Assembly (NCBI GenBank): GCA_024398055.1
Contig: CP073749.1
Span: forward strand, 4,402,594 to 4,466,593
Source of the DNA: a bacterium SCSIO 12741
GTDB lineage: Bacteria > Bacteroidota > Bacteroidia > Flavobacteriales_G > Salibacteraceae
Direction: 5' to 3'
Length of the DNA stretch: 64,000 nucleotides
The position numbers were made by a program, and so were the translations under genes. The notes beneath the pieces are model-generated. The model made no database searches. It worked only from the letters and a program-made list of their open reading frames with translations, and was not told where the DNA came from. This document shows, piece by piece, positions 1-64,000 of the stretch; positions within the stretch are counted from its first letter, which is position 1; every line of letters starts with the position of its first letter.

Positions 1-2173
1 TATACCCGGTAATCTCGACAACCGAATTGGCAAAATCATAATCCGTACCGTCACCCGATTGGGTAAAGTCAAATTCTTCGATCCACTCCACATCCAGGTT
101 GTTGTCCAATTTTACCAGCAGTTGCTTTTTGGGATCTGTCGGACTGTAATCGTACAAAATGCCTCCGGCAATAGCAAATCCACCGTCGGTGGTATTGATA
201 ATTTCTACCCCAACGGAGTTTTGCATATCCAACCCGGTATTGAGGTAATCATTGGAAGTAATTGGAATAGTAACCGCACCTGGGCCACTCAATTGGCATC
301 CATTTCCATTGTCCAAAATCTGCATAGCCAACACCTCGTAAAAACCTGATCCTGTGCTTGCATATCCCGTAATGATGTAGTTGTCTGTTGCTCCATTCTT
401 CTTAATGATATCGAAAGCCCGAGCATGCTGAGAACCATTGGGTGCTTCAAACTCCCAATTCCAAACAATCTCACCCATTAGGTTGATTTTGAAAATGACA
501 ATGCTCTTTTCATTTTGATTCAAATGACGGGTTCCTGAAACGAGATATCCTTCATTGGCCCAATCCACTACAATGGCCAGGTCTGTGATATCATCGCCAT
601 AATCATACCCCTTGATGAAGCGCAAAGGTGACGCCGAGCAATCTTCCACCACTACCGTGATAGGGTGCGTGTAGTTTACCGACCCGGTGGTACCGTTGTC
701 ATCATAATTGAGCGTAAGGCTAACCGTATAATCTCCGGCCAGGTAGGTTCCACCTGTGGATAGGGTTACCAATACCGGATTGTTTCCTACTGTAGATAAG
801 GTTTGAGCGTTTCCACCACCATCAGTTAAGGTAAAGGTCCAACTTACAATTTGAGCACCTGAAGGCAAGTGATCAATGCCCATTCCGGTAAAGGTGATAT
901 CATCACCCTCACATAGAATTTCTGTACTCAGTTCAAATTCTGCGGTGAACAACTGTGGTGTGTAATTGGGAATACAGCTCGTGGTTTCTATTCCCGTGTT
1001 GATTCGGTTCAGGGTAGAATGGTATTCTGGACGTGCAATATCGATGAAGTTTTGCATCCGTGTAATTTGTCCGGGAATAAACGAATTGGTACCATTCACT
1101 GAAACCTTACAGCCGTCCTCACAGTATTCCATGTGGTTGTTGAAATACAAGTTTGCAGATGCGTCACAAGATATTGGAGATGGACCTCCATAAGCCCCAC
1201 AAGTGTATCCTACATAAGCGCCATTGGGGGGCGCGATTCCATCCAAATAACTCTCAATTTGAGGGGGTGTTCCAGCAACTTGATCACCTGTTAATCCGGC
1301 CCAGTTAGAATTGCAGAGTTGATCTTTTTCAAATACGTGCCCCAATAAAAGCCAGTGCCCTACTTCATGAACAGCGGTTTTTCCCATATTTCCGCCTGAG
1401 ATCAAGGTTCCAGATGGCGTAGTAGCTGTTTCATCCCCTACCGTGTTATGCTTGAGAACCACATCGTTGAACGGGTAACCAACACCGTAAGAAGCTTCGC
1501 CATAAGGCGAGCCACCGGACATGCTTACCACATTATCCACGATGTACATATCCAGGTAATGGTACTCATTCGGTTGATTAAAGGGAACTAACGCTTCCAA
1601 ACTTGTCACTTGGGGAACACTGGTACTTTGAAAAGAAGACAATACGTCATCCACATGGTAGGTTACCCCCACCGAAGTAATCGTATTTCCTCCTCCGGTA
1701 AAGGTTTGCCAACTTCCAGGAACACCCGGAACACCTTCAAAGGAAGGAGGTGCCGTTTGGGCCAGGCAAAATTGAATATTGGCGGATTGGAACTCCGTAT
1801 TCAAGCGGTTAAGTTGATCTTGAATTCGGTCCCAGTTGCCGGCCGGATCGTGGTACTTGGTGTGCATTTGATACTCGGCTGATCCTCCTCCTGACAAAAT
1901 ATTGCTCGAATGAGTAACTACGTGAAATACGACGGGTATCCGATAAATGCCATTAACCGCCCCGCGACTTCCGTTTTCCTCGAGTTGATGAATGTGAGAA
2001 TTCCACTCCTCAATTTGAGCTTTATAGTCTGGATCATGCTGCATCCTCCATTGATGAGCAACACCCGTCCCGCAAGGTTCTTCGTGATGCTGGGCTCGTA
2101 GTTCATTCCAGCCTAAACTGAAAAAAATCAGAAGCCAAGCAGTAAGTTTTGAAATATTGATTCTGCTGAACAT
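1..2173 (-). CDS. Secreted M43 (pappalysin-like) zinc metalloprotease, 3' end cut by window edge
   Basis: The minus frame is open from the ATG at 2173 to the window edge (724 codons visible, no stop seen). Residues 1-28 form a signal peptide ending near 'LRAQ'. Around residue 269 (bases 1337-1369) lies the zinc motif HEVGHWLLLGH, and further on a Met-turn-like 'NHMEYCEDGC'; both are the pattern of M43 metzincin peptidases, which cleave extracellular proteins. After the protease come a PKD-like domain and a region with repeated 'GGFAIAGG'-like strands that resembles a beta-propeller. Family members in Bacteroidota usually end in a T9SS sorting domain, which would lie outside this window. The glycine expected at the eighth motif position is leucine here. 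Transcribed divergently from the sensor kinase at 2375. Confidence 0.85.
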   Translation of the reverse strand, partial: MFSRINISKLTAWLLIFFSLGWNELRAQHHEEPCGTGVAHQWRMQHDPDYKAQIEEWNSHIHQLEENGSRGAVNGIYRIPVVFHVVTHSSNILSGGGSAEYQMHTKYHDPAGNWDRIQDQLNRLNTEFQSANIQFCLAQTAPPSFEGVPGVPGSWQTFTGGGNTITSVGVTYHVDDVLSSFQSTSVPQVTSLEALVPFNQPNEYHYLDMYIVDNVVSMSGGSPYGEASYGVGYPFNDVVLKHNTVGDETATTPSGTLISGGNMGKTAVHEVGHWLLLGHVFEKDQLCNSNWAGLTGDQVAGTPPQIESYLDGIAPPNGAYVGYTCGAYGGPSPISCDASANLYFNNHMEYCEDGCKVSVNGTNSFIPGQITRMQNFIDIARPEYHSTLNRINTGIETTSCIPNYTPQLFTAEFELSTEILCEGDDITFTGMGIDHLPSGAQIVSWTFTLTDGGGNAQTLSTVGNNPVLVTLSTGGTYLAGDYTVSLTLNYDDNGTTGSVNYTHPITVVVEDCSASPLRFIKGYDYGDDITDLAIVVDWANEGYLVSGTRHLNQNEKSIVIFKINLMGEIVWNWEFEAPNGSQHARAFDIIKKNGATDNYIITGYASTGSGFYEVLAMQILDNGNGCQLSGPGAVTIPITSNDYLNTGLDMQNSVGVEIINTTDGGFAIAGGILYDYSPTDPKKQLLVKLDNNLDVEWIEEFDFTQSGDGTDYDFANSVVEITGY

Positions 2174-2374
2174 AAGTTAGATTTGATTTTAAGATTCACC
2201 CAAAGTTCAGCATGGGCAAAGCAGAAAATATCGAAGGATTATTGAAGCCCAATAAATCGGTGTTGAAACCCGGTTTTCAATTATTTTAAGAATCGATGAA
2301 GAATCCACAAATTGATCTTGTTTTGCACTTATCTTTACTCTACTCGAAATAGCCTAAGTACATTGTGAGTTTCT

Positions 2375-5350
2375 TTGCAGGGTACTTTCAACATAGAACC
2401 TTTGCCCGATTTAGTCCAACGCGTATTACTCTTTGGTTTATCGTTCCTCCTTGCCATGAAGGTTAGCTCAGCTCAGGAATTGGTTTACTTCCATTATACC
2501 ACCGATAATGGTTTACCGGCCATGGCAGTGCATGACGTAGAAGCTGATTCGGTAGGAAATCTATGGTTTGCTACCGAAAAAGGGGTCTCCTGTTTCGATG
2601 GTGTGAAGTTTAAGAACTTCAGTACCGAAGATGGTATTCCGGATAACCTGGTGTTTGAAATACGCCGGTCTCCCAATGGCCGGATGTGGTTTATTCCTCT
2701 TTCATCACGTATTTTCTATTTTGAAAACGACGAGTTTCATTACTATAGCCCGGCAGATACCTTATGGTCTCCAGAGGCTCGTACGAGCTATTTTGTTGAT
2801 TTCTATACCGATGCACAAAACCGGGTTAAATACTACTCCCATGAGATAGGATTGGCCGAGTTTGATCCTTTTGGAAAAGTACGTATCTCGCTTCCTCCCG
2901 ACAGGTTAAACTCAATGATTATGGAGTTTGAGCAGGTATCTCAGGATAAATTCATTTACAAAAGATCAGGTCGCCAGTCCACCTCCAATTTATTGGTCAT
3001 TAAAACACCAACCCGAAAGGACTCCATTCCAATTCCCAAATTCAATCCAAGTTTTCGAGCCTATTATGAAATATTGGACGATGGTAGTGTTCTGTTTTCC
3101 CACGGTTCTCACCTGTTTCGGTTTACCTCTGATACGCTCTATCAATTGAGCGATTTGCAAGTGAGAATCAATGCCATTAAATCATTTGACAACCAAGTGT
3201 GGATAGGCACAGGCAACGGCTTAATCCAAGCCGAAATTCTCGACAACGATTCTTTAAGGCGGGGCCCAACCTTCTTTTTGGGCAATCGGATAACGTCCAT
3301 TCTTAAGGATTTTGAAAATGGTTTTTGGATAACCTCAGAAAACAACGGAGTGTACTATGTACCGGATTTAAATCAACGCATGTTTACCCAAAATTCGGGG
3401 TTGGCTGAATCGGAGCAAACCTCTGTATTGACGGCCCCAAATAAGCTGCTGTATTCCGGAAGTGCTCAGGGTAATCTACAACGTATCGATTTAAAAAGTG
3501 GGACAATTCAAACTATCCGGCGTCAGAGTGCATCCGACTTATCGGTAGATCACATTGCCTTGGGAAAGGACCATGTTTATTTCTCTACGCTAAGCGGTAG
3601 TTTGTTCTTTTTTCATCAAGAAGACCCGCTTTTCAACCTTCACAAAATCTCCAAAGCCCCTGACAGCAGCGATTTATTACTCAAATTCATCACCCGAGAT
3701 CCCCTTTCGGAGGGAATTATTGCAGGTGGTGTTTTTAGGATATTCAAAATTCAACAAGATAATATCAAGGTTTTGTCCTGGAAAAATGACATTCGGTTTA
3801 TCCACATTATCCCTTTGGAGCAAGACCAATATCTTTTTGGAACATTACGTGGCGTCTACCACCAAATGGAAATACAAGAAGGGCCTAACAACGAGATCCC
3901 TGCTCCCATCTATTCCGGAATAGTTGTAGACCTGGGAATCCTGGAAAATTACATACCGGTTATTGGAAGTCAAAATGAAGGCCTTCTCCTCTACCGAAAC
4001 AATCGTTTGGACACCATTGGCCTAAAAGAAGGCTTATCGAGTATGCACATCACCGACGTGCTCGTTCAGGATAGCACCATATGGGTGGCTTCTACCCAGG
4101 GCCTTGACCGGATAGACATTTCCAATTTGAATCCGCTGAAATATACCATTGAAAACTTCGATCGGTTTGATGGAATTCCTTCGAACCACATTCATCAGAT
4201 GGATACACTTGGTAGAGGATTGGTAATGGCCACAAGAGGGGGCTTATCGCTATTTGTTCCTGAAACGAAAAAACCGCCACCTCCTCGTTGCCGGGTGCGT
4301 TGCGTAAAACTGGGAAAAAGCCCTTCTTACTTGGAGCAACATGCCGAACTTTCTGAAACGAATAGAGACCTAAGCTTTGAATTCGATGGAATTAGTTTTC
4401 GAAGCAGCCAGCACCTTCAATTTAAATACAAGCTAAAGGGCTACGACCAGGACTATAAATACACCACTAACCGAGAAATTCAATACACCAATCTACCTTA
4501 TGGGTCTTATGAGTTTGAGCTCTATGTAGCCAATAAGCACGGGGTTTGGTCTACTCAGCCCTCCCCTTTCTATTTCTCGCTCACTCCCCCATTTTGGCTT
4601 ACTTGGTGGTTCTTTTCGTTGGAAATAGTCGGCCTGCTAATTCTTCTGTTTTTTCTTTTCTCCTGGCGCTTAAGGAAACTGACCCAAAAAGTACGCAAAC
4701 AAGAAGCCATTCGCCGTGAAAAAGCCGAATTGGAGCTAAAGGCACTTCGTTCTCAAATGAATCCCCACTTTACGTTCAACGCACTCAACTCGATTCAATC
4801 TTACATCTCATCCGATCACATCCGGGAAAGTAAAAGCTACCTGGCCAAATTTGCCCGACTTAATAGAACCGTTCTTGAAAGTTCAGATAAACTCAGTATA
4901 TCTCTTCAAGATGAATTGGACCTGGTGACTCGATTTATAGAATTGGAACAACTCCGATTTGAACGAAAACTCCAATTTGACCTACATCTCGATGAATCTA
5001 TAGATCCTGAATGGGTAAAAGTTCCTCCCTTGATTTTGCAACCATTCATCGAAAATTCAGTGGTTCATGGAATGAAAAACAAACCCAATGGTGGCGCGAT
5101 AAGTATTGATATTAAAAAGCAGGAAGACTTTTTGATCTGCATTATTCGCGACAATGGAAGCGGGATAAATGAGGCAGACACCAAGCTAATTCGAAAATCC
5201 ATGGGCTTGTCCATAACTCAAAAGAGACTGGATTTGCTCAACGGACAAGGAGGCTCAGAAAATCAAATTCGTATGACCAACCTGGAAAGAGCTACCAATG
5301 GGAAAATGAAGGGAACCCAGGTAGAATTGCGCATTAGGATAATTCCCTGA
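2375..5350 (+). CDS. Sensor histidine kinase with periplasmic two-component propeller (LytS/His_kinase family)
   Basis: A 991-residue protein: N-terminal signal peptide ending near 'VSSAQ', about 700 residues of propeller repeats (for example 'GNLWFATEKGVSCFDG'), a Y_Y_Y-like domain near residues 650-740, one membrane helix near 750, then a His_kinase (PF06580) domain with 'MNPHFTFNALNSIQ' (His about residue 798), an N box 'PPLILQPFIENSVVHG' and a G box 'DNGSGI'. It probably senses a periplasmic or carbohydrate signal and phosphorylates the LytTR regulator encoded 21 bp downstream. No ATG fits the start: 2375 is TTG and a second TTG lies at 2402 (gives a tighter signal peptide). The usual Ile after PHF is Thr. 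Paralogue of the kinase at 52552. Confidence 0.88.
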   Translation: MQGTFNIEPLPDLVQRVLLFGLSFLLAMKVSSAQELVYFHYTTDNGLPAMAVHDVEADSVGNLWFATEKGVSCFDGVKFKNFSTEDGIPDNLVFEIRRSPNGRMWFIPLSSRIFYFENDEFHYYSPADTLWSPEARTSYFVDFYTDAQNRVKYYSHEIGLAEFDPFGKVRISLPPDRLNSMIMEFEQVSQDKFIYKRSGRQSTSNLLVIKTPTRKDSIPIPKFNPSFRAYYEILDDGSVLFSHGSHLFRFTSDTLYQLSDLQVRINAIKSFDNQVWIGTGNGLIQAEILDNDSLRRGPTFFLGNRITSILKDFENGFWITSENNGVYYVPDLNQRMFTQNSGLAESEQTSVLTAPNKLLYSGSAQGNLQRIDLKSGTIQTIRRQSASDLSVDHIALGKDHVYFSTLSGSLFFFHQEDPLFNLHKISKAPDSSDLLLKFITRDPLSEGIIAGGVFRIFKIQQDNIKVLSWKNDIRFIHIIPLEQDQYLFGTLRGVYHQMEIQEGPNNEIPAPIYSGIVVDLGILENYIPVIGSQNEGLLLYRNNRLDTIGLKEGLSSMHITDVLVQDSTIWVASTQGLDRIDISNLNPLKYTIENFDRFDGIPSNHIHQMDTLGRGLVMATRGGLSLFVPETKKPPPPRCRVRCVKLGKSPSYLEQHAELSETNRDLSFEFDGISFRSSQHLQFKYKLKGYDQDYKYTTNREIQYTNLPYGSYEFELYVANKHGVWSTQPSPFYFSLTPPFWLTWWFFSLEIVGLLILLFFLFSWRLRKLTQKVRKQEAIRREKAELELKALRSQMNPHFTFNALNSIQSYISSDHIRESKSYLAKFARLNRTVLESSDKLSISLQDELDLVTRFIELEQLRFERKLQFDLHLDESIDPEWVKVPPLILQPFIENSVVHGMKNKPNGGAISIDIKKQEDFLICIIRDNGSGINEADTKLIRKSMGLSITQKRLDLLNGQGGSENQIRMTNLERATNGKMKGTQVELRIRIIP

Positions 5351-5371
5351 ATAAGTTGCAGAAGGAGAGAT

Positions 5372-6115
5372 ATGAAGATTAAGACGGTAATTATTGAAGA
5401 CGAACCCAGATCACTCAAAGAACTTAGAAGTCAGCTGGACGGTTTTAGAAATAGAATTGAAGTTCTTGGACATGCTGACAATGTAGAAGATGGAGTCCGG
5501 TTGATCACCGAGCTTCAACCTCAACTCGTGTTTCTCGACGTAGAAATTAACCAGGGAACGGGTTTCGACCTGTTGCAGCAGCTGGACACGATCGATTTTA
5601 AAGTAGTATTTACCACGGCACACAGCAAGTATGCCCTAAGGGCTATTAAGTTTGGTGCGCTCGACTACCTGCTCAAGCCAATAGATCCTGAAGAATTGGA
5701 AGCCTTGGTTGGGTCTCTTCCAGAAGAGGATTCCATTAACTCTGAACTCAACCAACTCAAGGTGATGCTAAACCACCTAACCGAGCAACAAACGCCCAAA
5801 AAGCTGGCTATTAAGGAGGTGGGAAAAGTAGAGTTTATCAACCTCGACAAAATCATTTTACTCAAGGCCAAAACCAACTACACGCAGATTCAGGTAGCTG
5901 GCAGAAAACCGATTCTCTCTTCCAAAACCCTTCGGTACTACGAACAACTGCTAACGGACAAGCGATTTAGAAGGGTGCACCGCTCGTTCATTATCAACTA
6001 CCGCTACGTTCGGGAATTTGTCCATCAAGATCACCTCATTGTGATGGAAAATGGTGAGGAAGTGTACATCAGCCCCAACCAACGCAAGGATTTCCTGGAT
6101 GAAATAAGTCTTTAA
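5372..6115 (+). CDS. LytTR-family response regulator
   Basis: A 247-residue protein with an N-terminal receiver domain (acidic pair 'IIEDEP' near residue 8-12, phosphoacceptor Asp56 in 'LVFLDVEI', conserved Lys in 'YLLKPI') and a C-terminal LytTR DNA-binding domain from about residue 145 ('KIILLKAKTNYTQI', 'RVHRSFIINYRYV'). LytTR domains bind pairs of 9-bp direct repeats in DNA. The ATG is preceded by a purine-rich 'gaaggagag', one of the better ribosome binding sites here. It follows the kinase at 2375 by 21 bp, so the two form a two-component operon. Targets cannot be read from this locus because the next gene is convergent. Confidence 0.92.
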   Translation: MKIKTVIIEDEPRSLKELRSQLDGFRNRIEVLGHADNVEDGVRLITELQPQLVFLDVEINQGTGFDLLQQLDTIDFKVVFTTAHSKYALRAIKFGALDYLLKPIDPEELEALVGSLPEEDSINSELNQLKVMLNHLTEQQTPKKLAIKEVGKVEFINLDKIILLKAKTNYTQIQVAGRKPILSSKTLRYYEQLLTDKRFRRVHRSFIINYRYVREFVHQDHLIVMENGEEVYISPNQRKDFLDEISL

Positions 6116-6124
6116 ATCCTTGAT

Positions 6125-6763
6125 TTAAGAGAGATTGATCACCTCATTATCGGCAATGGCATAAAACCGATCTCCTTTCTTGGGCTTAAGCGTATAGGTA
6201 CCGGTGAAGGTTCCAAAGGCGGGTAATATGCCATGGTCGCGCCCAAAAAAGAAACATGGCAGTCGCAAACTCTGTCGTCCAGCTCCCTTGAGACGAACCG
6301 CCGGATGAATGTGCCCAGCCAGATTGTACCCTTCTCCACCAGGTTCGGGTTCATGGGTAAAATGAAAGGGACCTCGTTTCATCGATTCGTGCAACACGAG
6401 GCCAGAACGGTGGTAAATCTCTTCTGGAAAGATATCATGGTTACCCAGTACCAAATGAAAGGTGATATGCGGGAAATGGGCCATTATATGCTCAAAATCC
6501 TTCCATTCGTTGTTGAAATCGGAATGAAACAGATCGCCCATAAAGATGACTTCTTCCAAATCGGGCAAATGGAGTACGCGAAACAGGCGTTGCCAATTTT
6601 GATATTTCACTCCCTTGGGCACTTGAATACCCGCCCGGTTAAAATGCTCGGCCTTCCCAAAATGTGGATCGGCAATTAACAGGGCTTTCTGATCGGGCCA
6701 AAAAACAGCCTTATCCGGCAACAGGTCGAGGGACTCTCCAGCCACTTCGGCACGCAAGTACAT
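6125..6763 (-). CDS. pdeM: Calcineurin-like metallophosphoesterase, PdeM-like
   Basis: A 212-residue protein with the metallophosphoesterase motifs 'ADPHFGKAEHF', 'GDLFHSDF', 'LGNHDIF' and 'GHIHPAVRL', which bind two metal ions. The sequence and length fit the ligase-associated DNA damage response endonuclease PdeM. In many genomes pdeM sits with a helicase and ATP-dependent ligase; here it instead follows the BNR protein at 6763-9969, with its ATG overlapping that stop codon by one base (TAATG), so the two are probably translationally coupled. The fold assignment is firm; the DNA-repair role is by family only. It converges with the LytTR gene, 9 bp apart. Confidence 0.8.
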   Translation of the reverse strand: MYLRAEVAGESLDLLPDKAVFWPDQKALLIADPHFGKAEHFNRAGIQVPKGVKYQNWQRLFRVLHLPDLEEVIFMGDLFHSDFNNEWKDFEHIMAHFPHITFHLVLGNHDIFPEEIYHRSGLVLHESMKRGPFHFTHEPEPGGEGYNLAGHIHPAVRLKGAGRQSLRLPCFFFGRDHGILPAFGTFTGTYTLKPKKGDRFYAIADNEVINLS

Positions 6764-9700
6764 TAGCGGTCGTCTTCTTTTTCCTGATCGTATTTTTTAA
6801 AGAAGTCAAAAGAAAGCTTTTCGGCTTCGGTTCTGTATTCATGCCAGGCTCCACTTTCTAAGGCTATAATACGCTTGTTGATTCCCTGGAAGGTTTCGCT
6901 CATATCATTCCAGGCCAAGCGGAAAGAATTGTTCTGAGTCACATTTTCTGAATACAAGTAGCTATACACCTGCCCAGCCTTGGCAGAAAGGTTAATCGTT
7001 ACGTGATCGTATCCGGTAAATCCTTCTTTCAGGAAAATCTCATCCAAAATTTGATTCACACTGTCTTTGACCGCTTTGCCCTGCTTTCTGAAGTCCTTGG
7101 CTGTAGAATCTGGCAAATAGGCCGCTACACGGTTCATTTCATCCACGGTAGACAACATTTGTTTCAACTCCTCTACCCGTCCAATGATGTACTTAAGCTC
7201 GGCTTCCACATCCTTGTGCAAACGGTAACGTGCTTTCGCCTCTTCCTGGTTGTAACCCAATTTGGGATGTTCTAAAACGGTGAGTTCACAAGAGTCTTTG
7301 AATTTGCCGTAGGACAAAACGATCTTGTAGTCCCCAGGTAATACCCCAACTCCGGCGGGTAAATCATCATTCTTCTTCTTTTGACGCTTTCTTACCAATC
7401 CCCTGGTACCATCTTCACGCATATTCCAATACACCCGGCTAAACAAAGAGTCGGCCTTGAATGAAGTGGTCCGGATGGTATCTCCAGCCTCGTTCATCAC
7501 CCACATTTTTACTTTCTTACCTTTCTTTCCGGGCGTTGCTTTGGTTTTATCCTTGCCTTTTTCAGCCTTCTTAGCCGGCTCAAACAAACTGGGGTTAATC
7601 CAAAGAGATATCATAGCACCACTTGAGCGATTCTGTCCCACAAAATCTCCTTGTCCAACAAAGCGCACACCACGAGCAGGCTTATGTGGAGCTCGGTAAG
7701 CGACAGGCGGATCAAACACCACCAGGGTATCTTCAAAGGTTTTACCCTGATCCTTTACCAATCGACGAAGCGGACGAATATCATCCAATACGAAGGCTGA
7801 TCGACCAAAGGTTCCAATGATCAGGTCATGTTCCCTGGGTTGAATAGCCAGGTCACTAACGGCTACAGCTGGAAAGTCGTTGTGTCTCCAGTGGTTCCAG
7901 TTCTGTCCTTTATCCAGGGAATAATACAAGCCATATTCGGTTCCCAGAAATAACAAATTCTCTTCTACCGGATCCTGAATAACGCTCCAAACGTGGCCCT
8001 TGATGTTTTCAGGACTTGCCAATCGCTTCCAGCTTTTCCCATAATCGATGGTGTGATACAGGTAAGGATCCCAATTATTTCTACGGTAGTCGTTAACCAC
8101 CACAAAGGCCTCACCGGCATGGTAAGATGATGCGCGAATTTGAGGAATCCATGAACCTGCTGGACATCCGGGTAACTTGGAGGCCAGATTGGTCCAGTTT
8201 TTACCGCGATCTTGAGTCAATTGCAAATTTCCATCATCGGTTCCCACCCAGATCACCTGGCTGTCTAACGGGCTGGGTGCAATGGCTAAAAGGGTTGTAT
8301 AGTTCTCTGCCCGGGTGGCGTCAATCGTGAGTCCGCCACTGAGGGCTTGCTTTTGTCGTGCGGTGTCGTTGGTTGTCAAATCGGGGGAAAGCACTTCCCA
8401 GCTATCGCCACAATTGGAGCTGTAATGAACAAACTGACTACCGAAATAAATACCGCAATCATGAAACGGATCCTGAGCCAAAGCCGCATTCCAGTTGTAG
8501 CGCAATGGTGTTTTATCCGGGTGCATAGGCTGAATAAAGCTCTTACGTCCCGTTTCCCGATCATAGCGACTGATGTGCCCTCCTTGGTACATAGCATACC
8601 CGTAGCGTGAGTTTTTAGGATAAGGCACCACGTCGAAGCCATCTCCAAACATCACTTCCTGCCAGTGGTGGTTTCTCATTCCACCGTGTTCGTATACATA
8701 TCCCGGGCCTACCCAACTACCATTGTCCTGCATACCGCCATAAATGTTGTAGGGGTGGTCGTTATCTACATTGATGTGGTAGAATTGAGCCAAGGGCAGA
8801 TTGGTGATAAAGCGCCAATTGGCACCGCCGTCTCTTGAAATATTGAGTCCTCCATCATTACCTTCAATGATGTAATCGGAGTTGTCTGGATCAATCCAAA
8901 AAGCGTGATGATCGGGGTGCGCCTTGTAATAAGAAATCAGGCTATTAAAGGTTTTCCCACCATCCTGACTTACTGAAACAGTTGAAAACAAGTTAAATAC
9001 GCGGTTTTCGTTGTTTGGATCTACGTAAATGTCGGCGTAATAAAATGGGCGATTTCCAATGTTCTTATCAGCTCGCATGGTCCAGTTTTCTCCTCCGTCG
9101 GTACTGCGGTACAGCGCTGTTTTCTTGCTTTCAATCAAGGCATAAACCACGGATGGCTTATTGGCAGCAATGGCCAATCCCATGCGGCCTAAGGGTCCAT
9201 CGGGCAACCCTTCTTTCTTGCCCAGTTTTTTCCAAGTAGTTCCGCCATCGTAGGTAACATACAAACCTGAGCTCTCTCCACCGGACTCAAAGAACCAAGG
9301 CTGGCGGTGATAATGCCACATAGCGGCAAAAAGCTTGTTGGGGTTTGTAGGATCCATGATCAAGTCTGCACAACCCGTCGTATCGTCAATGAATAGGATT
9401 TTGTTCCAGGTTTTTCCACCATCAGTCGTTTTGAACACTCCCCTTTCTGGGTTTGGTCCCCATGCCGATCCGGTGGCAGCTACGTATAGGGTTTGAGAGT
9501 TTTGTGGATCCGGAATGATTCGGTGAATGGTTTTGGTGTTTTCCAATCCCATTCGAGTCCAGTTTTTACCTCCGTCAAGGCTTTTAAATATTCCTGCACC
9601 ACTGCTCTGGCTGTTTCGCGGATTTCCTTCACCCGATCCTGCCCACAATACAGTGGGATTACTGGGATCGAATGCTACTGCTCCTATGGATTGTACCGGA

Positions 9701-9951
9701 GCCTTATCAAACAAGGGTTGCCAGGTAATTCCACCACTAACCGATTGCCAAACACCACCCGAAGCGGTTCCCACCAAGATGTGATCTTTATGCTCTGGAT
9801 GAACATCAATACTGGTTACCCGCCCGCTCATTCCTGCTGGACCTATGGCCCTAACATAATAACCTTTAAGCTTTTCATCATCAATAGATTGAGTATATGA
9901 ACTTAAAGTAAAAAATAAAGCTATTAAAGCGAATAAAGAGTACCTAATCAT
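6763..9951 (-). CDS. Secreted BNR/Asp-box repeat (sortilin/VPS10-like) protein
   Basis: A large exported protein (1062 residues from the ATG at 9951; six more codons are open upstream to an ATG at 9969). A signal peptide ends near 'SSYTQ'. About ten Asp-box motifs such as 'KSLDGGKNWT', 'KTTDGGKTWN', 'RSTDGGENWT' and 'LTQDRGKNWT' define one or two beta-propellers of the sortilin/glycosyl-hydrolase BNR type over residues 40-720. The C-terminal third is different: a Lys-rich linker ('KAEKGKDKTKATPGKKGK') and a helical tail. Such proteins are common in Bacteroidota and often annotated as glycosyl hydrolases, but I see no assignable catalytic residues. No T9SS sorting domain is evident. Coupled to the phosphoesterase gene downstream. 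Confidence 0.82.
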   Translation of the reverse strand: MIRYSLFALIALFFTLSSYTQSIDDEKLKGYYVRAIGPAGMSGRVTSIDVHPEHKDHILVGTASGGVWQSVSGGITWQPLFDKAPVQSIGAVAFDPSNPTVLWAGSGEGNPRNSQSSGAGIFKSLDGGKNWTRMGLENTKTIHRIIPDPQNSQTLYVAATGSAWGPNPERGVFKTTDGGKTWNKILFIDDTTGCADLIMDPTNPNKLFAAMWHYHRQPWFFESGGESSGLYVTYDGGTTWKKLGKKEGLPDGPLGRMGLAIAANKPSVVYALIESKKTALYRSTDGGENWTMRADKNIGNRPFYYADIYVDPNNENRVFNLFSTVSVSQDGGKTFNSLISYYKAHPDHHAFWIDPDNSDYIIEGNDGGLNISRDGGANWRFITNLPLAQFYHINVDNDHPYNIYGGMQDNGSWVGPGYVYEHGGMRNHHWQEVMFGDGFDVVPYPKNSRYGYAMYQGGHISRYDRETGRKSFIQPMHPDKTPLRYNWNAALAQDPFHDCGIYFGSQFVHYSSNCGDSWEVLSPDLTTNDTARQKQALSGGLTIDATRAENYTTLLAIAPSPLDSQVIWVGTDDGNLQLTQDRGKNWTNLASKLPGCPAGSWIPQIRASSYHAGEAFVVVNDYRRNNWDPYLYHTIDYGKSWKRLASPENIKGHVWSVIQDPVEENLLFLGTEYGLYYSLDKGQNWNHWRHNDFPAVAVSDLAIQPREHDLIIGTFGRSAFVLDDIRPLRRLVKDQGKTFEDTLVVFDPPVAYRAPHKPARGVRFVGQGDFVGQNRSSGAMISLWINPSLFEPAKKAEKGKDKTKATPGKKGKKVKMWVMNEAGDTIRTTSFKADSLFSRVYWNMREDGTRGLVRKRQKKKNDDLPAGVGVLPGDYKIVLSYGKFKDSCELTVLEHPKLGYNQEEAKARYRLHKDVEAELKYIIGRVEELKQMLSTVDEMNRVAAYLPDSTAKDFRKQGKAVKDSVNQILDEIFLKEGFTGYDHVTINLSAKAGQVYSYLYSENVTQNNSFRLAWNDMSETFQGINKRIIALESGAWHEYRTEAEKLSFDFFKKYDQEKEDDR

Positions 9952-10032
9952 GTTATTTGGTTTGTGCAAAGACCGACGAAGATAAGCCAGCTTTTGGGAA
10001 GAAGAAAACCGTTGATGTAAGAACCTAAAACT

Positions 10033-10368
10033 TCACGAAAGAAGTTCCTGTTCAATCTCACTCCAAGGCTTTAAACCAAATACATTTCGGTCGTCAATAA
10101 AAAGATCGGCTTCGATTAATCTGGACATTCCAGGCTTCCAGGATTCTCCCGGTTTGGAGGCATTAACCGCATAAAAATCTACCCCATTTTGTCGGCAGTA
10201 TTCCACGGCATCTTCCAGGGTATCCCCATAACGGTAGGTCCAAAGAATGAGCTTATGCCCCGCTTGTTGCAGCTTTTTCATCACCTCGATGGCATCGGGT
10301 ATAGGTTTCCCAATTTTAGGATACTGGTGCTCCACAATGGTGCCATCAAAGTCTACCGCAATAATCAT
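10033..10368 (-). CDS. Small HAD-type phosphatase (BT0820-like), tandem copy 2
   Basis: A 111-residue HAD domain without cap. Motif I is 'VDFDGTIVE' at the N terminus, motif II 'LILWT', and motif IV 'LFIDDRN' near the C terminus, so the Mg-binding acidic residues are complete. The start is taken as the ATG at 10368 because it overlaps the stop of the upstream paralogue in an ATGA arrangement; the open frame continues a little further upstream to 10398 within that gene. It belongs to the small BT0820-like phosphatase group of Bacteroidota. The substrate is unknown. It and its neighbour align along their entire length, so they arose by tandem duplication. Confidence 0.8.
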   Translation of the reverse strand: MIIAVDFDGTIVEHQYPKIGKPIPDAIEVMKKLQQAGHKLILWTYRYGDTLEDAVEYCRQNGVDFYAVNASKPGESWKPGMSRLIEADLFIDDRNVFGLKPWSEIEQELLS

Positions 10369-10793
10369 TTGCCCATTAAGTTTTTTACCAGACCCCAAAA
10401 ACCTGAACTCTGGGGTTTGGCATCCTCATTACCATAAATGCCATTGGGATCTTCCATCCGTTTGATTTCTTGCCAAACTTCGCCCCACCCGGGCAATCCG
10501 CCCACATTTTTTTGGCTGATGAACAGTTCGCAATTAAGCTTTCGGCTACCATCGTCTTCGTTGAAGTCTTCACCCGGATAACTGTGGTTAACCGAATAAA
10601 ATTCAATGCCATTTTCGCGGCAAAATTCTACCGCATCTTCGAGTAGCTGCCCTTCCCTACGGGTCCACAAGATCAATTGATGCCTCGCCTTAATCATTTC
10701 ATTAAGGGTTTCAAAGGCAAAAATCTTGGGCTCCCCTATTTCAGGGTACCTGTCTTCTACAATGGTTCCGTCAAAGTCGATGGCAATAACCAA
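10365..10793 (-). CDS. Small HAD-type protein (BT0820-like), tandem copy 1, motif IV lost
   Basis: A 142-residue paralogue of the next gene. Motif I ('IDFDGTIVEDRYPEIG') and motif II ('LILWTRR') are kept, but where copy 2 has 'LFIDDRN' this copy reads 'LFISQKN': both acidic residues of motif IV, which normally help bind Mg, are replaced. It also has about 25 extra C-terminal residues. The start is TTG at 10793; no in-frame ATG is available nearby, since conserved residues begin directly after. Translation of the downstream copy is coupled through an ATGA overlap. It may be inactive, or may bind its partner as a non-catalytic subunit; both are inference. Confidence 0.78.
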   Translation of the reverse strand: MVIAIDFDGTIVEDRYPEIGEPKIFAFETLNEMIKARHQLILWTRREGQLLEDAVEFCRENGIEFYSVNHSYPGEDFNEDDGSRKLNCELFISQKNVGGLPGWGEVWQEIKRMEDPNGIYGNEDAKPQSSGFWGLVKNLMGK

Positions 10794-10818
10794 ACGCCTA
10801 ATGATTTTGGGTCAATAA

Positions 10819-11427
10819 TTATCTCATAAATTCCGCAGAATTCACCTCAAGATTATCGCTTAAGTCATAGCAATAAGGTGTTCCAGTCGGAATTTCTTTT
10901 TGAAGAATCTCTTCAGGACTCATGTTTTCCAAGTGCATAACAAGAGCACGTAGGCTATTTCCATGAGCCACTACCAGGATATCCTTTCCTTCTTTGAGAA
11001 GAGGTTCAATTTCAGCTTCGTAATAAGGGATCACCCGATCTTTGGTGTCTTTCAGGCTTTCTCCTCCAGGAGGGGCAATATCGTAGCTTCGTCTCCAAAT
11101 GTGTACTTGCTCCTCTCCGTATTCTTCACGCATAGCGTTCTTGTCTTTTCCTTGCAAGTCACCATACATTCTTTCGTTGAGCGCCTGGTCTTTAATCACA
11201 GGAATCGTTCCGTTACCATTTTTACTCAGAATGATATCCAGGGTACGGTTCGCTCTTTTCAGTACTGAGCTAAACGCTCTGTCAAAGGAATAATCAGCCA
11301 GTTTTTCACCAGCATTGGCAGCCTCATTCTCTCCTTTTTCGGTCAAATCCACATCTACCCATCCGGTAAACTTGTTTTGCAAATTCCATTCCGATTGACC
11401 GTGTCGCACTATTACTAATTGGGGCAT
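10819..11427 (-). CDS. gpmA: 2,3-bisphosphoglycerate-dependent phosphoglycerate mutase
   Basis: A 202-residue histidine phosphatase-fold protein with the phospho-histidine motif 'VIVRHGQSEWNLQNKFTGW' at residues 5-23, 'RMYGDLQG', 'PPGGESL' and the second catalytic His in 'VVAHGNSLRAL'. These are the diagnostic motifs of dPGM, which interconverts 3- and 2-phosphoglycerate in glycolysis and gluconeogenesis. It is shorter than the roughly 250-residue E. coli enzyme. It lies 25 bp upstream of the two small HAD genes on the same strand and may be co-transcribed with them. The 215 bp to sodA hold a divergent promoter region. Confidence 0.92.
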   Translation of the reverse strand: MPQLVIVRHGQSEWNLQNKFTGWVDVDLTEKGENEAANAGEKLADYSFDRAFSSVLKRANRTLDIILSKNGNGTIPVIKDQALNERMYGDLQGKDKNAMREEYGEEQVHIWRRSYDIAPPGGESLKDTKDRVIPYYEAEIEPLLKEGKDILVVAHGNSLRALVMHLENMSPEEILQKEIPTGTPYCYDLSDNLEVNSAEFMR

Positions 11428-11573
11428 AAATTGATTTTGATTTTCCGCCGGCTAAATTAGTGTATTCCCCCTAAAAATAGGACCTAAGTCAAGGGAATAA
11501 GAAGCGATTTTTGAACAAATTTTACCGAATCTTTGAGTCATAGATCGGGTCCTTAAAAAATGTAAAGCTAAAC

Positions 11574-11603
11574 TTTGGAGCTTATTGGCTTGTTTTATAT
11601 TTG
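11574..11603 (+). promoter_or_regulatory. Bacteroidota-type promoter of the superoxide dismutase gene
   Basis: A TTTG at 11574-11577 is followed after 18 nt by TATATTTG at 11596-11603, a full match to the Bacteroidota housekeeping promoter (TTTG, 17-20 nt, TAnnTTTG). Transcription would start about 11610, leaving a leader of about 33 nt before the ATG at 11643. Confidence 0.7.
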
Positions 11604-11642
11604 ATCCCTCAATTTTATGTGGAACACTAAACATTATTAATT

Positions 11643-12248
11643 ATGGCTTTTGAATTACCAAATCTGCGCTACGCTTACGACGCGCTAGAACCTTATATTG
11701 ATGCTCAAACCATGGAGATTCATCACTCCAAGCACCACGCTGGATATACCAGCAAACTTAACGCTGCTCTAGAAGGAACAGACGGTGAAGGCAAATTGAT
11801 CGAAGATATTCTTGCTAACATTGGCTCGTACGGTGGCGGTGTTCGTAACAACGGTGGTGGATACTACAACCACTGTCTTTTCTGGGAAATCATGTCGCCA
11901 AACGGCGGTGGTGAGCCTACAGGAGACTTGGCCGACGCAATTAATGCTGACTTAGGAGGATTCGAAGCTTTCAAAACAGCTTTCTCTAATGCAGCTGCTA
12001 CTCAGTTTGGTTCAGGTTGGGCTTGGCTTTGCGTAAACAACGGAAAATTGGAAGTTTGCTCTACTCCAAACCAAGACAATCCATTGATGCCTGATACCGG
12101 TTGTGGTGGAACTCCAATCCTTGCATTAGACGTTTGGGAGCATGCTTATTACTTGAAGTATCAAAACCGCAGACCTGATTACATCGAAAACTTCTTCAAC
12201 GTAATCAACTGGGACGAAGTAAACCGTCGTTTCCTGGAAGCGAGATAA
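11643..12248 (+). CDS. sodA: Superoxide dismutase, Mn-type of the Fe/Mn family
   Basis: A 201-residue cytoplasmic enzyme that converts superoxide to peroxide and oxygen. Metal ligands are visible: His in 'MEIHHSKHH', His in '[13 protein letters not shown]', and Asp and His in '[19 protein letters not shown]'. The Gly-rich 'NNGGG' and the 'NQDNPLMP' stretch resemble the Mn rather than the Fe subtype, but cambialistic use cannot be excluded. No signal peptide. It is a single-gene unit with its own promoter (11574-11603) and a strong terminator at 12272-12307. Confidence 0.93.
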
Positions 12249-12271
12249 GCGAAACGCTTAATTCAAAATAT

Positions 12272-12307
12272 AAATCCCCTCCGAGTTTGCTCGAGGGGAT
12301 TTTTTTT
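12272..12307 (+). terminator. Rho-independent terminator of sodA
   Basis: Stem aaatcccctccgag (12272-12285), a TTTG loop and ctcgaggggattt (12290-12302) pair with one bulged C, followed by a run of T to 12307. It lies 24 bp after the sodA stop and 4 bp before the convergent gene's stop. Confidence 0.88.
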
Positions 12308-12310
12308 GGA

Positions 12311-13078
12311 TCAATTAAATCCGGTAGTAAATAGATTCCGTGCCCCATTGATTCCGCATTTCTGATAGCGGTTGTAGGCTTGCGCGGCTCGCTCCTCCAC
12401 CTGTTTCGGGGTTTCTCCCTTCAGCCATCCCTCCAAAGCGGCTACCAGTGTATAGGCCTCCGGGGCCATTAAGTGCGTTGTCCATAACCAGGGTTGTGCC
12501 CCTGAATTAAGTAAGGGTTGGTAGAAAAAATCTTTGCTATAACAGGCCAGGACAATCGCCGGCATGGATTTCTTTGAACTCTTCATATTCGGGGCGACAT
12601 CAAATTCCATCAAACCGTCATGTCCACAATAGGCCACTAAATCTGAAGCTCCCCCAAAGGGAATGGAATCATCTTCGTGAGTAACCCACTGATTGCGCTG
12701 GTAGTTGGAAGCATAAAGAAAATCCACAATGCAGGATCGAATGTGGCGTCCGTCATAGGCATCGGCTAGTAAATAAGCTTCTCCAGAACGGTGTTTAAAC
12801 AGGATACGTTCCAATATCATGGGGTTATCTACTTCTACCCTTTTTACATAAATCCACTCGTCGCTTTTGTACCGCAAAAAGGACTTAACCCCATAGGCTG
12901 CCCCCCAATAGAGGTTAGAAGCCGGATCCTGCCCATTACCTAAATGACTGGGAACCGGAACAATGCCCTGATTCTGATTGTCGCAAAGGGCTACAAACAC
13001 GTGAATGGTTTTAACCTCGGAAGCCAGTAAAGACGAGCTGATACCAAGAAGTAATAGAATCAATAGAAGGGTGCGCAT
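12311..13078 (-). CDS. Secreted protein of unknown function, possible caspase-like fold
   Basis: A 255-residue protein with a signal peptide (residues 1-19, ending 'SSLLAS'). The body starts with 'IHVFVALCDNQNQGIVPVP', a hydrophobic strand like the first strand of caspase/gingipain folds. Later come 'LVAYCGHDGLMEF' and, after about 25 residues, 'PAIVLACYSKDFF'; the spacing and strand context of this His and Cys recall the catalytic dyad of clan CD peptidases (usually 'GHG' and 'C'). That reading is my inference; the protein resembles conserved hypothetical proteins and I cannot name a family. Its stop faces the sodA terminator, and the 195 bp before its start carry repeats. Confidence 0.6.
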   Translation of the reverse strand: MRTLLLILLLLGISSSLLASEVKTIHVFVALCDNQNQGIVPVPSHLGNGQDPASNLYWGAAYGVKSFLRYKSDEWIYVKRVEVDNPMILERILFKHRSGEAYLLADAYDGRHIRSCIVDFLYASNYQRNQWVTHEDDSIPFGGASDLVAYCGHDGLMEFDVAPNMKSSKKSMPAIVLACYSKDFFYQPLLNSGAQPWLWTTHLMAPEAYTLVAALEGWLKGETPKQVEERAAQAYNRYQKCGINGARNLFTTGFN

Positions 13079-13120
13079 GGCGGGATAACGAGAAATCCTT
13101 CGGTTTGGTACCTAGGTGGA

Positions 13121-13210
13121 ATCTTCAAACTTCAATCTTCAAACTTCAATCTTCAAACTTCAATCTTCGAGATTCGAGATTCGAGATTCGAGATTCGAGA
13201 TTCGAGATTC
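13121..13210. repeat. Intergenic tandem repeats: 14-bp units then six 7-bp GAGATTC units
   Basis: About three copies of a 14-bp unit (atcttcaaacttca) from 13121 to about 13162 run directly into six perfect copies of GAGATTC at 13169-13210. The flank after it (13211-13252) holds reverse-complement-like tracts (gaagattgaa), so the region can fold back on itself. A shorter relative lies in front of miaE (33291-33350). Confidence 0.88.
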
Positions 13211-13273
13211 AACATGAAGATTGAAAATTGAACCTGAAAATTGAAAATTCAATAATGCTACTATATTCGCAAA

Positions 13274-13972
13274 ATGCACGAAAATTGGAATTCGACCAAA
13301 AAAGAGGCTCTGTGGGACTTTTTGCAACAATACCTGACCGATGAGCGTCGGGAGCTATTTGAGCAAATATTGGAGTACAGAACCGACCATTTTGCGGTTT
13401 GTGTAGAAGATGTTTACCACGAACACAATGCCGGCGCCTTGGTAAGAACAGCTGAGTGCTTTGGGATTCAGAAGCTGTTTGTGATGCAAGACATCAACGA
13501 TTTTAATGTGCAAAAAGGCATGTCTAAAGGTGCGGAGCATTGGTTAGACATTGAATACTACAGGCGAAAAGGGCGTTCGACCTACGACTGCATGGATCGG
13601 GTTCGCGAATTGGGCTATCAGGTTGTAGCTACCACTCCCCATTCCAATGATGTAGACTTAAGGGAATTTGATTTCACCCAAAAATCGGCTTTCTTTTTTG
13701 GTAAAGAAAAGGCTGGGCTATCTCCTGAAATTGTCGAGCAGGCCGATGTTTGCTTGCGTATTCCCATCTATGGCGTTACGGAGAGCTATAACATATCGGT
13801 ATCCGCAGCACTCATCCTTTACGAGCTTACCCAAAAACTACACAACTCCAATCTCGACTGGCGACTATCGGCCGATGAACAGCGGGAGAAACGATTGAAT
13901 TGGGCCCTTCATTCCATAACACGAAGCGACGTATTTGTACGAGAATTTGAGCGTTTATATAAGAGAGCTTAA
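13274..13972 (+). CDS. trmH: TrmH/SpoU-family RNA 2'-O-methyltransferase, probably tRNA Gm18
   Basis: A 232-residue SPOUT methyltransferase. The three SpoU motifs are present: 'HNAGALVRTAECFG' near residue 55, 'FFFGKEKAGLS' near 145 and 'IPIYGVTESYNISVSAAL' near 170. These form the trefoil knot that binds S-adenosylmethionine. Length and the absence of an N-terminal L30e-like substrate-binding domain fit TrmH, which methylates G18 of tRNA, rather than RlmB. The frame ends with a 4-bp convergent overlap with cysH. A TATATTCG, one base from the TAnnTTTG element, lies four bases before the ATG, so the message may be nearly leaderless. Confidence 0.85.
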   Translation: MHENWNSTKKEALWDFLQQYLTDERRELFEQILEYRTDHFAVCVEDVYHEHNAGALVRTAECFGIQKLFVMQDINDFNVQKGMSKGAEHWLDIEYYRRKGRSTYDCMDRVRELGYQVVATTPHSNDVDLREFDFTQKSAFFFGKEKAGLSPEIVEQADVCLRIPIYGVTESYNISVSAALILYELTQKLHNSNLDWRLSADEQREKRLNWALHSITRSDVFVREFERLYKRA

Positions 13973-14679
13973 CTGTGCAAACCGCATTCTTTTTTAGAGC
14001 TTTCCCACCACCAACGGCCATCCCGGGCTTCTTCTCCCAGCGTGAGTGAACGGGTACACGGAGCACAACCAATACTTTTAAATCCTTGATCATACAGTGG
14101 ATTATAGGGTACCCGGTACTCCTTTATCTTTTGAATAACCTCCTCTTCGCTCCAATTAAACAGGGGATAATACTTGTAAATGTGCATTTTGGCGTCATAT
14201 TCCCACTGCGATCGTTGTGCCCTATCCTTGGACTGTCCTCCTCGTAAACCACTAATCCATACACGTTTTCCAGTCAACGCTCTTTGCAGAGGTTCCACCT
14301 TTCGGAGAAAACAGCAGTTCAATCTATTCTCGGGACTTTGGTAAAAGGAATTGGGTCCATCCACTTCAAGCATCATCTGCAGTCCGGTATGCTCGGGAAC
14401 ATAGGTTTGAATTTTTATGGCGTAGCGATTGAGCGTTCTAAACCAAGTGTCGTATGTCTCAGGAAACAAGCGCCCTGTGTCTATGGTAAAGAGTTCTACC
14501 GGAAGCTGATGGGTGGCGATGTAATGGGTAATTAATTGTCCCTCCAGTCCAAAGGCTGTGGAGCACACCACTCCTCTACCCGCCCATTGAGCTACCCGCT
14601 GAATTCCTTCTACCGGTGAGAGCCCTTTCAACTCGGCCCTCATCCCTGTTAATTCCGCATCACTCATTGTTGCTTTCAT
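13969..14679 (-). CDS. cysH: Adenylyl-sulfate / phosphoadenylyl-sulfate reductase
   Basis: About 236 residues. The PP-loop region 'VCSTAFGLEGQ' and 'FTIDTGRLFPETY' identify the PAPS reductase family. Two cysteine pairs, 'RLNCCFLRK' and 'GCAPCTRSL', are the 4Fe-4S cluster ligands of the APS-reducing (plant and bacterial assimilatory) type, and the terminal 'KECGLHS' carries the catalytic Cys. The enzyme reduces APS (or PAPS) to sulfite in sulfate assimilation. The start at ATG 14679 is preferred; a TTG at 14706 is open upstream. It follows an Rrf2 regulator by about 55 bp, which may control sulfur assimilation. No cysD/N or cysI is next to it. Confidence 0.9.
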   Translation of the reverse strand: MKATMSDAELTGMRAELKGLSPVEGIQRVAQWAGRGVVCSTAFGLEGQLITHYIATHQLPVELFTIDTGRLFPETYDTWFRTLNRYAIKIQTYVPEHTGLQMMLEVDGPNSFYQSPENRLNCCFLRKVEPLQRALTGKRVWISGLRGGQSKDRAQRSQWEYDAKMHIYKYYPLFNWSEEEVIQKIKEYRVPYNPLYDQGFKSIGCAPCTRSLTLGEEARDGRWWWESSKKECGLHS

Positions 14680-14734
14680 AGTGGACAAATCTATATAATC
14701 TACCAATTTAATAGATTAATAAATCAAAAAAATA

Positions 14735-15148
14735 TCAACGGTTAATCAAATCTGCTACTGTCTTATTTTCCAATACTTTAAGTGTTGTATCGCGAACTTC
14801 AATCATCACCTTGTTCAAACCACATTCCTTTTCACTCGTGCACTCATCGCACTTTTCATAGAAATTCAGACTCACACAGGGCAACATGGCAATCGGGCCA
14901 TTCATAAATCGAATGATCTTGGCCAATCCAACATCCGATGGCGGTTTACGCAGGTAGTAACCTCCCCCCTTGCCCATCTTACTGGAAAGCACACCGATCT
15001 TTTTCAGTTCTAATAAAATGGCTTCCAAAAATTTTTTGGGAATCTTGGTTTCCACGGCGATTTCAGAAATCAGCTGTGGTCCCTGATCGTATTTTTCGGC
15101 CAAATACCCCAAAGCCAATAAGGCATATTTCGTTTTCTTAGAAATCAT
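14735..15148 (-). CDS. Rrf2-family transcriptional regulator with Cys cluster
   Basis: A 137-residue winged-helix protein starting 'MISKKTKYALLALGYLAE', the typical Rrf2 N terminus. Residues about 100-120 carry four cysteines ('LPCVSLNFYEKCDECTSEKE' and the following 'CGL'), similar to the Fe-S-binding loop of IscR and NsrR. Placed directly in front of cysH on the same strand, it probably regulates sulfur assimilation or senses Fe-S or redox state; that is inference from context. A TAGCTTTG element lies only four bases before the ATG (15153-15160 on the complementary strand), so the transcript may be leaderless. Confidence 0.88.
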   Translation of the reverse strand: MISKKTKYALLALGYLAEKYDQGPQLISEIAVETKIPKKFLEAILLELKKIGVLSSKMGKGGGYYLRKPPSDVGLAKIIRFMNGPIAMLPCVSLNFYEKCDECTSEKECGLNKVMIEVRDTTLKVLENKTVADLINR

Positions 15149-15190
15149 ACCGCAAAGCTAATACTTGCCTCAAATTTTCCTGAAAGAGTT

Positions 15191-16216
15191 CTATGCCCGC
15201 TTAACCAAAGCCTGATTAATGGCCTTAATTAGACCGGGGCCTTTGTAAATCAATCCGGTATAAACCTGAACCAGGGCCGCGCCCGCATCCAGTTTTTCCA
15301 AGGCATCCTGAGCAGAAGTAATTCCCCCTACTCCGATGATAGGGAATTTGTTTTGTCCTTTTTGGTGCAAGTAACGAATCACTTCCGTAGAACGATTTTT
15401 TACCGGAGCTCCGCTCAATCCACCGGCTTCCGAGGTAATGGTTTCTGAAGTCTTTAAGCCGCTGCGATCAATTGTTGTATTGGTGGCAATAACGCCATCG
15501 ATTTGGGTATCGTTCACGATATCTACAATATCATCCAACTGTTCATCGGTCAAATCCGGAGCAATTTTCAAAAGGATGGGCTTAGTTTTAGGTTTCTCTT
15601 GATTAAGCCGTTGCAATTCACTCAGCAATTCGGTAAGCGGCTTTTTGTCTTGCAGAGCCCGAAGGTTCGGAGTATTTGGAGAAGAAACATTGACCACGAA
15701 ATAATCCACATAGGGGTACAAGGCCTGAAAACACAAGCGATAGTCTTCGGTGGCTTCCTCATTAGGAGTCACCTTGTTTTTACCGATGTTTCCACCAATA
15801 ATCAGGTTCTTATCCCGATTCTTCAAATTGGCCACAGCGGCTTCTACTCCTTCATTGTTAAAGCCCATACGATTGATCAGTCCCTCATCGGCGGGTAGAC
15901 GAAACATGCGGGGCTTAGGGTTTCCCGGTTGACCTTTGGGCGTTACTGTACCTATTTCAATGAAACCAAAGCCCAAGTCCTTAAAATCAGGATACAACTC
16001 GGCGTTTTTATCAAAGCCAGCTGCCAGTCCAACTGGATTCGGGAATTTAAGCCCAAAAACTTCGCGCTCCAGGGATGGGTGCTTCACGGTGTACATCGAG
16101 CGAAAGAGTGACCGCATACCAGGAATCATAAAAACATTCTTGAGCATTCGGGTGGTAAAATGATGCGCCTTTTCAGGAGTCATCGTAAACAGAAGGGGCT
16201 TAATTAGAGCGTACAT
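15191..16216 (-). CDS. pyrD: Dihydroorotate dehydrogenase (quinone), class 2
   Basis: A 341-residue flavoprotein of de novo pyrimidine synthesis, oxidising dihydroorotate to orotate with quinone. The N-terminal helical hairpin ('[20 protein letters not shown]') is the membrane-associating extension of class 2 enzymes. Diagnostic parts include '[13 protein letters not shown]', 'NRMGFNNEG', '[13 protein letters not shown]' (catalytic Ser), '[10 protein letters not shown]' and 'GGLSGAPVK'. A TACTTTTG element (complement of 16233-16240) sits 16 nt before the ATG. The next gene upstream is divergent. Confidence 0.94.
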
Positions 16217-16326
16217 AATCCAAGTTGTGCGGCAAAAGTAGTACGTTCCTTCTCGTACACCCCGTCCTGTTGAAAAACCTTTTTAACAGTGTAGGCATTC
16301 CATACGCTGGGCCTTACATTTGAAGA

Positions 16327-17418
16327 ATGGATGACTACCGGAGACTCTTTTGGGCAAAACGAGTGATTCTAATTGGAATTATTTCCTGTGCGGCTCTATG
16401 TCTTCCACTCTGGCTCAATAGCCGATCCCTTCCGCTTATTCCACTTTTGGAAGGCATGTTGGTTCTTAGAACTCCCTTCGATCAAATACTGCTTGGCCTA
16501 ACGACCTTGGCTGGGCTGCTGGCCATTGTTTGGCCTAAAAAGAGTTGGCCCGGGCTTCTGTTTCTGGCAGGTGTTATGGGACTCATGATCCAAGACTGGA
16601 ACAGGATGCAACCATGGATGTTTCATTTCGTCATGCTCCTGGTCATTCTGCAATCCCTTCCTGGAAAATACAAGCATTATCTTCCAGCCAAACCGGTGCT
16701 TGCTGCGGTACAATTGGGGGTTATTGGCCTCTACTTCTGGAGCGGATGGTACAAGCTTAACGATGGCTATTCTGAAAAAATCGTTCCCTACGTGGTTTAT
16801 CCTATTTACAATCAATGGTGGATGGCTCACCCCTTTATTCACCGGATAGTATTTCGAATGGCCCTGTTGGCACCTTACCTGGAAATGGCCACTGCCATTG
16901 CGCTATTAATCCCAAGAACACGGACCGTTGCGGTTTTGTTAGGCACTACGCTTCATTTAGGCATCTTGTATTTATTGGGTCCTTTAGGACATAACACCAA
17001 TGCGGTGATTTGGCCCTGGAATATCGTGTTAATTCCACTTCTCTTTCTCTTGTTCTTCAAGCAAAAAGACTTTGGGCTAAACCGCCACCTATTCCGTATT
17101 CAATGGGTTGGACTTATCGCGCTGGCCTTTGTGCTGGTAATACCGGCACTGAACATGACGGGACGATACAACAAAAGCCTATCCTTCGAACTGTATTCCG
17201 GCACCAATTACACCCGGCACCTTCAGTTTCACAAAAGCGATGTCAAGCACCTTCCAAACCACCTGGAGAATCTGAGTTACAACTTTAAGGATTCGGTATA
17301 CATCCGGACTTATGAATGGGCTCTACGGGATATAAAAACGCCACCCAATCCGGATCCTAAAGTAACGGATCAGTGGCAACGTCAACTGATTCCTCTATTT
17401 AGAGCTGAGCAAGAATAG
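16327..17418 (+). CDS. Polytopic membrane protein, HTTM/DoxX-like
   Basis: A 363-residue protein with about eight hydrophobic segments in residues 10-250 and a soluble tail. 'YFWSGWYKLN', 'APYLEMATAIALLIP' and 'GTTLHLGILYLL' resemble proteins of the HTTM (vitamin K-dependent carboxylase N-terminal-like) and DoxX groups. I cannot assign a substrate or reaction. Its 3' end overlaps the convergent nuclease-like gene by about 20 bp. TACATTTG at 16315-16322 lies four bases before the ATG, a leaderless-type arrangement. Confidence 0.65.
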   Translation: MDDYRRLFWAKRVILIGIISCAALCLPLWLNSRSLPLIPLLEGMLVLRTPFDQILLGLTTLAGLLAIVWPKKSWPGLLFLAGVMGLMIQDWNRMQPWMFHFVMLLVILQSLPGKYKHYLPAKPVLAAVQLGVIGLYFWSGWYKLNDGYSEKIVPYVVYPIYNQWWMAHPFIHRIVFRMALLAPYLEMATAIALLIPRTRTVAVLLGTTLHLGILYLLGPLGHNTNAVIWPWNIVLIPLLFLLFFKQKDFGLNRHLFRIQWVGLIALAFVLVIPALNMTGRYNKSLSFELYSGTNYTRHLQFHKSDVKHLPNHLENLSYNFKDSVYIRTYEWALRDIKTPPNPDPKVTDQWQRQLIPLFRAEQE

Positions 17419-17956
17419 CCGAGGCAGCCAGGTAGATAATCACCCCTATGTTGGCCGCCAGTAAGCAAAGTGCAAGCACTTTCCAAAGCGTTGCTTTCCA
17501 GGTAGACCGCCCTTTAATTAACGGAAATTCGATAGTACTAATGGAATACCCCTCCATGTCCACAAGCAGAATTTTGCTTTTTCCATTCACCAAGGCATAC
17601 TCCAACAATTGCCGGCGGGTAGAACTGTATTGAGGACTTATCGCCTTTTCGCCGGATTTTATTTCTACCAAATACTCTTGTCCCCCCTTCTTGACTTTTA
17701 CATCTGGCCGGATGGTGGAAGAAACGACTTTCCCATCCACATTAAAGTCATGAGACAATTCCGGTTGATAATCCACCAAGGTAAATCCTTGTTCTTCCAG
17801 AAATCCTAAGGCCTCTTGCTCCTTTTCCCGCCCTCTGCGCAACCGTTTGGTCTGCTTGGAACGATCGATCCACTGGAGCAGGAAAAACACGCTTATTCCA
17901 CCCACTATTCCAGCAGCGATATACGGCAATAACTGAAGAAAAAGGTCTAAGTCCAT
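17399..17956 (-). CDS. Membrane-anchored PD-(D/E)XK nuclease-like protein
   Basis: About 185 residues: an N-terminal membrane helix (near residues 8-25), a basic stretch ('KQTKRLRRGREKEQEA'), a soluble domain and a second hydrophobic segment at the C terminus. The soluble part contains 'RPDVKVKKGGQEYLVEIKSG', the D...ExK signature of the PD-(D/E)XK fold, preceded by a Glu in the first helix. This is the pattern of restriction-endonuclease-like domains. No function is known to me. The ATG at 17956 is preferred to the TTG at 17986 because the membrane segment follows it directly. It converges with and overlaps the HTTM-like gene. Confidence 0.65.
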   Translation of the reverse strand: MDLDLFLQLLPYIAAGIVGGISVFFLLQWIDRSKQTKRLRRGREKEQEALGFLEEQGFTLVDYQPELSHDFNVDGKVVSSTIRPDVKVKKGGQEYLVEIKSGEKAISPQYSSTRRQLLEYALVNGKSKILLVDMEGYSISTIEFPLIKGRSTWKATLWKVLALCLLAANIGVIIYLAASAILAQL

Positions 17957-18139
17957 AAGCTTGGGATTGGTGGGCAAGATAACCAATCACCTTTTGAATC
18001 TTAAATGATCAGGTTAAATTTTCAACCTTTAGTTGGAGCACATCGCACTTTGAGGTTGGAAAAGCTGGTTCAAAATCACCGGTTTAACAATTGAAAATTC
18101 AAAGGCGAATTCTTTCGCACTCTCCTATTAGGTATTTAG

Positions 18140-18147
18140 TATTTTTG
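18140..18147 (+). promoter_or_regulatory. TAnnTTTG promoter element of the riboflavin gene
   Basis: TATTTTTG at 18140-18147 matches the Bacteroidota -7 element 18 nt before the ATG. No clear TTTG lies at the expected distance, only TTTC at 18113-18116. I see no FMN riboswitch in the 209 bp before the gene. Confidence 0.4.
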
Positions 18148-18165
18148 CCGGCCTAAACAGGACTT

Positions 18166-19299
18166 ATGAAATCACGTTTGAATACCATTGAGGAAGCCAT
18201 TGAAGATATTCGCCAGGGAAAAATCGTTATCGTAGTAGACGATGAGGATCGCGAAAATGAGGGTGACTTTATTGCCGCAGCCGAGCACATGACCCCTGAA
18301 ATGGTAAACTTTATGGCTACCCACGGGCGTGGTCTTATTTGTTGTTCTATTCCTGAGGAACGCTGTCATGAGCTTGGTTTGGAGCTTATGGTTGCCGATA
18401 ACACGGCTCTTCATGCTACTCCATTCACCGTTTCAGTGGATTTGATTGGCCATGGCTGTACGACCGGTATTTCGGCATCAGACCGTGCTAAAACTATTCA
18501 GGCCTTGGTTGACCCAAATACCAATCCGGAAGAGTTAGGTAAACCTGGACACATTTTTCCACTACGCGCCAAATCGGGCGGAGTGCTAAGACGTACGGGT
18601 CATACAGAAGCCACAATCGATTTGGCTCGATTGGCCGGACTAAAACCAGGTGGTGCTTTGGTAGAAATCATGAATGAAGATGGAACCATGGCCAGACTAC
18701 CACAGTTGCTTGAAATCGCCGAACGCTTTGATATGAAGGTGATTTCTATTGAAGATTTGGTAGCCTATCGGATGCGTGAAGAACGTATTATTAGCCGAGA
18801 GGTAGAAGTAGATGTGCCTACTGAATACGGTCCTGTAAAATTGATTGGATTCCGTCAATTGACAACCAATGACGAACACCTTGCTGTAACCATCGGTGAC
18901 TGGAAAGAAGATGATGAAGTTTTGGTTCGGGTACACTCGGCCAGTAGCTTGGGAGACATTTTTAGCTCCTTTAAGCACGATCGTCCTTCCTTGCTCTCCC
19001 GTGCTTTTGAAGAAATTCACAAAGAAGGCAAAGGAGCCGTTATTTACATGCAACAAGGGATTCGTGGATTGGGATTGGTAAACAAGCTGAAAAGCTACCA
19101 ATACGACCTGGAACAAGACAAAGAATCAACGCCTGATCTAAACCTGAAAATGGACGAGAAGGATTATGGAGTTGGTGCTCAAATTATCCGGGATCTTGGA
19201 ATCCGCAAAATGCGTTTGATCACTAATAAGCCTCAAAATCGTATTGGAATTATAGGTTACGGTTTGGAAATTACGGATACGGTTCCTGTAGGAAACTAA
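18166..19299 (+). CDS. ribB: 3,4-dihydroxy-2-butanone 4-phosphate synthase with degenerate GTP cyclohydrolase II domain
   Basis: A 377-residue RibBA-type fusion. The N-terminal 200 residues are an intact RibB domain with '[13 protein letters not shown]', 'ATHGRGLIC' and '[17 protein letters not shown]', making the four-carbon unit of riboflavin from ribulose 5-phosphate. The C-terminal half aligns with GTP cyclohydrolase II but has lost its zinc site: where the active enzyme has Cys-x2-Gly and Cys-Asp-Cys it reads '[19 protein letters not shown]', and 'RQEGRGIGL' has become 'QQGIRGLGL'. The RibA half is therefore probably inactive, so I assign ribB only. Similar degenerate fusions occur in flavobacteria, where a separate ribA must supply the activity. 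Confidence 0.88.
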
Positions 19300-22200
19300 G
19301 GATTAGATTCCCCTTCCGTTTCGTCCTCGGTCCCCATACGGGCGGCTTCACGGGCTTTTTTTCGAGCTTCTTTATCCTCTTTGTTTTGCTTTTTACGCTC
19401 TTCCTGGCGTTCTTTTTGCAAAGCTTTTTCAGCTTCTTTCTGGGCTTTCTCTTCAGGAGTTTTCTTTCCGAAAACCTTATGTAGGAATTCCCCAATCGTA
19501 TTGAAGTCTTCCTGGTAGAAAATTCCTATCCCCTGGGTTTGAGAAGATGAGTTTTGATTTTCGATGGAATAATCACTCGTACGGTTAAACACCTTGGCTC
19601 GCACCTTACCGTCTTCCTTGATCAGGTATTCCAAGGTAAAGTCACCCACAAACTGATTTTGAGAAGTATTGGTCTCACTGTTGTTTACCCCCACGTTACT
19701 TTCAAACTTCAAACGATCGTTGAGCAAGTTCTTCGATAGAGCCACCTCCACATTGTCCTTTTTCAACTCGCTAAAGCCGACTTCCAAAATGCTGTTATCC
19801 ATTTTAGACAACCAGTTATTAATCTGATTCGTTAGAAGTTCACTACCTGTTGAACTGGCAAGTCCACCGCCTGAGTAGTTACTTTCGGGAGGAGAATAGC
19901 GGTTAAACAACAACAAGGAAAACACTTGTTTAGTCACATCATCCTGTGTAGGCATTTGGCTTTTTACCTGGCTCTCAATCTCCGAATCCACGTTTCTAAT
20001 GCGGATGTCAAAATCAATATCGGGCTCAGCCAGGTTTTTGGTTAGAATCATCAAACATTCATTATCCACTTTACGGGTCATGGTACTATCTCCAAGAATG
20101 TCTCCTAATGGCGCTTTCACCCGGTATACAGCGGTCATGTTCAACTGGGCATTGAAGGGATCCCCGTTCCAGATAATCTGGCTACCTCGTTGAATTTTGA
20201 ATCGTTTGCTAAATAGGTTTTCATAGGTAAACATGTAGCTCCCGTCGCGGACTTCGTAGGTACCAAACATCTCGAAATCGCCACTGGAGTTAATGTCCAT
20301 TTGAATATTTCCTCCACCGACCGATTTTAGAATATCACCCGTGGTTTCGTCAAAAATGAGTTGTACTTCGGTACTTGGATCCACATTGATGTCAAACTCA
20401 ATCGAAATACCGGTTAAATCGGTTTCTGGCTCCTTCTCCATTTTCTCTTCTTCGGGAAGAGAGGATTGAACAAAGGTGATGTAACCTGTTTTGCTTACTT
20501 CATCGGCCGTGTAAAGCGGTATGTAGAACTTCGATTCATTAACCACATTCGACTTGACGGTAAGGCCCAGGGAATCTTCTGCCCCAAAAATCTGAACAAT
20601 ATTTTCCTTGGAGGCACCTGTATCCAAAAACGCTACTCCGTAATAAAGGGAGTTATCATCTGAAGTGGTATTCAACACCATGAAGTTGTGAGGCGTCACA
20701 TCTACTTGATACCGCAGGTTTTGCCAGTTTTTATGGGTCAACCAACCATCCACACGGGCTTCGTGATCATACTTGTCCAAAACCACAAAATTGTCAATGA
20801 TGACGGAGTCGGGTTTAATCTGCAGCGTTTGTTGGTGGCAGTGGTAAGGTACTTTGAGGTAAGACACTTGTAACCTTCCACTATCGAGGGTCAAGTATCC
20901 ACTGAGTTCGGGATGTTCCAGGTTTCCTTTCAAATCCAATTCACCATGGATCTTTCCTTTCAGTTCATCCATGTATTCGGCTACAAAGGGCTGAACCGCT
21001 CGAAGCTCCAGTCCATCACTCCTTACTTTCAACTGAAGGCTGGTGTCGGAGCTGTTGGGGTAATAATACCCGTGGACGAGTACTGAATGAATTGTATCCT
21101 TAATACCCAATGGGGCCGGTCTGGATAGATCAAAGTAGACTTTTAGGCGTTTCCATTCGGTTTCCCAGGAAGACAATAATCGACCGGAACCGATGGATTC
21201 TCCATTGAGGTAGAAATTCTTAAGGTCAAGATCACTGTGCAACAAGGCATTGTTATACACATCTTGTAAGGTTACTTCCCCGGTTAGGTGTCCGGACAGC
21301 TGGGCCTCAGAAAAACCAGTAATCCGGTTAAAGTTGGACAGGTTAAGTCCTTTAAATAGGGCTACCAATTCGCTCTCTGCTCTTTTCGATATCTCCCCAT
21401 TTAGTGAAATGAATTTTTCTCCACTCGATCCTTTCAGGTTTTTGAATACCACTTCCCTACCATCAATATGAATTTGGTTGCCTCCGGGAATGGACCAAAC
21501 GGAGTCGGCTACGACTACTTCACTTGAATCTACTTGAAAACGAAATTCTTCCGGTCCCAGGACTCTACCATGAATGCGGATATCACTGGAGTTCTCGGTT
21601 TGACTAATGTTGAGAAATTGAAATTGGAGATCTACGGAGTCGCGATTTGCATTGCCCAGGGCCACAAAATTGCGAATGGTTAAATCCTCATCCAGGTGAA
21701 TGTTTTGAACCCGGGTTTGTTGTTCCCAAGCCGAATCCTGGTAGAAGAGCTCAAATTCGAAGGTATCCAGTGAATAGCCCTGATACCTGGCTTGAGGTAC
21801 TTCTGCTTCCAGGCGAACAATGTCTTTTTCGGTATTATAACGAGCCCTGAATTTGATGGCTTCATCGAAGGATAGCTCTGGAACGAAAATGGCCAACAAG
21901 TCATTCAAATCAAAAATCTCCAGATAAGCCGAAAAGATGAAATCCAAATCCTCTTCCTGATGCTGATCGACCAAACTCGGTAGCGAATGATCCATCATCC
22001 TAAGAAAGGATGCTTGCAGATCTCCAGGTGTCGCAGTTCCTTTAAAAATGCCTCGAATGGCTGAGCTCCTAAATTCTATTTGAGGAATCCCTTGAACGGT
22101 AAAGGCTCTACCCTTTAATTCATCGAGTTTAAAGATTTTCCCTTCTTCGCTGTATTTAAGTTCTCTCAGCAGCGCTTTTCCACTCAAGTTATCGGGCTGA

Positions 22201-23822
22201 AAACCTTGAAAGTCCACATCTAAAATGGCACTAAAAAAGGCACTCGAATCCCGATCAATCAAATTAAGAGCCACTGGATATAACGTATCTACATCCAACT
22301 GAAACTGGAATCGTGGTAAATCACTATTAAAGTTGATTTGCCCACTAAAGTCAAGCTCAGCAAGCTCATCGTTCAAGGTAAAATCGCCATCAAACCAACC
22401 TTTCTTGAGCTCTGCATCAATCTCACCTCCCCGATAAGAATAGCCACTAAAATCGAATCGATCCAGACTCCCTTTGATTTCGGTTTCCAGCGTTTCCAAG
22501 GTTATGCCATGTCCTTTGATATCAAGCTGAGCAGATAACAATCCAACTTGCTCATTGCCCAGTAATTTTCCAACATTGAGTTTTTTGACCGCTACAAAAC
22601 CCTCGTATCCCGGTATCTGGCTGCGCTCTTCATGAACCGCCAACTTGGCCAAAGCCGCTCCCATAGGTGACTCCAGTGCCAAATCTGTATGAAAGTGGTT
22701 ATAGGTTCCTTTAAATTTCCCTTGAACCTTTACCTTTTGCAGAGCCAATACTTCTTTGGGTAATGTGAGGTGTTTTTGTTGATCAAATGGCGGTAGCGGA
22801 ATCTGAAGTAAATCCCGAATACGAATCTCAGAAGGATCCAAGTCCAAACTAATGCGTGTTTGCTCGATATCCGGCAATCCTTTCATCATTAAATCACCTC
22901 GAATTCGGGTTTGACTTCCCAATCCCAAATCCAGATCGCGAATACTAAAGTCCTCAACCGTACCGGTGAACTGACCGCCCATGCTAACTTCAGCATTCAA
23001 TCCCAATAGGGCATCTGAGAAATAGGCGATATCTCCTCCATTAACCTGGGCCGAATCCAAATGAGCAACCATCTTCACCTTTTCGATATAGTTGGCGAAA
23101 TCGGCAAATTGGTCATATTTCATTCGGTAATCTCCGCGAACAAAGGTGGCTGGAGTAGTCAACAAAAGTTCATCGAATACCATTTCCTGAGGAAGCATGG
23201 CAAACTGGGTATGTAGCGAATTGAGCGTAAATCCTGATCGTTCCTGAAAACTTAGTTGCTGGATATCGGCTTTTATCTCCTCGTTGGCCCATTCAAAGTT
23301 TTGAATTTGAGTGGCAAAAGCGGATACATCGATATGGGCAAAGTCAATTCCCTGGGTAGAACTGGAATCGTTGTAATCCCACCAAACGAATTTTAAATCT
23401 TCGATCTGGGTTTCAGCAATGCTGATTTGCGGGGCTGCAGAGCTACTGGTATCTGTAGATGTGAATTGATCTATAATGAACTGCAGATTGGTCACCGTAT
23501 CCCCTTCGTAGGACTTCAAAAAGAAACGCGCTCCATACAATTCAACCTTTTCCAGGTCAAAAATGCTCTTGTCCAGATTAAAGTCGTCAATCAAAACAAC
23601 CAGTTCAGAAGCATAGAGTAAGGTGTCCTTCCTTAAGTCCTCAATGTAAACGTCCTTCAATCGAATTTCGCTCACTGGCTTGATATCCACTTCACCAGCT
23701 CTCCAGGTAACCCCATGGGATTCAGCAAGATTGGTAAGGACCTTATTGGCCAACCAGGTTTGGACTGGCGTAGCAAGTAACGCCAAGTAGACCAGCAACA
23801 AAATCACCACCAGCCCACCCAA
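19296..23822 (-). CDS. tamB: TamB-like translocation and assembly module protein
   Basis: A very long protein (1508 residues): one N-terminal membrane helix ('LVVILLLVYLALLATPVQTW'), then AsmA/DUF490-type beta-rich repeats, and the conserved TamB C-terminal domain ('TQDDVTKQVFSLLLFNRY', 'LLTNQINNWLSK'), followed by a charged Lys/Glu tail. TamB spans the periplasm and helps move lipids or outer-membrane proteins. No ATG is near the start: 23822 is TTG in the middle of the expected N terminus, while the frame stays open and matches typical TamB starts ('KKLRKILFYLL') further upstream, for example from an ATT at 23858. Divergent from tsaD, a common pairing in Bacteroidota. Its stop overlaps the ribB stop by 4 bp. 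Confidence 0.88.
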   Translation of the reverse strand: MGGLVVILLLVYLALLATPVQTWLANKVLTNLAESHGVTWRAGEVDIKPVSEIRLKDVYIEDLRKDTLLYASELVVLIDDFNLDKSIFDLEKVELYGARFFLKSYEGDTVTNLQFIIDQFTSTDTSSSAAPQISIAETQIEDLKFVWWDYNDSSSTQGIDFAHIDVSAFATQIQNFEWANEEIKADIQQLSFQERSGFTLNSLHTQFAMLPQEMVFDELLLTTPATFVRGDYRMKYDQFADFANYIEKVKMVAHLDSAQVNGGDIAYFSDALLGLNAEVSMGGQFTGTVEDFSIRDLDLGLGSQTRIRGDLMMKGLPDIEQTRISLDLDPSEIRIRDLLQIPLPPFDQQKHLTLPKEVLALQKVKVQGKFKGTYNHFHTDLALESPMGAALAKLAVHEERSQIPGYEGFVAVKKLNVGKLLGNEQVGLLSAQLDIKGHGITLETLETEIKGSLDRFDFSGYSYRGGEIDAELKKGWFDGDFTLNDELAELDFSGQINFNSDLPRFQFQLDVDTLYPVALNLIDRDSSAFFSAILDVDFQGFQPDNLSGKALLRELKYSEEGKIFKLDELKGRAFTVQGIPQIEFRSSAIRGIFKGTATPGDLQASFLRMMDHSLPSLVDQHQEEDLDFIFSAYLEIFDLNDLLAIFVPELSFDEAIKFRARYNTEKDIVRLEAEVPQARYQGYSLDTFEFELFYQDSAWEQQTRVQNIHLDEDLTIRNFVALGNANRDSVDLQFQFLNISQTENSSDIRIHGRVLGPEEFRFQVDSSEVVVADSVWSIPGGNQIHIDGREVVFKNLKGSSGEKFISLNGEISKRAESELVALFKGLNLSNFNRITGFSEAQLSGHLTGEVTLQDVYNNALLHSDLDLKNFYLNGESIGSGRLLSSWETEWKRLKVYFDLSRPAPLGIKDTIHSVLVHGYYYPNSSDTSLQLKVRSDGLELRAVQPFVAEYMDELKGKIHGELDLKGNLEHPELSGYLTLDSGRLQVSYLKVPYHCHQQTLQIKPDSVIIDNFVVLDKYDHEARVDGWLTHKNWQNLRYQVDVTPHNFMVLNTTSDDNSLYYGVAFLDTGASKENIVQIFGAEDSLGLTVKSNVVNESKFYIPLYTADEVSKTGYITFVQSSLPEEEKMEKEPETDLTGISIEFDINVDPSTEVQLIFDETTGDILKSVGGGNIQMDINSSGDFEMFGTYEVRDGSYMFTYENLFSKRFKIQRGSQIIWNGDPFNAQLNMTAVYRVKAPLGDILGDSTMTRKVDNECLMILTKNLAEPDIDFDIRIRNVDSEIESQVKSQMPTQDDVTKQVFSLLLFNRYSPPESNYSGGGLASSTGSELLTNQINNWLSKMDNSILEVGFSELKKDNVEVALSKNLLNDRLKFESNVGVNNSETNTSQNQFVGDFTLEYLIKEDGKVRAKVFNRTSDYSIENQNSSSQTQGIGIFYQEDFNTIGEFLHKVFGKKTPEEKAQKEAEKALQKERQEERKKQNKEDKEARKKAREAARMGTEDETEGESNP

Positions 23823-23888
23823 TAGGTAGAACAGTATTTTCCTTAGTTTTTTGATAATTTTGCTGCCTTTGAGAACAAAATTAAGGAA

Positions 23889-24920
23889 TTGAGCAGACCG
23901 CGTTATATACTGGCCATCGAATCATCATGTGACGATACTTCAGCAGCAGTGCTAAAAGATCGTGCCATACTTTCCAACCTTGTTGCAAATCAAAAAGTTC
24001 ATGAGCAATACGGGGGCGTAGTACCCGAATTAGCAAGTAGGGCTCATCAAAAAAATATCATCCCCGTTGTTCATCAGGCTATCGAAAAGGCCGGAATCGA
24101 ATTGAGTCAACTGGATGCGATCGCCTTTACCCGTGGCCCAGGTTTAATGGGTTCGCTGCTGGTGGGTACTTCTTTCGTTAAAGGACTGGCTCTGGCCACT
24201 GGAAAGCCTTTGATTGATGTAAACCACATGCAAGCTCACGTTTTGGCCCATTTCATCGATAATAACGAATATGATCATCCGCCCGAATTTCCATTCTTGT
24301 GCCTTACGGTTAGCGGTGGCCATACCCAGATCATCGTAGTTCGCGATTACCTGGATATGGAAATCATTGGTCAAACCTTGGATGATGCGGCCGGAGAGGC
24401 TTTTGACAAAACCGCTAAACTTCTTGGACTCCCCTATCCGGGAGGACCACAAATTGACAAGTTGGCTCGGGACGGAAATCCAAAGGCCTATTCCTTTGCT
24501 AAGGCAAAAATCAAGGGCTATGACTACAGCTTTAGCGGATTGAAGACCTCTGTTCTCTATTTTTTAAGGGATCAAATCAAAAAGGACCCAGCTTTTATTG
24601 AGCATCATGTCAATGATTTGTGCGCCTCTGTGCAACACACCATTGTGGATACACTTTTTGACAAAGTACTCAAGGCTACTGAAGATCTCAACATCAAAAC
24701 TGTGGCCATTGCTGGTGGGGTATCTGCCAATGGATTGTTAAGAAGTCGGTTGAAAGAGCTTGGCGAGATCCATAATTGGAAAACCTATATCCCTAAATTT
24801 GAGTTCTGTACCGATAATGCTGCCATGATAGGAATTGTCGGGCATTTTAAACTTTTGAACGAAGATTATTGCGATCTTTCCGCTCTACCAGATGCCCGAC
24901 TGGCCTATAGCCATGTTTAG
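23889..24920 (+). CDS. tsaD: tRNA N6-adenosine threonylcarbamoyltransferase
   Basis: A 343-residue ASKHA-fold protein that transfers the threonylcarbamoyl group to A37 of ANN-decoding tRNAs, with TsaB and TsaE. Motifs include 'ILAIESSCDDTSAAV', the metal site 'VNHMQAHVLAHF' (HxxxH) and 'VSGGHTQIIV', plus 'AIAGGVSANGLLR'. Length and conservation are normal. The start is TTG at 23889, since no in-frame ATG or GTG lies just upstream and the conserved N terminus begins seven codons later. TAATTTTG at 23855-23862 may be its promoter element. The stop overlaps the start of the next gene by eight bases. Confidence 0.95.
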   Translation: MSRPRYILAIESSCDDTSAAVLKDRAILSNLVANQKVHEQYGGVVPELASRAHQKNIIPVVHQAIEKAGIELSQLDAIAFTRGPGLMGSLLVGTSFVKGLALATGKPLIDVNHMQAHVLAHFIDNNEYDHPPEFPFLCLTVSGGHTQIIVVRDYLDMEIIGQTLDDAAGEAFDKTAKLLGLPYPGGPQIDKLARDGNPKAYSFAKAKIKGYDYSFSGLKTSVLYFLRDQIKKDPAFIEHHVNDLCASVQHTIVDTLFDKVLKATEDLNIKTVAIAGGVSANGLLRSRLKELGEIHNWKTYIPKFEFCTDNAAMIGIVGHFKLLNEDYCDLSALPDARLAYSHV

Positions 24921-25647
24921 ACTTACGACCATATCCGTAATTGCGTTTTTGCTTTTTGCAGGCTCTTTGTGCGCTCAGCAAGATTCTGAATTCGGCTATT
25001 ATGTGGATTCCAATGTGGTAAGGCAAGCTGAAAAGTTTAGAAAGGGCAACATCATTATCAAGACGAATCCGTTGGCCATTGTCTCCGGGGAGATTCCGCT
25101 CTACTCGGCTGAGTTTCGTTTGTTGGGAGAGTATGTAACCGGACCGAGAACAGGTGTGGTATTGGGTGCTTCCTACCTTGGAATGGGCCTCATATTGCGC
25201 TCTGCATTGGATGCCGACTCCATCAATACCGGATACAGCAGTTGGGATTACGGATTCAACGGTTTTCGACTTCAAGGTGGATTCCGGTACTACATTAAGA
25301 AACCTGGTGTGCGACTTACTGACCCTGATTTTAAGCCCGCTCCCGGAGGTTTTTATGTGATGGGACTTGTATCCTACTCCAACGCCAAATACTACCTAAA
25401 ACAGTATCCCAACGAGTATTACCGCTTCAATTTTATAAGCTACACGCTCAATGTGGGTGTTCAGTTTCTATTGGGCGACAAATTGGTACTTGATCCCTAT
25501 TGGGGACTGGGATACAAGCAAAATCAGGTATTTGAAGTTATCAACCAGAGCTCTCGCAGAATCAACGATCCAGACCTGCAAGACGATTTCATTTTCGGCT
25601 CCAACCTCAAGATCAACATAGGAATCAACATGGGATTTCGGTTTTAG
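24913..25647 (+). CDS. Outer-membrane beta-barrel protein of unknown function
   Basis: About 244 residues with a signal peptide ('FRLTTISVIAFLLFAGSLCAQ') and alternating amphipathic strands ('GFRLQGGFRYYI', 'FISYTLNVGVQFLLGDKLVL', 'INIGINMGFRF') ending in an aromatic residue, the pattern of a small outer-membrane barrel. No specific family recognised. The ATG at 24913 overlaps the tsaD stop, giving a better signal peptide than the longer open frame from 24892. Probably in an operon with tsaD. Confidence 0.7.
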   Translation: MFRLTTISVIAFLLFAGSLCAQQDSEFGYYVDSNVVRQAEKFRKGNIIIKTNPLAIVSGEIPLYSAEFRLLGEYVTGPRTGVVLGASYLGMGLILRSALDADSINTGYSSWDYGFNGFRLQGGFRYYIKKPGVRLTDPDFKPAPGGFYVMGLVSYSNAKYYLKQYPNEYYRFNFISYTLNVGVQFLLGDKLVLDPYWGLGYKQNQVFEVINQSSRRINDPDLQDDFIFGSNLKINIGINMGFRF

Positions 25648-25715
25648 TCTGCTAACCAACAATCCTTTTTCCCGCTCACTTGTAATTTTATAACCGAAAC
25701 TTAAATGGGTGTATT

Positions 25716-26198
25716 ATGATGACAAGATTGGCAATTATTCTCGTATGTGTTCTACCAGCTTTTACCAGCTGCGGGCAAAATCAGCAAACCAACACTAATC
25801 ATGAACACACCCATGCTATTCCCAAAAGCGACAAAGAATGGAAGGAGCGATTGACCGAACAGGAATACTACGTGCTTCGTCAAAAAGGCACCGAAAGAGC
25901 CTGGACCGGTGAATTCGTAGATTATCACGGTGATGGCATCTTTGTATGCGCCGGTTGTGGGCAAGAACTCTTTGACGCATCCACCAAATTTGAATCTGGA
26001 AGTGGTTGGCCAAGTTTCTGGGACGTGATTGATCCTACCAAAGTCAAATTAGTTGGAGACCGTAGTCACGGTATGGTTAGAGATGAAGTAGTTTGCAGCC
26101 GATGTAACGGACACCTTGGCCACGTATTCAACGATGGCCCGAAACCTACCGGATTGCGCTATTGCATCAATTCCGTTTCTCTGGATGTTAAAGAGTAG
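25716..26198 (+). CDS. msrB: Peptide-methionine (R)-S-oxide reductase, lipoprotein form
   Basis: A 160-residue MsrB. Residues 1-19 are a lipoprotein signal with lipobox 'FTSC', so the enzyme is probably anchored in the periplasm or outer membrane, repairing oxidised methionine in exported proteins. A His-rich linker ('NHEHTHAI') follows. The catalytic domain has two zinc CxxC pairs ('VCAGCGQELF', 'VCSRCNGHLGHVF'), 'FESGSGWPSFW' and the active Cys in 'RYCINSVSL'. Two adjacent ATGs (25716 and 25719) are possible starts. Confidence 0.93.
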   Translation: MMTRLAIILVCVLPAFTSCGQNQQTNTNHEHTHAIPKSDKEWKERLTEQEYYVLRQKGTERAWTGEFVDYHGDGIFVCAGCGQELFDASTKFESGSGWPSFWDVIDPTKVKLVGDRSHGMVRDEVVCSRCNGHLGHVFNDGPKPTGLRYCINSVSLDVKE

Positions 26199-26356
26199 TT
26201 GCTCTCGAACATCATTTATCCCAGTTTACCAAAGATTTTCTTAGCCGTTCTGAAAGATTAGGCATAAGCTATAGCTGCATGGCACATCAGCTTAAGCATG
26301 CAAAAACGGCGTAAAAGCAATCAAATCAAGTTGGCCTCCAATTTCAATTATTGGAG

Positions 26357-26382
26357 CAAAAAAAAGGCCCCTAAAAGGGGCC
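26357..26382 (-). terminator. Rho-independent terminator of the five-gene exported-protein operon
   Basis: A perfect stem ggcccct / aggggcc with an AAA loop (26366-26382) is followed, reading on the minus strand, by nine T. It lies about 75 bp after the last gene of the operon (26458). Two further palindromes stand between it and that gene: TCAGATTGAATCTGA (26421-26435) and ATTGAATATTCAAT (26445-26458). Confidence 0.88.
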
Positions 26383-26457
26383 AATCTATATATCATCAAA
26401 GGGTTCAAATCCGATGGCTATCAGATTGAATCTGAATATTAATCATTGAATATTCAA

Positions 26458-26973
26458 TTACTCCTCTCCTCCTCCATTGCTAAAGGATTCTGCAATTTCA
26501 TCCTCGTATCCGGTCATCATAACCAAACATCCTTTCAAGAATGACGAACCATCATCTGCGATGTAAGCAGGGATCAGGAAGTTTACATAAACCTGATAAA
26601 TGCCATCGTCATCCGGCTCGTAGTTAAATTGCTTTTCACTACTCTCAAAAGAGGCCAGAAGCTTACGTTTCTTTTCTCCTTGAGCCTTGTCATAGATCTC
26701 GATCTTAATGTCTTTTGGAAGTAATTCCGTATTGAAAACGATACGGTAACGAGCATCGTAGTACAGAGGAATACTCACTTCATCAATGTGGTTGTAACGT
26801 TTGTAAACAATACGCTTTACCACCATGTTGGTGTACTTGTAAGGCACCAGGGCTTTTCTGCATTTTACCACCACTTCATCTTTTGGGCAGTAGCTCGATG
26901 ATTGAGCCGAAACCCCAACGGAGCAGGCCATCAAAATGGCGATTAGCAGCACATACAGTTGACTCTTCTTCAT
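26458..26973 (-). CDS. Exported protein, family A (third copy), of the A-B-A-B-A operon
   Basis: A 171-residue protein with a signal peptide ending near 'VSAQSSS'. After two N-terminal cysteines ('CPKDEVVVKC') the body is beta-rich with family features 'KRIVYKRYNHIDEVSIPLYY', 'YRIVFNTELLPKDIKIEIYD' and 'FLKGCLVMMTGY'. The same blocks occur in the products of 27880 and 29348. I do not recognise a named family. It begins 6 bp after the lipoprotein gene 26980 and is the last gene before the terminator. It ends in acidic 'GGEE'. Confidence 0.6.
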   Translation of the reverse strand: MKKSQLYVLLIAILMACSVGVSAQSSSYCPKDEVVVKCRKALVPYKYTNMVVKRIVYKRYNHIDEVSIPLYYDARYRIVFNTELLPKDIKIEIYDKAQGEKKRKLLASFESSEKQFNYEPDDDGIYQVYVNFLIPAYIADDGSSFLKGCLVMMTGYEDEIAESFSNGGGEE

Positions 26974-26979
26974 AAGTAA

Positions 26980-27876
26980 TTAAACTTTAGTAATCTTTTC
27001 TCTCAGCCCAATAATGGTTTCGGAAAGTTGTTTTAGATGTTCTTCGGAAATCTTGTAATCCTTAAAGCTTTTCAAGTTTTGAGAATTCTTGTTTTCCTCT
27101 AATTGATTAAAAAATTTGTCGAGCTTCGCCAATTCCTTGGTAATCTCTTTTACCTCATCGGATTGATTCTCATTGGAGTTAAGAGCCTTAATCAGGTTCT
27201 CCAAAATCGTCATTTGCTCCACCAATCGTCCGGAAATAAAGTGTTGGTTATCCACGCCTTCAGCGTTTACACCTAAGTACATTCCTTCGATCCAGGCACC
27301 GCAGAAGATAATGTAGGTAACGTCGTGCATGTTGTTATCATCAACATACATGTCTGTACGTGCCTGAATATCTACCAGTACGTTTACAATGGAATCTTTG
27401 TTACCCAAACTGGACTCGAAACGCTTCATCAAATCTTCTGATTCGAATACCACACCGAAACCAATTTTATTGGACAACTCTTGAATGGCTACCAAATAGT
27501 CTCTCGCATCCTGGCTCTGACCGTTCAATACGATATAAGCCAAATCCGCTGAGTATACTCCGAAGTTGAGCAAACGAGAAGATTTGGTCGAGTAATTCTT
27601 AGCATTTTCTACCGGATTCGTAATTCCCTGAACATAGGTAAGTCCAGACTTTTGGAAAATAGATCCGATTTGCAGGGCCGATGGCAGGTAGAAAGTAGGA
27701 GTCGTTTCATCTTCTCCGGCTTCCGCCATTTCATCCAACAATTCATTTTGGGCCTTTTCAGCCTGCGACTGGTGATCTGGTCCGTTCCCTCCTTCTCCTC
27801 CACAAGAGGTGAAAGTAAGAACTCCAGCACCAAACATTAGATAGAATAAACTGTGCTTCATGCGATTTCGGTTCAT
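26980..27876 (-). CDS. Lipoprotein, family B (second copy), of the A-B-A-B-A operon
   Basis: A 298-residue, mostly helical lipoprotein (lipobox 'FTSCGGEGG'; alternative ATG at 27861). After an acidic linker come 'LPSALQIGSIFQKSGLTYV', 'LLNFGVYSADLAYIVLNGQ', 'GAWIEGMYLGV' and 'RLVEQMTILENLIKAL'. These blocks are shared nearly position by position with the product of 28393. The lipoprotein signal suggests attachment to the periplasmic side of a membrane. Gene spacing is 3 bp from the preceding family A gene and 6 bp to the next. Function unknown; the conserved aromatic and Asn positions in 'NFGVYSADL' look like a core or binding motif. Confidence 0.62.
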   Translation of the reverse strand: MNRNRMKHSLFYLMFGAGVLTFTSCGGEGGNGPDHQSQAEKAQNELLDEMAEAGEDETTPTFYLPSALQIGSIFQKSGLTYVQGITNPVENAKNYSTKSSRLLNFGVYSADLAYIVLNGQSQDARDYLVAIQELSNKIGFGVVFESEDLMKRFESSLGNKDSIVNVLVDIQARTDMYVDDNNMHDVTYIIFCGAWIEGMYLGVNAEGVDNQHFISGRLVEQMTILENLIKALNSNENQSDEVKEITKELAKLDKFFNQLEENKNSQNLKSFKDYKISEEHLKQLSETIIGLREKITKV

Positions 27877-27879
27877 GAA

Positions 27880-28356
27880 TTAATGTTTAAAACCTGAGTA
27901 AAAAATAACACAACCTTTCTCAATCACATTAGCATTAGAACTGTTGGAAGCAGGAATGATGTAATTGATATAAATACGGTTATGTGTTGAGCTTTTGGGA
28001 GGATCAAACACAAAATGTCTTTCGTGTGTGCTTCCTTCGAATATTTTCTTGCGACTCTGAACAGAAGCTGGCTTGTCATAGATCTCCACCTTCACATCCT
28101 GGTGCAGTCCTTCTGTATTGAACACGAAGCGGTAGTTCGCATCGTGAAACAGAGGAACTTCTACCTCTTTAAACTGACTTTCTCCTGAAAAGGTAATCTT
28201 GGTGATTTTAAAAGCGTAGTAATGGTAGGGTTTCAAATCTCCCTTACACTTCTTCTTCACCTCGTCATCCCATTTGCAGGAGTTCTTTACGGTTTGAGCC
28301 TGACCGGCTAAACTTCCGGAGATAATCAGTAATAGAATCAGAATTTTTTTCATCAT
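27880..28356 (-). CDS. Exported protein, family A (second copy), of the A-B-A-B-A operon
   Basis: A 158-residue protein with a signal peptide (residues 1-20, 'ILLLIISGSLAGQAQ'). Family A blocks are visible: cysteine pair 'CKWDDEVKKKC', 'FKEVEVPLFHDANYRFVFNT', 'VKVEIYDKP' and 'IEKGCVIFYSGF'. The spacing of the conserved GC near the C terminus relative to the N-terminal cysteines suggests a disulfide. It lies between two family B lipoprotein genes (36 bp after one, 3 bp before the next). Unknown function. Confidence 0.6.
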   Translation of the reverse strand: MMKKILILLLIISGSLAGQAQTVKNSCKWDDEVKKKCKGDLKPYHYYAFKITKITFSGESQFKEVEVPLFHDANYRFVFNTEGLHQDVKVEIYDKPASVQSRKKIFEGSTHERHFVFDPPKSSTHNRIYINYIIPASNSSNANVIEKGCVIFYSGFKH

Positions 28357-28392
28357 AATAATTTGTAGTTAGCACTAACCGTTCCGTCTATT

Positions 28393-29271
28393 TTATTGGG
28401 CACCTTCTTTTACGATGGTATTGCGAATTTCCTTCACCCGATTGTACAATTCTAAAAAGTGCTTGTCTTCCATCGCAGTCATGTTGAAGGAGTACTCATC
28501 CTCTCCTTTCAACCCTTCGATGCCATCAAAATAGTCTTGAAGGCTTTTCAATTGAGCATGAACAGCGTCTGACTCATTATTACGATTAGGTAGCAATTCA
28601 AGTCCCTTAACCAGGTTAGGCAAAATGGTCATCTGCTCTACCAGACGCTCACGCAACACTTCGTTGTCGCTGCTACGAGCCGCGTCTAAACCGATGTACA
28701 TTCCTTCCATCCAGGCTCCGGTAAAAATAATCATGGCTGAGTGCTCTTCATTGTTTTCAGCAATCAACACATCTGTATTTTCTTGAAATTCCAACATAAT
28801 GTTCAACATAGAGTCAACATCGCTGATGTTGGATTCGAATCTTTCAAAAATTGGGCCGGCATTGAAAATGGCTGACATTCCAGTCTCATCTGCCAAGGTC
28901 CGAATAGACTTTAGGTATTGAATGGATTGATTAGGCTGATCATTTAATACACAGTAAAATAGGTCAGCAGAGTACACCCCAAAGTTCATCAACTTTTCAA
29001 ACTTTGAAAAGTAGTTTCCTGTATTCTCAGGTGGATTTGTTACTCCATCAATGTAAGTAAGACCTGAGCTTTTAAAAATGGTATGAATTTGAAGAGCTGA
29101 AGGAATAATAAATTCTGGTTCATCCGATTCGTCCTCCATCACCACTACATCTTCGACCACGGCCGGGTCAGAATCTTCGACTGGCGTTGCATCGTTCGTT
29201 TCACCTCCGCAGGAGAACAAAATCGACCCGCACAAGACCAAAAGAAAAGCGTTGAATTTATTAGCGTTCAT
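28393..29271 (-). CDS. Lipoprotein, family B (first copy), of the A-B-A-B-A operon
   Basis: A 292-residue lipoprotein with lipobox 'LFSCGGE' and a very acidic linker ('VEDVVVMEDESDEPEF'). Shared blocks with the product of 26980 are 'IPSALQIHTIFKSSGLTYI', 'LMNFGVYSADLFYCVLNDQ', 'GAWMEGMYIGL' and 'RLVEQMTILPNLVKGL'. The rest is helical. It follows the first family A gene by 76 bp. No enzyme motif is visible. Partner or substrate is unknown; the alternation with family A suggests that one A and one B protein act together. Confidence 0.62.
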   Translation of the reverse strand: MNANKFNAFLLVLCGSILFSCGGETNDATPVEDSDPAVVEDVVVMEDESDEPEFIIPSALQIHTIFKSSGLTYIDGVTNPPENTGNYFSKFEKLMNFGVYSADLFYCVLNDQPNQSIQYLKSIRTLADETGMSAIFNAGPIFERFESNISDVDSMLNIMLEFQENTDVLIAENNEEHSAMIIFTGAWMEGMYIGLDAARSSDNEVLRERLVEQMTILPNLVKGLELLPNRNNESDAVHAQLKSLQDYFDGIEGLKGEDEYSFNMTAMEDKHFLELYNRVKEIRNTIVKEGAQ

Positions 29272-29347
29272 GATAGTTTTTTATGGGTGTTACAATTGCG
29301 AATATATAAATTTATGCCATTGACCAACGGCGGTCTGCGGCCCTTTT

Positions 29348-29875
29348 TCAAAAATCCAGATTCGAATATCCGGCCCCTAAAATCAAACATCCGCGGTTGC
29401 GAATACCGTTGTGAAATTCCTTATCCGCCGGCACTTTTACACTGATGTAAATTCGGGAACCCTCAAAATCTTTAGGGAGCTCATAACTGAAGTGATTGGA
29501 CGAAGATTCATGTAAGATCTTTGCCGAACTCATCTTGTGAGGTTTATCGGTAATATGAATGGTAACTCCGGTAGGCATCCCTTCCGTATTGATAATGAAC
29601 TTGTAACCCGTGGAATAGAAAATAGGTACGGCTATTTCCTTCACCTGATCGTAGGCTTTATAATGAATCTTGGTAGTGGTGATTTTGTCGAGCTTAAAGG
29701 GGGTAATATCAGACTTTATTCGCTCACAGGAGGCTTCCTTTTTGCACGCATCCTGAATGGTTAAGCTGGATTCACTCTCTGTTGAACCCTTTTTCTTCTT
29801 GTCGTGTTTTTGCCCCCATGCCATTCCCGCAAAAAGCAAAACAACCACAAGCAGTAGTGAAGATTTCAGTTTCAT
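29348..29875 (-). CDS. Exported protein, family A (first copy), of the A-B-A-B-A operon
   Basis: A 175-residue protein, first gene of the operon. A signal peptide ends near 'GMAWGQ', followed by a Lys-rich stretch ('KHDKKKKGSTESE'). Family A features: cysteines in 'ACKKEASCERI', 'VKEIAVPIFYSTGYKFIINT', 'VTIHITDKP' and 'RNRGCLILGAGY'. It is the most diverged of the three copies. The 208 bp upstream are shared with the divergent antiporter gene; I did not find a clear TAnnTTTG on this strand. Confidence 0.6.
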   Translation of the reverse strand: MKLKSSLLLVVVLLFAGMAWGQKHDKKKKGSTESESSLTIQDACKKEASCERIKSDITPFKLDKITTTKIHYKAYDQVKEIAVPIFYSTGYKFIINTEGMPTGVTIHITDKPHKMSSAKILHESSSNHFSYELPKDFEGSRIYISVKVPADKEFHNGIRNRGCLILGAGYSNLDF

Positions 29876-30031
29876 ACAACCGGTATTAACGTATTTTGAT
29901 CTGGGTTACAATCCAGGCTAAAAGTAGGTAAAGATGTGCTTTCTACGAACATTTCGCCAGATAATTATCAAAATCAACCAACATAAACTAATCAGCTGAT
30001 AAACAATAAATTACAAACACATTACACCCCA

Positions 30032-30060
30032 TTGCCATTATCAAAAGTTTTATATTTTTG
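30032..30060 (+). promoter_or_regulatory. Promoter of the Na+/H+ antiporter gene
   Basis: TTG at 30032-30034, an 18-nt spacer and TATTTTTG at 30053-30060 match the Bacteroidota promoter. The ATG at 30084 would be preceded by a leader of about 17 nt. Confidence 0.6.
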
Positions 30061-30083
30061 GAAGGATCGTATCATTTTTTAGC

Positions 30084-31586
30084 ATGGAAATTCTCAAGAA
30101 AACACTTTGGATATCGCTCCTGGCGATGTTATTGACGGCCCCATCGTTGGCCTATTCAAGTAGCAGTTCGGATGGCCTGAACAGCTCAGATTTAATTGCC
30201 TCGGTTGAGGTAGACCACCCTGAGGCTCAGGATGATTCGGGCAGTGCTGCCGAACCCGCAGAAGCCGAGCACGGTCATGAACATGGCGGACACGGCGGTA
30301 AAGGCATGAATATTCTGGACATTATAGCCATTTTAATATTCCTCGCTGCTGTCTTCACCTTTATCAACATTCATTACATCAAGCTCCCGGGTACCATTGG
30401 GCTCATGATGCAAGCCCTGGTTCTCAGTCTGATCATTGTGGGTATTGGCTTCGTTGTCCCCAGTTTGAAGGAGGGCGCTGAAGGCATTATGCGTAATGTG
30501 GACTTTAGTGAAGTACTGCTCAACATTATGCTGAGCTTCTTACTGTATGCTGGAGCGCTACATGTGGATATCGACAAACTGCGCGAAGAAGCGGCGTCTG
30601 TATTCATACTCGCTATTTTCGGTACACTGATCTCTACCTTTTTGATTGGTGGTATGATTTGGTACTTCCTTCAAGTTTTGGATCTGCCTATTCAGATTCG
30701 ATTCATTGAATGTTTATTGCTGGGTGCCCTTATCTCCCCTACCGACCCGATTGCGGTACTGGCCATTTTGAAAACCACTAACATTTCGAAGAACCTTCAG
30801 ATTAAAATCGAGGGAGAATCTCTGTTTAATGACGGTATCGGTGTTGTGGTCTTTTTGACCATTCTTGCGATTGCCACGGGCGGAAGCGGCCACGGAGGCG
30901 GAGAAGAAATCTCTGCGGGTACGGTTTCCCTTCTCTTCCTTAAAGAGGTGTTTGGTGGTGTGTTGCTTGGTGCCGCCTTTGGTGCACTGGGTTATTGGCT
31001 ATTGGTAATTATTGATAATGCTCACGAAGAATTGGAGGTGCTGACTACACTTGCTCTGGTTTTGGTGGGTACTCAAATCGCTGTTCACCTTCACGTATCT
31101 GCTCCTTTGGCCATGGTGGTTATGGGACTTATCATTGGTCGTGGAAACAGCCATGATAGCGAAGAAGAAGGAATTGCGGGTGAATATGTAATGAAATTCT
31201 GGCACCTGGTCGATGAAGCGATGAACGCCATCCTATTTATCCTGATCGGGTTGGAAATGCTGATCATCATTGAAGAATCTACCAGTACCTACCTCATTGT
31301 TGGGTTGAGCGGTATTCTTATCATCCTATTTGGACGTTTTATTGGTGTAAGTATTCCGGTATTGGTTTTGGACTTTTTCAAAAAATCGGCAAAGGGGACG
31401 ATACTTATACTAACCTGGGGAGGTCTACGTGGCGGAATCTCCATTGCCTTGGCCCTGTCCCTATCGGCTGATGATATTGGGCAGGATGTAAAATACTTGA
31501 TTGTAACCATTACCTACTGCGTGGTAGTATTCTCCATCCTTGTTCAAGGATTAACCATCGAAAAACTGGTTAAAAAGTACATATAA
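30084..31586 (+). CDS. CPA1-type Na+/H+ antiporter with His-rich N-terminal extension
   Basis: A 500-residue cation/proton antiporter with about 12 membrane segments. The ion-binding core is visible as 'ALISPTDPIAVLAIL' and 'IEGESLFNDGIGVVVFL', as in NhaP/NHE proteins. Unusually, the first about 75 residues form a signal-peptide-like helix ending in 'LAYSSSSS' and then an acidic and His-rich segment ('EAEHGHEHGGHGGKG') that would face the periplasm. It probably exchanges Na+ (or K+) for H+ for pH and salt balance, consistent with a marine lifestyle. Single-gene unit with its own promoter and terminator. Confidence 0.87.
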   Translation: MEILKKTLWISLLAMLLTAPSLAYSSSSSDGLNSSDLIASVEVDHPEAQDDSGSAAEPAEAEHGHEHGGHGGKGMNILDIIAILIFLAAVFTFINIHYIKLPGTIGLMMQALVLSLIIVGIGFVVPSLKEGAEGIMRNVDFSEVLLNIMLSFLLYAGALHVDIDKLREEAASVFILAIFGTLISTFLIGGMIWYFLQVLDLPIQIRFIECLLLGALISPTDPIAVLAILKTTNISKNLQIKIEGESLFNDGIGVVVFLTILAIATGGSGHGGGEEISAGTVSLLFLKEVFGGVLLGAAFGALGYWLLVIIDNAHEELEVLTTLALVLVGTQIAVHLHVSAPLAMVVMGLIIGRGNSHDSEEEGIAGEYVMKFWHLVDEAMNAILFILIGLEMLIIIEESTSTYLIVGLSGILIILFGRFIGVSIPVLVLDFFKKSAKGTILILTWGGLRGGISIALALSLSADDIGQDVKYLIVTITYCVVVFSILVQGLTIEKLVKKYI

Positions 31587-31609
31587 CCCCAACGGGTTTC
31601 ACCTAAATA

Positions 31610-31646
31610 AAAAAGTCCGTGGTCAATCGACTCACGGACTTTTTTT
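31610..31646. terminator. Bidirectional rho-independent terminator
   Basis: Stem agtccgtg (31614-31621) and cacggact (31633-31640) with an 11-nt loop, flanked by A-run on the left and T-run on the right. It can end both the antiporter transcript and the convergent dipeptidase transcript. Confidence 0.88.
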
Positions 31647-31665
31647 ATGGTGTATGTTTTCCTTC

Positions 31666-33129
31666 TTAGTTCTTAGAAGGAATTTCGTTTAGAATCTTCT
31701 GAAGGTATCTCCAAAAACGCTCCACGGTACCAATGTGCACCATTTCATCGGGAGAGTGAGGATTCTTAATGGTAGGACCAAAAGAAATCATATCCAACTG
31801 AGGTTGAGTTCTGGAAATAATCCCACACTCCAATCCAGCGTGTACAGCATTTACGATAGGCTTCTCTCCAAAGAAGTCTTCATGAATGCCACGCATCACT
31901 TTCAAAATATCAGAATCTGGATTTGGTGCCCATCCCGGGTAGCTTCCGGCGTGTTCCACAGAAGCACCGATCAATTCGTATACATGTTGAATTTTAGCGG
32001 CTAAATCGTCTTTGGAATGCTCCACTGAACTACGCGTCAGGTAATCCACTTTAAATGTTCCATTCTCAATCAATACACGAGAAGTATTTGTAGAGGTTTC
32101 TACCAGTCCTTCAAAATCGTTGCTCCAGCGATATACTCCATTTGGAGCACCATCTAAGGCCCGCAACAACTTGTACTGATCGTCTTTATTCATCATCTGT
32201 CCGCTGGCTTGAGCCTCTTCCCAAACCAAGGTCAATCCCTTGTCGGTTTGAGCAAACTCTACCTTCGATACAGCTTCATATTCCTTAATTACACCTTCCA
32301 GGTCGCCCAATTTGGCCGCATCAAAAGCAACGGTTACAAAAGCCTCACGTGGAATGGCGTTACGCAGGCTACCTCCGTCGAACTGAATAAGACGAACATC
32401 GGTCTTTTCATTCAACAAAAGCAAAAGTCTGCTCATCATCTTGTTGCTATTTCCCCGCTGCAGATGAATATCGCAACCTGAGTGCCCACCAAACAATCCT
32501 TTGATGGTCAATTTATAAGTACTCCAGTCAGCTGGAATGGCATCAGAAGCATAGTTGTATGAAACTGTGGTATCAATACCTCCCGCACAACCAATACAAA
32601 GCTCTCCTTCGTCTTCCGTATCCATATTCAGGAGAATATCTCCTTTCAACCAACCTGGAGTCAGGTTATCAGCTCCGGTCATTCCGGTTTCCTCGTCGAT
32701 GGTAAACAAAGCCTCAATCGGGCCGTGTGGCATATCGGTAGCGGCCAAAACAGTCATTGCTGCGGCTACTCCAATTCCATTATCAGCGCCCAGGGTAGTA
32801 CCTTCTGCTTTTACCCAATCTCCATCAATGTAGGAGCGGATGCCTTCAGTTAGAAAATCAAAATTGGTTTCGTTGTTTTTTTGGTGCACCATATCCAGGT
32901 GAGACTGTAAAACCACTCCCATTCTGGATTCCATTCCTGGAGTTGCAGGCTTGCGAATCAAAACATTGCCAATTTCGTCTTGCTCTGTTTCCAATCCCAG
33001 CTTTTTTCCAAAGTCTACGATGAACTGAATTACTCTTTCTTCTTTTTTTGATGGTCTGGGCACTGCATTGAGGTCTTCAAAGTTGTTCCACAATGCTTTT
33101 GGCTCCAGGTTTCTAACCTCTGAACTCAT
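31666..33129 (-). CDS. pepD: Cytosol nonspecific (aminoacyl-histidine) dipeptidase
   Basis: About 487 residues, M20 family metallopeptidase. Zinc ligands and catalytic residues are visible in 'VLQSHLDMVHQKN', 'TLGADNGIGVAAAM', 'FTIDEETGMTGADNL' and 'NMDTEDEGELCIGCAGG', plus 'NAVHAGLECGII'. It hydrolyses Xaa-His and other dipeptides in the cytoplasm. The start is taken at ATG 33129 ('MSSEVRNLEPKALW'); the frame is open to a TTG at 33159, but that adds no conserved residues. Converges with the antiporter gene across the shared terminator. Confidence 0.92.
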   Translation of the reverse strand: MSSEVRNLEPKALWNNFEDLNAVPRPSKKEERVIQFIVDFGKKLGLETEQDEIGNVLIRKPATPGMESRMGVVLQSHLDMVHQKNNETNFDFLTEGIRSYIDGDWVKAEGTTLGADNGIGVAAAMTVLAATDMPHGPIEALFTIDEETGMTGADNLTPGWLKGDILLNMDTEDEGELCIGCAGGIDTTVSYNYASDAIPADWSTYKLTIKGLFGGHSGCDIHLQRGNSNKMMSRLLLLLNEKTDVRLIQFDGGSLRNAIPREAFVTVAFDAAKLGDLEGVIKEYEAVSKVEFAQTDKGLTLVWEEAQASGQMMNKDDQYKLLRALDGAPNGVYRWSNDFEGLVETSTNTSRVLIENGTFKVDYLTRSSVEHSKDDLAAKIQHVYELIGASVEHAGSYPGWAPNPDSDILKVMRGIHEDFFGEKPIVNAVHAGLECGIISRTQPQLDMISFGPTIKNPHSPDEMVHIGTVERFWRYLQKILNEIPSKN

Positions 33130-33290
33130 AGAATTACTTGTCTTTTTTAAGGGTTCCAAATATATCCAATTTGAGGCGTTCTATTCGCGATTCAATAGGT
33201 GTAAATTTCGTTAAATGATCGGGGTGGTTTCCGTACAAATGAGCACATTTGAATTTTGAATTTTCAACTCAGAGCGAAGCGATCACCGCG

Positions 33291-33350
33291 GGTAATCTTG
33301 AATCTTGAGGATTCGAGAAGCGAGATTCGAGATTGATGATGATTGAAAAC
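33291..33350. repeat. Short GAGATTC-type repeat in front of miaE
   Basis: A degenerate set of aatcttgaa, gattcgag and GAGATTCGAGATT (33322-33334) units, of the same sequence family as the repeats at 13121-13210. It directly precedes the miaE ATG. Confidence 0.6.
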
Positions 33351-33355
33351 TGATT

Positions 33356-33946
33356 ATGAGCACGAAATACAACCTGAAGTTATCCTGGGACACTCCAGTC
33401 GAATGGACCCAAGCTGTTCTTTCGGATTTTGACTCCTTTTTACAGGATCATGCCGACTGTGAGCGCAAAGCCTCCTCCATGGCTATGAGTTTTATTGCCA
33501 AGTGTCCCGATCGCAATGAAATTATTCCAGAACTAATTGAAACTGCTCTCGAAGAATTGGTGCATTTTAAGCTGGTGTATGAAGTTATGGAAAAAAGAGG
33601 GGTTTCCTTAAAAAATGACATGCCCCAGGATGAGTATATCAATCAACTGATCAAAGCATGCAGATCAGGACGTGAAGAACGCTTAATGGATAGAATGATT
33701 GTAGCCTCTGTAGTAGAGGCCCGAGGAGCTGAACGCTTTCGATTGGTGGCTGAGAATCACCCGGATGCTGAAATGCAAAAATTCTACGATATGTTGTGGA
33801 AATCAGAGCACAAACACAGCGACATATTTCTGCGCCTGGCGGAGCACTATTGGCCATTCGACCAAATAAACGACCGCTTGCAGGTTTTCCTCGAAAAAGA
33901 AGGTAATATACTGAGTGCACTTCCGTTTAAACCTGCTTTGCATTAA
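33356..33946 (+). CDS. miaE: tRNA-(ms2io6A37) hydroxylase
   Basis: A 196-residue ferritin-like diiron protein. Metal ligands sit in 'HADCERKASSMAM', 'EELVHFKLVYE' (ExxH), 'VVEARGAERFRL' and 'WKSEHKHSDIF'. MiaE hydroxylates the isopentenyl side chain of ms2i6A37 in tRNA, using O2. The gene precedes yqgE by 11 bp and probably shares its transcript. The AT-rich 175 bp in front hold repeat sequences and no obvious promoter. Confidence 0.9.
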   Translation: MSTKYNLKLSWDTPVEWTQAVLSDFDSFLQDHADCERKASSMAMSFIAKCPDRNEIIPELIETALEELVHFKLVYEVMEKRGVSLKNDMPQDEYINQLIKACRSGREERLMDRMIVASVVEARGAERFRLVAENHPDAEMQKFYDMLWKSEHKHSDIFLRLAEHYWPFDQINDRLQVFLEKEGNILSALPFKPALH

Positions 33947-33957
33947 ATTTAAAGGAT

Positions 33958-34569
33958 ATGAGTAGAAACCGTGAAGAAGAGGCCTTTGATGCATTTTTTA
34001 GAAAACTGAACAACCAACAACAATTAGCTGAAAAAGGAAAAATATTACTGTCTGAACCTTTTTTGTCAGACCCCAATTTTAGTCGTAGCGTAGTCCTGTT
34101 GGTTCGTCATGACCCTGAAGGAAGTGTGGGCTTCGTATTGAACCGAGAATCTGATTTTTACATCAACGAAGTGGTGGATGACTTTCCCGATTTTGAATCC
34201 CGGGTTTTCATTGGAGGACCTGTGGGCCGCGAAAGTCTTTTCTACCTCCACTCCCTGGGCGACAAACTTGAAGGGAGCTTCAAAGTACAACGAAACCTTT
34301 ACTGGGGTGGAAACTTCGACCTATTGAAAGAGCTTATTGATAAAGGTGAAGTAGACCCTAAACAGATTCGATTTTTTGTAGGATACTCAGGCTGGGAATC
34401 GGGTCAGCTGGAGCAGGAAATGGAAGAAAAGAGTTGGATCGTGACCAAAGCTGCCTCATCCGAAGTATTGATCAAAAACACGGGTAGACTTTGGGGACGA
34501 TTGCTCAACAAACTGGGTGATTCTTATCGAATCATTTCAAACTTCCCGAAGGACCCGCACCTCAACTAA
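33958..34569 (+). CDS. yqgE: YqgE/AlgH family protein (UPF0301)
   Basis: A 203-residue protein with the UPF0301 blocks 'GKILLSEPFLSDPNFSRSVV', 'GSVGFVLNR', 'IGGPVGRESLFYLHSLG' and 'FFVGYSGWESGQLE'. The family is conserved in bacteria, without a settled biochemical function; roles in transcriptional regulation have been proposed in pseudomonads. It follows miaE closely and overlaps the convergent aminotransferase by eight bases. Confidence 0.92.
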   Translation: MSRNREEEAFDAFFRKLNNQQQLAEKGKILLSEPFLSDPNFSRSVVLLVRHDPEGSVGFVLNRESDFYINEVVDDFPDFESRVFIGGPVGRESLFYLHSLGDKLEGSFKVQRNLYWGGNFDLLKELIDKGEVDPKQIRFFVGYSGWESGQLEQEMEEKSWIVTKAASSEVLIKNTGRLWGRLLNKLGDSYRIISNFPKDPHLN

Positions 34570-35416
34570 GCTTCTGGTTTAGCGCATGGACCAATTTATC
34601 GGCAATGCGATGAAAGTAGCGTTTGCTTCGAAAGGCACCCACCCATTGTATTCCTCTAACCGCATTGGTCATGAACACTTCATCGGCCACCATGAGATCG
34701 TTTACACTGAGGTCTTTTTCATAAACCTTCAACCCCATTCTGGTGGCTTCATGGATGATCACTTGACGCATCACTCCTGGTAGGCATCCGGAAGCTAAAG
34801 ACGGAGTAAAAAGTTCTCCTGAACGCACTACGAATAGATTGGTAAATGAACCTTCGCAAAGCTGATTTCCAGCATTGACCAGGAGCACCTCATCCATTCC
34901 ATTTTTCTTTTGAAACAGCCCGGCTTTGACGTAGAAAAGCGAACTCGTAGTTTTTATCCCGGACCAAGGTATGACTGGCTTTTTCCAATAATCAAACACA
35001 TCTACTTTCCACCCTCTCCCGTTTAAAGCAAATCGAGAATCATGTACTCTTTCACTTTCAAGAATGAACTCCCCTTCCACCGAATCGGGACTGTAGGCTC
35101 CCCCACCTGATCGATACACGGATAGTCGCAATCGGGCTGAATCTGTATGGCCATTTCGCTCCAAAAGTTCAGCAACCTTCGATTTCATCACTTCCAGATT
35201 AAACAAGTCACCCGAAGTTTCGAATTCCATCTCTACCGCTCCTCTTTTTAGCCGCTGAAGATGAATGGCCAGGTAAGGAACAGAAGTACCAAAGCTACGC
35301 ATGGATTCAAACAGACCATCGCCATACCGAAAAGCCCGGTTTTTAGTAGAGACCTTCCACTCTTCTTGGGGAATTAGAATACCGTTGTGAATAATCCAGG
35401 ATGTGGCTGAACTCAT
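34562..35416 (-). CDS. Class IV aminotransferase (pyridoxal phosphate), specificity open
   Basis: A 284-residue fold-type IV PLP enzyme. 'AFRYGDGLFESMRSFG', the lysine in 'SSLFYVKAG', 'LLVNAGNQLCEGSFTNLFVV' and 'TPSLASGCLPGVMR' mark the family that includes branched-chain aminotransferases, D-alanine aminotransferase and aminodeoxychorismate lyase (PabC). Sequence alone does not separate these; PabC-like is plausible from length. It is the last gene of a three-gene operon (rhomboid, HAD phosphatase, this gene), starting in an ATGA overlap with the phosphatase stop. Confidence 0.83.
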   Translation of the reverse strand: MSSATSWIIHNGILIPQEEWKVSTKNRAFRYGDGLFESMRSFGTSVPYLAIHLQRLKRGAVEMEFETSGDLFNLEVMKSKVAELLERNGHTDSARLRLSVYRSGGGAYSPDSVEGEFILESERVHDSRFALNGRGWKVDVFDYWKKPVIPWSGIKTTSSLFYVKAGLFQKKNGMDEVLLVNAGNQLCEGSFTNLFVVRSGELFTPSLASGCLPGVMRQVIIHEATRMGLKVYEKDLSVNDLMVADEVFMTNAVRGIQWVGAFRSKRYFHRIADKLVHALNQKLS

Positions 35417-35895
35417 GGAATTTGAGGTAAAAGATTACGAATATCGGAGTTGGGCTCAATTAAAATGCCCTTCACCCCCACTTTGTTTGCCGCTACTACG
35501 TCTCGTTCAGAATCTCCAATCATAAAGGAATCCTCAGGGTTAATCCGATGAACGGCAATAGCCTTTTCCAACATTTGCGAATCGGGTTTGCGACTGAGGG
35601 ATAGCGAATAGTCCTGATGATAGGGACTTAAGTAAATATCGGTCAATTCAATACCCTTTTCGGCCAGAGCTTCACTCATGTATTGGTGCACTTCATAAAC
35701 CTCTTGCAAGGAATAGAGTCCTTTAGCTACTCCTCCCTGATTGGTGATGACAATGAGTTTGTAACCTTTATTTTGCCATTCGACTAAGGATTCAAACAAG
35801 CCTGGAGTAAACTCAAAATCTTCCTCCTTCCAGGTATACGTTCCTCGTTCCCGGTTGATAACACCGTCACGGTCTAAGAAAATCGCTTTGTTCAT
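35413..35895 (-). CDS. HAD-IIIA phosphatase (GmhB/histidinol-phosphatase-like), zinc loop lost
   Basis: A 160-residue HAD phosphatase with motif I 'IFLDRDGVINRERG', motif II 'LIVITNQGGVAKG', Lys in 'SRKPDSQMLEKA' and motif IV 'FMIGDSERDVVAANKVG'. It resembles D-glycero-D-manno-heptose 1,7-bisphosphate phosphatase. In GmhB and HisB a zinc loop of Cys-x-His and Cys-x-Cys precedes RKP; here this stretch reads 'YLSPYHQDYSLSLSRKP', with no cysteine, so the zinc site is absent. Activity may be kept, but the substrate is uncertain. Overlaps both neighbours (TAATG with the rhomboid gene, ATGA with the aminotransferase). Confidence 0.82.
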   Translation of the reverse strand: MNKAIFLDRDGVINRERGTYTWKEEDFEFTPGLFESLVEWQNKGYKLIVITNQGGVAKGLYSLQEVYEVHQYMSEALAEKGIELTDIYLSPYHQDYSLSLSRKPDSQMLEKAIAVHRINPEDSFMIGDSERDVVAANKVGVKGILIEPNSDIRNLLPQIP

Positions 35896-36506
35896 TAAAT
35901 CAATGCAGATATAAACCTCAAAAATAAATCAGGACGGAAAGCAATGGGAAAGAAAAAGCCAAATAGAGCACCAAAAAAGTGAGCGTCGTGAGCTACGTTG
36001 TCATTACCCCGTTTATCCAAATAATACTCAGCAGCCAGGTAGAGAGGACCAAAGATGTAAGCAGGAATAGGTATGGGCAAAATGAGCAACATGAGTTCCA
36101 TTAGAGGAAAGAACAGAATGGAAGCAAAAAGCACTCCTGCTACTGCTCCTGAAGCACCAATAGAAGAATAAACCACATTATTTCCATGACGAATAACGGC
36201 TGGCAATGCCGCAAATGCAATTCCTCCTACGTACAACAAGAGGAACAAGAACGTGCCTTGGGTGGCCCCAAATTCCCGCTTCATAAAGAGTTCGGTGTTT
36301 TCACCAAACATGTAAAGCACAAAGAGGTTAAAAAACAAATGAACCCAATCGGCATGAATGAAAGCATGGGTAAAAATCCGGTACCACTCCTTGCGATTAA
36401 CCACCATGTAGGGGCTCAATTTCCATTTATGAAAAAGCTCCTGATTGTTAAAAGCCATGATGGAAACCCCGGCGGTAAGAATGATGATAAATAGGGTAAC
36501 GCTCAT
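35895..36506 (-). CDS. Rhomboid family intramembrane serine protease
   Basis: A 203-residue protein with six membrane segments. The catalytic Ser is Ser119 in 'SSIGASGAVAG', and the partner His is His176 in 'DAHFFGALFGF'. The 'WVHLFFNLFVLYMFGENTE' segment is typical of the family. Rhomboids cleave membrane proteins within the bilayer. It is the first gene of a three-gene operon. TAGATTTG (complement of 36511-36518) lies only four bases before the ATG, with a TTTG 17 nt further upstream (36536-36539), so the operon message is probably leaderless. Confidence 0.93.
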   Translation of the reverse strand: MSVTLFIIILTAGVSIMAFNNQELFHKWKLSPYMVVNRKEWYRIFTHAFIHADWVHLFFNLFVLYMFGENTELFMKREFGATQGTFLFLLLYVGGIAFAALPAVIRHGNNVVYSSIGASGAVAGVLFASILFFPLMELMLLILPIPIPAYIFGPLYLAAEYYLDKRGNDNVAHDAHFFGALFGFFFPIAFRPDLFLRFISALI

Positions 36507-36510
36507 TCCG

Positions 36511-36539
36511 CAAATCTATACAAGTACAACTTCTCCAAA
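36511..36539 (-). promoter_or_regulatory. Promoter of the rhomboid operon
   Basis: On the minus strand: TTTG (36536-36539), 17-nt spacer, TAGATTTG (36511-36518), then CGGA and the ATG at 36506. A complete Bacteroidota promoter placed so close to the start codon that transcription should begin at or near the ATG. Confidence 0.65.
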
Positions 36540-36566
36540 TGGACAGAAGGAAGAGTTTTAAGCTTT

Positions 36567-36597
36567 TTTGACCGAAAGAATCTATCCGCTAATTTTG
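36567..36597 (+). promoter_or_regulatory. Promoter of the class III aminotransferase gene
   Basis: TTTG at 36567-36570, an exact 19-nt spacer and TAATTTTG at 36590-36597, six bases before an ATG at 36604. This is the best promoter match in the window. That ATG is one base out of frame with the aminotransferase. Confidence 0.7.
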
Positions 36598-36653
36598 GCC
36601 ACTATGAGCAAACTAAGTCCTTCTCTTGCCCCACTACCTCTCATCCTATAGGT

Positions 36654-37790
36654 TTGGACATTATTAAAGCCCAAGGTGATTTGATCATTGATCGTTCTGG
36701 CAAGGAGTACATTGATTTCATTTCAGGTATCGGGGTGAGTAATTTGGGCCACAACCTTCCGGAAATCAAGGAAGCGATTCGCCGGCAGTTAGACAAACAT
36801 GCCCACGTGATGGTCTATGGTGAATATGAACAGGAAGTGGTGACCGAATTTGCCCATACCCTACTCTCCTTTTTTCCTGATAGGCTGAATGCGATGTATC
36901 CTGTCAATTCTGGAACGGAGGCCAATGAAGCAGCTCTAAAACTGGCCCGAAGGGTAACCGGAAGATCTGAAATTATTTCCTTCCAAGGAGCTTACCATGG
37001 AAATACCACAGGTTCGATGAGTATTTCCTACAATGAGGATAGAAAATACCCCTTTAGGCCCTTGCTGCCGGATGTTCGCTTTATTGCTTTGAATAACTCC
37101 GACCAATTAAATCAAATTACAGATAAGACTGCTGCTGTTTTTCTGGAAACCATTCAAGGAGATGCCGGAGTGCGTATCCCCACAGTTGAATACATGCAAG
37201 CCCTTTTGAAAAAGTGCCGATCAACGGGTACCTTATTGATTTTGGACGAAGTACAAGTAGGCATGGGAAGAACTGGAAAGTTTAGTGCTTTTGAGCACTT
37301 TGACATTGTTCCCGACGTGGTTACCTTAGGTAAGGCACTTGGGGCTGGAATGCCCATTGGAGCTGTTGTAAGTCAAAAGAAATACCTCGATCAATTGAGT
37401 CGATCTCCTGAACTGGGACACATTACCACCTTTGGCGGGCACCCTGTTATTTGTGCCTCGGGTCTGGCCGGATTACGCTATTTCAAAGAACACCGAATCC
37501 TGGATCAAGTGGAAGAAAAAGGACGTTTTATAGAAAATGCCCTCACTCAAATTCCAGGAGTTCAGCTGCGTGCATTTCGTCGAAAAGGAATGATGATTGC
37601 CGTAGAGCTTGACAACCCAGAGCAGGTCAATCAAGTCATTAACGCTTGCCGTGAATCAGGAGTACTGCTCTTTTGGTTTCTCAGTCTGCGTAACGGTTTC
37701 CGTATTGCTCCTCCCTTGAATATTTCCACTCAAAACTTGGAAAAAGCCTGTCAAATCATTCGGCGAGAACTGATTCGGGCCAATTCTTAA
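36654..37790 (+). CDS. Class III (acetylornithine-type) aminotransferase, N terminus probably frameshifted
   Basis: A 378-residue PLP enzyme. 'NSGTEANEAALKLARR', 'GAYHGNTTGSMS', 'LILDEVQVGMGRTGKFSAFE' and the PLP lysine in 'VTLGKALGAGMPIGAVVS' identify the ornithine/acetylornithine aminotransferase family (aspartate aminotransferase family protein). The TTG at 36654 cuts into conserved sequence: homology continues upstream as 'TTSHPIGLD' with no usable start codon in that frame. The ATG at 36604, just behind a perfect promoter, is one base out of frame; one additional C in the CCCC run at 36629-36632 would fuse 'MSKLSPSLAP' to 'TTSHPIGLD'. The substrate is not certain; no arginine genes are near. 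Confidence 0.8.
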   Translation: MDIIKAQGDLIIDRSGKEYIDFISGIGVSNLGHNLPEIKEAIRRQLDKHAHVMVYGEYEQEVVTEFAHTLLSFFPDRLNAMYPVNSGTEANEAALKLARRVTGRSEIISFQGAYHGNTTGSMSISYNEDRKYPFRPLLPDVRFIALNNSDQLNQITDKTAAVFLETIQGDAGVRIPTVEYMQALLKKCRSTGTLLILDEVQVGMGRTGKFSAFEHFDIVPDVVTLGKALGAGMPIGAVVSQKKYLDQLSRSPELGHITTFGGHPVICASGLAGLRYFKEHRILDQVEEKGRFIENALTQIPGVQLRAFRRKGMMIAVELDNPEQVNQVINACRESGVLLFWFLSLRNGFRIAPPLNISTQNLEKACQIIRRELIRANS

Positions 37791-37856
37791 TACAGGGAAG
37801 ACCCTTCGAGTACAGCGGGTTTTATATTTTAGTACGAAATCAAAACTTACTCTATT

Positions 37857-38681
37857 ATGGATTTAACTGTACTCGACAGATACCTTCACAAGATCATTGA
37901 CCTAACCGCCGAATATGGCCCGAAATTACTTTTGGCCCTTCTTGTCCTCTTTATTGGTTTACGGGTGATCAAGTGGATGACCAAGTTGATTCATAATATT
38001 TTCGACAAACAGAAAGTAGATCCTACCCTACGCCCTTTCCTGATTAATCTGGTAAACTGGATGCTCAAGCTGATGCTATTTATCAGCGTTGCCTCCATGA
38101 TGGGTGTTGAAACTACCTCTTTTGTAGCCGTTATTGGTGCTGCTGGTTTGGCCGTTGGTCTGGCTCTTCAAGGTACTTTGGCCAACTTTGCGGGTGGTGT
38201 TTTAATTCTACTCTTCAAACCTTATAAAATTGGTGATTTGATTGAGGCCCAAGGGTATTTTGGAGAAGTTAAGGAGATTCAAATCTTCATTACGGTGATC
38301 ATTACTCCGGATGGAAAAACAGCAGTCATTCCGAATGGCGCAATATCCAACGGAAGTCTGACCAATTTCTCAGAGCAAGGCCAGCTAAGGGTTGACTTGA
38401 CGATTGGCATTTCCTACGACTCTGATATCAAAAAGGCCCGTGAGATTCTTATGGACGTCATGCAAAGTGATCCTAAGGTGTTAAAGGACCCTGCTCCTAT
38501 GGTAGCCGTATCTGAACTCGCTGATAGCTCTGTGAACTTGGCCGTTAGACCCTGGGCTACTCCGGCCGACTACTGGGATGTATACTTTGGTACCCTGGAA
38601 AAAGGTAAAGAGGCTCTGGATGCCGCCAAAATCACTATTCCGTTCCCTCAGCGCGACGTGCACCTGATCAAAGAATCGTAG
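37857..38681 (+). CDS. Small-conductance mechanosensitive channel (MscS family)
   Basis: A 274-residue channel with three N-terminal membrane segments. The pore helix 'FVAVIGAAGLAVGLALQGTL' with 'FAGGVLILLFKPYKIGD' shows the Gly/Ala packing of MscS, followed by the beta domain ('ITPDGKTAVIPNGAISNGSL') and a cytosolic cage. It opens when membrane tension rises, protecting against osmotic downshock. A near-match -7 element (TATATTTT) lies 20 bp upstream. It follows the aminotransferase by 66 bp. Confidence 0.92.
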   Translation: MDLTVLDRYLHKIIDLTAEYGPKLLLALLVLFIGLRVIKWMTKLIHNIFDKQKVDPTLRPFLINLVNWMLKLMLFISVASMMGVETTSFVAVIGAAGLAVGLALQGTLANFAGGVLILLFKPYKIGDLIEAQGYFGEVKEIQIFITVIITPDGKTAVIPNGAISNGSLTNFSEQGQLRVDLTIGISYDSDIKKAREILMDVMQSDPKVLKDPAPMVAVSELADSSVNLAVRPWATPADYWDVYFGTLEKGKEALDAAKITIPFPQRDVHLIKES

Positions 38682-38778
38682 TAAAAAACTACTTCCTACT
38701 TCGATAACTGTCCTTTTGTAAGGGCGATGATTCCATTCCGAAACGTTTGGCGTACTTTTGCCGATCGAAAATGGCACT

Positions 38779-39162
38779 ATGGAATTATTAATGCAAAAAC
38801 TCTGCATGGTTCGCGATATCGGGATTCATGGAAACCTGTTTGGTGGAATCATGATGTCATGGATCGACGAGGCCGCGGCGAGCTACGCGTCTCAAATTTG
38901 CCACACCCCAAATATGGTGACGGTAAAAATTGAGGAAGTAGCCTTCAAAAAGCCCGTTAAGGTTGGATTCCAGATTCGAATTTATGGAGAGGTGGAACAT
39001 GTTGGAAATACGTCCATCACCATGCAAATTGAAGCCCGCAAATACAACGTATATAGCGGAGAAGAAACCTTAGTTTGTAAAACGCGAATTGTTTTTGTTC
39101 GCATTGATGAATCGGGTGAGTCGGTTCCTATTCCGCAACTCGTAAAACAGCGCTATTCCTAA
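38779..39162 (+). CDS. Hotdog-fold acyl-CoA thioesterase
   Basis: About 127 residues from the ATG at 38779. 'GIHGNLFGGIMMSWIDEAAA' is the typical hotdog helix and active-site segment of YciA-type thioesterases, followed by 'VTVKIEEVAFKKPVKVG' and a final 'VPIPQLV'. It hydrolyses acyl-CoA esters. A TTG at 38758 is open upstream but overlaps the TACTTTTG promoter-like element (38753-38760), so the ATG is preferred. Next gene follows after 6 bp. Confidence 0.87.
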   Translation: MELLMQKLCMVRDIGIHGNLFGGIMMSWIDEAAASYASQICHTPNMVTVKIEEVAFKKPVKVGFQIRIYGEVEHVGNTSITMQIEARKYNVYSGEETLVCKTRIVFVRIDESGESVPIPQLVKQRYS

Positions 39163-39168
39163 TACTGG

Positions 39169-39972
39169 ATGGAGGAAAACGTAGGTCTTGCCTTTCTGCT
39201 AACCACTTTTGCTGGTCTTTCCACGGCCATTGGAAGCGCCATAGCTTTTTTTGCCAAAAAGACGAACACCAAGTTATTGTCTTCGGCCATGGGATTTTCG
39301 GCTGGAGTGATGATTTATGTCTCCTTTGCCGAGCTTCTGGTTCATTCGATGGAAATGCTCGCTGAAGAAGTGGGAAAGTCCTATGGCGGATGGATTGTCG
39401 CCGCATCATTCTTCGGTGGAATGCTTGTAACTGGCCTAATCGATAAACTTGTTCCCTCTTTCGAAAATCCCCACGAATTTGACAAAGGTCCGGAACCGAC
39501 CGGAAAGGAGGCTGCCAATAAACAGCTCTACCGAATGGGAATATTTACGGCTTTGGTTATTGGTATTCATAATTTCCCAGAAGGAATGGTGACTTTTATG
39601 GGAAGCTTAAAGGATACTCATTTGGGTATTAGTATCGCCATCGCTGTAGCCGTTCACAACATTCCAGAGGGAATTGCCGTATCGGCTCCCATTTATTACG
39701 CCACGGGCAATCGCAAACGAGCCCTAACCTTCTCGATTCTTAGTGGTTTAGCCGAACCATTTGGAGCCATGGTGGGTTACCTGGTTCTAAGGCAGTTTCT
39801 CAATGATCTGGTCTTTGGTATCGTATTCGCAGCGATAGGTGGAATTATGGTTTTTATTTCCTTCGATCAACTCCTGCCTGCTGCACAAAAATACGGTTCC
39901 CATCACCGCTCACTTTATGGGCTTATCCTTGGAATGGCAGTCATGGCCATCAGCCTTTTACTCTCTCATTAA
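39169..39972 (+). CDS. zupT: ZIP-family zinc transporter, ZupT type
   Basis: A 267-residue membrane protein with eight predicted helices. The two metal-binding helices carry 'GIHNFPEGMVTFMG' and 'AVHNIPEGIAVSAPIYYAT', the hallmark of ZIP proteins that import zinc and other divalent metals. No long His-rich loop. Length matches E. coli ZupT. It follows the thioesterase closely. I see no zinc-regulator site in front. Confidence 0.93.
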   Translation: MEENVGLAFLLTTFAGLSTAIGSAIAFFAKKTNTKLLSSAMGFSAGVMIYVSFAELLVHSMEMLAEEVGKSYGGWIVAASFFGGMLVTGLIDKLVPSFENPHEFDKGPEPTGKEAANKQLYRMGIFTALVIGIHNFPEGMVTFMGSLKDTHLGISIAIAVAVHNIPEGIAVSAPIYYATGNRKRALTFSILSGLAEPFGAMVGYLVLRQFLNDLVFGIVFAAIGGIMVFISFDQLLPAAQKYGSHHRSLYGLILGMAVMAISLLLSH

Positions 39973-40151
39973 CCCCCTTTTACCGACCACGTATAAATAC
40001 CTGGGTAATTCAAGTATTCTTACGCTTACAACTTCCTGCTAATTGGCACAATTTAGAAGGGAAATTAGACGCCCATCCTGGCTTTTTGTAGCATCATGAA
40101 AACCAAGGAATTGGGCTGTTAACGGGGAATTTCCCCGACCGATCTGTGCCC

Positions 40152-41915
40152 ATGGGTATACTTAAACAAGCTGTAAAAATTGGCCGGAGTCCTTCGCGCG
40201 GATTGCTTCTGGTATTCTTTCTATGGATTTCAGTTTCGGCCTTGGCGTCTCAGGATTCCACCCAAACCTCTTCCCCCATTGATGAAGCCAAAAAGGATAA
40301 AACCGAATTGGCCAAAGACGAAAAGACGGGAGCCGGTTTTATCAAAAAGATTCTCAAGATTTTTAAGTCCGACAAAAAGAAGGCGGAAGAAGCTAAAGGA
40401 GATCTCGAAAAGGCCAAGAAATACCGCTCGGCCCATGTACACCTCAAACACATGGTTAAGTACAGCCGATCGGGTTTGTCGGAGGAATCCCACTACGATT
40501 CGCTCTACCCACCAAGTAACGTTAGGTATTTGGGTCCGGTAAATGACACCTTAAACTCGGTGGTGATGGGCTGGCATCCCTATTGGCAGGGAAGTAAATA
40601 CAGAAACTACAATTTTCAATTGCTTAGCGCCATCGCCTATTTCTCCTATGAAGTGGACCCGGCAACGGGAAATTACAAGAGTATTCACGATTGGAAAGAA
40701 ACCGGAATGGTTGATTCCGCCCAGGCCTATGGAACCGAGGTTTACCTCACAGCTACTTTGTTTGGAAAATCAGACAATCGACGGTTCTTATCCAACAAAA
40801 AAGCGATGTCCACCTTTTTGGATAGCGTGATAAGTCTATTGGAGTTACGCGGTGCACAAGGTCTTATGCTCGACTTTGAGAATGTAGCTGCCACCGATCG
40901 CCAGAGGTATGCTAATTTCATAATTCAAGCGGCCGGTCGATTGCATGGCAAGGGATTGAAATTGGGCATGACCATAGCGGTATATGATCCTACCAATGTA
41001 CTTACCATCAATGTTTTGAATGAACAGGTAGATATGGTGGTCATGATGGCTTACGGTTTTCACGGAGCCAAAAGCGATTTTGCGGGCCCGATTTCCACTT
41101 TGAAGTCCAGTGCTATGTGGGGCAAATACGACATCGCCAACGCAGTGCAAACCTACCAGAAAAAGCAGCTCGACTTGTCTAAACTGGTTATCGCATTTCC
41201 CTATTATGGAGCTGAATGGCAAACCGACAACCTGACTATCCCCTCCAGAGCGAAGGTGTTTAAAACCAACCTTACTTATGCTACCATCCAAAAAACCATT
41301 TCCGCTCCCCCTCAGTTTGATACTTCGAGTATTAGTGCCTGGATCCCCTACACCTCCAGCAACAATGACTTGATGCAAGTCTGGTACGATGACAGTTTGA
41401 GCTTAGCTGGAAAATACGATTGGGTACTTAAGAATAAGGTTGCTGGAGTAGGAATTTGGGCCTTGGGTTACGATGACGGTTATACCTCCCTCTGGGCACT
41501 TCTCAACCAAAAGTTTACCGGCCCTAAGGATACCACAGGCTCCGTTACACCCGATAGTTCGGCCGCCCATAGTGATCCAGCAAAAGCCGGAGGTGATGGC
41601 AGCAAGCAATTTGTTGAGTTTGTTTTTAATCACCCGCCGCTGCTGCTTACTATTCTTAGCTTTTTTGTCATTGCCGCTCTACTTGCTTTTGTACTTGCTA
41701 TGACCGGCTGTCAAACCCGTGAAATTCTATTTTCCAGTAGGACTTTTCGCCTTGTATTTTCAGCCTTTTTTGCCGTTTCTCTAATGGCCATACTTCAGTT
41801 TCTGGGGATCTTTAGCAACAACTCCATCTATTCATGGTTGTTCTTTGCACTGGGATTCTTAGCCGCTAATTCCTTACAAATGTTGCACTTCTTACGACCT
41901 AAAGAAAAACCTTAA
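40152..41915 (+). CDS. GH18-like glycosidase with signal anchor and C-terminal membrane helices
   Basis: About 587 residues. An N-terminal hydrophobic segment ('LLLVFFLWISVSALA') is followed by a Lys/Glu-rich region, then a GH18-type barrel from about residue 135 ('VVMGWHPYWQGS', 'IAYFSYEV'). 'GAQGLMLDFENV' near residue 240 carries the final Asp-x-Glu of the GH18 DxxDxDxE motif, but not its first acidic residues. This resembles YaaH/SleL-like peptidoglycan or chitin-cleaving proteins. The last 100 residues contain three to four membrane helices. The ATG at 40152 is chosen over the GTG at 40146. Followed closely by 41922 and the DUF4280 gene. Confidence 0.78.
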   Translation: MGILKQAVKIGRSPSRGLLLVFFLWISVSALASQDSTQTSSPIDEAKKDKTELAKDEKTGAGFIKKILKIFKSDKKKAEEAKGDLEKAKKYRSAHVHLKHMVKYSRSGLSEESHYDSLYPPSNVRYLGPVNDTLNSVVMGWHPYWQGSKYRNYNFQLLSAIAYFSYEVDPATGNYKSIHDWKETGMVDSAQAYGTEVYLTATLFGKSDNRRFLSNKKAMSTFLDSVISLLELRGAQGLMLDFENVAATDRQRYANFIIQAAGRLHGKGLKLGMTIAVYDPTNVLTINVLNEQVDMVVMMAYGFHGAKSDFAGPISTLKSSAMWGKYDIANAVQTYQKKQLDLSKLVIAFPYYGAEWQTDNLTIPSRAKVFKTNLTYATIQKTISAPPQFDTSSISAWIPYTSSNNDLMQVWYDDSLSLAGKYDWVLKNKVAGVGIWALGYDDGYTSLWALLNQKFTGPKDTTGSVTPDSSAAHSDPAKAGGDGSKQFVEFVFNHPPLLLTILSFFVIAALLAFVLAMTGCQTREILFSSRTFRLVFSAFFAVSLMAILQFLGIFSNNSIYSWLFFALGFLAANSLQMLHFLRPKEKP

Positions 41916-41921
41916 TCCCCT

Positions 41922-42218
41922 TTGGAATCTCTGCTCAAATTATTGCCCAAGCTTCAGAAATTCATTGCCAAAGAATTTCTCTGGTCCCTCCTATCGCTCA
42001 TTTTAGGTGTCCCAGTTTTTTTGGTCATGGCTTGGGTAATTGGAGAAATTTTACCCAATCTGGAAGAAGTTCTTGCCGGAGAGCAGATGGCTTTCAATGA
42101 ATTCGTTCTTTACCTTTACGCAACATCGGTAGTCTGCGTTTACTTCGTTCACATTGTAAATGGAGCCATTCAAACCGCAGTTAAGAAAGTAGCAACCGCC
42201 GCCAAGTCGGCTAAATAG
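41922..42218 (+). CDS. Small membrane protein of unknown function
   Basis: A 98-residue protein with two hydrophobic stretches ('LWSLLSLILGVPVFLVMAWV' and 'YLYATSVVCVYFVHIV') and a Lys/Ala-rich C terminus. The start is TTG at 41922, six bp after the GH18-like gene; the TTG is plausible because hydrophobic segment, spacing and frame agree, but no ATG supports it. It precedes the DUF4280 gene by 12 bp. No family recognised; it may anchor or deliver a partner encoded next to it. Confidence 0.55.
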   Translation: MESLLKLLPKLQKFIAKEFLWSLLSLILGVPVFLVMAWVIGEILPNLEEVLAGEQMAFNEFVLYLYATSVVCVYFVHIVNGAIQTAVKKVATAAKSAK

Positions 42219-42230
42219 TAAATCAGAACT

Positions 42231-42617
42231 ATGCCACAACAAGTATGCATGGGAGCCAGTTTAATGTGTTCTTTCGGGGTAGCTCCTTCAAGTTTAGTGG
42301 TACTCCCCACCAACCGGGTAATGACTTCCAATATGCCGGCAGCCAATATTATGGATCATATTCCATTGGTCAATATTCTTCCCTTTGGCATGTGTACTTC
42401 TCTTTCTAATCCAACCGTTGCCAGCGCCACTGCCGCAGCATTCGGAGTTTTAACTCCCATGCCATGCATTCCTGTTATTCCAGCTCCATGGACTCCTGGA
42501 AATCCCATGGTAACCATTGGTAACCAACCCATTATTAACAATACCTCCACCTGCAATTGTGCCTGGGGAGGTGTCATCACGGTCGTATCTCCGGGCCAAG
42601 CCACGGTCATGGATTAA
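42231..42617 (+). CDS. DUF4280 PAAR-like protein
   Basis: A 128-residue, Pro/Ala-rich protein with 'CMGASLMCSFGVAPSSLVVL', 'MPAANIMDHIPLVNILPFGM', 'CIPVIPAPWTPG' and 'CNCAWGGVITVVSPGQA'. These are the repeated strands and cysteines of DUF4280, a PAAR-like domain that forms the sharp metal-stabilised tip of contractile injection systems and type VI secretion. No sheath, tube or baseplate genes are nearby, so this copy could be an orphan tip or cargo adaptor. It follows two membrane-protein genes on the same strand and ends before a terminator. Confidence 0.85.
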   Translation: MPQQVCMGASLMCSFGVAPSSLVVLPTNRVMTSNMPAANIMDHIPLVNILPFGMCTSLSNPTVASATAAAFGVLTPMPCIPVIPAPWTPGNPMVTIGNQPIINNTSTCNCAWGGVITVVSPGQATVMD

Positions 42618-42634
42618 TCTAAATAGATGGGAAT

Positions 42635-42662
42635 AAAAAAGGCCCGCAAGCGAGCCTTTTTT
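42635..42662 (+). terminator. Rho-independent terminator after the DUF4280 gene
   Basis: aaaaaaggcccgc (42635-42647) pairs with gcgagcctttttt (42650-42662) with one mismatch, a very short loop and a T-rich end. It lies 18 bp after the stop of the DUF4280 gene. Confidence 0.8.
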
Positions 42663-43221
42663 AGATTTCACTGGAACGGAGGTTCCATTGAATAAAGTGC
42701 TTTGTAAAACCGGAGGTGGAAAAATCCAACTCTGCAGCTTCCACCAGGGGTGTAAATTCCTTGGAGTAGATTGTAAATATCCAGATGGACATTTAGTAAT
42801 CTTTCCTTTAACACAGAAAATACCACTCGGTTATTGAATTGCATTCCGAAAAATGAATTCAACACAGGCTTTCACTCAAAGCAGGCCTTCTTTTCAAAAG
42901 GTCAACTGAACCGATCCTCTTTTTGAGGTAGACCTTTTCAGACTGCGAACAGCCCTTTCAGATGAACCGGAAACGAACTTGGGCCAGAAGCCTGTTCAGT
43001 AGAACGTTTTACAAAGAACGATACCCAAATGTATCTCAAAATCAAGGAAATACGATGTATTTTCAAGTACCTCTTTTGCACAAAGTATACACCAAGCTTA
43101 TAAACAATTGTGTATTTTGAAGAAACCTACTGTCTATAAGGGTTTTAGAGGAAAAACGAAGAATAAAACTAAGAAATCAACAGGTTGTTTATAACCTGAT
43201 TGTCAATAAGTAAGGCAATTG
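42663..43221. other. 559-bp intergenic stretch without a convincing gene, with nested hairpin
   Basis: No ORF here has codon use or homology that I trust; a 65-codon minus frame (42668-42865) is not convincing. The stretch holds a nested inverted repeat: outer AAAAGGTC (42896-42903) and GACCTTTT (42931-42938) around inner CCTC (42916-42919) and GAGG (42925-42928). A second hairpin, CAGGTT-gtttat-AACCTG, lies at 43182-43199, just after the stop of the minus-strand DsbA-like gene, and might be a weak terminator for it. Confidence 0.6.
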
Positions 43222-43854
43222 CTACGACTTTTGCTTTATCGTTATTTCGTCCAAAATGCGAAATAGGGTTTCACGGTCACTAAACCCCTTGGCAATGAGG
43301 AAAAGCTCCCCTTCCCAGCCTACTACCAGCGCAGGGTAACCCGTAATACCCCAATCGCGGGCTTGATGAAAATCGTAGGTGGTTTGAAGTTTCATTTCCT
43401 CCGACTCAAATTGCTCCTTAAATTGGGCAGGGTCCACTTCCAGTTCTGGTAGCAAATTCAGATAAGTATCAATCTTATCCATCTCTTTCCCTTCCCGGTA
43501 AAAGGCCTTTTGAATCTGCTTAAAGAATTCAAATTCGGCTTCTGGTTTTATTTCCCGCATAACACGCACAGCACGACAAGGCGGTTCGGTATCGTAAACC
43601 CTATCCTCATGATCCAATACCGAATAATCAAAAGGTTGCCCACTTCGCTCAGCCACTTGTTTCCAATGGTGCTTAAGCATATCTGCCAAACCTCCAAAGG
43701 TTTCAGTACCATGCGGACGTAAGCCTCCCATGATCAAATGGAATCCAAACCGATCCCTGTTTTGGTCATATACCGCACTCACTTCGGGTGCAAATCCATA
43801 ACACCAAGAGCACATTGGGTCAGCGAAATAATAAAAGGCATTTTCAATTTCCAT
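43222..43854 (-). CDS. DsbA family thioredoxin-fold protein, FrnE-like
   Basis: A 210-residue protein with 'FADPMCSWCYGFAPEV' (CxxC) near residue 12 and 'DWGITGYPALVVG' with the cis-proline near residue 170. There is no signal peptide, so it is probably cytoplasmic, like FrnE-type oxidoreductases and 2-hydroxychromene isomerase relatives. It may catalyse dithiol-disulfide exchange. TACTTTTG (complement of 43883-43890) lies 28 nt before the ATG. Confidence 0.87.
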   Translation of the reverse strand: MEIENAFYYFADPMCSWCYGFAPEVSAVYDQNRDRFGFHLIMGGLRPHGTETFGGLADMLKHHWKQVAERSGQPFDYSVLDHEDRVYDTEPPCRAVRVMREIKPEAEFEFFKQIQKAFYREGKEMDKIDTYLNLLPELEVDPAQFKEQFESEEMKLQTTYDFHQARDWGITGYPALVVGWEGELFLIAKGFSDRETLFRILDEITIKQKS

Positions 43855-44036
43855 GAATCTAAGAATAAGGAATAAGAAAGAGCAAAAGTACGATTACAGT
43901 AGGCAACGGAGGTGTCAAATAAACCACTAAAGATCACACTTAACATTTCTTTTTTCCGTTCCCTATTCGCCAGGTAATCCGAGGCAAATTAATTTATTGA
44001 TAAACACTATCTTGCAAAACACGAAAACTGCAAATC

Positions 44037-44600
44037 ATGCCATTTATTGAAGTCATTGATCATGAAAACTCCGACGGCGCCTTGCGGGAAATCTATGAGG
44101 ACCTGATTAATAAACGCGGAAAACTGGCTGCCGTACACATGATTCAAAGTTTAAATCCTGACAGCATTGTAAAGCATATGGATTTGTATATGTTGATCAT
44201 GTTTGGCAAATCTCCACTAAAACGCTACCAGCGAGAAATGTTGGGTGTTATCGTGAGTCGAACAAATCGCTGTCAATATTGCGTAGAGCATCATTCAGTG
44301 GCTCTTCAACATTTTTGGAAGGACGCCGAAAAGGTCAAACTTTTGATCAAGGATTTTACTCGAGCTGGTCTCGATGACACGGATTTGCTGCTATGCCTGT
44401 TAGCTGAACAAATGACCTTAAAACCTCATTTCGATTCCAAGGGAGAACTGTATAGAAGGTTGAAAGCTCAAGGGGTAGATGACCGTAGTTTGTTGGATGC
44501 CAATTTGGTTATCGCTTATTTCAACTTTGTTAACCGAACGGTATTAGGCCTTGGGGTAGAATCTTCTCCTGATGAAGTAGGTGGATATAACTACGATTAA
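44037..44600 (+). CDS. AhpD-like carboxymuconolactone decarboxylase-family (peroxidase-related) protein
   Basis: A 187-residue helical protein with 'RTNRCQYCVEHHSVALQHFW' near residue 75: the CxxC and downstream His of AhpD-like peroxidase-related enzymes. They act as thiol-based alkylhydroperoxide reductants or use the redox pair in other ways. No signal peptide. A near-match TATCTTGC lies 23 nt upstream. The next gene starts 35 bp downstream. Confidence 0.85.
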   Translation: MPFIEVIDHENSDGALREIYEDLINKRGKLAAVHMIQSLNPDSIVKHMDLYMLIMFGKSPLKRYQREMLGVIVSRTNRCQYCVEHHSVALQHFWKDAEKVKLLIKDFTRAGLDDTDLLLCLLAEQMTLKPHFDSKGELYRRLKAQGVDDRSLLDANLVIAYFNFVNRTVLGLGVESSPDEVGGYNYD

Positions 44601-44635
44601 CTTTTTAAACCACCATTTCAGCCTAAATTTGCGGT

Positions 44636-45877
44636 ATGAATTGGATTGGCCGTTATTTCACCGAATGGTGGCACATATTTATGGAGCTGGCCCCCTTTCT
44701 TCTTTTGGGCCTGCTATTCGCCGGAATTCTTAAAGTATTTGTTCCCACCCAGAAGATTAAACAATGGGTAGGTAAATCCGGATTCTCCTCTTCCTTGAAG
44801 GCTGCCTTAATCGGCATCCCACTCCCCCTCTGTTCTTGTGGGGTTATTCCAACTGGCATTTCTTTCCGCCAACAGGGAGCCTCAAAAGGAGCGACGGTTT
44901 CCTTTTTGATATCCACTCCTCAAACCGGCATTGACTCTTTGATTCTTACGTATACCATGCTCAATCCTGCGTGGGCTATTACCCGCCCGCTCGCAGCTTT
45001 CTTTTCAGGAGTGTTTTCAGGTTGGTGGGTCGATTCTCAAAAAAAGATCGAATCAGACTCTCTGGAAATGAATGTGGAAGAAGAAAAACCGTCAAGATCG
45101 ATCAAGCGGTTGTTGAGTTATGCCTTCCTTGAATTTCTACCTGATATTTCCCGCACCCTGCTCGCTGGAATCTTTCTGGCTGCCGCGATTACCTTATTTG
45201 TACCGGATTCTTTGTTTTCCGAAGCCTGGAATGACCCCTGGCTGCATTTAATCGTAATGCTTTTGGCATCTGTGCCCCTTTACGTATGCGCCACTGGTTC
45301 CATTCCAATTGGTGCAGCTTTGTTGTTAAAAGGAATAAGCCCAGGAGCCGTTTTTGTATTTCTTATGGCGGGACCTGCAACCAATCTGGCCACGCTCACT
45401 GTACTCTGGAAAAGTCTGGGAAAAAAGCTGACTCTTCAATACCTCTTAAGCATCGTTTTCTTCGCCCTGGCTACCGGGGTTTTGATCGATTACTTTTTGC
45501 CATCCGAATGGTTTACCAATCTTTTGTTTGCTCCCCATAGTCATGGAGCACATATATTACCAGTATGGCTGCATCAATTTAGTGCCGGTCTATTGTTAAT
45601 AACTTTATTTTATACTGAATACCAAAAACTCGCAATTCGTCGTCCTATGAATGATAAGGAACTACCTGAAAGTAAGGTTTTTATTGTAGAAGGAATGTCA
45701 TGCAACCACTGTGTTGCCAATGTTGAAAATGCCGTGAAACAGTTGTCTGGCGTGGATTCTGTGGAAGCAGATTTCCGTCAAAATCGCCTTCAAGTTTCGG
45801 GAAATGTGGATGAAAATGAAGTCCAAAAAAAGGTAGAATCGGTTGGATATTTGTTTAAGGGACTACGAAAAAATTAA
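44636..45877 (+). CDS. SO_0444-type Cu/Zn efflux permease with C-terminal HMA domain
   Basis: A 413-residue protein. The first 330 residues form a permease (DUF318 type) with 'GIPLPLCSCGVIPTGISFRQ', 'SFLISTPQTGIDSL' and 'YVCATGSIPIGAALLLKG', whose cysteine-containing helices fit the SO_0444 family of Cu/Zn exporters. The last about 70 residues are a heavy-metal-associated domain with 'VEGMSCNHCVANVENAV', which binds Cu(I) or Zn(II) via CxxC. A permease and metal chaperone domain in one chain suggests direct hand-over of metal. TAAATTTG (44624-44631) lies four bases before the ATG. Confidence 0.88.
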   Translation: MNWIGRYFTEWWHIFMELAPFLLLGLLFAGILKVFVPTQKIKQWVGKSGFSSSLKAALIGIPLPLCSCGVIPTGISFRQQGASKGATVSFLISTPQTGIDSLILTYTMLNPAWAITRPLAAFFSGVFSGWWVDSQKKIESDSLEMNVEEEKPSRSIKRLLSYAFLEFLPDISRTLLAGIFLAAAITLFVPDSLFSEAWNDPWLHLIVMLLASVPLYVCATGSIPIGAALLLKGISPGAVFVFLMAGPATNLATLTVLWKSLGKKLTLQYLLSIVFFALATGVLIDYFLPSEWFTNLLFAPHSHGAHILPVWLHQFSAGLLLITLFYTEYQKLAIRRPMNDKELPESKVFIVEGMSCNHCVANVENAVKQLSGVDSVEADFRQNRLQVSGNVDENEVQKKVESVGYLFKGLRKN

Positions 45878-45992
45878 CAAAATTTCGTCCAATTAAAGTT
45901 CATTTCAGCCAACCCTGCTACGTTTTTGTCGGTACACCTTCTGCCTGTTCGGGTCAATTTTCCTATTTTTATGGAGGGAAATTTGATCCAAC

Positions 45993-48900
45993 TTGAATTG
46001 GCGTAGTTGCTTTGTATTATTGACACTCTTCGGGTGTAGTAACCTCTTTGCACAAAAGGAGGCTAACTGGTGGTTCTTTGGCCAAAATGCAGGTATCGAT
46101 TTCTCTACTATTTCTTCACCGGTAAGCGTCACAGGTAGTGCGATGAGCACGGTTGAAGGTTGCGCTTCCATTTCCGATAAAAAATCTGGTCAGCTTCTTT
46201 TTTACACCGATGGTGTTCAGGTATGGGACAGACGCCATCAGCGGATGCCAAATGGAATAGGTCTTAAGGGGCACTCCTCGGCTGCCCAATCAGCTTTAAT
46301 TGTTCCTGATCCGGCTGGTTCGAGCAGGTACTACATTTTTACCGTTCCTGAAAAATCCAATAAAAAAGCTTGTTACTCGATCGTCGACATGACCCTTAAC
46401 CAAGGAATGGGTGATGTGATAGCCAGTAACAAAAACACACCGATATCCAATTTCAAGGTTGCCGACAAACTCACTGCCATCCGCCATATTAATGGTCGCG
46501 ATTTTTGGGTATTGCTGCAGGACAATGATGATTGGACCATCTACGCTTACCTGGTTAATGGTAACGGAGTTTCTCAAAACCCAACGGTTAACCTGCTCAA
46601 CAACCGCCCGGCAAATGTAAAGGTTGGCCACATGGGATGTCTTAAAGCTTCACCTGATGGCAAGCTCATCGCCTCCACCTCACTTACCCATAGCCACCTA
46701 ATGATTTTTGATTTTAATGGAGCCATTGGTGCCATTAATGAAAGAGGACAATACACCTATCCCAAGAATTCTACCGGAGCGGTTTATGGAGCGGAGTTCT
46801 CACAAGACTCGCGAATACTCTATGTTTCCAGTAAAAACTGGATTGACCAATATGAACTTTATACCCCATCTGGAAATCCATCGGTTATTCGAATAGATCA
46901 GAACAAGGACGGAAACTATCGCCAGATGCAATTGGCTCCGGATGGCAAAATTTACGTAGCCCGCTCCATTAACCCACCACGTAAAAGTGTTTTAGGTGTT
47001 ATTCACCAACCCACTAATTTGGGTGCAGCCTGTGGTTTTAACCCTAACGGTTTCCAACTTCGTCATCAAACACGAAGTGAAATGGGACTTCCTGCATTCC
47101 TCCCCCACTACTTTGATTCCTCACTTTTCGAAATTGGTTTGGCATGTGCCGGAGCCTACACCACCATTTCCCTGAAAGACACGGCTTCTATCGACTCCAT
47201 CGTATATGACTACGGAGATTTGATGAGCATGGGTAAAAACCAGTCGAAAAACAAAGCCGATTCTCATAACTACAAACTTCCGGGTCAGTACAAAATCACC
47301 GCTAAGATTTATTACACCTACAAGGAAGATCCTATCACCGATTTGGTGGTTGGTTACCTAACCGTTCACTCTGCTCCAGATGTGGACTTGGGTAATGACA
47401 CCATATTGTGCACTTCCGCAGTTCTTGGGGTTACTGTGAGAAATACGGCCGATTACGACTTAAAATGGTCTAATGGTTCACAATCTCAATCCATTCCCGT
47501 TATGGCCCAAGGGCAATACTGGGTAGAGGCCACCAACCAATGTGGAATAGATAAAGACACCATCCAAATCACAAAACTCCTTCGGAAAACGGTTAGTCTC
47601 GGTCCGGATTCCTTCTTATGCGTAGGAGATACTTTGATCTTTGATGTATCGGATACTGCTGCCAGCTACTATTGGCAAGATGGTTCCAGAAATGCCCAAT
47701 TTGCAGTGACCAAACCTGGTGTGTACACCGCCCGGGTAAAAAATCTCTGTGGCATGAGCTACGACAATATCCGAATTACCTCGGAAAATGAACCCGTTTT
47801 CGACCTTGGACGTGATACTACTCTTTGTCAAGGACAATCACTATTACTCAATGCCAGTGCATCGCGTTCCAGCTACCGCTGGCAAGATGGAACGACTGAC
47901 AGTACATTCATGCCTTCGAAAACAGGCTGGGTAATTGCAGAAGCCAGCAATATTTGCGGAAACACCCTGGATAGTGTTTTCATCACCTTCGACACCACGG
48001 TTAATGTTAATCTTGGAGCCGATACTATTCTGTGTAAAGGAAGTAGCATTACCCTTTACCCTCCCCTGATTACAGGAGCCACCATTTCCTGGAGTGATAA
48101 CAGCCAAAACTCCCATCTCACGATAAACAAACCTGGTACCTATTGGATCCAAGCTACCAAAAGCTGCGGTACCGTTAGAGACACCATTGAAGTAATTGGT
48201 TTAGAATCACCGGTAGTTAATCTTCCTCCGGATTTCACAGCATGTGAGGATCAGGATATCTTTCTTACCATAAATACACATCCTTGCGATATGCTATGGA
48301 ATACGGGTATTCGATCCAACGAAATAAAAGTGACTAAACCTGGAAAATATTGGGCTAAAGCTGAAAACGTATGTGGCTCATCTTCTGATACCGTAGTTGT
48401 TTCTATTGACCGCGACTTGAAGATTAATTTAGGAGTCGATACGACCATCTGTGATGGAGAACCGCTCGATCTGTACTTGACATTCCCCAACAACCCAGAT
48501 TACGAATGGAATTCGGGAATCAAAAACCCTGGAATTCGCATAACTGAAACCGGAATTTACAGCGTTACCGTAACAAATCAGTGTGGTTCATTTACCGACC
48601 ACATTTCGGTTGAAAGCACCTATACCCCAGTTCTGCTCAAACAACCCGATATTCATCTTTGTCAAGGCGATGAGATCCGACTAAAAGCTGAACTTATCAA
48701 TCAATATCCTGAAGGAACCAGTGTGGTTTGGATGGATAATCTCTATCAGGATAAGATTGACGTGAATTCAGAAGGTGATTATCATGTTAAAGCCAGTAAC
48801 AATTGTGGTGTTTCCAGGGATACTATTCATGTTTACAGCGTACCACTACCCCGTGTACCACTTCCGGTAGACACCCTGCTTTGCAACGATTACATGGACT

Positions 48901-49343
48901 TTGATTTCAGCTCTTTCGATTATGAAATGAAGTGGCAGGACGATTCTGAAGAGAAGCAGTACACCCTTCACAAAGCTGGAAACTATTACGTAGAATTAAC
49001 CGGTGATTACGGCTGTTTCAACCGCCAACACATGCGAGTGGTTGATTGTGGCTCTCCCTTCTTTGTACCCAGTGCCTTTACTCCTAACGGAGATGGCGAC
49101 AACGACATTTTCTACATTGTAAAAAATGGAATCCGCACCTTCTCTATTACCATTGTAGATCGCTGGAACAACATTGTTTACCAAAGTGTTGACATTGAAG
49201 AAGGATGGGATGGCACCAACATTCGTAATGGTGAAAAATGTACTTCAGGACAATACATCTGGAAGGTAACTTACAGAGACGATAACCAGAATGCACTTAA
49301 GAATGAAACAGGCAGTGTGAATCTACTTCGCTACCACGATTAG
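45993..49343 (+). CDS. Giant exported protein with propeller-like N terminus, Ig-like repeats and CHU_C sorting domain
   Basis: 1116 residues. A signal peptide ends near 'GCSNLFAQ'. Residues 25-370 resemble a beta-propeller ('NWWFFGQNAGIDFS', 'GQLLFYTDGVQVWDRR'). From about 440 to 1020 there are eight repeats of about 65 residues, each starting like 'DLGNDTILC' and ending 'WVEATNQCG' with a conserved Cys pair: bacterial Ig-like or PKD-like modules. The C terminus ('VPSAFTPNGDGDNDIFYIV', 'GWDGTNIRNGEKCTSGQY') is the CHU_C gliding-motility-associated domain, a T9SS type B sorting signal. It is probably a surface adhesin. The start is TTG at 45993; a nearby ATG is out of frame. Its stop overlaps the convergent gene by 4 bp. 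Confidence 0.9.
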   Translation: MNWRSCFVLLTLFGCSNLFAQKEANWWFFGQNAGIDFSTISSPVSVTGSAMSTVEGCASISDKKSGQLLFYTDGVQVWDRRHQRMPNGIGLKGHSSAAQSALIVPDPAGSSRYYIFTVPEKSNKKACYSIVDMTLNQGMGDVIASNKNTPISNFKVADKLTAIRHINGRDFWVLLQDNDDWTIYAYLVNGNGVSQNPTVNLLNNRPANVKVGHMGCLKASPDGKLIASTSLTHSHLMIFDFNGAIGAINERGQYTYPKNSTGAVYGAEFSQDSRILYVSSKNWIDQYELYTPSGNPSVIRIDQNKDGNYRQMQLAPDGKIYVARSINPPRKSVLGVIHQPTNLGAACGFNPNGFQLRHQTRSEMGLPAFLPHYFDSSLFEIGLACAGAYTTISLKDTASIDSIVYDYGDLMSMGKNQSKNKADSHNYKLPGQYKITAKIYYTYKEDPITDLVVGYLTVHSAPDVDLGNDTILCTSAVLGVTVRNTADYDLKWSNGSQSQSIPVMAQGQYWVEATNQCGIDKDTIQITKLLRKTVSLGPDSFLCVGDTLIFDVSDTAASYYWQDGSRNAQFAVTKPGVYTARVKNLCGMSYDNIRITSENEPVFDLGRDTTLCQGQSLLLNASASRSSYRWQDGTTDSTFMPSKTGWVIAEASNICGNTLDSVFITFDTTVNVNLGADTILCKGSSITLYPPLITGATISWSDNSQNSHLTINKPGTYWIQATKSCGTVRDTIEVIGLESPVVNLPPDFTACEDQDIFLTINTHPCDMLWNTGIRSNEIKVTKPGKYWAKAENVCGSSSDTVVVSIDRDLKINLGVDTTICDGEPLDLYLTFPNNPDYEWNSGIKNPGIRITETGIYSVTVTNQCGSFTDHISVESTYTPVLLKQPDIHLCQGDEIRLKAELINQYPEGTSVVWMDNLYQDKIDVNSEGDYHVKASNNCGVSRDTIHVYSVPLPRVPLPVDTLLCNDYMDFDFSSFDYEMKWQDDSEEKQYTLHKAGNYYVELTGDYGCFNRQHMRVVDCGSPFFVPSAFTPNGDGDNDIFYIVKNGIRTFSITIVDRWNNIVYQSVDIEEGWDGTNIRNGEKCTSGQYIWKVTYRDDNQNALKNETGSVNLLRYHD

Positions 49344-50173
49344 TAGATTACCCGAATACTGGCTGCCTCAATTCTTGATACTTCTTTCAAATTTCCCTTT
49401 TCAAACTCTCGTCCCAAGTTCTCCAGAGGTAAGGTCAAATCTTCGCATTTGAAATTCAGGTAATCCTGTAGGATCATACCATTGGATAAGTGATGCTGCT
49501 TGATCGCTTCCCTAAAGCGTATACCTCCGCCATTGGTTTCGTAGCTGTACGCCAAATAATCCATGCGGTAGTTTTCAGGGTTTATCCAAAACATGAATTT
49601 ATCCTGGTGATCCTCTCCTCCACCCTCTTGAGCGAAAGTGACACCCATTCGTTCGTAAACCACTCCTTTTAGCGTATCAGGCCCCAAGGGTTTGAACTGG
49701 GTGGCTCGATCTGTTAAACGATAAGGAAGCAACATGAAGTAGGCCACAGAATTGACAGAGGCCGTGTAAGCTGCTTGCTTTTGAGCATCCAACTCAACCG
49801 GATTACCATTTAGATTTCTTGAAAACCCGGTATTACTGAGCTCATCCTCTATTTTTTCGCCGTCTTCATTCACAAAACTTCGGATGTACTTAAACACACC
49901 CTTCTCTTCACTGATGGAATACCATTTATCCCTAAAATGAAATCCGAAAGAGAAATTTTCGAAGGCTTCTCCTCCATAGTATTCAATGCTCTTTTCTACC
50001 AATACTGGGATCTCCTTAGGGTTTTCCACGGGCTCTTCAATCAGCTCGGGTTTCAACTCCAGGTAGTTATCCTTCGTATCTTCTCCCCCGTCACCCTGAC
50101 AAGATTGAAGAAAGAATAGAGCCAGCAAAATCAGGACGGATCCCGAAAACGATTTAACAATTCGATCTATCAT
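49340..50173 (-). CDS. Lipoprotein, DUF6503-like
   Basis: About 277 residues from the ATG at 50173, with lipobox 'LQSCQGD'. An acidic linker is followed by a beta-rich domain containing 'SIEYYGGEAFENFSFGFHF', 'YFMLLPYRLTDRA' and 'FMFWINPENYRMDYLAY', similar to the flavobacterial DUF6503 family of outer-membrane lipoproteins with LolA/LppX-like shape. No function assigned. The open frame extends 18 codons upstream to 50227, but those do not look like a signal peptide. Confidence 0.72.
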   Translation of the reverse strand: MIDRIVKSFSGSVLILLALFFLQSCQGDGGEDTKDNYLELKPELIEEPVENPKEIPVLVEKSIEYYGGEAFENFSFGFHFRDKWYSISEEKGVFKYIRSFVNEDGEKIEDELSNTGFSRNLNGNPVELDAQKQAAYTASVNSVAYFMLLPYRLTDRATQFKPLGPDTLKGVVYERMGVTFAQEGGGEDHQDKFMFWINPENYRMDYLAYSYETNGGGIRFREAIKQHHLSNGMILQDYLNFKCEDLTLPLENLGREFEKGNLKEVSRIEAASIRVIY

Positions 50174-50366
50174 AGATTTTATATTGCACCCCAATTGAGA
50201 AGGATAGGTACGTTTGATCAGGCACAAACGGTTTTCCTCCCGCTAAGGGAAATATTTTTTTTCTGAAACGAGTATTCAAACCCGTCAGGAAGGGAACTCG
50301 ATCAAGGCAGCGAGACTGTTAATGCTCAGACTCCTAATCTCCTTCGGAATAAACTTTTGGTAATTC

Positions 50367-50891
50367 CTACTTTGCGCTAACCCGAGCAGGAATCATCAAG
50401 TTGTCCCACTTGATCACCAACATGCCATCTTCAATTTCGATGGCCAGATTTTCCACTTGTACAGCAGATGGAACAGGACGAACGGTTACGCGTAATACGT
50501 CCTCCTTTTCTTTGTACTTGTAGGCTCCCCATTGATCCGGCTGAGCATTAAAGATGATCACCCATTGTTTTTCTCCTGGAATAGTAAACAAACTGTACTT
50601 TCCTTTTGGCAGCTTCTTACCCTCTACCATCAAGTTTTTGTCAATTTCGAAAGTCGTGGCTTCGTTGGCTCCGGTTCTCCATACCTTGTCATAAGGAACC
50701 AAATCTCCCCAAACGGTGCGACCTTTCACAGCAGGTGAGCTGTAGTTGATCGTTACATTGACTCCACCTACGGTAGCGTTGGTGGTCATAGGTGGACTTT
50801 TTCTTTCCGACTTGTCTTGAGCGTTGATAGGATTAATAAAAGCAGCTCCCATTAGGAAGGCAACAGTAAAAAGGGATATGATTTGTTTCAT
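50367..50891 (-). CDS. DUF2911 exported protein
   Basis: A 174-residue protein with a signal peptide ('ISLFTVAFLMGAAFINPINA'). The body shows the DUF2911 pattern: 'VNVTINYSSPAVKGRTVWG', 'VPYDKVWRTGANEATTFEI', 'LPKGKYSLFTIPG', 'WVIIFNA'. The family is widespread in Bacteroidota and Acidobacteria, with no known function. TAGTTTTG (complement of 50909-50916) lies 17 nt before the ATG and may be its promoter. Divergent from the TetR gene. Confidence 0.88.
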   Translation of the reverse strand: MKQIISLFTVAFLMGAAFINPINAQDKSERKSPPMTTNATVGGVNVTINYSSPAVKGRTVWGDLVPYDKVWRTGANEATTFEIDKNLMVEGKKLPKGKYSLFTIPGEKQWVIIFNAQPDQWGAYKYKEKEDVLRVTVRPVPSAVQVENLAIEIEDGMLVIKWDNLMIPARVSAK

Positions 50892-50962
50892 TGTTTCGAA
50901 GTTTAGGCCAAAACTAAATCACATTCCAGAGTCATTATGTTAGCTAGCCAACAATTTTTGGA

Positions 50963-50974
50963 GACCGTTCGGTT
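50963..50974. promoter_or_regulatory. Upstream half of a paired TetR-type operator (imperfect)
   Basis: GACCGTTCGGTT at 50963-50974 is an inverted repeat with one mismatch, matching the perfect palindrome at 51002-51013. It overlaps the -33 TTTG of the regulator's promoter. Confidence 0.6.
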
Positions 50975-51000
50975 TGTTCTAATAATATTTCTTAAATTTG
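50973..51000 (+). promoter_or_regulatory. Promoter of the TetR-hydrolase operon
   Basis: TTTG at 50973-50976, a 16-nt spacer and TAAATTTG at 50993-51000, 17 nt before the ATG. It lies between the two operator-like palindromes. Confidence 0.55.
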
Positions 51001-51001
51001 C

Positions 51002-51013
51002 GACCGATCGGTC
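51002..51013. promoter_or_regulatory. Perfect TetR-type operator palindrome
   Basis: GACCGATCGGTC is a perfect 12-bp palindrome directly after the -7 element and five bases before the regulator's ATG at 51018, so bound repressor would block transcription start. Confidence 0.7.
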
Positions 51014-51017
51014 TGAA

Positions 51018-51611
51018 ATGAAAAAAGGAGAACACACTCGACAAGACATTATTGAACGCTCAGCAGAGCTGTTTAATATCTATGGCTACCATGGATGTTC
51101 GCTAAGCGATATTATGGCAGCTACACAGCTCAGGAAGGGGGGAATCTACAATCATTTTAAAAACAAGGACGAAATCGCTTTAGCTGCGTTTGACTACTCT
51201 TTTCAGGAAGTCATCATGCGGTTTCGCAATCGATTGGACAAGGATAATACCCCGGCAGATAAGCTCTACTCTATCATTGCTGTTTTCGAAAGCTTTGCCT
51301 CAAACCCAGTTGTTAAAGGAGGCTGCCCCATATTCAATACAGCCAATGACGCCACCGATTCACATCCTGAATTACGTCAAAAAGCTCGTGAAGCGGTGAA
51401 TATGCTTCTTCGCTATGTCGAGATAAAAATTGAAGAAGGACGCGAAAGTGGTGCCATACGCACCGATTTTGATTCATCTGACTTTGCTCTGTTTTTGGTG
51501 TCCACCTTAGAAGGGGCCTTGATGATTTCAAGGGTAAACGACGATCTGAGTTACATGGACCGGGCTGCAAATCAAATGAGAAACTACCTTAACAATTACC
51601 TCATTTCATGA
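51018..51611 (+). CDS. TetR/AcrR-family transcriptional regulator
   Basis: About 197 residues from the ATG at 51018. The N-terminal helix-turn-helix is 'GEHTRQDIIERSAELFNIYG', 'GCSLSDIMAATQLRKGGIYN' and 'HFKNKDEIALAAFD', which matches the NemR/YxaF-like group; the ligand domain contains 'GGCPIFNTANDATDSHP'. The two GACCGxTCGGT-type palindromes around its promoter suggest autoregulation. The open frame upstream of 51018 includes the operator and is unlikely to be translated. Its stop overlaps the hydrolase start (ATGA). Confidence 0.9.
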   Translation: MKKGEHTRQDIIERSAELFNIYGYHGCSLSDIMAATQLRKGGIYNHFKNKDEIALAAFDYSFQEVIMRFRNRLDKDNTPADKLYSIIAVFESFASNPVVKGGCPIFNTANDATDSHPELRQKAREAVNMLLRYVEIKIEEGRESGAIRTDFDSSDFALFLVSTLEGALMISRVNDDLSYMDRAANQMRNYLNNYLIS

Positions 51612-52482
51612 AAAAGAAAAGGAAAACTCCACTGGTCCAGCGCATTATTCAACGCATTTTCCCCGTGTTGGAAGCGGTTAGTCCTTCCTTGGCGGGTAAA
51701 TGGGCTACCAAACTATTTTTCACGCCTTTTCGATTTAAGCCTCCTCAACCCGAGGAACAACGAGCGGCCGATGCCAGGTGGACCCGGCTTCAGGTAAATG
51801 AGGATGAAATACAGATCTACCAGTGGGGGCCAAAGATGCTCCTGTTGCCTTACTGATGCACGGCTGGTCTGGAAGAGGACTGCAGTTTAGAGAAATGATT
51901 GCTCCTCTGCTTGAAGAAGGATATCAGGTGGTCACTTTTGATGCTCCCGGTCATGGACGATCGACGGGAAAAGAAAGTAACATCATTCTATTTAAGGATG
52001 CCCTGCTCAAAATTCAACAAGAACTGGGCTTCATTCACTTGCTTATCGCCCATTCATTGGGAGGAGCTGCCTCTTGGTATGCCCGTGTAGAAGGACTGGA
52101 AGTAGGTAAAATGGTTTCCATTAGTACCCCATCTATTCCTGCCCAAATCATTCAGGAATACCTGGTACGCATAAATGCTTCGGCCCGCACCGGTAAGGCC
52201 TTGGAAGACCACGTAGAGAATTTGGTGGATCGCAGTTTTGAATCCTTTGGAGCTTATGTAAATGCTCCCCTTGCTCCTGCCATTCCTACCCTACTTTTTC
52301 ACGACTTGAAAGACAAAGAGGTGAGTATACGCCATTTGGAAAAACTACAAGAGGTACTACCTCACGCCAAAAGTTCACTTTCAGATGGTTTGGGCCACAA
52401 CCGAATTCTTAAAGATGCCGGAATCATCCGTCAAATCGTATCCTTTGCCAGGCTGGAAAAGCGCCAAACCATTTCTGCCTAA
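51608..52482 (+). pseudogene. Alpha/beta hydrolase with one-base frameshift in a G run
   Basis: Two overlapping frames, 51608-51856 (N-terminal 82 residues) and 51823-52482 (219 residues), are parts of one alpha/beta hydrolase. The first part ends with 'IQIYQWG', the second begins 'AKDAPVALLMHGWSGRG' and contains the nucleophile Ser in 'LIAHSLGGAAS' and the catalytic His in 'GLGHNRIL'. Adding one G to the GGGGG run near 51826-51832 makes one continuous protein of about 290 residues. Either a genuine one-base loss or a sequencing or assembly error. The start overlaps the TetR stop by 4 bp, so regulator and enzyme share an operon. Substrate unknown. Confidence 0.8.
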
Positions 52483-52551
52483 ATCATCTTTTGATCTTCT
52501 TTATTTTGAGTGAGATGCTCAAAACTGAACCTAAAAAATTAGGTTTGTTAG

Positions 52552-55458
52552 GTGAGATTGGTATTTGATGGTGTGAAGTCCGTTTGTCTGTACGTATTCC
52601 TTTTCCTTCTTCCTATTCAAAGCTTTGGACAGAATCCAGCTCATTGGAAACTGACCACAGAACATGGTCTCCCGGCCATGACGGTGTATGACGTGATGCA
52701 GGATCATTCAGGAATGATCTGGTTTGGGACCGAGCATGGCCTCTGCAAATACGATGGCATCCAATTCCAATCCATTACCTCCAATGGACCTTTTAACCGA
52801 GATGTTTCCTATATCAAACAAGACTCCTTGGGTCGAATTTGGTGCCGAAACTTTTCAGGAGCCGTTTTTCAGGTTCAAGACGATCAGCTCAAGTGGATCA
52901 AACCCGTCTACCAAGGTGAATACGTGGAGATAAAGGACTTTACCTTTAAATCTGACTCCATTTTTTACTTGAACAGCACCAAACTCTATGGGGCAAGTTT
53001 GGGGAATGAAACACAACTGAAGTTAGTTTACGATCTTGTCGGACGAGGCCGATTCTATTATTTTCCCATACGTGATTCCAGCGATCAGATTGTCGTCTCT
53101 GGATTGGAGAAAAAAAAGTCGGCCAACAGCAATAAATCCCTGATTTGGGCGCCAAATTTCAATGTAGGGAGCTCCATCCAAAAAGATCAATTTTTCCTAT
53201 GGCATCAAGTCCCTCTTAAAAAGTTTGGTCTGTTTAACACCGATTTAGAATACCAAGAACTCAATCTGGCCAATTATGACCAACCCATAGCCGCCACCCA
53301 TGTATCCTATGGTCCGGATGGACTTCTCTACATCACCAGTAAAAATGGGCTATTTCAATGCGATATTGTTGGAGATTCCCTGGTGGTTCGCAACCATTAT
53401 TTCCAGGATGTATTCTTATCTAATCTTCTGTTTGACCGGGAAAATAACCTCTGGTTAACCACTCTGAGAAACGGAGTATTCGTGGTTCCTGATATTGGCC
53501 TTACTCATTGGAATGCATTTTCGCCAGTAGGTATGCAACGGGTTACTTTACTAAAACCTTTGGAGACAGGAATTCTCATCGGAGGAAATAATGGAAAAAT
53601 AGTCCACTTAAATCAGAACTCAGTACAATCGTACCTGGCTGAGGGGGTGGAAGATGTGCGAGATTTGGAACTCGACCAGAACAAAAACTTGCTTTATGCC
53701 ATTGAAAATGGAGTAAGTATTTTTCAATTTGGCGATTCCACTCATATCCCACACGAAGTTCCCCATCTGATTTTAAAAGACATTTCACTCTACGGAGAAA
53801 AAACACTTTTTGCTTCAGCCATGGGCGCCTACCTGTTTGCCGATGTAAAGAATCGAACTAAAGATAATTGGAGGAGGCTACGAGTGCGCCGATCCCTAAA
53901 GGCCGAACTGCTGGATGAAAGGAGAGCCTTGGTGGCCTACGACGATAAGCTATCCTGGTATTCGAATCTGGCCAGCGATTCTGCGCAAGACATTCAGTGG
54001 CAAGGTAAACCTATCATTGTCAAGCAGTTTGAAAGAATTTCAAACGACGATCGCTTCCTTGTTCTCACTTTTACCAATCAGTTTCTAAAATTGGAGCTGA
54101 AAGAGAATCAATGGAACTTAACCACTCTTATCGATTCCAACCAGTTCGATATCCATACCTTTTGTATAGGCGATTCCAACACTTGCTTCCTGGCAGGAGA
54201 TGATGGAGTATACCGATTTGATGAATCCTTGAAATCGCTGAGTCCTCTAGCTGACTGGGGCGGAATGTCGCTCGGTGAAATATACGCGCTGGCCAAAATC
54301 GAGAACACCTTATGGATTGGTTCTAACTTAGGCCTTTTCCAAAAAAACCTTTCCAATTCCTACCCGCCCTCAGTACATTCCTTGATTCAGATTAAGAGGA
54401 TTACTGTCAACAACCAGCCTCATCCTATCGATTCGAGCGACTTGCATTTAGCTTATGATCAAAACAACCTAAGCTTTGCCTTTGCCGCTCTTTCCTTTAA
54501 AGCCAATCGAAAACAGAAACTTGAATACCGATTATGGGGTGCCCATGCCGGTTGGAAATCCATATCCCCGAATCAGAATGTAGAATTCTCGTCACTGTCT
54601 CCGGGAGACTATCAACTCCAGGTAAGGGTGGTTAACTCTTCTCTATTAGATTCACCAGTATGGAAGAAGAATCTGGTGATTCAAGTCCCTTTTTGGAGTA
54701 CCTGGTGGTTTGTTTCTGGGCTCATCCTTTTATCTATGGCAATGACCGCAATTTTGGTTTCCTATATATTGAATAGGAGAAAACAAAGCGTCTTAAAAGA
54801 ACTGGAGCAAGAAAAACTCAAGCAATCCGTCACCGATTTGAAGCTGGAGGCCATCAAATCGCAGATGAATCCGCACTTTATATTCAATGCCCTGAATTCC
54901 ATCCAAGACTATATTCTTCAAAATGAGAAAGAGTTGGCCAATCTATACCTGGGCAAATTTGCCGACCTCGTAAGAAACACCTTGGAAATGAGCCAGGAAA
55001 AGGAAATAACCCTGGCCCGGGAATTGGAAAACCTATCTGTATATATTCAACTCGAAGCGCTTCGGTTCGAACCCGCTTTTGATTACGAATTAGTGGTAGA
55101 CAAGGACATTGATCAGAATGCCACTTTTCTACCTCCCCTATTTCTCCAACCCTATGTGGAAAATGCAATTAAGCACGGATTGTTTCACAAAAAAGGCTCC
55201 AAGCAACTTCAGATTATTGTGGAGAAAATCCAAAATGGGATTGATATTCACATAGTTGATAACGGAATTGGCCATGCTCGGTCGGAGGAAATCAAAAAAA
55301 GGGATGGGAGAAGTCATAAACCCTTTGCCACCATGGCCAATAGCAAACGAGTAGATTTGGTTAACAAGAATACTTCCTCCTCCTACCATATTTTAACTCA
55401 AATCGGCCCGAACAATGAAGGTACCGAGGTAATAATCACCATTAAAAAGAACCACTAA
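52552..55458 (+). CDS. Sensor histidine kinase with periplasmic propeller, paralogue of the 2375 kinase
   Basis: 968 residues with the same order as the first kinase: signal peptide ('FLLPIQSFGQ'), propeller repeats ('GMIWFGTEHGLCKYDG'), Y_Y_Y-like domain ('LSPGDYQLQVRVVN'), one membrane helix near residue 725, and a His_kinase domain with 'MNPHFIFNALNSIQDYI' (His about residue 775), N box 'PPLFLQPYVENAIKHG' and G box 'VDNGIG'. Both kinases begin their propeller with a 'GLPAMxVxDV' motif, indicating duplication. The start is GTG at 52552. The kinase gene precedes its regulator by 7 bp. Confidence 0.88.
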   Translation: MRLVFDGVKSVCLYVFLFLLPIQSFGQNPAHWKLTTEHGLPAMTVYDVMQDHSGMIWFGTEHGLCKYDGIQFQSITSNGPFNRDVSYIKQDSLGRIWCRNFSGAVFQVQDDQLKWIKPVYQGEYVEIKDFTFKSDSIFYLNSTKLYGASLGNETQLKLVYDLVGRGRFYYFPIRDSSDQIVVSGLEKKKSANSNKSLIWAPNFNVGSSIQKDQFFLWHQVPLKKFGLFNTDLEYQELNLANYDQPIAATHVSYGPDGLLYITSKNGLFQCDIVGDSLVVRNHYFQDVFLSNLLFDRENNLWLTTLRNGVFVVPDIGLTHWNAFSPVGMQRVTLLKPLETGILIGGNNGKIVHLNQNSVQSYLAEGVEDVRDLELDQNKNLLYAIENGVSIFQFGDSTHIPHEVPHLILKDISLYGEKTLFASAMGAYLFADVKNRTKDNWRRLRVRRSLKAELLDERRALVAYDDKLSWYSNLASDSAQDIQWQGKPIIVKQFERISNDDRFLVLTFTNQFLKLELKENQWNLTTLIDSNQFDIHTFCIGDSNTCFLAGDDGVYRFDESLKSLSPLADWGGMSLGEIYALAKIENTLWIGSNLGLFQKNLSNSYPPSVHSLIQIKRITVNNQPHPIDSSDLHLAYDQNNLSFAFAALSFKANRKQKLEYRLWGAHAGWKSISPNQNVEFSSLSPGDYQLQVRVVNSSLLDSPVWKKNLVIQVPFWSTWWFVSGLILLSMAMTAILVSYILNRRKQSVLKELEQEKLKQSVTDLKLEAIKSQMNPHFIFNALNSIQDYILQNEKELANLYLGKFADLVRNTLEMSQEKEITLARELENLSVYIQLEALRFEPAFDYELVVDKDIDQNATFLPPLFLQPYVENAIKHGLFHKKGSKQLQIIVEKIQNGIDIHIVDNGIGHARSEEIKKRDGRSHKPFATMANSKRVDLVNKNTSSSYHILTQIGPNNEGTEVIITIKKNH

Positions 55459-55465
55459 GACTATC

Positions 55466-56227
55466 ATGACTGCACTTAAAGCACTGATTATCGATGATGA
55501 ACCCAAAGCAAGAAGAACTTTAGCCACTTTATTGAGTGATTATTGCGACCCTGTAACCATCGTTGGGCAGGCAGAAAGCGTGCAGGAAGCACTGCAGTTG
55601 CTGAAACAAGAAAAGCCGGATGTCGTTTTCCTGGACATTGATATGCCCGTAGAATCTGGGTTTAAGCTTTTCGATTACGTAAATCCGGTTGAATTCCATA
55701 CTGTCTTTGTAACTGCCTATGACCAGTATGCGATTAAAGCCTTTAAGCAAGCGGCCTTGGGTTACCTTCTAAAACCGGTTCAAATTCAAGAATTAAAAGC
55801 TGTGGTTGAACGCTGCAGAACGGCCGTTTCCCAACAAATGCGTAGCGAACAGTTGTCTATTTTGCAGGAGTATATAAAACCCAGCCCTACTCCATCAGAC
55901 AAACGAATTGCCCTACCCGTGGCCAATGGGTTTCTGTTTAAGAAAGAAAAAGAGCTGGTGTGTTTAAAAGCGGATGGATCCTACACGGAGATTTTCACTG
56001 TTACCGGAGAACGATTGGTGATTTCCAAAAAACTCGGTGAGTTGGAAGATTTGCTTTCCCAAAACACCTTTTACCGCTGCCATCGTTCCTATATCATTAA
56101 CCTAAACGAAATCCATCAATTTGTACGAGAAAGTGGTGGCTACCTCCTACTAACCGGAGATTGTACGGCAACGGTAAGCAAGGACAAACGCGAAGAACTT
56201 CTCCAGAAGATAGCCGGTCAAGCTTAA
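55466..56227 (+). CDS. LytTR-family response regulator, paralogue of the 5372 regulator
   Basis: A 253-residue protein: receiver domain with acidic 'LIIDDEPKARR', phosphoacceptor Asp57 in 'VVFLDIDMP' and Lys in 'YLLKPVQ', and a LytTR DNA-binding domain from about residue 150 ('LVCLKADGSYTEIF', 'YRCHRSYIINLNEIHQF'). It is in an operon with the kinase at 52552. A 9-bp direct repeat with 21-bp periodicity lies 18 bp after its stop and in front of the T9SS gene at 56330, a possible target of this regulator. Confidence 0.92.
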   Translation: MTALKALIIDDEPKARRTLATLLSDYCDPVTIVGQAESVQEALQLLKQEKPDVVFLDIDMPVESGFKLFDYVNPVEFHTVFVTAYDQYAIKAFKQAALGYLLKPVQIQELKAVVERCRTAVSQQMRSEQLSILQEYIKPSPTPSDKRIALPVANGFLFKKEKELVCLKADGSYTEIFTVTGERLVISKKLGELEDLLSQNTFYRCHRSYIINLNEIHQFVRESGGYLLLTGDCTATVSKDKREELLQKIAGQA

Positions 56228-56245
56228 TACCACCTTGGTTTAGCC

Positions 56246-56275
56246 TCATGGGTTCAAACGGGACTTTCATGGGTT
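56246..56275 (+). promoter_or_regulatory. Direct repeat with 21-bp periodicity, candidate LytTR binding site
   Basis: TCATGGGTT at 56246-56254 is repeated exactly at 56267-56275, with 12 bp between copies (21 bp start to start, two helical turns). LytTR-domain regulators bind pairs of 9-bp direct repeats with this spacing. A hairpin CTCTTT-AACC-AAAGAG follows at 56281-56296. The position, between a LytTR gene and the start of the next gene, supports a regulatory role; binding itself is inference. Confidence 0.55.
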
Positions 56276-56329
56276 AGCAGCTCTTTAACCAAAGAGTTGT
56301 TCGGATTCTTGTCGTCAAATTATTACGAC

Positions 56330-58207
56330 ATGAAAAATCAGATTTTTACTCTCTTAGCTTCGGGAATACTGCTTTCCGGTGGCTCTCTTAAAAGTCAGAC
56401 GGTTCTCTCTACGCATGCCATGTATGGCGATTGCCAATTGAACCGAGTTGGCCTGTGTGTAGACAAAGATGACAATGCATATCTCCTGGCTACATTCTCT
56501 CAAAAAAACAACAACCCATTAGTGAAGATTGCTAACAAGAACTCCTACTACAACAACAATTTTCACCAAGTTATTTGTGCCAAATACAACGCTCAAAACC
56601 AATACACGACGCATAAAGATTTTCCCAGCCAAACCTTTGGGCAAATGTTAGGCATTGCCTACAATAAAGCACAAAACAAGATCATTGCCGTTGGAGGTCA
56701 TAAGTTAAACGGAGGCTATCAAAAAGGTTATGCAATGTCTTTGAATACAGACTTTAGCGGACAATCCACTGAGCAATTTCAAAAAGCAAAGGATTTTGTT
56801 TTAAACTCCATCGCCGTAAGTTCAAGCGGTGCCAATGTAGTGAGCGGAGTTGACTACAGCAACACCATTAGAACTTCGAGCCTAGTTACCATGGCCGGGA
56901 GTAAGAACATAATGAGAGATTTTTCGGCTTCCGATCACTTGTACATCACTAATGTAGCTATAGACGATCAAAGCAGAGTATGGGGTGTTGGTCAATATGG
57001 TGGAGTATTCGACTCCTTACCCAATGCCGACAAAACCAATGGCCTTATTCTTCGACGAAGCCTAAACCTATCTGAAGACACGGCAATTTCGATAGGAGGT
57101 GGAACAGTAAGAGCCGCAACCATTGCCATTTCAGGTGACAACGTATTAATTGGTGGCCATTTTAAGGATACCCTTAAATATGGAGGTAAAACCTTAGTCA
57201 ACGCAACTACAGGATGGGGAGCTTTCGTTCTTTGTATCAACCAGAAGGGCCAACTCAAGTGGTTAACAGAGTTTGAAGGAGCTGAATCCTTTATTCAGGG
57301 AATAGCCATAAACGATTGTGGAAATGTAGCCGTAACCGGTGCCTATGTGGATCAGCTTAAGGTTGGAGCCGCTAATATTACTTCCAATTCAACCTCCAGT
57401 AAGCGAACATCCTTTGTACTTCTGTTAAACTCCTCTGGTGAGGTTATCTGGTTAAAGGGCTCCAAAGGAAATTCTAACGACGCCTTTAGCCGAGGTTCAC
57501 GAGTGGCCTTTAAGGCCAATGGAAACTTGCTGGTTGCTGGAAACTTTGGTGGAGGAATAATTTTCGATTCAGATACCTTGGATGAATCCAACAATAGCCC
57601 AGCAAGCAATCATGCTAACGTTTTTCTGGTGGAATACTCAATCTCCTCGGCCCCATACGCCATGGAATTGTCTAATGACACCATCGATGAAAACAACACC
57701 CAACAGGTGACGGTAGGAAATCTTACCGTTGAGGATTGCAAACACACATCCCAATTCACCTACAGTCTCGTAGCTGGTGCCGGTGACACTGACAACGCCC
57801 AGTTTACCCTAAACGGAGCTAACCTTATGGCCTTACCAGGACTTGACTTTGAAACCAAACCTCAACTGAGCGTTCGCATTCGGGTAACCAATCCAGATCA
57901 GAAATTCTTTGAGAAAGCCTTTACCATCAACCTTAACGATTTGACCGAAACTGTGGGAATATCCGAATTGGCGGACAAACGATCCATTCATGTTTACCCT
58001 AATCCGGTAAAGGATCAACTTCATGTTGAATCGGATGGAGTTACTCGAGTACAGCTGATATCTATTGAGGGCAGGGTTATCAACTCTCCGACTGTACAGC
58101 AAAACGGTGGGTATCTATTGAATACCTCATCTTTAGAACCAGGAACCTACGTTTTGCGCGTGGATTTTACGGATGGTGTAGAAATCAGAAAAATCATGAA
58201 GCAGTGA
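56330..58207 (+). CDS. Secreted protein with T9SS type A sorting domain
   Basis: About 625 residues. A signal peptide ('IFTLLASGILLSGGSLKSQ') is followed by a beta-rich region that resembles SBBP/propeller repeats ('AISGDNVLIGGHFKDTLKYG', 'VAVTGAYVDQLKVG'), a cadherin-like segment ('LSNDTIDENNTQQVTVGN') and a C-terminal T9SS type A domain ('VYPNPVKDQLHVES', 'LEPGTYVLRVDFTDG'). It is exported and probably surface-attached. The ATG at 56330 is preferred to a TTG at 56297, which adds no signal-like residues. A strong terminator follows. Confidence 0.85.
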   Translation: MKNQIFTLLASGILLSGGSLKSQTVLSTHAMYGDCQLNRVGLCVDKDDNAYLLATFSQKNNNPLVKIANKNSYYNNNFHQVICAKYNAQNQYTTHKDFPSQTFGQMLGIAYNKAQNKIIAVGGHKLNGGYQKGYAMSLNTDFSGQSTEQFQKAKDFVLNSIAVSSSGANVVSGVDYSNTIRTSSLVTMAGSKNIMRDFSASDHLYITNVAIDDQSRVWGVGQYGGVFDSLPNADKTNGLILRRSLNLSEDTAISIGGGTVRAATIAISGDNVLIGGHFKDTLKYGGKTLVNATTGWGAFVLCINQKGQLKWLTEFEGAESFIQGIAINDCGNVAVTGAYVDQLKVGAANITSNSTSSKRTSFVLLLNSSGEVIWLKGSKGNSNDAFSRGSRVAFKANGNLLVAGNFGGGIIFDSDTLDESNNSPASNHANVFLVEYSISSAPYAMELSNDTIDENNTQQVTVGNLTVEDCKHTSQFTYSLVAGAGDTDNAQFTLNGANLMALPGLDFETKPQLSVRIRVTNPDQKFFEKAFTINLNDLTETVGISELADKRSIHVYPNPVKDQLHVESDGVTRVQLISIEGRVINSPTVQQNGGYLLNTSSLEPGTYVLRVDFTDGVEIRKIMKQ

Positions 58208-58239
58208 TTCATGTCGTAAAACCATTTCTGCCCCCGAAG

Positions 58240-58269
58240 CGGCCTTAGTTTTCTAAGGCCGTTTTTTTT
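58240..58269 (+). terminator. Rho-independent terminator after the T9SS gene
   Basis: Perfect 9-bp stem cggccttag / ctaaggccg with a TTTT loop (58240-58261), followed by eight T. 33 bp after the stop. Confidence 0.92.
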
Positions 58270-58348
58270 GGTTGTAACGTGAATCGTTGATCCCATTTAA
58301 CGGTAATTCTCCTACCCTCTTCCCTGACCCTTTTACCGAGGCGAATTG

Positions 58349-58356
58349 TATATTTG
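58349..58356 (+). promoter_or_regulatory. TAnnTTTG element in front of prfC
   Basis: TATATTTG at 58349-58356 lies 18 nt before the ATG at 58375. No clear TTTG at the expected upstream distance. Confidence 0.4.
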
Positions 58357-58374
58357 CAGCCATTTTTGACGTCC

Positions 58375-59970
58375 ATGAAGTTAACTGAAGAGATAAACCG
58401 CAGGAAAACATTTGCCATTATTTCCCACCCGGATGCAGGTAAAACTACTTTGACCGAGAAGTTCCTTCTGTTTGGAGGAGCCATTCAGGTGGCCGGTGCC
58501 GTTAAGTCGAACAAGATCAAGAAAACCGCCGCTTCGGATTTCATGGAGATTGAAAAACAAAGGGGGATTTCGGTAGCGACCTCGGTTATGACCTTCCCCT
58601 ACCGCAATCTGTTGATCAACATTCTGGATACCCCAGGTCACAAAGACTTTGCTGAAGACACCTACCGAACACTAACTGCTGTGGATAGTGTAATCCTGGT
58701 GATTGACTGCGTAAAGGGCGTTGAGGAACAAACCGAACGATTGATGGAAGTTTGCCGCATGCGAAATACTCCGGTGATCGTTTTCATCAACAAAATGGAC
58801 CGCCCGGGTCAGGACCCATTTGACCTGTTGGATGAGCTGGAAGAAAAGTTAAACATCAAAGTAAGACCCCTCAGTTGGCCAATTAACGGAGGCCAGGATT
58901 TTAAAGGAGTCTACAAGTTATACGACAACTCGCTCAACCTATTTGATGGGACAGAAAAAACCAAGGTAAGCGAAGACAGTATTTCCATTGAGAACCTTTC
59001 CGACCCTGTTTTGGATAAATATGTTGGAGAGGAAGACGCCGAAATATTACGTGAAAACGTAGAGTTGATCGACGGCGTATATGACGAATTCAACAAAGAA
59101 GATTACCAGGCTGGCGCTGTTGCTCCTGTGTTTTTTGGATCAGCATTGAACAACTTTGGTATTCAAGAAATGCTCGACACCTTCTGCGATATCGCCCCTT
59201 TCCCTCAGGGACGCGAAACCAATCTTCGTGAAGTTCAGGCAACCGAAGGCAAATTTTCTGGCTTTGTATTTAAGATTCACGCCAACATCGACCCCAATCA
59301 CCGGGATCGAATTGCTTTCTTACGAGTTGTATCTGGAACTTTCCAGCGAAACAAATTCCTCCATCACGTTCGCTTAAACAAGAAATTAAAGTTTGCCAAC
59401 CCGGCCTCCTTTATGGCTCAGTCCAAGGAAATCATTGAACAGGCCTACCCGGGCGACGTAATCGGATTGTACGATACGGGGAACTTCAAAATTGGCGATA
59501 CCCTCACCGAAGGTGAAACGATGTCTTACAAAGGAATTCCAAGTTTCTCTCCTGAAATTTTTAGGGAAGTGATTAACAAGGATCCGATGAAGACCAAGCA
59601 ATTGGAAAAAGGACTGCAACAATTGACCGAGGAAGGAGTGGCTCAATTATTTACCCGTCAACCGGGTAATATCAAAATCATTGGAACGGTTGGAAACCTC
59701 CAGTTTGAGGTGATTCAGTACCGTTTAAAAAATGAATATGGCGCCACCGTCGATTTCAAACCGCTGTCTTTTCACATGGCCTGCTGGATCACCACTGATA
59801 ATCAGCCTCAATTGGATCAATTTATTCGGGTGAAGTCAACAGAGATTGCGACTGACAAAGATGGAAATTACGTATTTTTAGCGCCCTCAGCCTGGATGCT
59901 GGAAAAAGCAAGAGAAAACTATCCGGACCTCGAATTCCATAAGACCTCAGAGTTTAAAATGGCCATTTAG
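58375..59970 (+). CDS. prfC: Peptide chain release factor 3
   Basis: About 531 residues. A translational GTPase with G1 '[13 protein letters not shown]', G2 '[12 protein letters not shown]', G3 'LDTPGHKDF' and G4 'NKMDRPG', followed by the RF3 domains ('[15 protein letters not shown]', '[15 protein letters not shown]'). RF3 recycles RF1 and RF2 from the ribosome after peptide release. The ATG at 58375 ('[13 protein letters not shown]') is preferred to the TTG at 58354, which overlaps the TATATTTG element. The stop lies within the start region of the next gene. Confidence 0.95.
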
Positions 59971-60601
59971 CCTTTGGATAGCTAGCCTGCTTGTATTAAC
60001 CGCCTGTAACCGGCAACCCAAACCCTGCATTTCTATTTCGAATCAGCGGGTTTCATTGGGTGCTCAAGTAGAGTTTACCGACTGCTCCAAATATGGCCAT
60101 GAAAACATATTGAAGCCCGGCGACGGAGCAAGCCTGGTTAATATTGAAACCACTTATCACCGCTACCATAGCCCTGGGACCTATACGGTGTCTTTGCAAT
60201 CCTTTAGCCGAAATTCCAACAAAAGTGCCACTGCTTTGGATGAGGTCACTGTTGTAGCTCCCAATGCGGAAGACTTAAAAGGAGATTGGAAACTGGAGCG
60301 TGTAGAATGGTATGAAGAATTGTTTCTGGATCCCAACTTAAGTGTGTTTCAAAACAAAAAAGTGGATACCCAAATTATTCCAGAGTCCTACTCGGTGGCT
60401 GACACCAACATCGCAGTGAGTCATCAAAACGAGAGCTTCTTCTTTTTTGACGATGAGTTGACCTACAGCTACAACGATACCACAGCCACGCTAACAGTAG
60501 GCAATGTGAACTACCCTATCGTTCTGTTCAACTCTTCTACTCTGATCTTAAAAGGGGGCTATTACAAGGGGTACACCCTTATTTGGTGGGTACGTGATTA
60601 A
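59960..60601 (+). CDS. Lipoprotein with PKD-like domain; start codon unresolved
   Basis: The frame from 59960 to 60601 begins with '[19 protein letters not shown]', a lipoprotein signal with the acylated Cys at 60005-60007, then a PKD-like domain ('[14 protein letters not shown]', '[12 protein letters not shown]') and a lipocalin-like beta-rich part ('[14 protein letters not shown]'). No ATG, GTG or TTG exists in this frame upstream of the lipobox, and the first TTG (60056) is after it. Loss of one G in ATGG at 59959-59962 would give '[11 protein letters not shown]', so an indel or a non-standard start (ATA at 59978) is possible. The gene overlaps the end of prfC by 11 bp and converges with the endonuclease gene. 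Confidence 0.65.
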
Positions 60602-62247
60602 GGAAGTTTGGAAAACTTCTGTGTACCAACTTCTCCATTCATATCCTCTATCTTGAGCAAATACCAGCCAGCATCCAAAGTACTAACGTCAATGAACTCT
60701 TTGGATTGAATAGTGCCTGTAAGAATCTCCTGACCATTTAAACTCACTACCCTGTAGTTGAGATCCTCGGTGGGCATCGTTTCAAAATTTACAAAAAGCT
60801 CAGCTCCTACCGGATTTGGGTAAATGGACCAACCATTAACCAAAGATTCCTCTTTTATACCATCAGGTCCAGATCCTCCACCAGAACCGTTGTTCCAGCG
60901 GCCTTTGATACGAATAGCCTCTCTCTCGTGTCCAAACAAATCAAACTTAACGATAAGGGAATCGTCATAATCCACCCAGCCATTCAGATCACCAGTGGCA
61001 TGAACTTCCAGGTAGCTGTACTCTCCAGGTTGAATTTCTCGGGTCCAGTGCTCAGATGTATCCATATCCATTCGAAGGCCGACAGCCAACTCAATGGACT
61101 CTATCTTAATCGGTTTGTTACCGTAGTTATACCACAGGAACTGATAGCTGTATCGGGAAATGCTATCCGAATAAACGTGATTGGTAAAAGTTTGACTCAC
61201 CTTCATTCCTGGGTTCTGTGATTCACCTGAAGTGCCATTAACCAACCTTGAAATGCGATCAGCGAATTGTGGATAATCTACAAACGGATTTCTGTTCTTT
61301 TGGTAGCTAAAAATATCGTCGTTACGTTGCTTTTCCGCAGCAGTGGGTGCATATTGGTGGTGCCAGCCTCTTAGGGTATTTTCCTGATGTTCGAAAAAGT
61401 ACTGTCCTCCACCATCTTTATAGTCTTTATAGCGAAGTACGAAATACATCATTGCTCTCGAGCAGGCCCCTTTGTGTACATCGCGAGGTTCAAATTTCCC
61501 ACCTCCGGATTTTGATCCACCCTGTTGCCAGGTTGGAGTTCCCGTTACCCGGGCAAAGGGATCGTTACCTCTTCGGGAGTTGGAAGTAACGGTAGTTGGA
61601 AACAAATGATGGATATCCGAGCGTTCTGGTTCTGATTTATTGAAGAACCCTTGAGGATAGGTGTGCTCACAATTGAAACCATTGGAGTTAGCCCCAGCTC
61701 TTGTATTAAAGGTCGCTTTAGTTCCCGTGTACACACATTCTATATCGCCGTTGTGGTTATCAATTTGACCATACATACGATCACGTGCCGTAGTGTAACC
61801 CAAACTTACATAGCCGTTTGAAACAATTCTGGCCAATTCATCTCTCAGCGCTTGCTCACTAAGGTTTTGGGTAGACTGGTAGTAGTTATTGGAATAGGTT
61901 CCTTGGCCATCCAAGTATACTGCTCGTAGAATGTGACGCTTGGACTCGACCAGTAATAGCCCAGAGTGAAACAAATTATGATCCGGACCAAATACCACAT
62001 CCTGATTTCCCTTTCCATCCGATCCCAAGGTCACCTGGGCTGTAGCGTTAAAAGTGAGTGGGTAGCGGTAGTAGTTCCAAGCAGTCACAGTAAGTGTGGA
62101 ATCTGCATAGGCACTGTCTTGTAAAGCGTAAGAGATGGTTTGATCAGACAATTCGTTCTGATCCGCAAAATGAAGGGTGTCATGCTGTTGAGCAACAGCG
62201 TAGAAACCTACCAGAACAAAGATTGCAAATGAATAAAATGATTTCAT
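60598..62247 (-). CDS. Secreted endonuclease I with T9SS type A sorting domain
   Basis: About 549 residues. A signal peptide ('FYSFAIFVLVGFYAVAQ') is followed by an endonuclease I domain: 'FNCEHTYPQGFFNKSEPERS', 'DIHHLFPTTVTSNSRRGND' (metal-finger His and Asn) and 'PRDVHKGACSRAMMYFVLRY'. It degrades extracellular DNA non-specifically, perhaps for nutrients or to loosen biofilm. The C terminus ('GWSIYPNPVGAELFVNFE', 'LDAGWYLLKIEDMNG') is a T9SS type A sorting domain. The start is ATG 62247, two bases after the stop of the MBL gene, in one operon with it. Confidence 0.92.
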   Translation of the reverse strand: MKSFYSFAIFVLVGFYAVAQQHDTLHFADQNELSDQTISYALQDSAYADSTLTVTAWNYYRYPLTFNATAQVTLGSDGKGNQDVVFGPDHNLFHSGLLLVESKRHILRAVYLDGQGTYSNNYYQSTQNLSEQALRDELARIVSNGYVSLGYTTARDRMYGQIDNHNGDIECVYTGTKATFNTRAGANSNGFNCEHTYPQGFFNKSEPERSDIHHLFPTTVTSNSRRGNDPFARVTGTPTWQQGGSKSGGGKFEPRDVHKGACSRAMMYFVLRYKDYKDGGGQYFFEHQENTLRGWHHQYAPTAAEKQRNDDIFSYQKNRNPFVDYPQFADRISRLVNGTSGESQNPGMKVSQTFTNHVYSDSISRYSYQFLWYNYGNKPIKIESIELAVGLRMDMDTSEHWTREIQPGEYSYLEVHATGDLNGWVDYDDSLIVKFDLFGHEREAIRIKGRWNNGSGGGSGPDGIKEESLVNGWSIYPNPVGAELFVNFETMPTEDLNYRVVSLNGQEILTGTIQSKEFIDVSTLDAGWYLLKIEDMNGEVGTQKFSKLP

Positions 62248-62249
62248 GA

Positions 62250-63011
62250 TCAAATAGTTACAGTTAAGCCATCGTAGGCTAAATATACGTTTTCAGGCAA
62301 CTCAGCCGACACCTCCCGGTGAAAACCAAGCAAATGCGATATGTGGGTAAAGTAGGCACGCTCTGGTTTTAACTCCTCCACCAAAGCCAATGCCTCTTCC
62401 AGGTTCAAATGGGAATAATGCTCCTCAATTCTCAAGGAGTTCAAAACCAATACTTTGCTCCCTTTGATTTTTTCCTTCTCCTCTGATGTAATGGTTTTTG
62501 CATCGGTGATGTAGGTCAAATCACCAATACGATAGCCCAACACAGGTAAATTCATGTGCATCACCTCAATAGGCGTCACCTCTATTCCGTCTAACTGAAA
62601 GGGAGACCCGTCCAACTCATGCAAGTTTGCACTGGGTGCACCTGGATAACGATTCGCGGCAAATACATAGGCAAAATCTCGTTTCAAGGCTTCACAGACC
62701 CTGGGCTGAGCATAGATCTCCATCGGTCTCTTCTGCATGAAATTGTATGGCCTCACATCATCAAAACCAGCCGTATGATCCCGGTGCTCATGGGTAAATA
62801 AAATAGCATCCAGCTTAGGAACCTTATGGGTCAGCATTTGCTGCCGAAAATCGGGTCCGGTGTCAATTACCCAAGAGCGGCCATCTACCTCAATCCATAC
62901 GGAACTCCTTAGGCGGGTATCTTTGGGATCGTCACTGAGACAAACCGGATGAGTGCTCCCTATTACCGGAATACCTTGAGAGGTTCCGGTGCCTAAAAAG
63001 GTCATTCTCAT
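62250..63011 (-). CDS. MBL-fold metallohydrolase, PhnP-like
   Basis: A 253-residue metallo-beta-lactamase-fold protein. The metal sites are 'FTHEHRDHTAGFDDVRPYN' (HxHxDH), 'VIEVMHMNLPVLGYRIGDL'-type His, 'YITDAKTI' (Asp) and a C-terminal His in 'AYFTHISHLLGFH'. It resembles PhnP (cyclic phosphodiesterase) and other phosphodiesterases. No phosphonate genes are near. The start overlaps the stop of the upstream glycosyltransferase gene (ATGA), and the endonuclease gene follows after two bases. Confidence 0.88.
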   Translation of the reverse strand: MRMTFLGTGTSQGIPVIGSTHPVCLSDDPKDTRLRSSVWIEVDGRSWVIDTGPDFRQQMLTHKVPKLDAILFTHEHRDHTAGFDDVRPYNFMQKRPMEIYAQPRVCEALKRDFAYVFAANRYPGAPSANLHELDGSPFQLDGIEVTPIEVMHMNLPVLGYRIGDLTYITDAKTITSEEKEKIKGSKVLVLNSLRIEEHYSHLNLEEALALVEELKPERAYFTHISHLLGFHREVSAELPENVYLAYDGLTVTI

Positions 63012-64000
63012 CGTTGGTATTCAATTTTGTAAATGAATCCTTTTTCGTTGTCGTTGTTCGGATTGAGCCAATGTAGCAATCGATCCAAATAGCTGGATTC
63101 TACTTCGGCAATTGGGGTAAGCTTCGCACTAAAGGTTTGCTCGAAACGCACCAATCGACTATCTAATTCATCGGGTTCGAACATGACCAGGTACTTGGCT
63201 CGTTGATCTATTGGGCGATTCAAAATGATGGCAGCCTCTTCGTCGTAGTTGGATTTGGTGATGTAGAATACGCTATTCCAGGAAGTGTCATGTGCATAGA
63301 ATACGGGCAATAGAAAGGTGCTGTATTCGATGGAGCGCTCTACAATGGCACCGTTGAAATTGGGTTGTTCGCCTAAAATCGTCATTACCTCTACCCTACT
63401 TTTCTTGGTACTGGCAGGGGTAACAGCTAACAACAGAATACCGTTGAGCACCCAAAACATGGTCCAGGAAAACTTGTGTACCTTTTTCCAAATCTCTTTT
63501 CTTCCTGGCGATTCAATCCATTCCGTCCACCCCAGGTATCCCAAAAGAATCAAGAAGGGAATAAATGGAACAATAAACCGCTCTTGCTTATTGGGAAAGT
63601 AGCTGTGAAAGGCAAAAAAGATTAAACTCGGAACGGCCAGCATCACGTATTTTCTAACCATTCGTCCGTAACCAAACATCAAAGCCACACTTAAAGGTGG
63701 CAGCAGCAGACCTGCCAGAGTTCCAAAGTACATGTACCATGGCCGGTTAAAATAGGTCTCTGAGTTCCTGAAATTGTACATGATGTACTCCGTAATCTCA
63801 GCAAAAGGCCTTCCCCACAAAAAGAGGTCACCAATTTGGGTAAAGAATAAAGCCACTAACAGAGCTATTCCAAACAGAACGGCCTTGCCAATCTTCTTTT
63901 GAAACAGCAATACTAAGCCAATACCTCCTGCATACAGAATAATCTGAAAGCGCAATGCCATGGCAACACCGACCAGAAATCCGGCAAAAATCACATGCTT
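63008..64000 (-). CDS. GT22-like mannosyltransferase membrane protein, 5' end outside window
   Basis: The frame is open to the window edge (331 codons visible). A multi-helix membrane protein with 'HSYFPNKQERFIVPFIPF', similar to the conserved HKExRF segment of GT22 family (ALG9/PIG-B-like) mannosyltransferases that use polyprenyl-linked sugars. The C-terminal part is soluble. It probably adds sugar to a lipid-linked or surface glycan. The last gene in transcription order overlaps it by 4 bp (ATGA). Confidence 0.75.
   Translation of the reverse strand, partial: KHVIFAGFLVGVAMALRFQIILYAGGIGLVLLFQKKIGKAVLFGIALLVALFFTQIGDLFLWGRPFAEITEYIMYNFRNSETYFNRPWYMYFGTLAGLLLPPLSVALMFGYGRMVRKYVMLAVPSLIFFAFHSYFPNKQERFIVPFIPFLILLGYLGWTEWIESPGRKEIWKKVHKFSWTMFWVLNGILLLAVTPASTKKSRVEVMTILGEQPNFNGAIVERSIEYSTFLLPVFYAHDTSWNSVFYITKSNYDEEAAIILNRPIDQRAKYLVMFEPDELDSRLVRFEQTFSAKLTPIAEVESSYLDRLLHWLNPNNDNEKGFIYKIEYQR

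Follow-up and report, generated by a model that had tools for sequence, protein, structure and literature searches.

The window analyzed here, a stretch of 64,000 nucleotides from the bacterium SCSIO 12741, contains five minus-strand open reading frames that make up one operon. They encode members of two protein families, which we call A and B, in the order A-B-A-B-A. The genes are listed below in the direction of reading, followed by the features on either side.

29348-29875, minus strand: A1, family A exported protein, 175 amino acids, first gene
28393-29271, minus strand: B1, family B lipoprotein, 292 amino acids; lipobox Cys21, predicted helical domain at about 54-290; putative partner of A2
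27880-28356, minus strand: A2, family A exported protein, 158 amino acids; predicted jelly roll; near-invariant C27 and C149
26980-27876, minus strand: B2, family B lipoprotein, 298 amino acids; putative partner of A3
26458-26973, minus strand: A3, family A exported protein, 171 amino acids, last gene
26366-26382, minus strand: GC-rich terminator-like hairpin with T run at the operon end, GGCCCC-TTTTA-GGGGCC-TTTTTTTT
29876-30083, minus strand: 208-bp region upstream of A1, common to the divergent gene listed next
30084-31586, plus strand: Na+/H+-antiporter-like gene, divergent from the operon

A preliminary description of this DNA, made from its sequence, had reported a five-gene A-B-A-B-A operon that ends in a terminator. 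We found the same coordinates, the same gaps (76 bp for A1/B1, 36 bp for B1/A2, 3 bp for A2/B2 and 6 bp for B2/A3) and the hairpin with its T run; terminator-like sites in general are not more frequent than in shuffled sequence. The blocks NFGVYSADL and RLVEQMTI that it had noted in family B, and the C-terminal GC of family A, are likewise all present. B1 and B2 are 38% identical, and A2 and A3 share 25-33% identity with A1. In the 208-bp region upstream of A1, neither a promoter of the TAnnTTTG type nor a scored sigma-70 promoter was found.

Families A and B and their pairing

None of the five window proteins matches a Pfam or NCBIfam model above the curated cut-off, and the same is true of seven divergent members of the two families. 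Profiles of A and B found nothing significant among PDB sequences, only chance matches. The earlier statement that both families are unrecognized therefore holds for these three resources.

The lipobox cysteine of B, Cys21, is present in 93 of 93 proteins, all of which have S, A or G at position -1, and 80 of the 93 fit a simple lipobox pattern. With its N-terminal signal, lipobox and invariant cysteine, B can be classed as a bacterial lipoprotein. Surface lipoproteins of Bacteroidota carry an export signal (LES) directly after this cysteine, of the form K-(D/E)2 or similar to SDDDD or SDDFE (PMC5080379). In B, the residues at +2 to +4 are for the most part G, S, E, D or N and the published LES consensus is absent, but this consensus may not be the signal used by the present lineage. 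Because a motif of the published type is absent after the cysteine, we tentatively place B on the periplasmic side. We also looked for plasmid carriage of B, and found none.

Family A proteins have a signal-peptide-like N terminus. The preliminary description assigned them two N-terminal cysteines as well as the cysteine of the conserved C-terminal GC. The latter (C149 in A2 numbering) is indeed conserved; of the former, only C27 is near-invariant, while the second is found in only about half of the proteins. Since C27 and C149 occur together in 89 of 91 A proteins, it is likely that they form a disulfide within A.

We searched a sample of 60 related Bacteroidia genomes, which is unevenly distributed over lineages, with the B protein and an A profile, retrieved 80 neighborhoods and called A and B genes there with iterated profiles. 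In these neighborhoods, 76 of 91 B genes are followed immediately by an A gene on the same strand, with gaps that range from -44 to 80 bp; conversely, a B gene lies upstream of 76 of the 88 A genes. Broad profiles applied to the 60 genomes gave a similar picture: among the genes listed, A lies directly downstream in 129 of 150 cases for B, and B lies upstream in 129 of 149 cases for A. The genomes with A and those with B are the same 53, and neither family is present in the other seven (Fisher 2.6e-9, a value that ignores relatedness). The two families occur in 15 of the 21 sampled Bacteroidia families, with up to eight copies of B per genome. An initial impression that many B genes lack A, which came from a seed A profile that detected A in 34 of 60 genomes, was dropped, as the broader profile detects it in 53. 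Some B genes do stand without A, e.g., a divergent pair adjoining thrS.

A and B are thus neighbors elsewhere, as had been proposed, and this conserved adjacency supports the natural reading that A is the exported partner of a membrane-anchored B. The proposal that an A-B pair is the repeated unit needs to be modified: pairs do repeat, but given the position of A in the 129 of 150 listed cases, the conserved unit has B first and A second, not the reverse.

The trees of the two families also agree. In a mirror-tree comparison of patristic distances, based on 78 adjacent pairs from 42 genomes, the correlation between B and A is r = 0.81. When partners were shuffled within genomes, which controls for the phylogeny of the organisms, none of 2000 shuffles reached this value (maximum 0.70). 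Agreement beyond phylogeny is what would be expected if the proteins touch or share one specific function, and we consider it very likely that A and B are functional partners.

The array of the window occurs in nine genomes including the window's own, in each case adjoining an orthologous Na+/H+-antiporter-like gene. In trees, each of A1, A2, A3, B1 and B2 falls into a separate orthologue clade common to several of these genomes. This separation of the array positions indicates that the duplications are old, and a recent tandem duplication was rejected. The order is A-B-A-B-A in eight of the nine genomes, and the A1 clade lacks an upstream B in these eight; the ninth, G008, has B-A-B-A-B-A, with a first A that clusters with A1. 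Since B then A is the unit elsewhere and G008 has this longer array, A1 may be the leftover partner of a first B that was lost. The difference could also reflect the gain of an extra B in G008, and the first B of that array does lie on a long branch. Either way, the "one extra A" noted previously does exist, but it is the first gene, perhaps unpaired through loss of the B upstream of it.

A TerB-ABCG-type exporter linked to B and A

In many relatives, the gene that follows B and A encodes a protein of about 1,020 residues with the N terminus MSERILKALMQLFAI. It contains a TerB domain (8-135), an ABC_tran domain (PF00005, 275-417) and an ABC2_membrane domain (PF01061, 567-758). From hydropathy, we predict five membrane segments in the part up to about residue 756, followed by a stretch of about 220 residues and a last segment at 980-1013. 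The 220-residue insert is probably periplasmic, given the topology of ABCG transporters. ABCG1 and ABCG2 are among the nearest relatives of solved structure, and a single alignment to them over 261-759 covers both the ATPase and the membrane domain. With an ATPase ahead of an ABC-2 membrane domain in one ABCG-similar chain, the protein can be assigned to the ABCG or white type of exporter, and we refer to it as the exporter. Its match to the pigment precursor permease model TIGR00955 is below the cut-off, and it matches LolD far below the cut-off, as a generic ABC ATPase only. No FHA model matches in the regions at about 141-257 of four exporters. In open-access full texts, we found nothing relevant on TerB-ABC proteins, on DUF6272 or on SiaBC with ABC exporters in Bacteroidota.

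Searched with its N-terminal 250 residues, the exporter is present in 51 of the 53 genomes that have B and A and in none of the seven that lack them; the two positive genomes without it are assemblies that are 54% and 82% complete. At the level of taxonomic families, the exporter and B/A agree throughout, with 15 families positive and 6 negative. One genome that is 99% complete, G012, lacks B, A and the exporter, and G019 and G023 from the same genus have all three, so that G012 has apparently lost them together. In a sample of 296 genomes from the phylum, where the top candidates per genome were scored, the genomes with strong matches to B, those with strong matches to A and those with the exporter are the same five. 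Beyond these, B has weak partial matches in two genomes and A has a weak match in one.

The exporter gene is also physically close. In 28 of the 51 genomes, which together cover all 15 positive families, its distance from B/A is at most 6 kb, where a rough estimate of the chance expectation is about 2%. The order at these loci is often B, A, exporter, with gaps of 20-200 bp. In G008, the exporter lies about 4 kb from the B-A-B-A-B-A array and adjoins a gene that, from its sequence, we take to be smpB. It and the exporter copy that lies beside smpB in the window's genome (G000) are reciprocal best matches. The window's genome has five B, four A and two exporter copies, and both exporter copies are more than 1 Mb away from the operon, outside the window. 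The link to the exporter was therefore beyond the view of the preliminary description.

Genes for SiaC and for proteins of the SiaB family (DUF6272) lie beside the exporter at some loci, in part of the lineages. SiaB-family genes are found in 45 of the 53 positive genomes, with eight positives lacking them, and in none of the seven negatives. The link of SiaB/SiaC to B-A and the exporter is thus suggestive, but not universal. The absence of the SiaB family from the same seven genomes shows that these negatives differ by lineage, and the co-occurrence of B/A with the exporter is partly driven by lineage.

This raises the question of whether B and A form a stand-alone module for sensing or ligand binding in the periplasm or at the surface, with the exporter as a neighbor only through shared history and common envelope regulation. 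Several B-A clades do occupy other conserved settings with no exporter adjacent (one between polA and yicC-gmk, another beside a TatD/asparaginase/dprA set), and copy numbers differ: in many genomes B/A copies are more numerous than exporter copies, so some of them may do something else. However, this explanation does not readily account for linkage in all 15 positive families, for the apparent co-loss in G012 or for the exact co-occurrence in the phylum sample, and the antiporter gene next to the operon, which served as a control neighbor, is found in 34 of 60 genomes and lacks a presence profile like that of the exporter. We regard the stand-alone explanation as rather unlikely, and consider that B-A and the exporter are probably functional partners.

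Predicted folds

We predicted structures of B1 and A2 with AlphaFold from alignments of 9 and 12 rows, which are shallow because only sequences from the window and related loci were used. Fold searches on one A and one B, which had been suggested as a check, gave no clear known fold for B and a GOLD-like jelly roll for A. Neither predicted fold has a lipid-binding signature.

From its shallow alignment, B1 is predicted to be all-helical over residues 54-290 or so, with pLDDT mostly about 80-96. A Foldseek search with this model gave no significant match. EfeO-like chains were among the top results (probability 0.57 and 0.35, E about 0.5), and structural alignments included VIA (Z 4.8) and the imelysin-like 3pf0 (Z 4.7). 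These results might be taken to mean that B is a distant helical metal- or heme-binding lipoprotein of the M75/imelysin-EfeO type, and that A and B together function in the uptake or storage of metal. However, the E-values are not significant, the Z-scores are at the chance level for helical bundles and extend over only about 100-136 residues, and B has no imelysin match in Pfam. Moreover, the near-invariant residues of B, which include G98, W187, E189 and Q213, contain no histidine. We consider this explanation very improbable.

A2 is predicted, also from a shallow alignment, to form a jelly-roll beta-sandwich with a mean pLDDT of 86.6. Its best matches are GOLD domains such as those of p24/TMED, SEC14-like proteins and ACBD3 (Z 8-9 and up to 9.2 for 7rrm, about 92-106 residues), with other jelly rolls within 1-2 Z units. 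The aligned residues are only 7-14% identical, GOLD proteins are eukaryotic whereas A comes from bacteria, is secreted and has conserved cysteines, and no Pfam model, GOLD included, matches A at the sequence level.

The predicted fold of A2 aligns about as well with Ena2A, a subunit of an endospore fiber (Z 8.9, 100 residues, 3.3 A), as with GOLD. A proteins could in principle be subunits of a disulfide-linked surface fiber or coat anchored by B and delivered by the exporter or a general secretion route. It would suit such a role that one near-invariant cysteine is near the mature N terminus of A and another on the last strand, and that several different A proteins are encoded in one operon. 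However, jelly rolls are very common, and the scores of many unrelated proteins are only slightly lower. In addition, the joint occurrence of the two cysteines in nearly all A proteins is as expected of one intramolecular bond, and a generic fiber subunit need not co-evolve with the adjacent B in the way that A does. We therefore consider a fiber improbable.

Comparison with known systems and a proposed function

Our preferred explanation is that B-A is a module that works with the exporter, in a layout reminiscent of the Lol system, in which the ABC transporter LolCDE, the soluble carrier LolA and the lipoprotein acceptor LolB act together (PMC11885536). As judged from the genes, the present set likewise comprises an inner-membrane ABC transporter, a small exported soluble protein and an anchored lipoprotein. 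There are also differences. LolA and LolB have one common fold, while A and B have separate predicted folds, and in place of LolCDE there is one TerB-ABCG-type chain. Neither A nor B matches a Lol model in Pfam or NCBIfam.

The exporter also recalls Rv1747, a regulated ABC exporter, and its kinase (PMC5549992, PMC3908365). The similarity lies in a putative cytoplasmic regulatory N terminus and in the linked phospho-switch genes, but TerB takes the place of FHA. The insert before the last membrane helix and the two linked exported partners set the exporter apart from both ABCG half-transporters and Rv1747-type proteins. As for SiaABCD, which functions in biofilm signaling in Pseudomonas aeruginosa, the similarity consists of genes for a SiaB-family kinase and a SiaC phosphoprotein beside the exporter. 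SiaA and SiaD were not noticed at the loci we inspected, and the partner here is an ABC exporter with B-A.

In the mechanism that we propose, the operon would represent two B-A pairs and one further A of a so far unnamed envelope module. B would be the helical lipoprotein that is anchored in a membrane. A would be the small jelly-roll protein that pairs with it in the periplasm, and a C27-C149 disulfide probably locks A. The module would work with a dedicated inner-membrane exporter of the TerB-ABCG type with a cytoplasmic TerB domain, and this exporter may extrude an amphiphilic molecule, for instance a lipid-like one, from the inner membrane. Physical A-B complexes in the periplasm might then accept this substrate, carry it or dock it at the lipoprotein. 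The several B-A paralogues in a genome could serve different cargoes or sites, and in part of the lineages the SiaB/SiaC phospho-switch may regulate the exporter from the cytoplasm.

These proposals vary in confidence. The computations show the pairing of A with B, their co-inheritance and parallel evolution, and the linkage and co-occurrence with the exporter; physical complexes, the periplasmic location, transport and the class of substrate are inferred. Probably, A and B belong to a transport system of the cell envelope that has so far been overlooked. To the explanation as a whole, i.e., a B-A module and exporter with a Lol-like layout, we assign a probability of about 0.5. A relay from the exporter to A-B complexes is a more tentative suggestion, somewhat below even odds. 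The most specific version is more speculative still: an undescribed trans-envelope export machine of Bacteroidia in which an exporter of this type, often controlled by SiaB/SiaC, works with multiple paralogous pairs of B and A, which would ferry its lipid-like substrate through the periplasm; each pair might have a cargo of its own.

A and B are two families without a Pfam or NCBIfam entry. Their gene order, their shared inheritance and the parallel course of their evolution bind them to each other and to a single exporter. The linkage to B-A provides a hint to the function of TerB-ABC proteins. If B, A and the exporter do form a machine, it would constitute an unrecognized route across the envelope in a large group of bacteria, possibly one under the control of a SiaB/SiaC phospho-switch.

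Further settings of B and A genes

Outside the window operon, the same genome (contig C1) carries the following genes of the lipoprotein family B and the exported family A:

L034:4876-6346 (C1, ~1.63 Mb), an additional B-A pair
L033:4384-6191 (C1, ~5.01 Mb), two divergent B genes without A, adjoining thrS

The additional pair, whose neighbours are TatD-, asparaginase- and dprA-like genes, has a setting that is syntenic in several relatives. The divergent pair is kept beside thrS in five genomes (loci L033, L093, L094, L096 and L099), and its B genes fall into two distinct clades, both fast-evolving. Gene surroundings are also constant for further B-A clades (L076, L077, L083 and L112); one such setting has polA on one side and yicC-gmk-nadD on the other, and another lies downstream of a multi-pass membrane protein of ~650 aa.

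Genes adjoining B and A

Next to B(-A) at two loci, SiaB-like and SiaC-like genes are grouped with that of the exporter TerB-ABC:

L104:8-4113, SiaB-like, SiaC-like and TerB-ABC genes as a single unit (also at L106)

Our searches of open-access full texts turned up no account of an ABC exporter linked to a SiaB/SiaC switch. The window operon has a neighbour of its own:

window 30084-31586, Na+/H+-antiporter-like gene, divergent from the A-B-A-B-A operon

The encoded protein has a histidine-rich stretch at its N terminus, and synteny of the gene with the operon holds in array-carrying genomes.

N-terminal extension of A

In some genomes, the conserved domain of A is preceded by an additional acidic, tryptophan-rich stretch, e.g., WMEEDSWGDSESADPWG. 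Genes with an extra N-terminal stretch are:

L041:5305-5931, A gene
L043:1154-1810, A gene
L045:4686-5423, A gene

Follow-up and report, generated by a model that had tools for sequence, protein, structure and literature searches.

The locus considered here raises a simple question: what is an exact 9-bp direct repeat doing in the short spacer between a LytTR response regulator gene and a gene for a T9SS-exported protein? Little is known of the control of individual T9SS-exported proteins in Bacteroidota, and for the many LytTR regulators of these bacteria few targets have been assigned. Where a regulator gene is followed by a repeat whose length, spacing and place are fixed, the target becomes readable from the sequence. 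Throughout, the window is the whole 64-kb stretch of DNA that was analysed.

The repeat pair and its chance level

The half-site TCATGGGTT occurs twice with a start-to-start distance of 21 bp and a gap of 12 bp, at 56246-56254 and 56267-56275, within a 102-bp spacer that runs from the stop of the LytTR gene at 56227, through the repeat pair, to the ATG at 56330. The pair begins 18 bp past the stop codon. The preliminary description had reported an exact pair of this length, period and gap at 56246-56275, lying between a LytTR regulator and a T9SS gene. The coordinates were confirmed, as was the placement, with the domains now assigned by Pfam; the LytTR domain of the adjacent regulator matches PF04397 with E 3.5e-15, and the cargo carries PF18962, its signal peptide being read by eye only. 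Two exact copies in a 9-12-9 arrangement fit LytTR operators, which two papers give as direct repeats of about 9 bp, 10-13 bp apart (PMC11347149, PMC6193735). The features are listed in Table 1.

Table 1. Positions of genes and sequence elements in the window
Feature	Position	Strand	Basis or remark
Candidate operator of the paralogous system, TTGAAGCCC-N12-TTGAAACCC (8/9, 21 bp)	2242..2271	.	divergent promoter region
Paralogous sensor kinase gene	2375..5350	+	ORF; domains by resemblance only
Paralogous LytTR response regulator gene	5372..6115	+	ORF; aligned with LytTR domains
Sensor histidine kinase, LytS type, with Reg_prop propeller and Y_Y_Y	52552..55458	+	Pfam His_kinase, Reg_prop, Y_Y_Y
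Response regulator with LytTR DNA-binding domain	55466..56227	+	Pfam Response_reg and LytTR; clade with G017 and G005
Putative operator half-site 1, TCATGGGTT	56246..56254	+	sequence and three-genome conservation
Putative operator half-site 2, TCATGGGTT, 21 bp on	56267..56275	+	sequence and three-genome conservation
-7-like element GATTCTTG (consensus TAnnTTTG)	56304..56311	+	three-spacer alignment
Predicted target, 625-aa secreted protein with type IX sorting tail	56330..58207	+	Por_Secre_tail; G017 ortholog

By itself the repeat is modest evidence. The window has 17 positions at which an exact 9-base pair with 21-bp spacing begins; 16 of these are inside a 7-bp tandem array near 13166, and the TCATGGGTT pair is the only one outside it. 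Other spacings between 18 and 30 bp gave 0-2 exact pairs, with the exception of 28, which is also a multiple of 7. When the 102-bp spacer was shuffled 200,000 times, an exact 9-base pair of whatever sequence turned up at 21 bp in 58 cases. The full TCATGGGTT pair has a single match in the window at up to three mismatches (mean in shuffles, 0.09). Since such 9-base pairs are not rare in 64 kb, this one is notable only through its location. The array itself belongs to a stretch of overlapping short tandem arrays with units of 7, 14 and 20 bp (13120-13252).

The preliminary description had also called for a genome-wide search for TCATGGGTT pairs at 21 bp. When this was run, the exact pair was found once in the 5.1-Mb genome. 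Allowing three mismatches gave 8 places, against 8 for a reversed control pattern. In the search for further TCATGGG operators, one-mismatch sites in this genome numbered 6, against 4 for the reversed control at up to one mismatch; two of the 6 overlap start codons, and they were taken as chance matches.

Conservation within the order

A search of 60 genomes placed the regulator of G017 (49% identity) closest to that of the window, leaving aside the window's own genome. G017 has the same order of kinase, regulator and cargo, and its spacer contains TTCATGGG twice, 21 bp apart. The kinases of the two loci are 35% identical over 961 aligned positions, and the cargo proteins are orthologs (33% over 611 positions). 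In G005 a kinase, a LytTR regulator and the repeat pair are followed by the gene for a protein, again with PF18962 as in G017, which resembles the window cargo mainly in its C-terminal part (27% over 119 positions). A quick tree groups the regulators of the three genomes in a single clade (SH-aLRT 97). With one cargo orthologous and the other alike mainly at its C-terminus, the putative operator and its regulator persist across cargo exchange.

The motif TCATGGG-N14-TCATGGG is present at four places in 42 genomes of the order. Three of them (window, G017 and G005) are 12-18 bp past a LytTR regulator gene and ahead of a Por_Secre_tail gene; the fourth, in G003, is within a coding ORF with no LytTR gene nearby. 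All three members of the regulator clade found in the 42 genomes keep the pair beside the orthologous regulator. In a repeat-anchored alignment of the three spacers the half-site bases are identical at 14 of 14 positions, compared with 15 of 79 elsewhere. The exact operator sequence is carried by these three genomes only, all of one family. The preliminary description had made its proposal depend on conservation at orthologous loci, and both G017, with the same three genes, and G005, with kinase, LytTR regulator and T9SS cargo, have the pair at this location with its 21-bp spacing intact.

It is this conservation, rather than the repeat statistics, that settles the case. A functionless repeat arising by chance in a short spacer would agree with the exact 9-base pairs that are expected now and then near this spacing in 64 kb, and with a genome that has no second exact pair. 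The conservation already contradicts it, as the repeat has kept its bases, place and spacing unchanged in two further genera where the rest of the spacer has diverged, and three of the four occurrences in 42 genomes share this one context. We consider a chance origin highly improbable.

No wider TCATGGG regulon emerged. The motif was present at 28 places in 26 of 395 class-sample genomes, and in the 30 loci checked from the order and class scans a LytTR gene was within approximately 1.5 kb only at the window, G005 and G017.

The predicted promoter

The pair is directly upstream of a predicted promoter. In all three genomes [T/C]TTG starts exactly at +41 from the second half-site, as part of an A..[T/C]TTG element that is among the few agreements outside the half-sites. 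This element fits the Bacteroidota -7 box TAnnTTTG, as given in PMC9723704; the window copy is imperfect (CTTG). In the wider set described below, 35 regions bear a repeat; TTTG starts at +62 to +66 from it in 13 instances and is rare around that interval. Our sigma70 and terminator scans gave matches at background level. An inverted repeat, TTCTTGTCGT/ACGACATGAA, at 56306-56334 spans the start codon and overlaps the predicted -7 element; judged by eye, a similar one is present in G017 with a paired change and absent in G005.

The position of the pair 18 bp past the regulator stop, with another inverted repeat (CAGCTCTTT/AAAGAGTTG) following at 56278-56299, might instead suggest an RNA or transcript-end element of the regulator operon, such as a terminator or an mRNA stability signal. 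However, the terminator scan had no terminator-like match there, CAGCTCTTT/AAAGAGTTG is not retained in the three-way alignment, and the related repeat of Winogradskyella (see below) is found ahead of genes that have no regulator gene in front of them. We give this explanation very little credence.

Repeats behind related LytTR regulators

The sample comprised 138 distinct related LytTR regulators from 145 sources, 13 duplicates having been dropped; they are the best hits to the window regulator and not a random draw. One region of less than 60 bp was dropped and 137 were counted. A repeat was scored when at least 8 of 9 bases agreed within the first 100 bp past the stop codon, and 9-mers of two letters or fewer were never counted. 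Such repeats are found at 21 bp in 25 of the 137 regions, whilst any other spacing from 12 to 60 gives 0-6. The peak is also seen in clusters at 50% identity (12 of 46, with at most 3 at other spacings) and with the Asp/Glu-type regulators excluded (16/104, other spacings 0-6). Two controls gave no peak at 21 bp, namely coding ends (2/122) and stretches 300-400 bp further on (1/118). Other long ORFs of these loci gave a smaller excess at their ends, 12/307 at 21 bp against a mean of 3.0 at other spacings; at least two of those 12 (L040 and L050) are themselves additional copies of the flavobacterial repeat, so this control is not clean. Upstream of kinases generally, 21-bp repeats were found in 8 of 85 cases (up to 4 at other spacings), a weaker signal than behind the regulator. 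Such a repeat is missing behind many of the related LytTR genes.

In Winogradskyella psychrotolerans (L223), each of five consecutive genes has the flavobacterial repeat 95-98 bp before its ATG. The first copy is directly behind the regulator, and four of the five genes do not follow a regulator. Four other flavobacterial genomes have two copies separated by about 3.75 kb, the first upstream of the kinase and the second behind the regulator. The row and the kinase-upstream copies together show that the flavobacterial repeat goes with promoters, not with the end of the regulator gene. The reading of the window pair as a regulator-linked promoter element is backed both by the peak at 21 bp downstream of many LytTR genes and by this five-gene row. 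Across the row (1546-8237 of L223) a TTTG is present at a near-constant distance from each repeat, and at least the first gene encodes a T9SS-tailed protein. Exact matches to the flavobacterial pattern number 1-3 per genome in the seven genomes searched, mostly at these loci; the exceptions are G425, with both exact matches elsewhere, and G422 and G424, with one each elsewhere. A run of 21-bp-spaced TTTAGAAGTT in G427:C1:912744-912940 is perhaps a coding repeat rather than a set of operators.

These loci bear on whether the same operator might serve a regulator that represses the cargo gene, or that loops to or autoregulates its own operon. LytTR repressors exist, CoxC being described as binding repeats that overlap the -35 (PMC11347149), and the second copy upstream of the kinase in four flavobacteria resembles an autoregulatory arrangement. 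The half-sites in the window, however, are upstream of the promoter and not over the -7 element; 52380-52700, upstream of the window kinase, has no repeat of at least 7/9 at 20-22 bp; and five copies before five Winogradskyella genes point to target control. Repression or autoregulation is unlikely on this evidence.

The proteins encoded downstream were scanned in 29 cases, and Por_Secre_tail was found in 11: all 3 of the TCATGGG clade and 8 of 16 flavobacterial ones (the 16 include L051 and L058, which are under the repeat cut-off of the 35 regions; L038 is cut by the locus end). All four Chitinophaga-type proteins are OMP_b-brl_3 barrels, and both of the TACCGTT type have TonB-receptor-related domains. 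"T9SS cargo" is therefore valid for the TCATGGG clade, whereas for the wider set the rule broadens to "envelope or exported protein".

Half-site types and the recognition residue

Half-site types differ by regulator clade: the TCATGGG type (TCATGGGTT in the window) belongs to the clade of the window, G017 and G005, TTTAGAAGT/TTTCAGAAATT to Flavobacteriaceae, AACTGCTCAT to Chitinophaga and its kin, and TACCGTTAACT to two Bacteroidales-like records. Asp occupies the position aligned with R233 of AgrA in the TCATGGG clade and in most of the rows from flavobacteria; the TACCGTT type has Arg there, and the Chitinophaga type has Ser. The position was located by alignment to 3bs1, extended two residues past its end by eye, with residues numbered as in AgrA. 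TTCA is found in 18 of 21 repeats of the Asp/Glu type and in 4 of 21 of the Arg/Ser type (Fisher p 3e-5, kinship ignored). Because kinship is uncorrected and the flavobacterial rows with Asp or Glu are near kin, this apparent association of residue and half-site is usable as a lead only. The ACC-type consensus in the tables of PMC6193735 does not fit the sense strand of the window site, and its reverse complement, AACCCATGA, shares ACC..T.A only. The poor match to ACC-type sites and the Asp at the R233 position both count against the operator reading.

Many kinase-LytTR pairs of Bacteroidota could be self-contained cassettes of regulator, 21-bp operator and exported or surface protein, in which operator and regulator co-evolve, cargo is swapped freely and rows of operator and cargo are possible, as in Winogradskyella; on this we are evenly balanced. 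For the co-evolution the lead would be Arg, Ser or Asp/Glu at the R233 position going with ACCG-, GCTCA- or TTCA-type half-sites, respectively. If true, it would mean a distinct LytTR recognition branch and, for part of the T9SS surface proteome, a readable code in which one regulator serves few targets.

Other regulators of the same genome

The preliminary description saw no matching pair near the paralogous system at 2375-6115. That stands for the TCATGGGTT half-site and fails for a 21-bp pair as such, TTGAAGCCC and TTGAAACCC being present between the paralogous kinase gene and a divergent M43-type peptidase gene. The pair may be the operator of the paralogous system; it is a candidate only, because a simple calculation gives an 8/9 pair at one spacing a probability of approximately 2% within about 200 bp. 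The next gene downstream of the paralogous kinase and regulator is oppositely directed.

The genome contains 22 matches to the window regulator at E <= 1e-30. One locus (L137) has a second Asp/Glu-type LytTR regulator, with TTTAGCAGT/ATTCAGCAGT at 21 bp (8/9), so that two different putative operators coexist in this genome. The putative operator of L137 is of the flavobacterial type, at about 6040-6080, and its first half overlaps the regulator stop codon. Another locus of this genome (L167, 3994-5621) has two LytTR regulator genes in tandem. The half-site types may offer natural, possibly orthogonal, regulator-operator pairs within one genome.

Proposed mechanism

The reading that we favour, with good though not full confidence, treats the pair as a dedicated operator with the classic 9-12-9 geometry for the LytTR regulator encoded 18 bp upstream; two subunits would bind it to activate the T9SS gene at 56330. 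Taken by parts, the pair very probably serves as the site where the adjoining regulator contacts DNA, and the secreted-protein gene is probably turned on through it. That the regulator binds here, is phosphorylated, and activates instead of repressing is what we infer. The co-encoded kinase would sense a signal through its propeller and presumably phosphorylate the regulator. Two regulator subunits could then occupy the half-sites on the same side of the helix, two turns from each other. With [T/C]TTG placed at -8 to -5, these half-sites would fall at about -70 to -62 and -49 to -41, much as in the LytTR activators AgrA (PMC4227749) and HdrR (PMC6193735). The bound regulator would be just upstream of polymerase at a weak -7 promoter, and would activate the 56330 gene from there.

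Comparison with known LytTR systems

The kind of element is already known. The literature searched, largely without subscription papers, contained no description of this architecture, and this clade, half-site and target are undescribed in it. BtsR and YpdB of E. coli are, as in the window, LytTR regulators with a LytS-type kinase and paired direct repeats; their half-sites and targets are different.

The sites of HdrR, BrsR and other LytTR regulatory systems are directly upstream of the promoter, with the repeat sequence poorly conserved and its length, spacing and place highly conserved (PMC6193735). They share with the window two 9-bp direct repeats, usually 12 bp apart. The HdrR/BrsR-type regulators, however, have inhibitory membrane-protein partners and the listed sites are those of their own operons, whereas the window has a kinase partner and a T9SS cargo gene; the listed half-sites are mostly ACCNNTTAN, as opposed to TCATGGGTT (PMC6193735).

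AgrA of S. aureus has direct repeats upstream of an activated promoter (PMC4227749), as the window would if activation is correctly inferred, and the window regulator belongs to the same LytTR fold family (profile match to 3bs1). R233 is needed for DNA binding by AgrA, the R233A mutant being defective (PMC4227749); the window clade has Asp there, and the half-site also differs. A further case is a putative site of Bacteroides thetaiotaomicron, TCCGGTATTCA-11-ACCGGAAATCA with TATCTTTG (PMC6193735, Table 3). It differs from the window in its 22-bp period, its membrane-protein partner and its half-site, but it too is from a member of the Bacteroidota and has direct repeats upstream of a -7 TAnnTTTG (PMC6193735).
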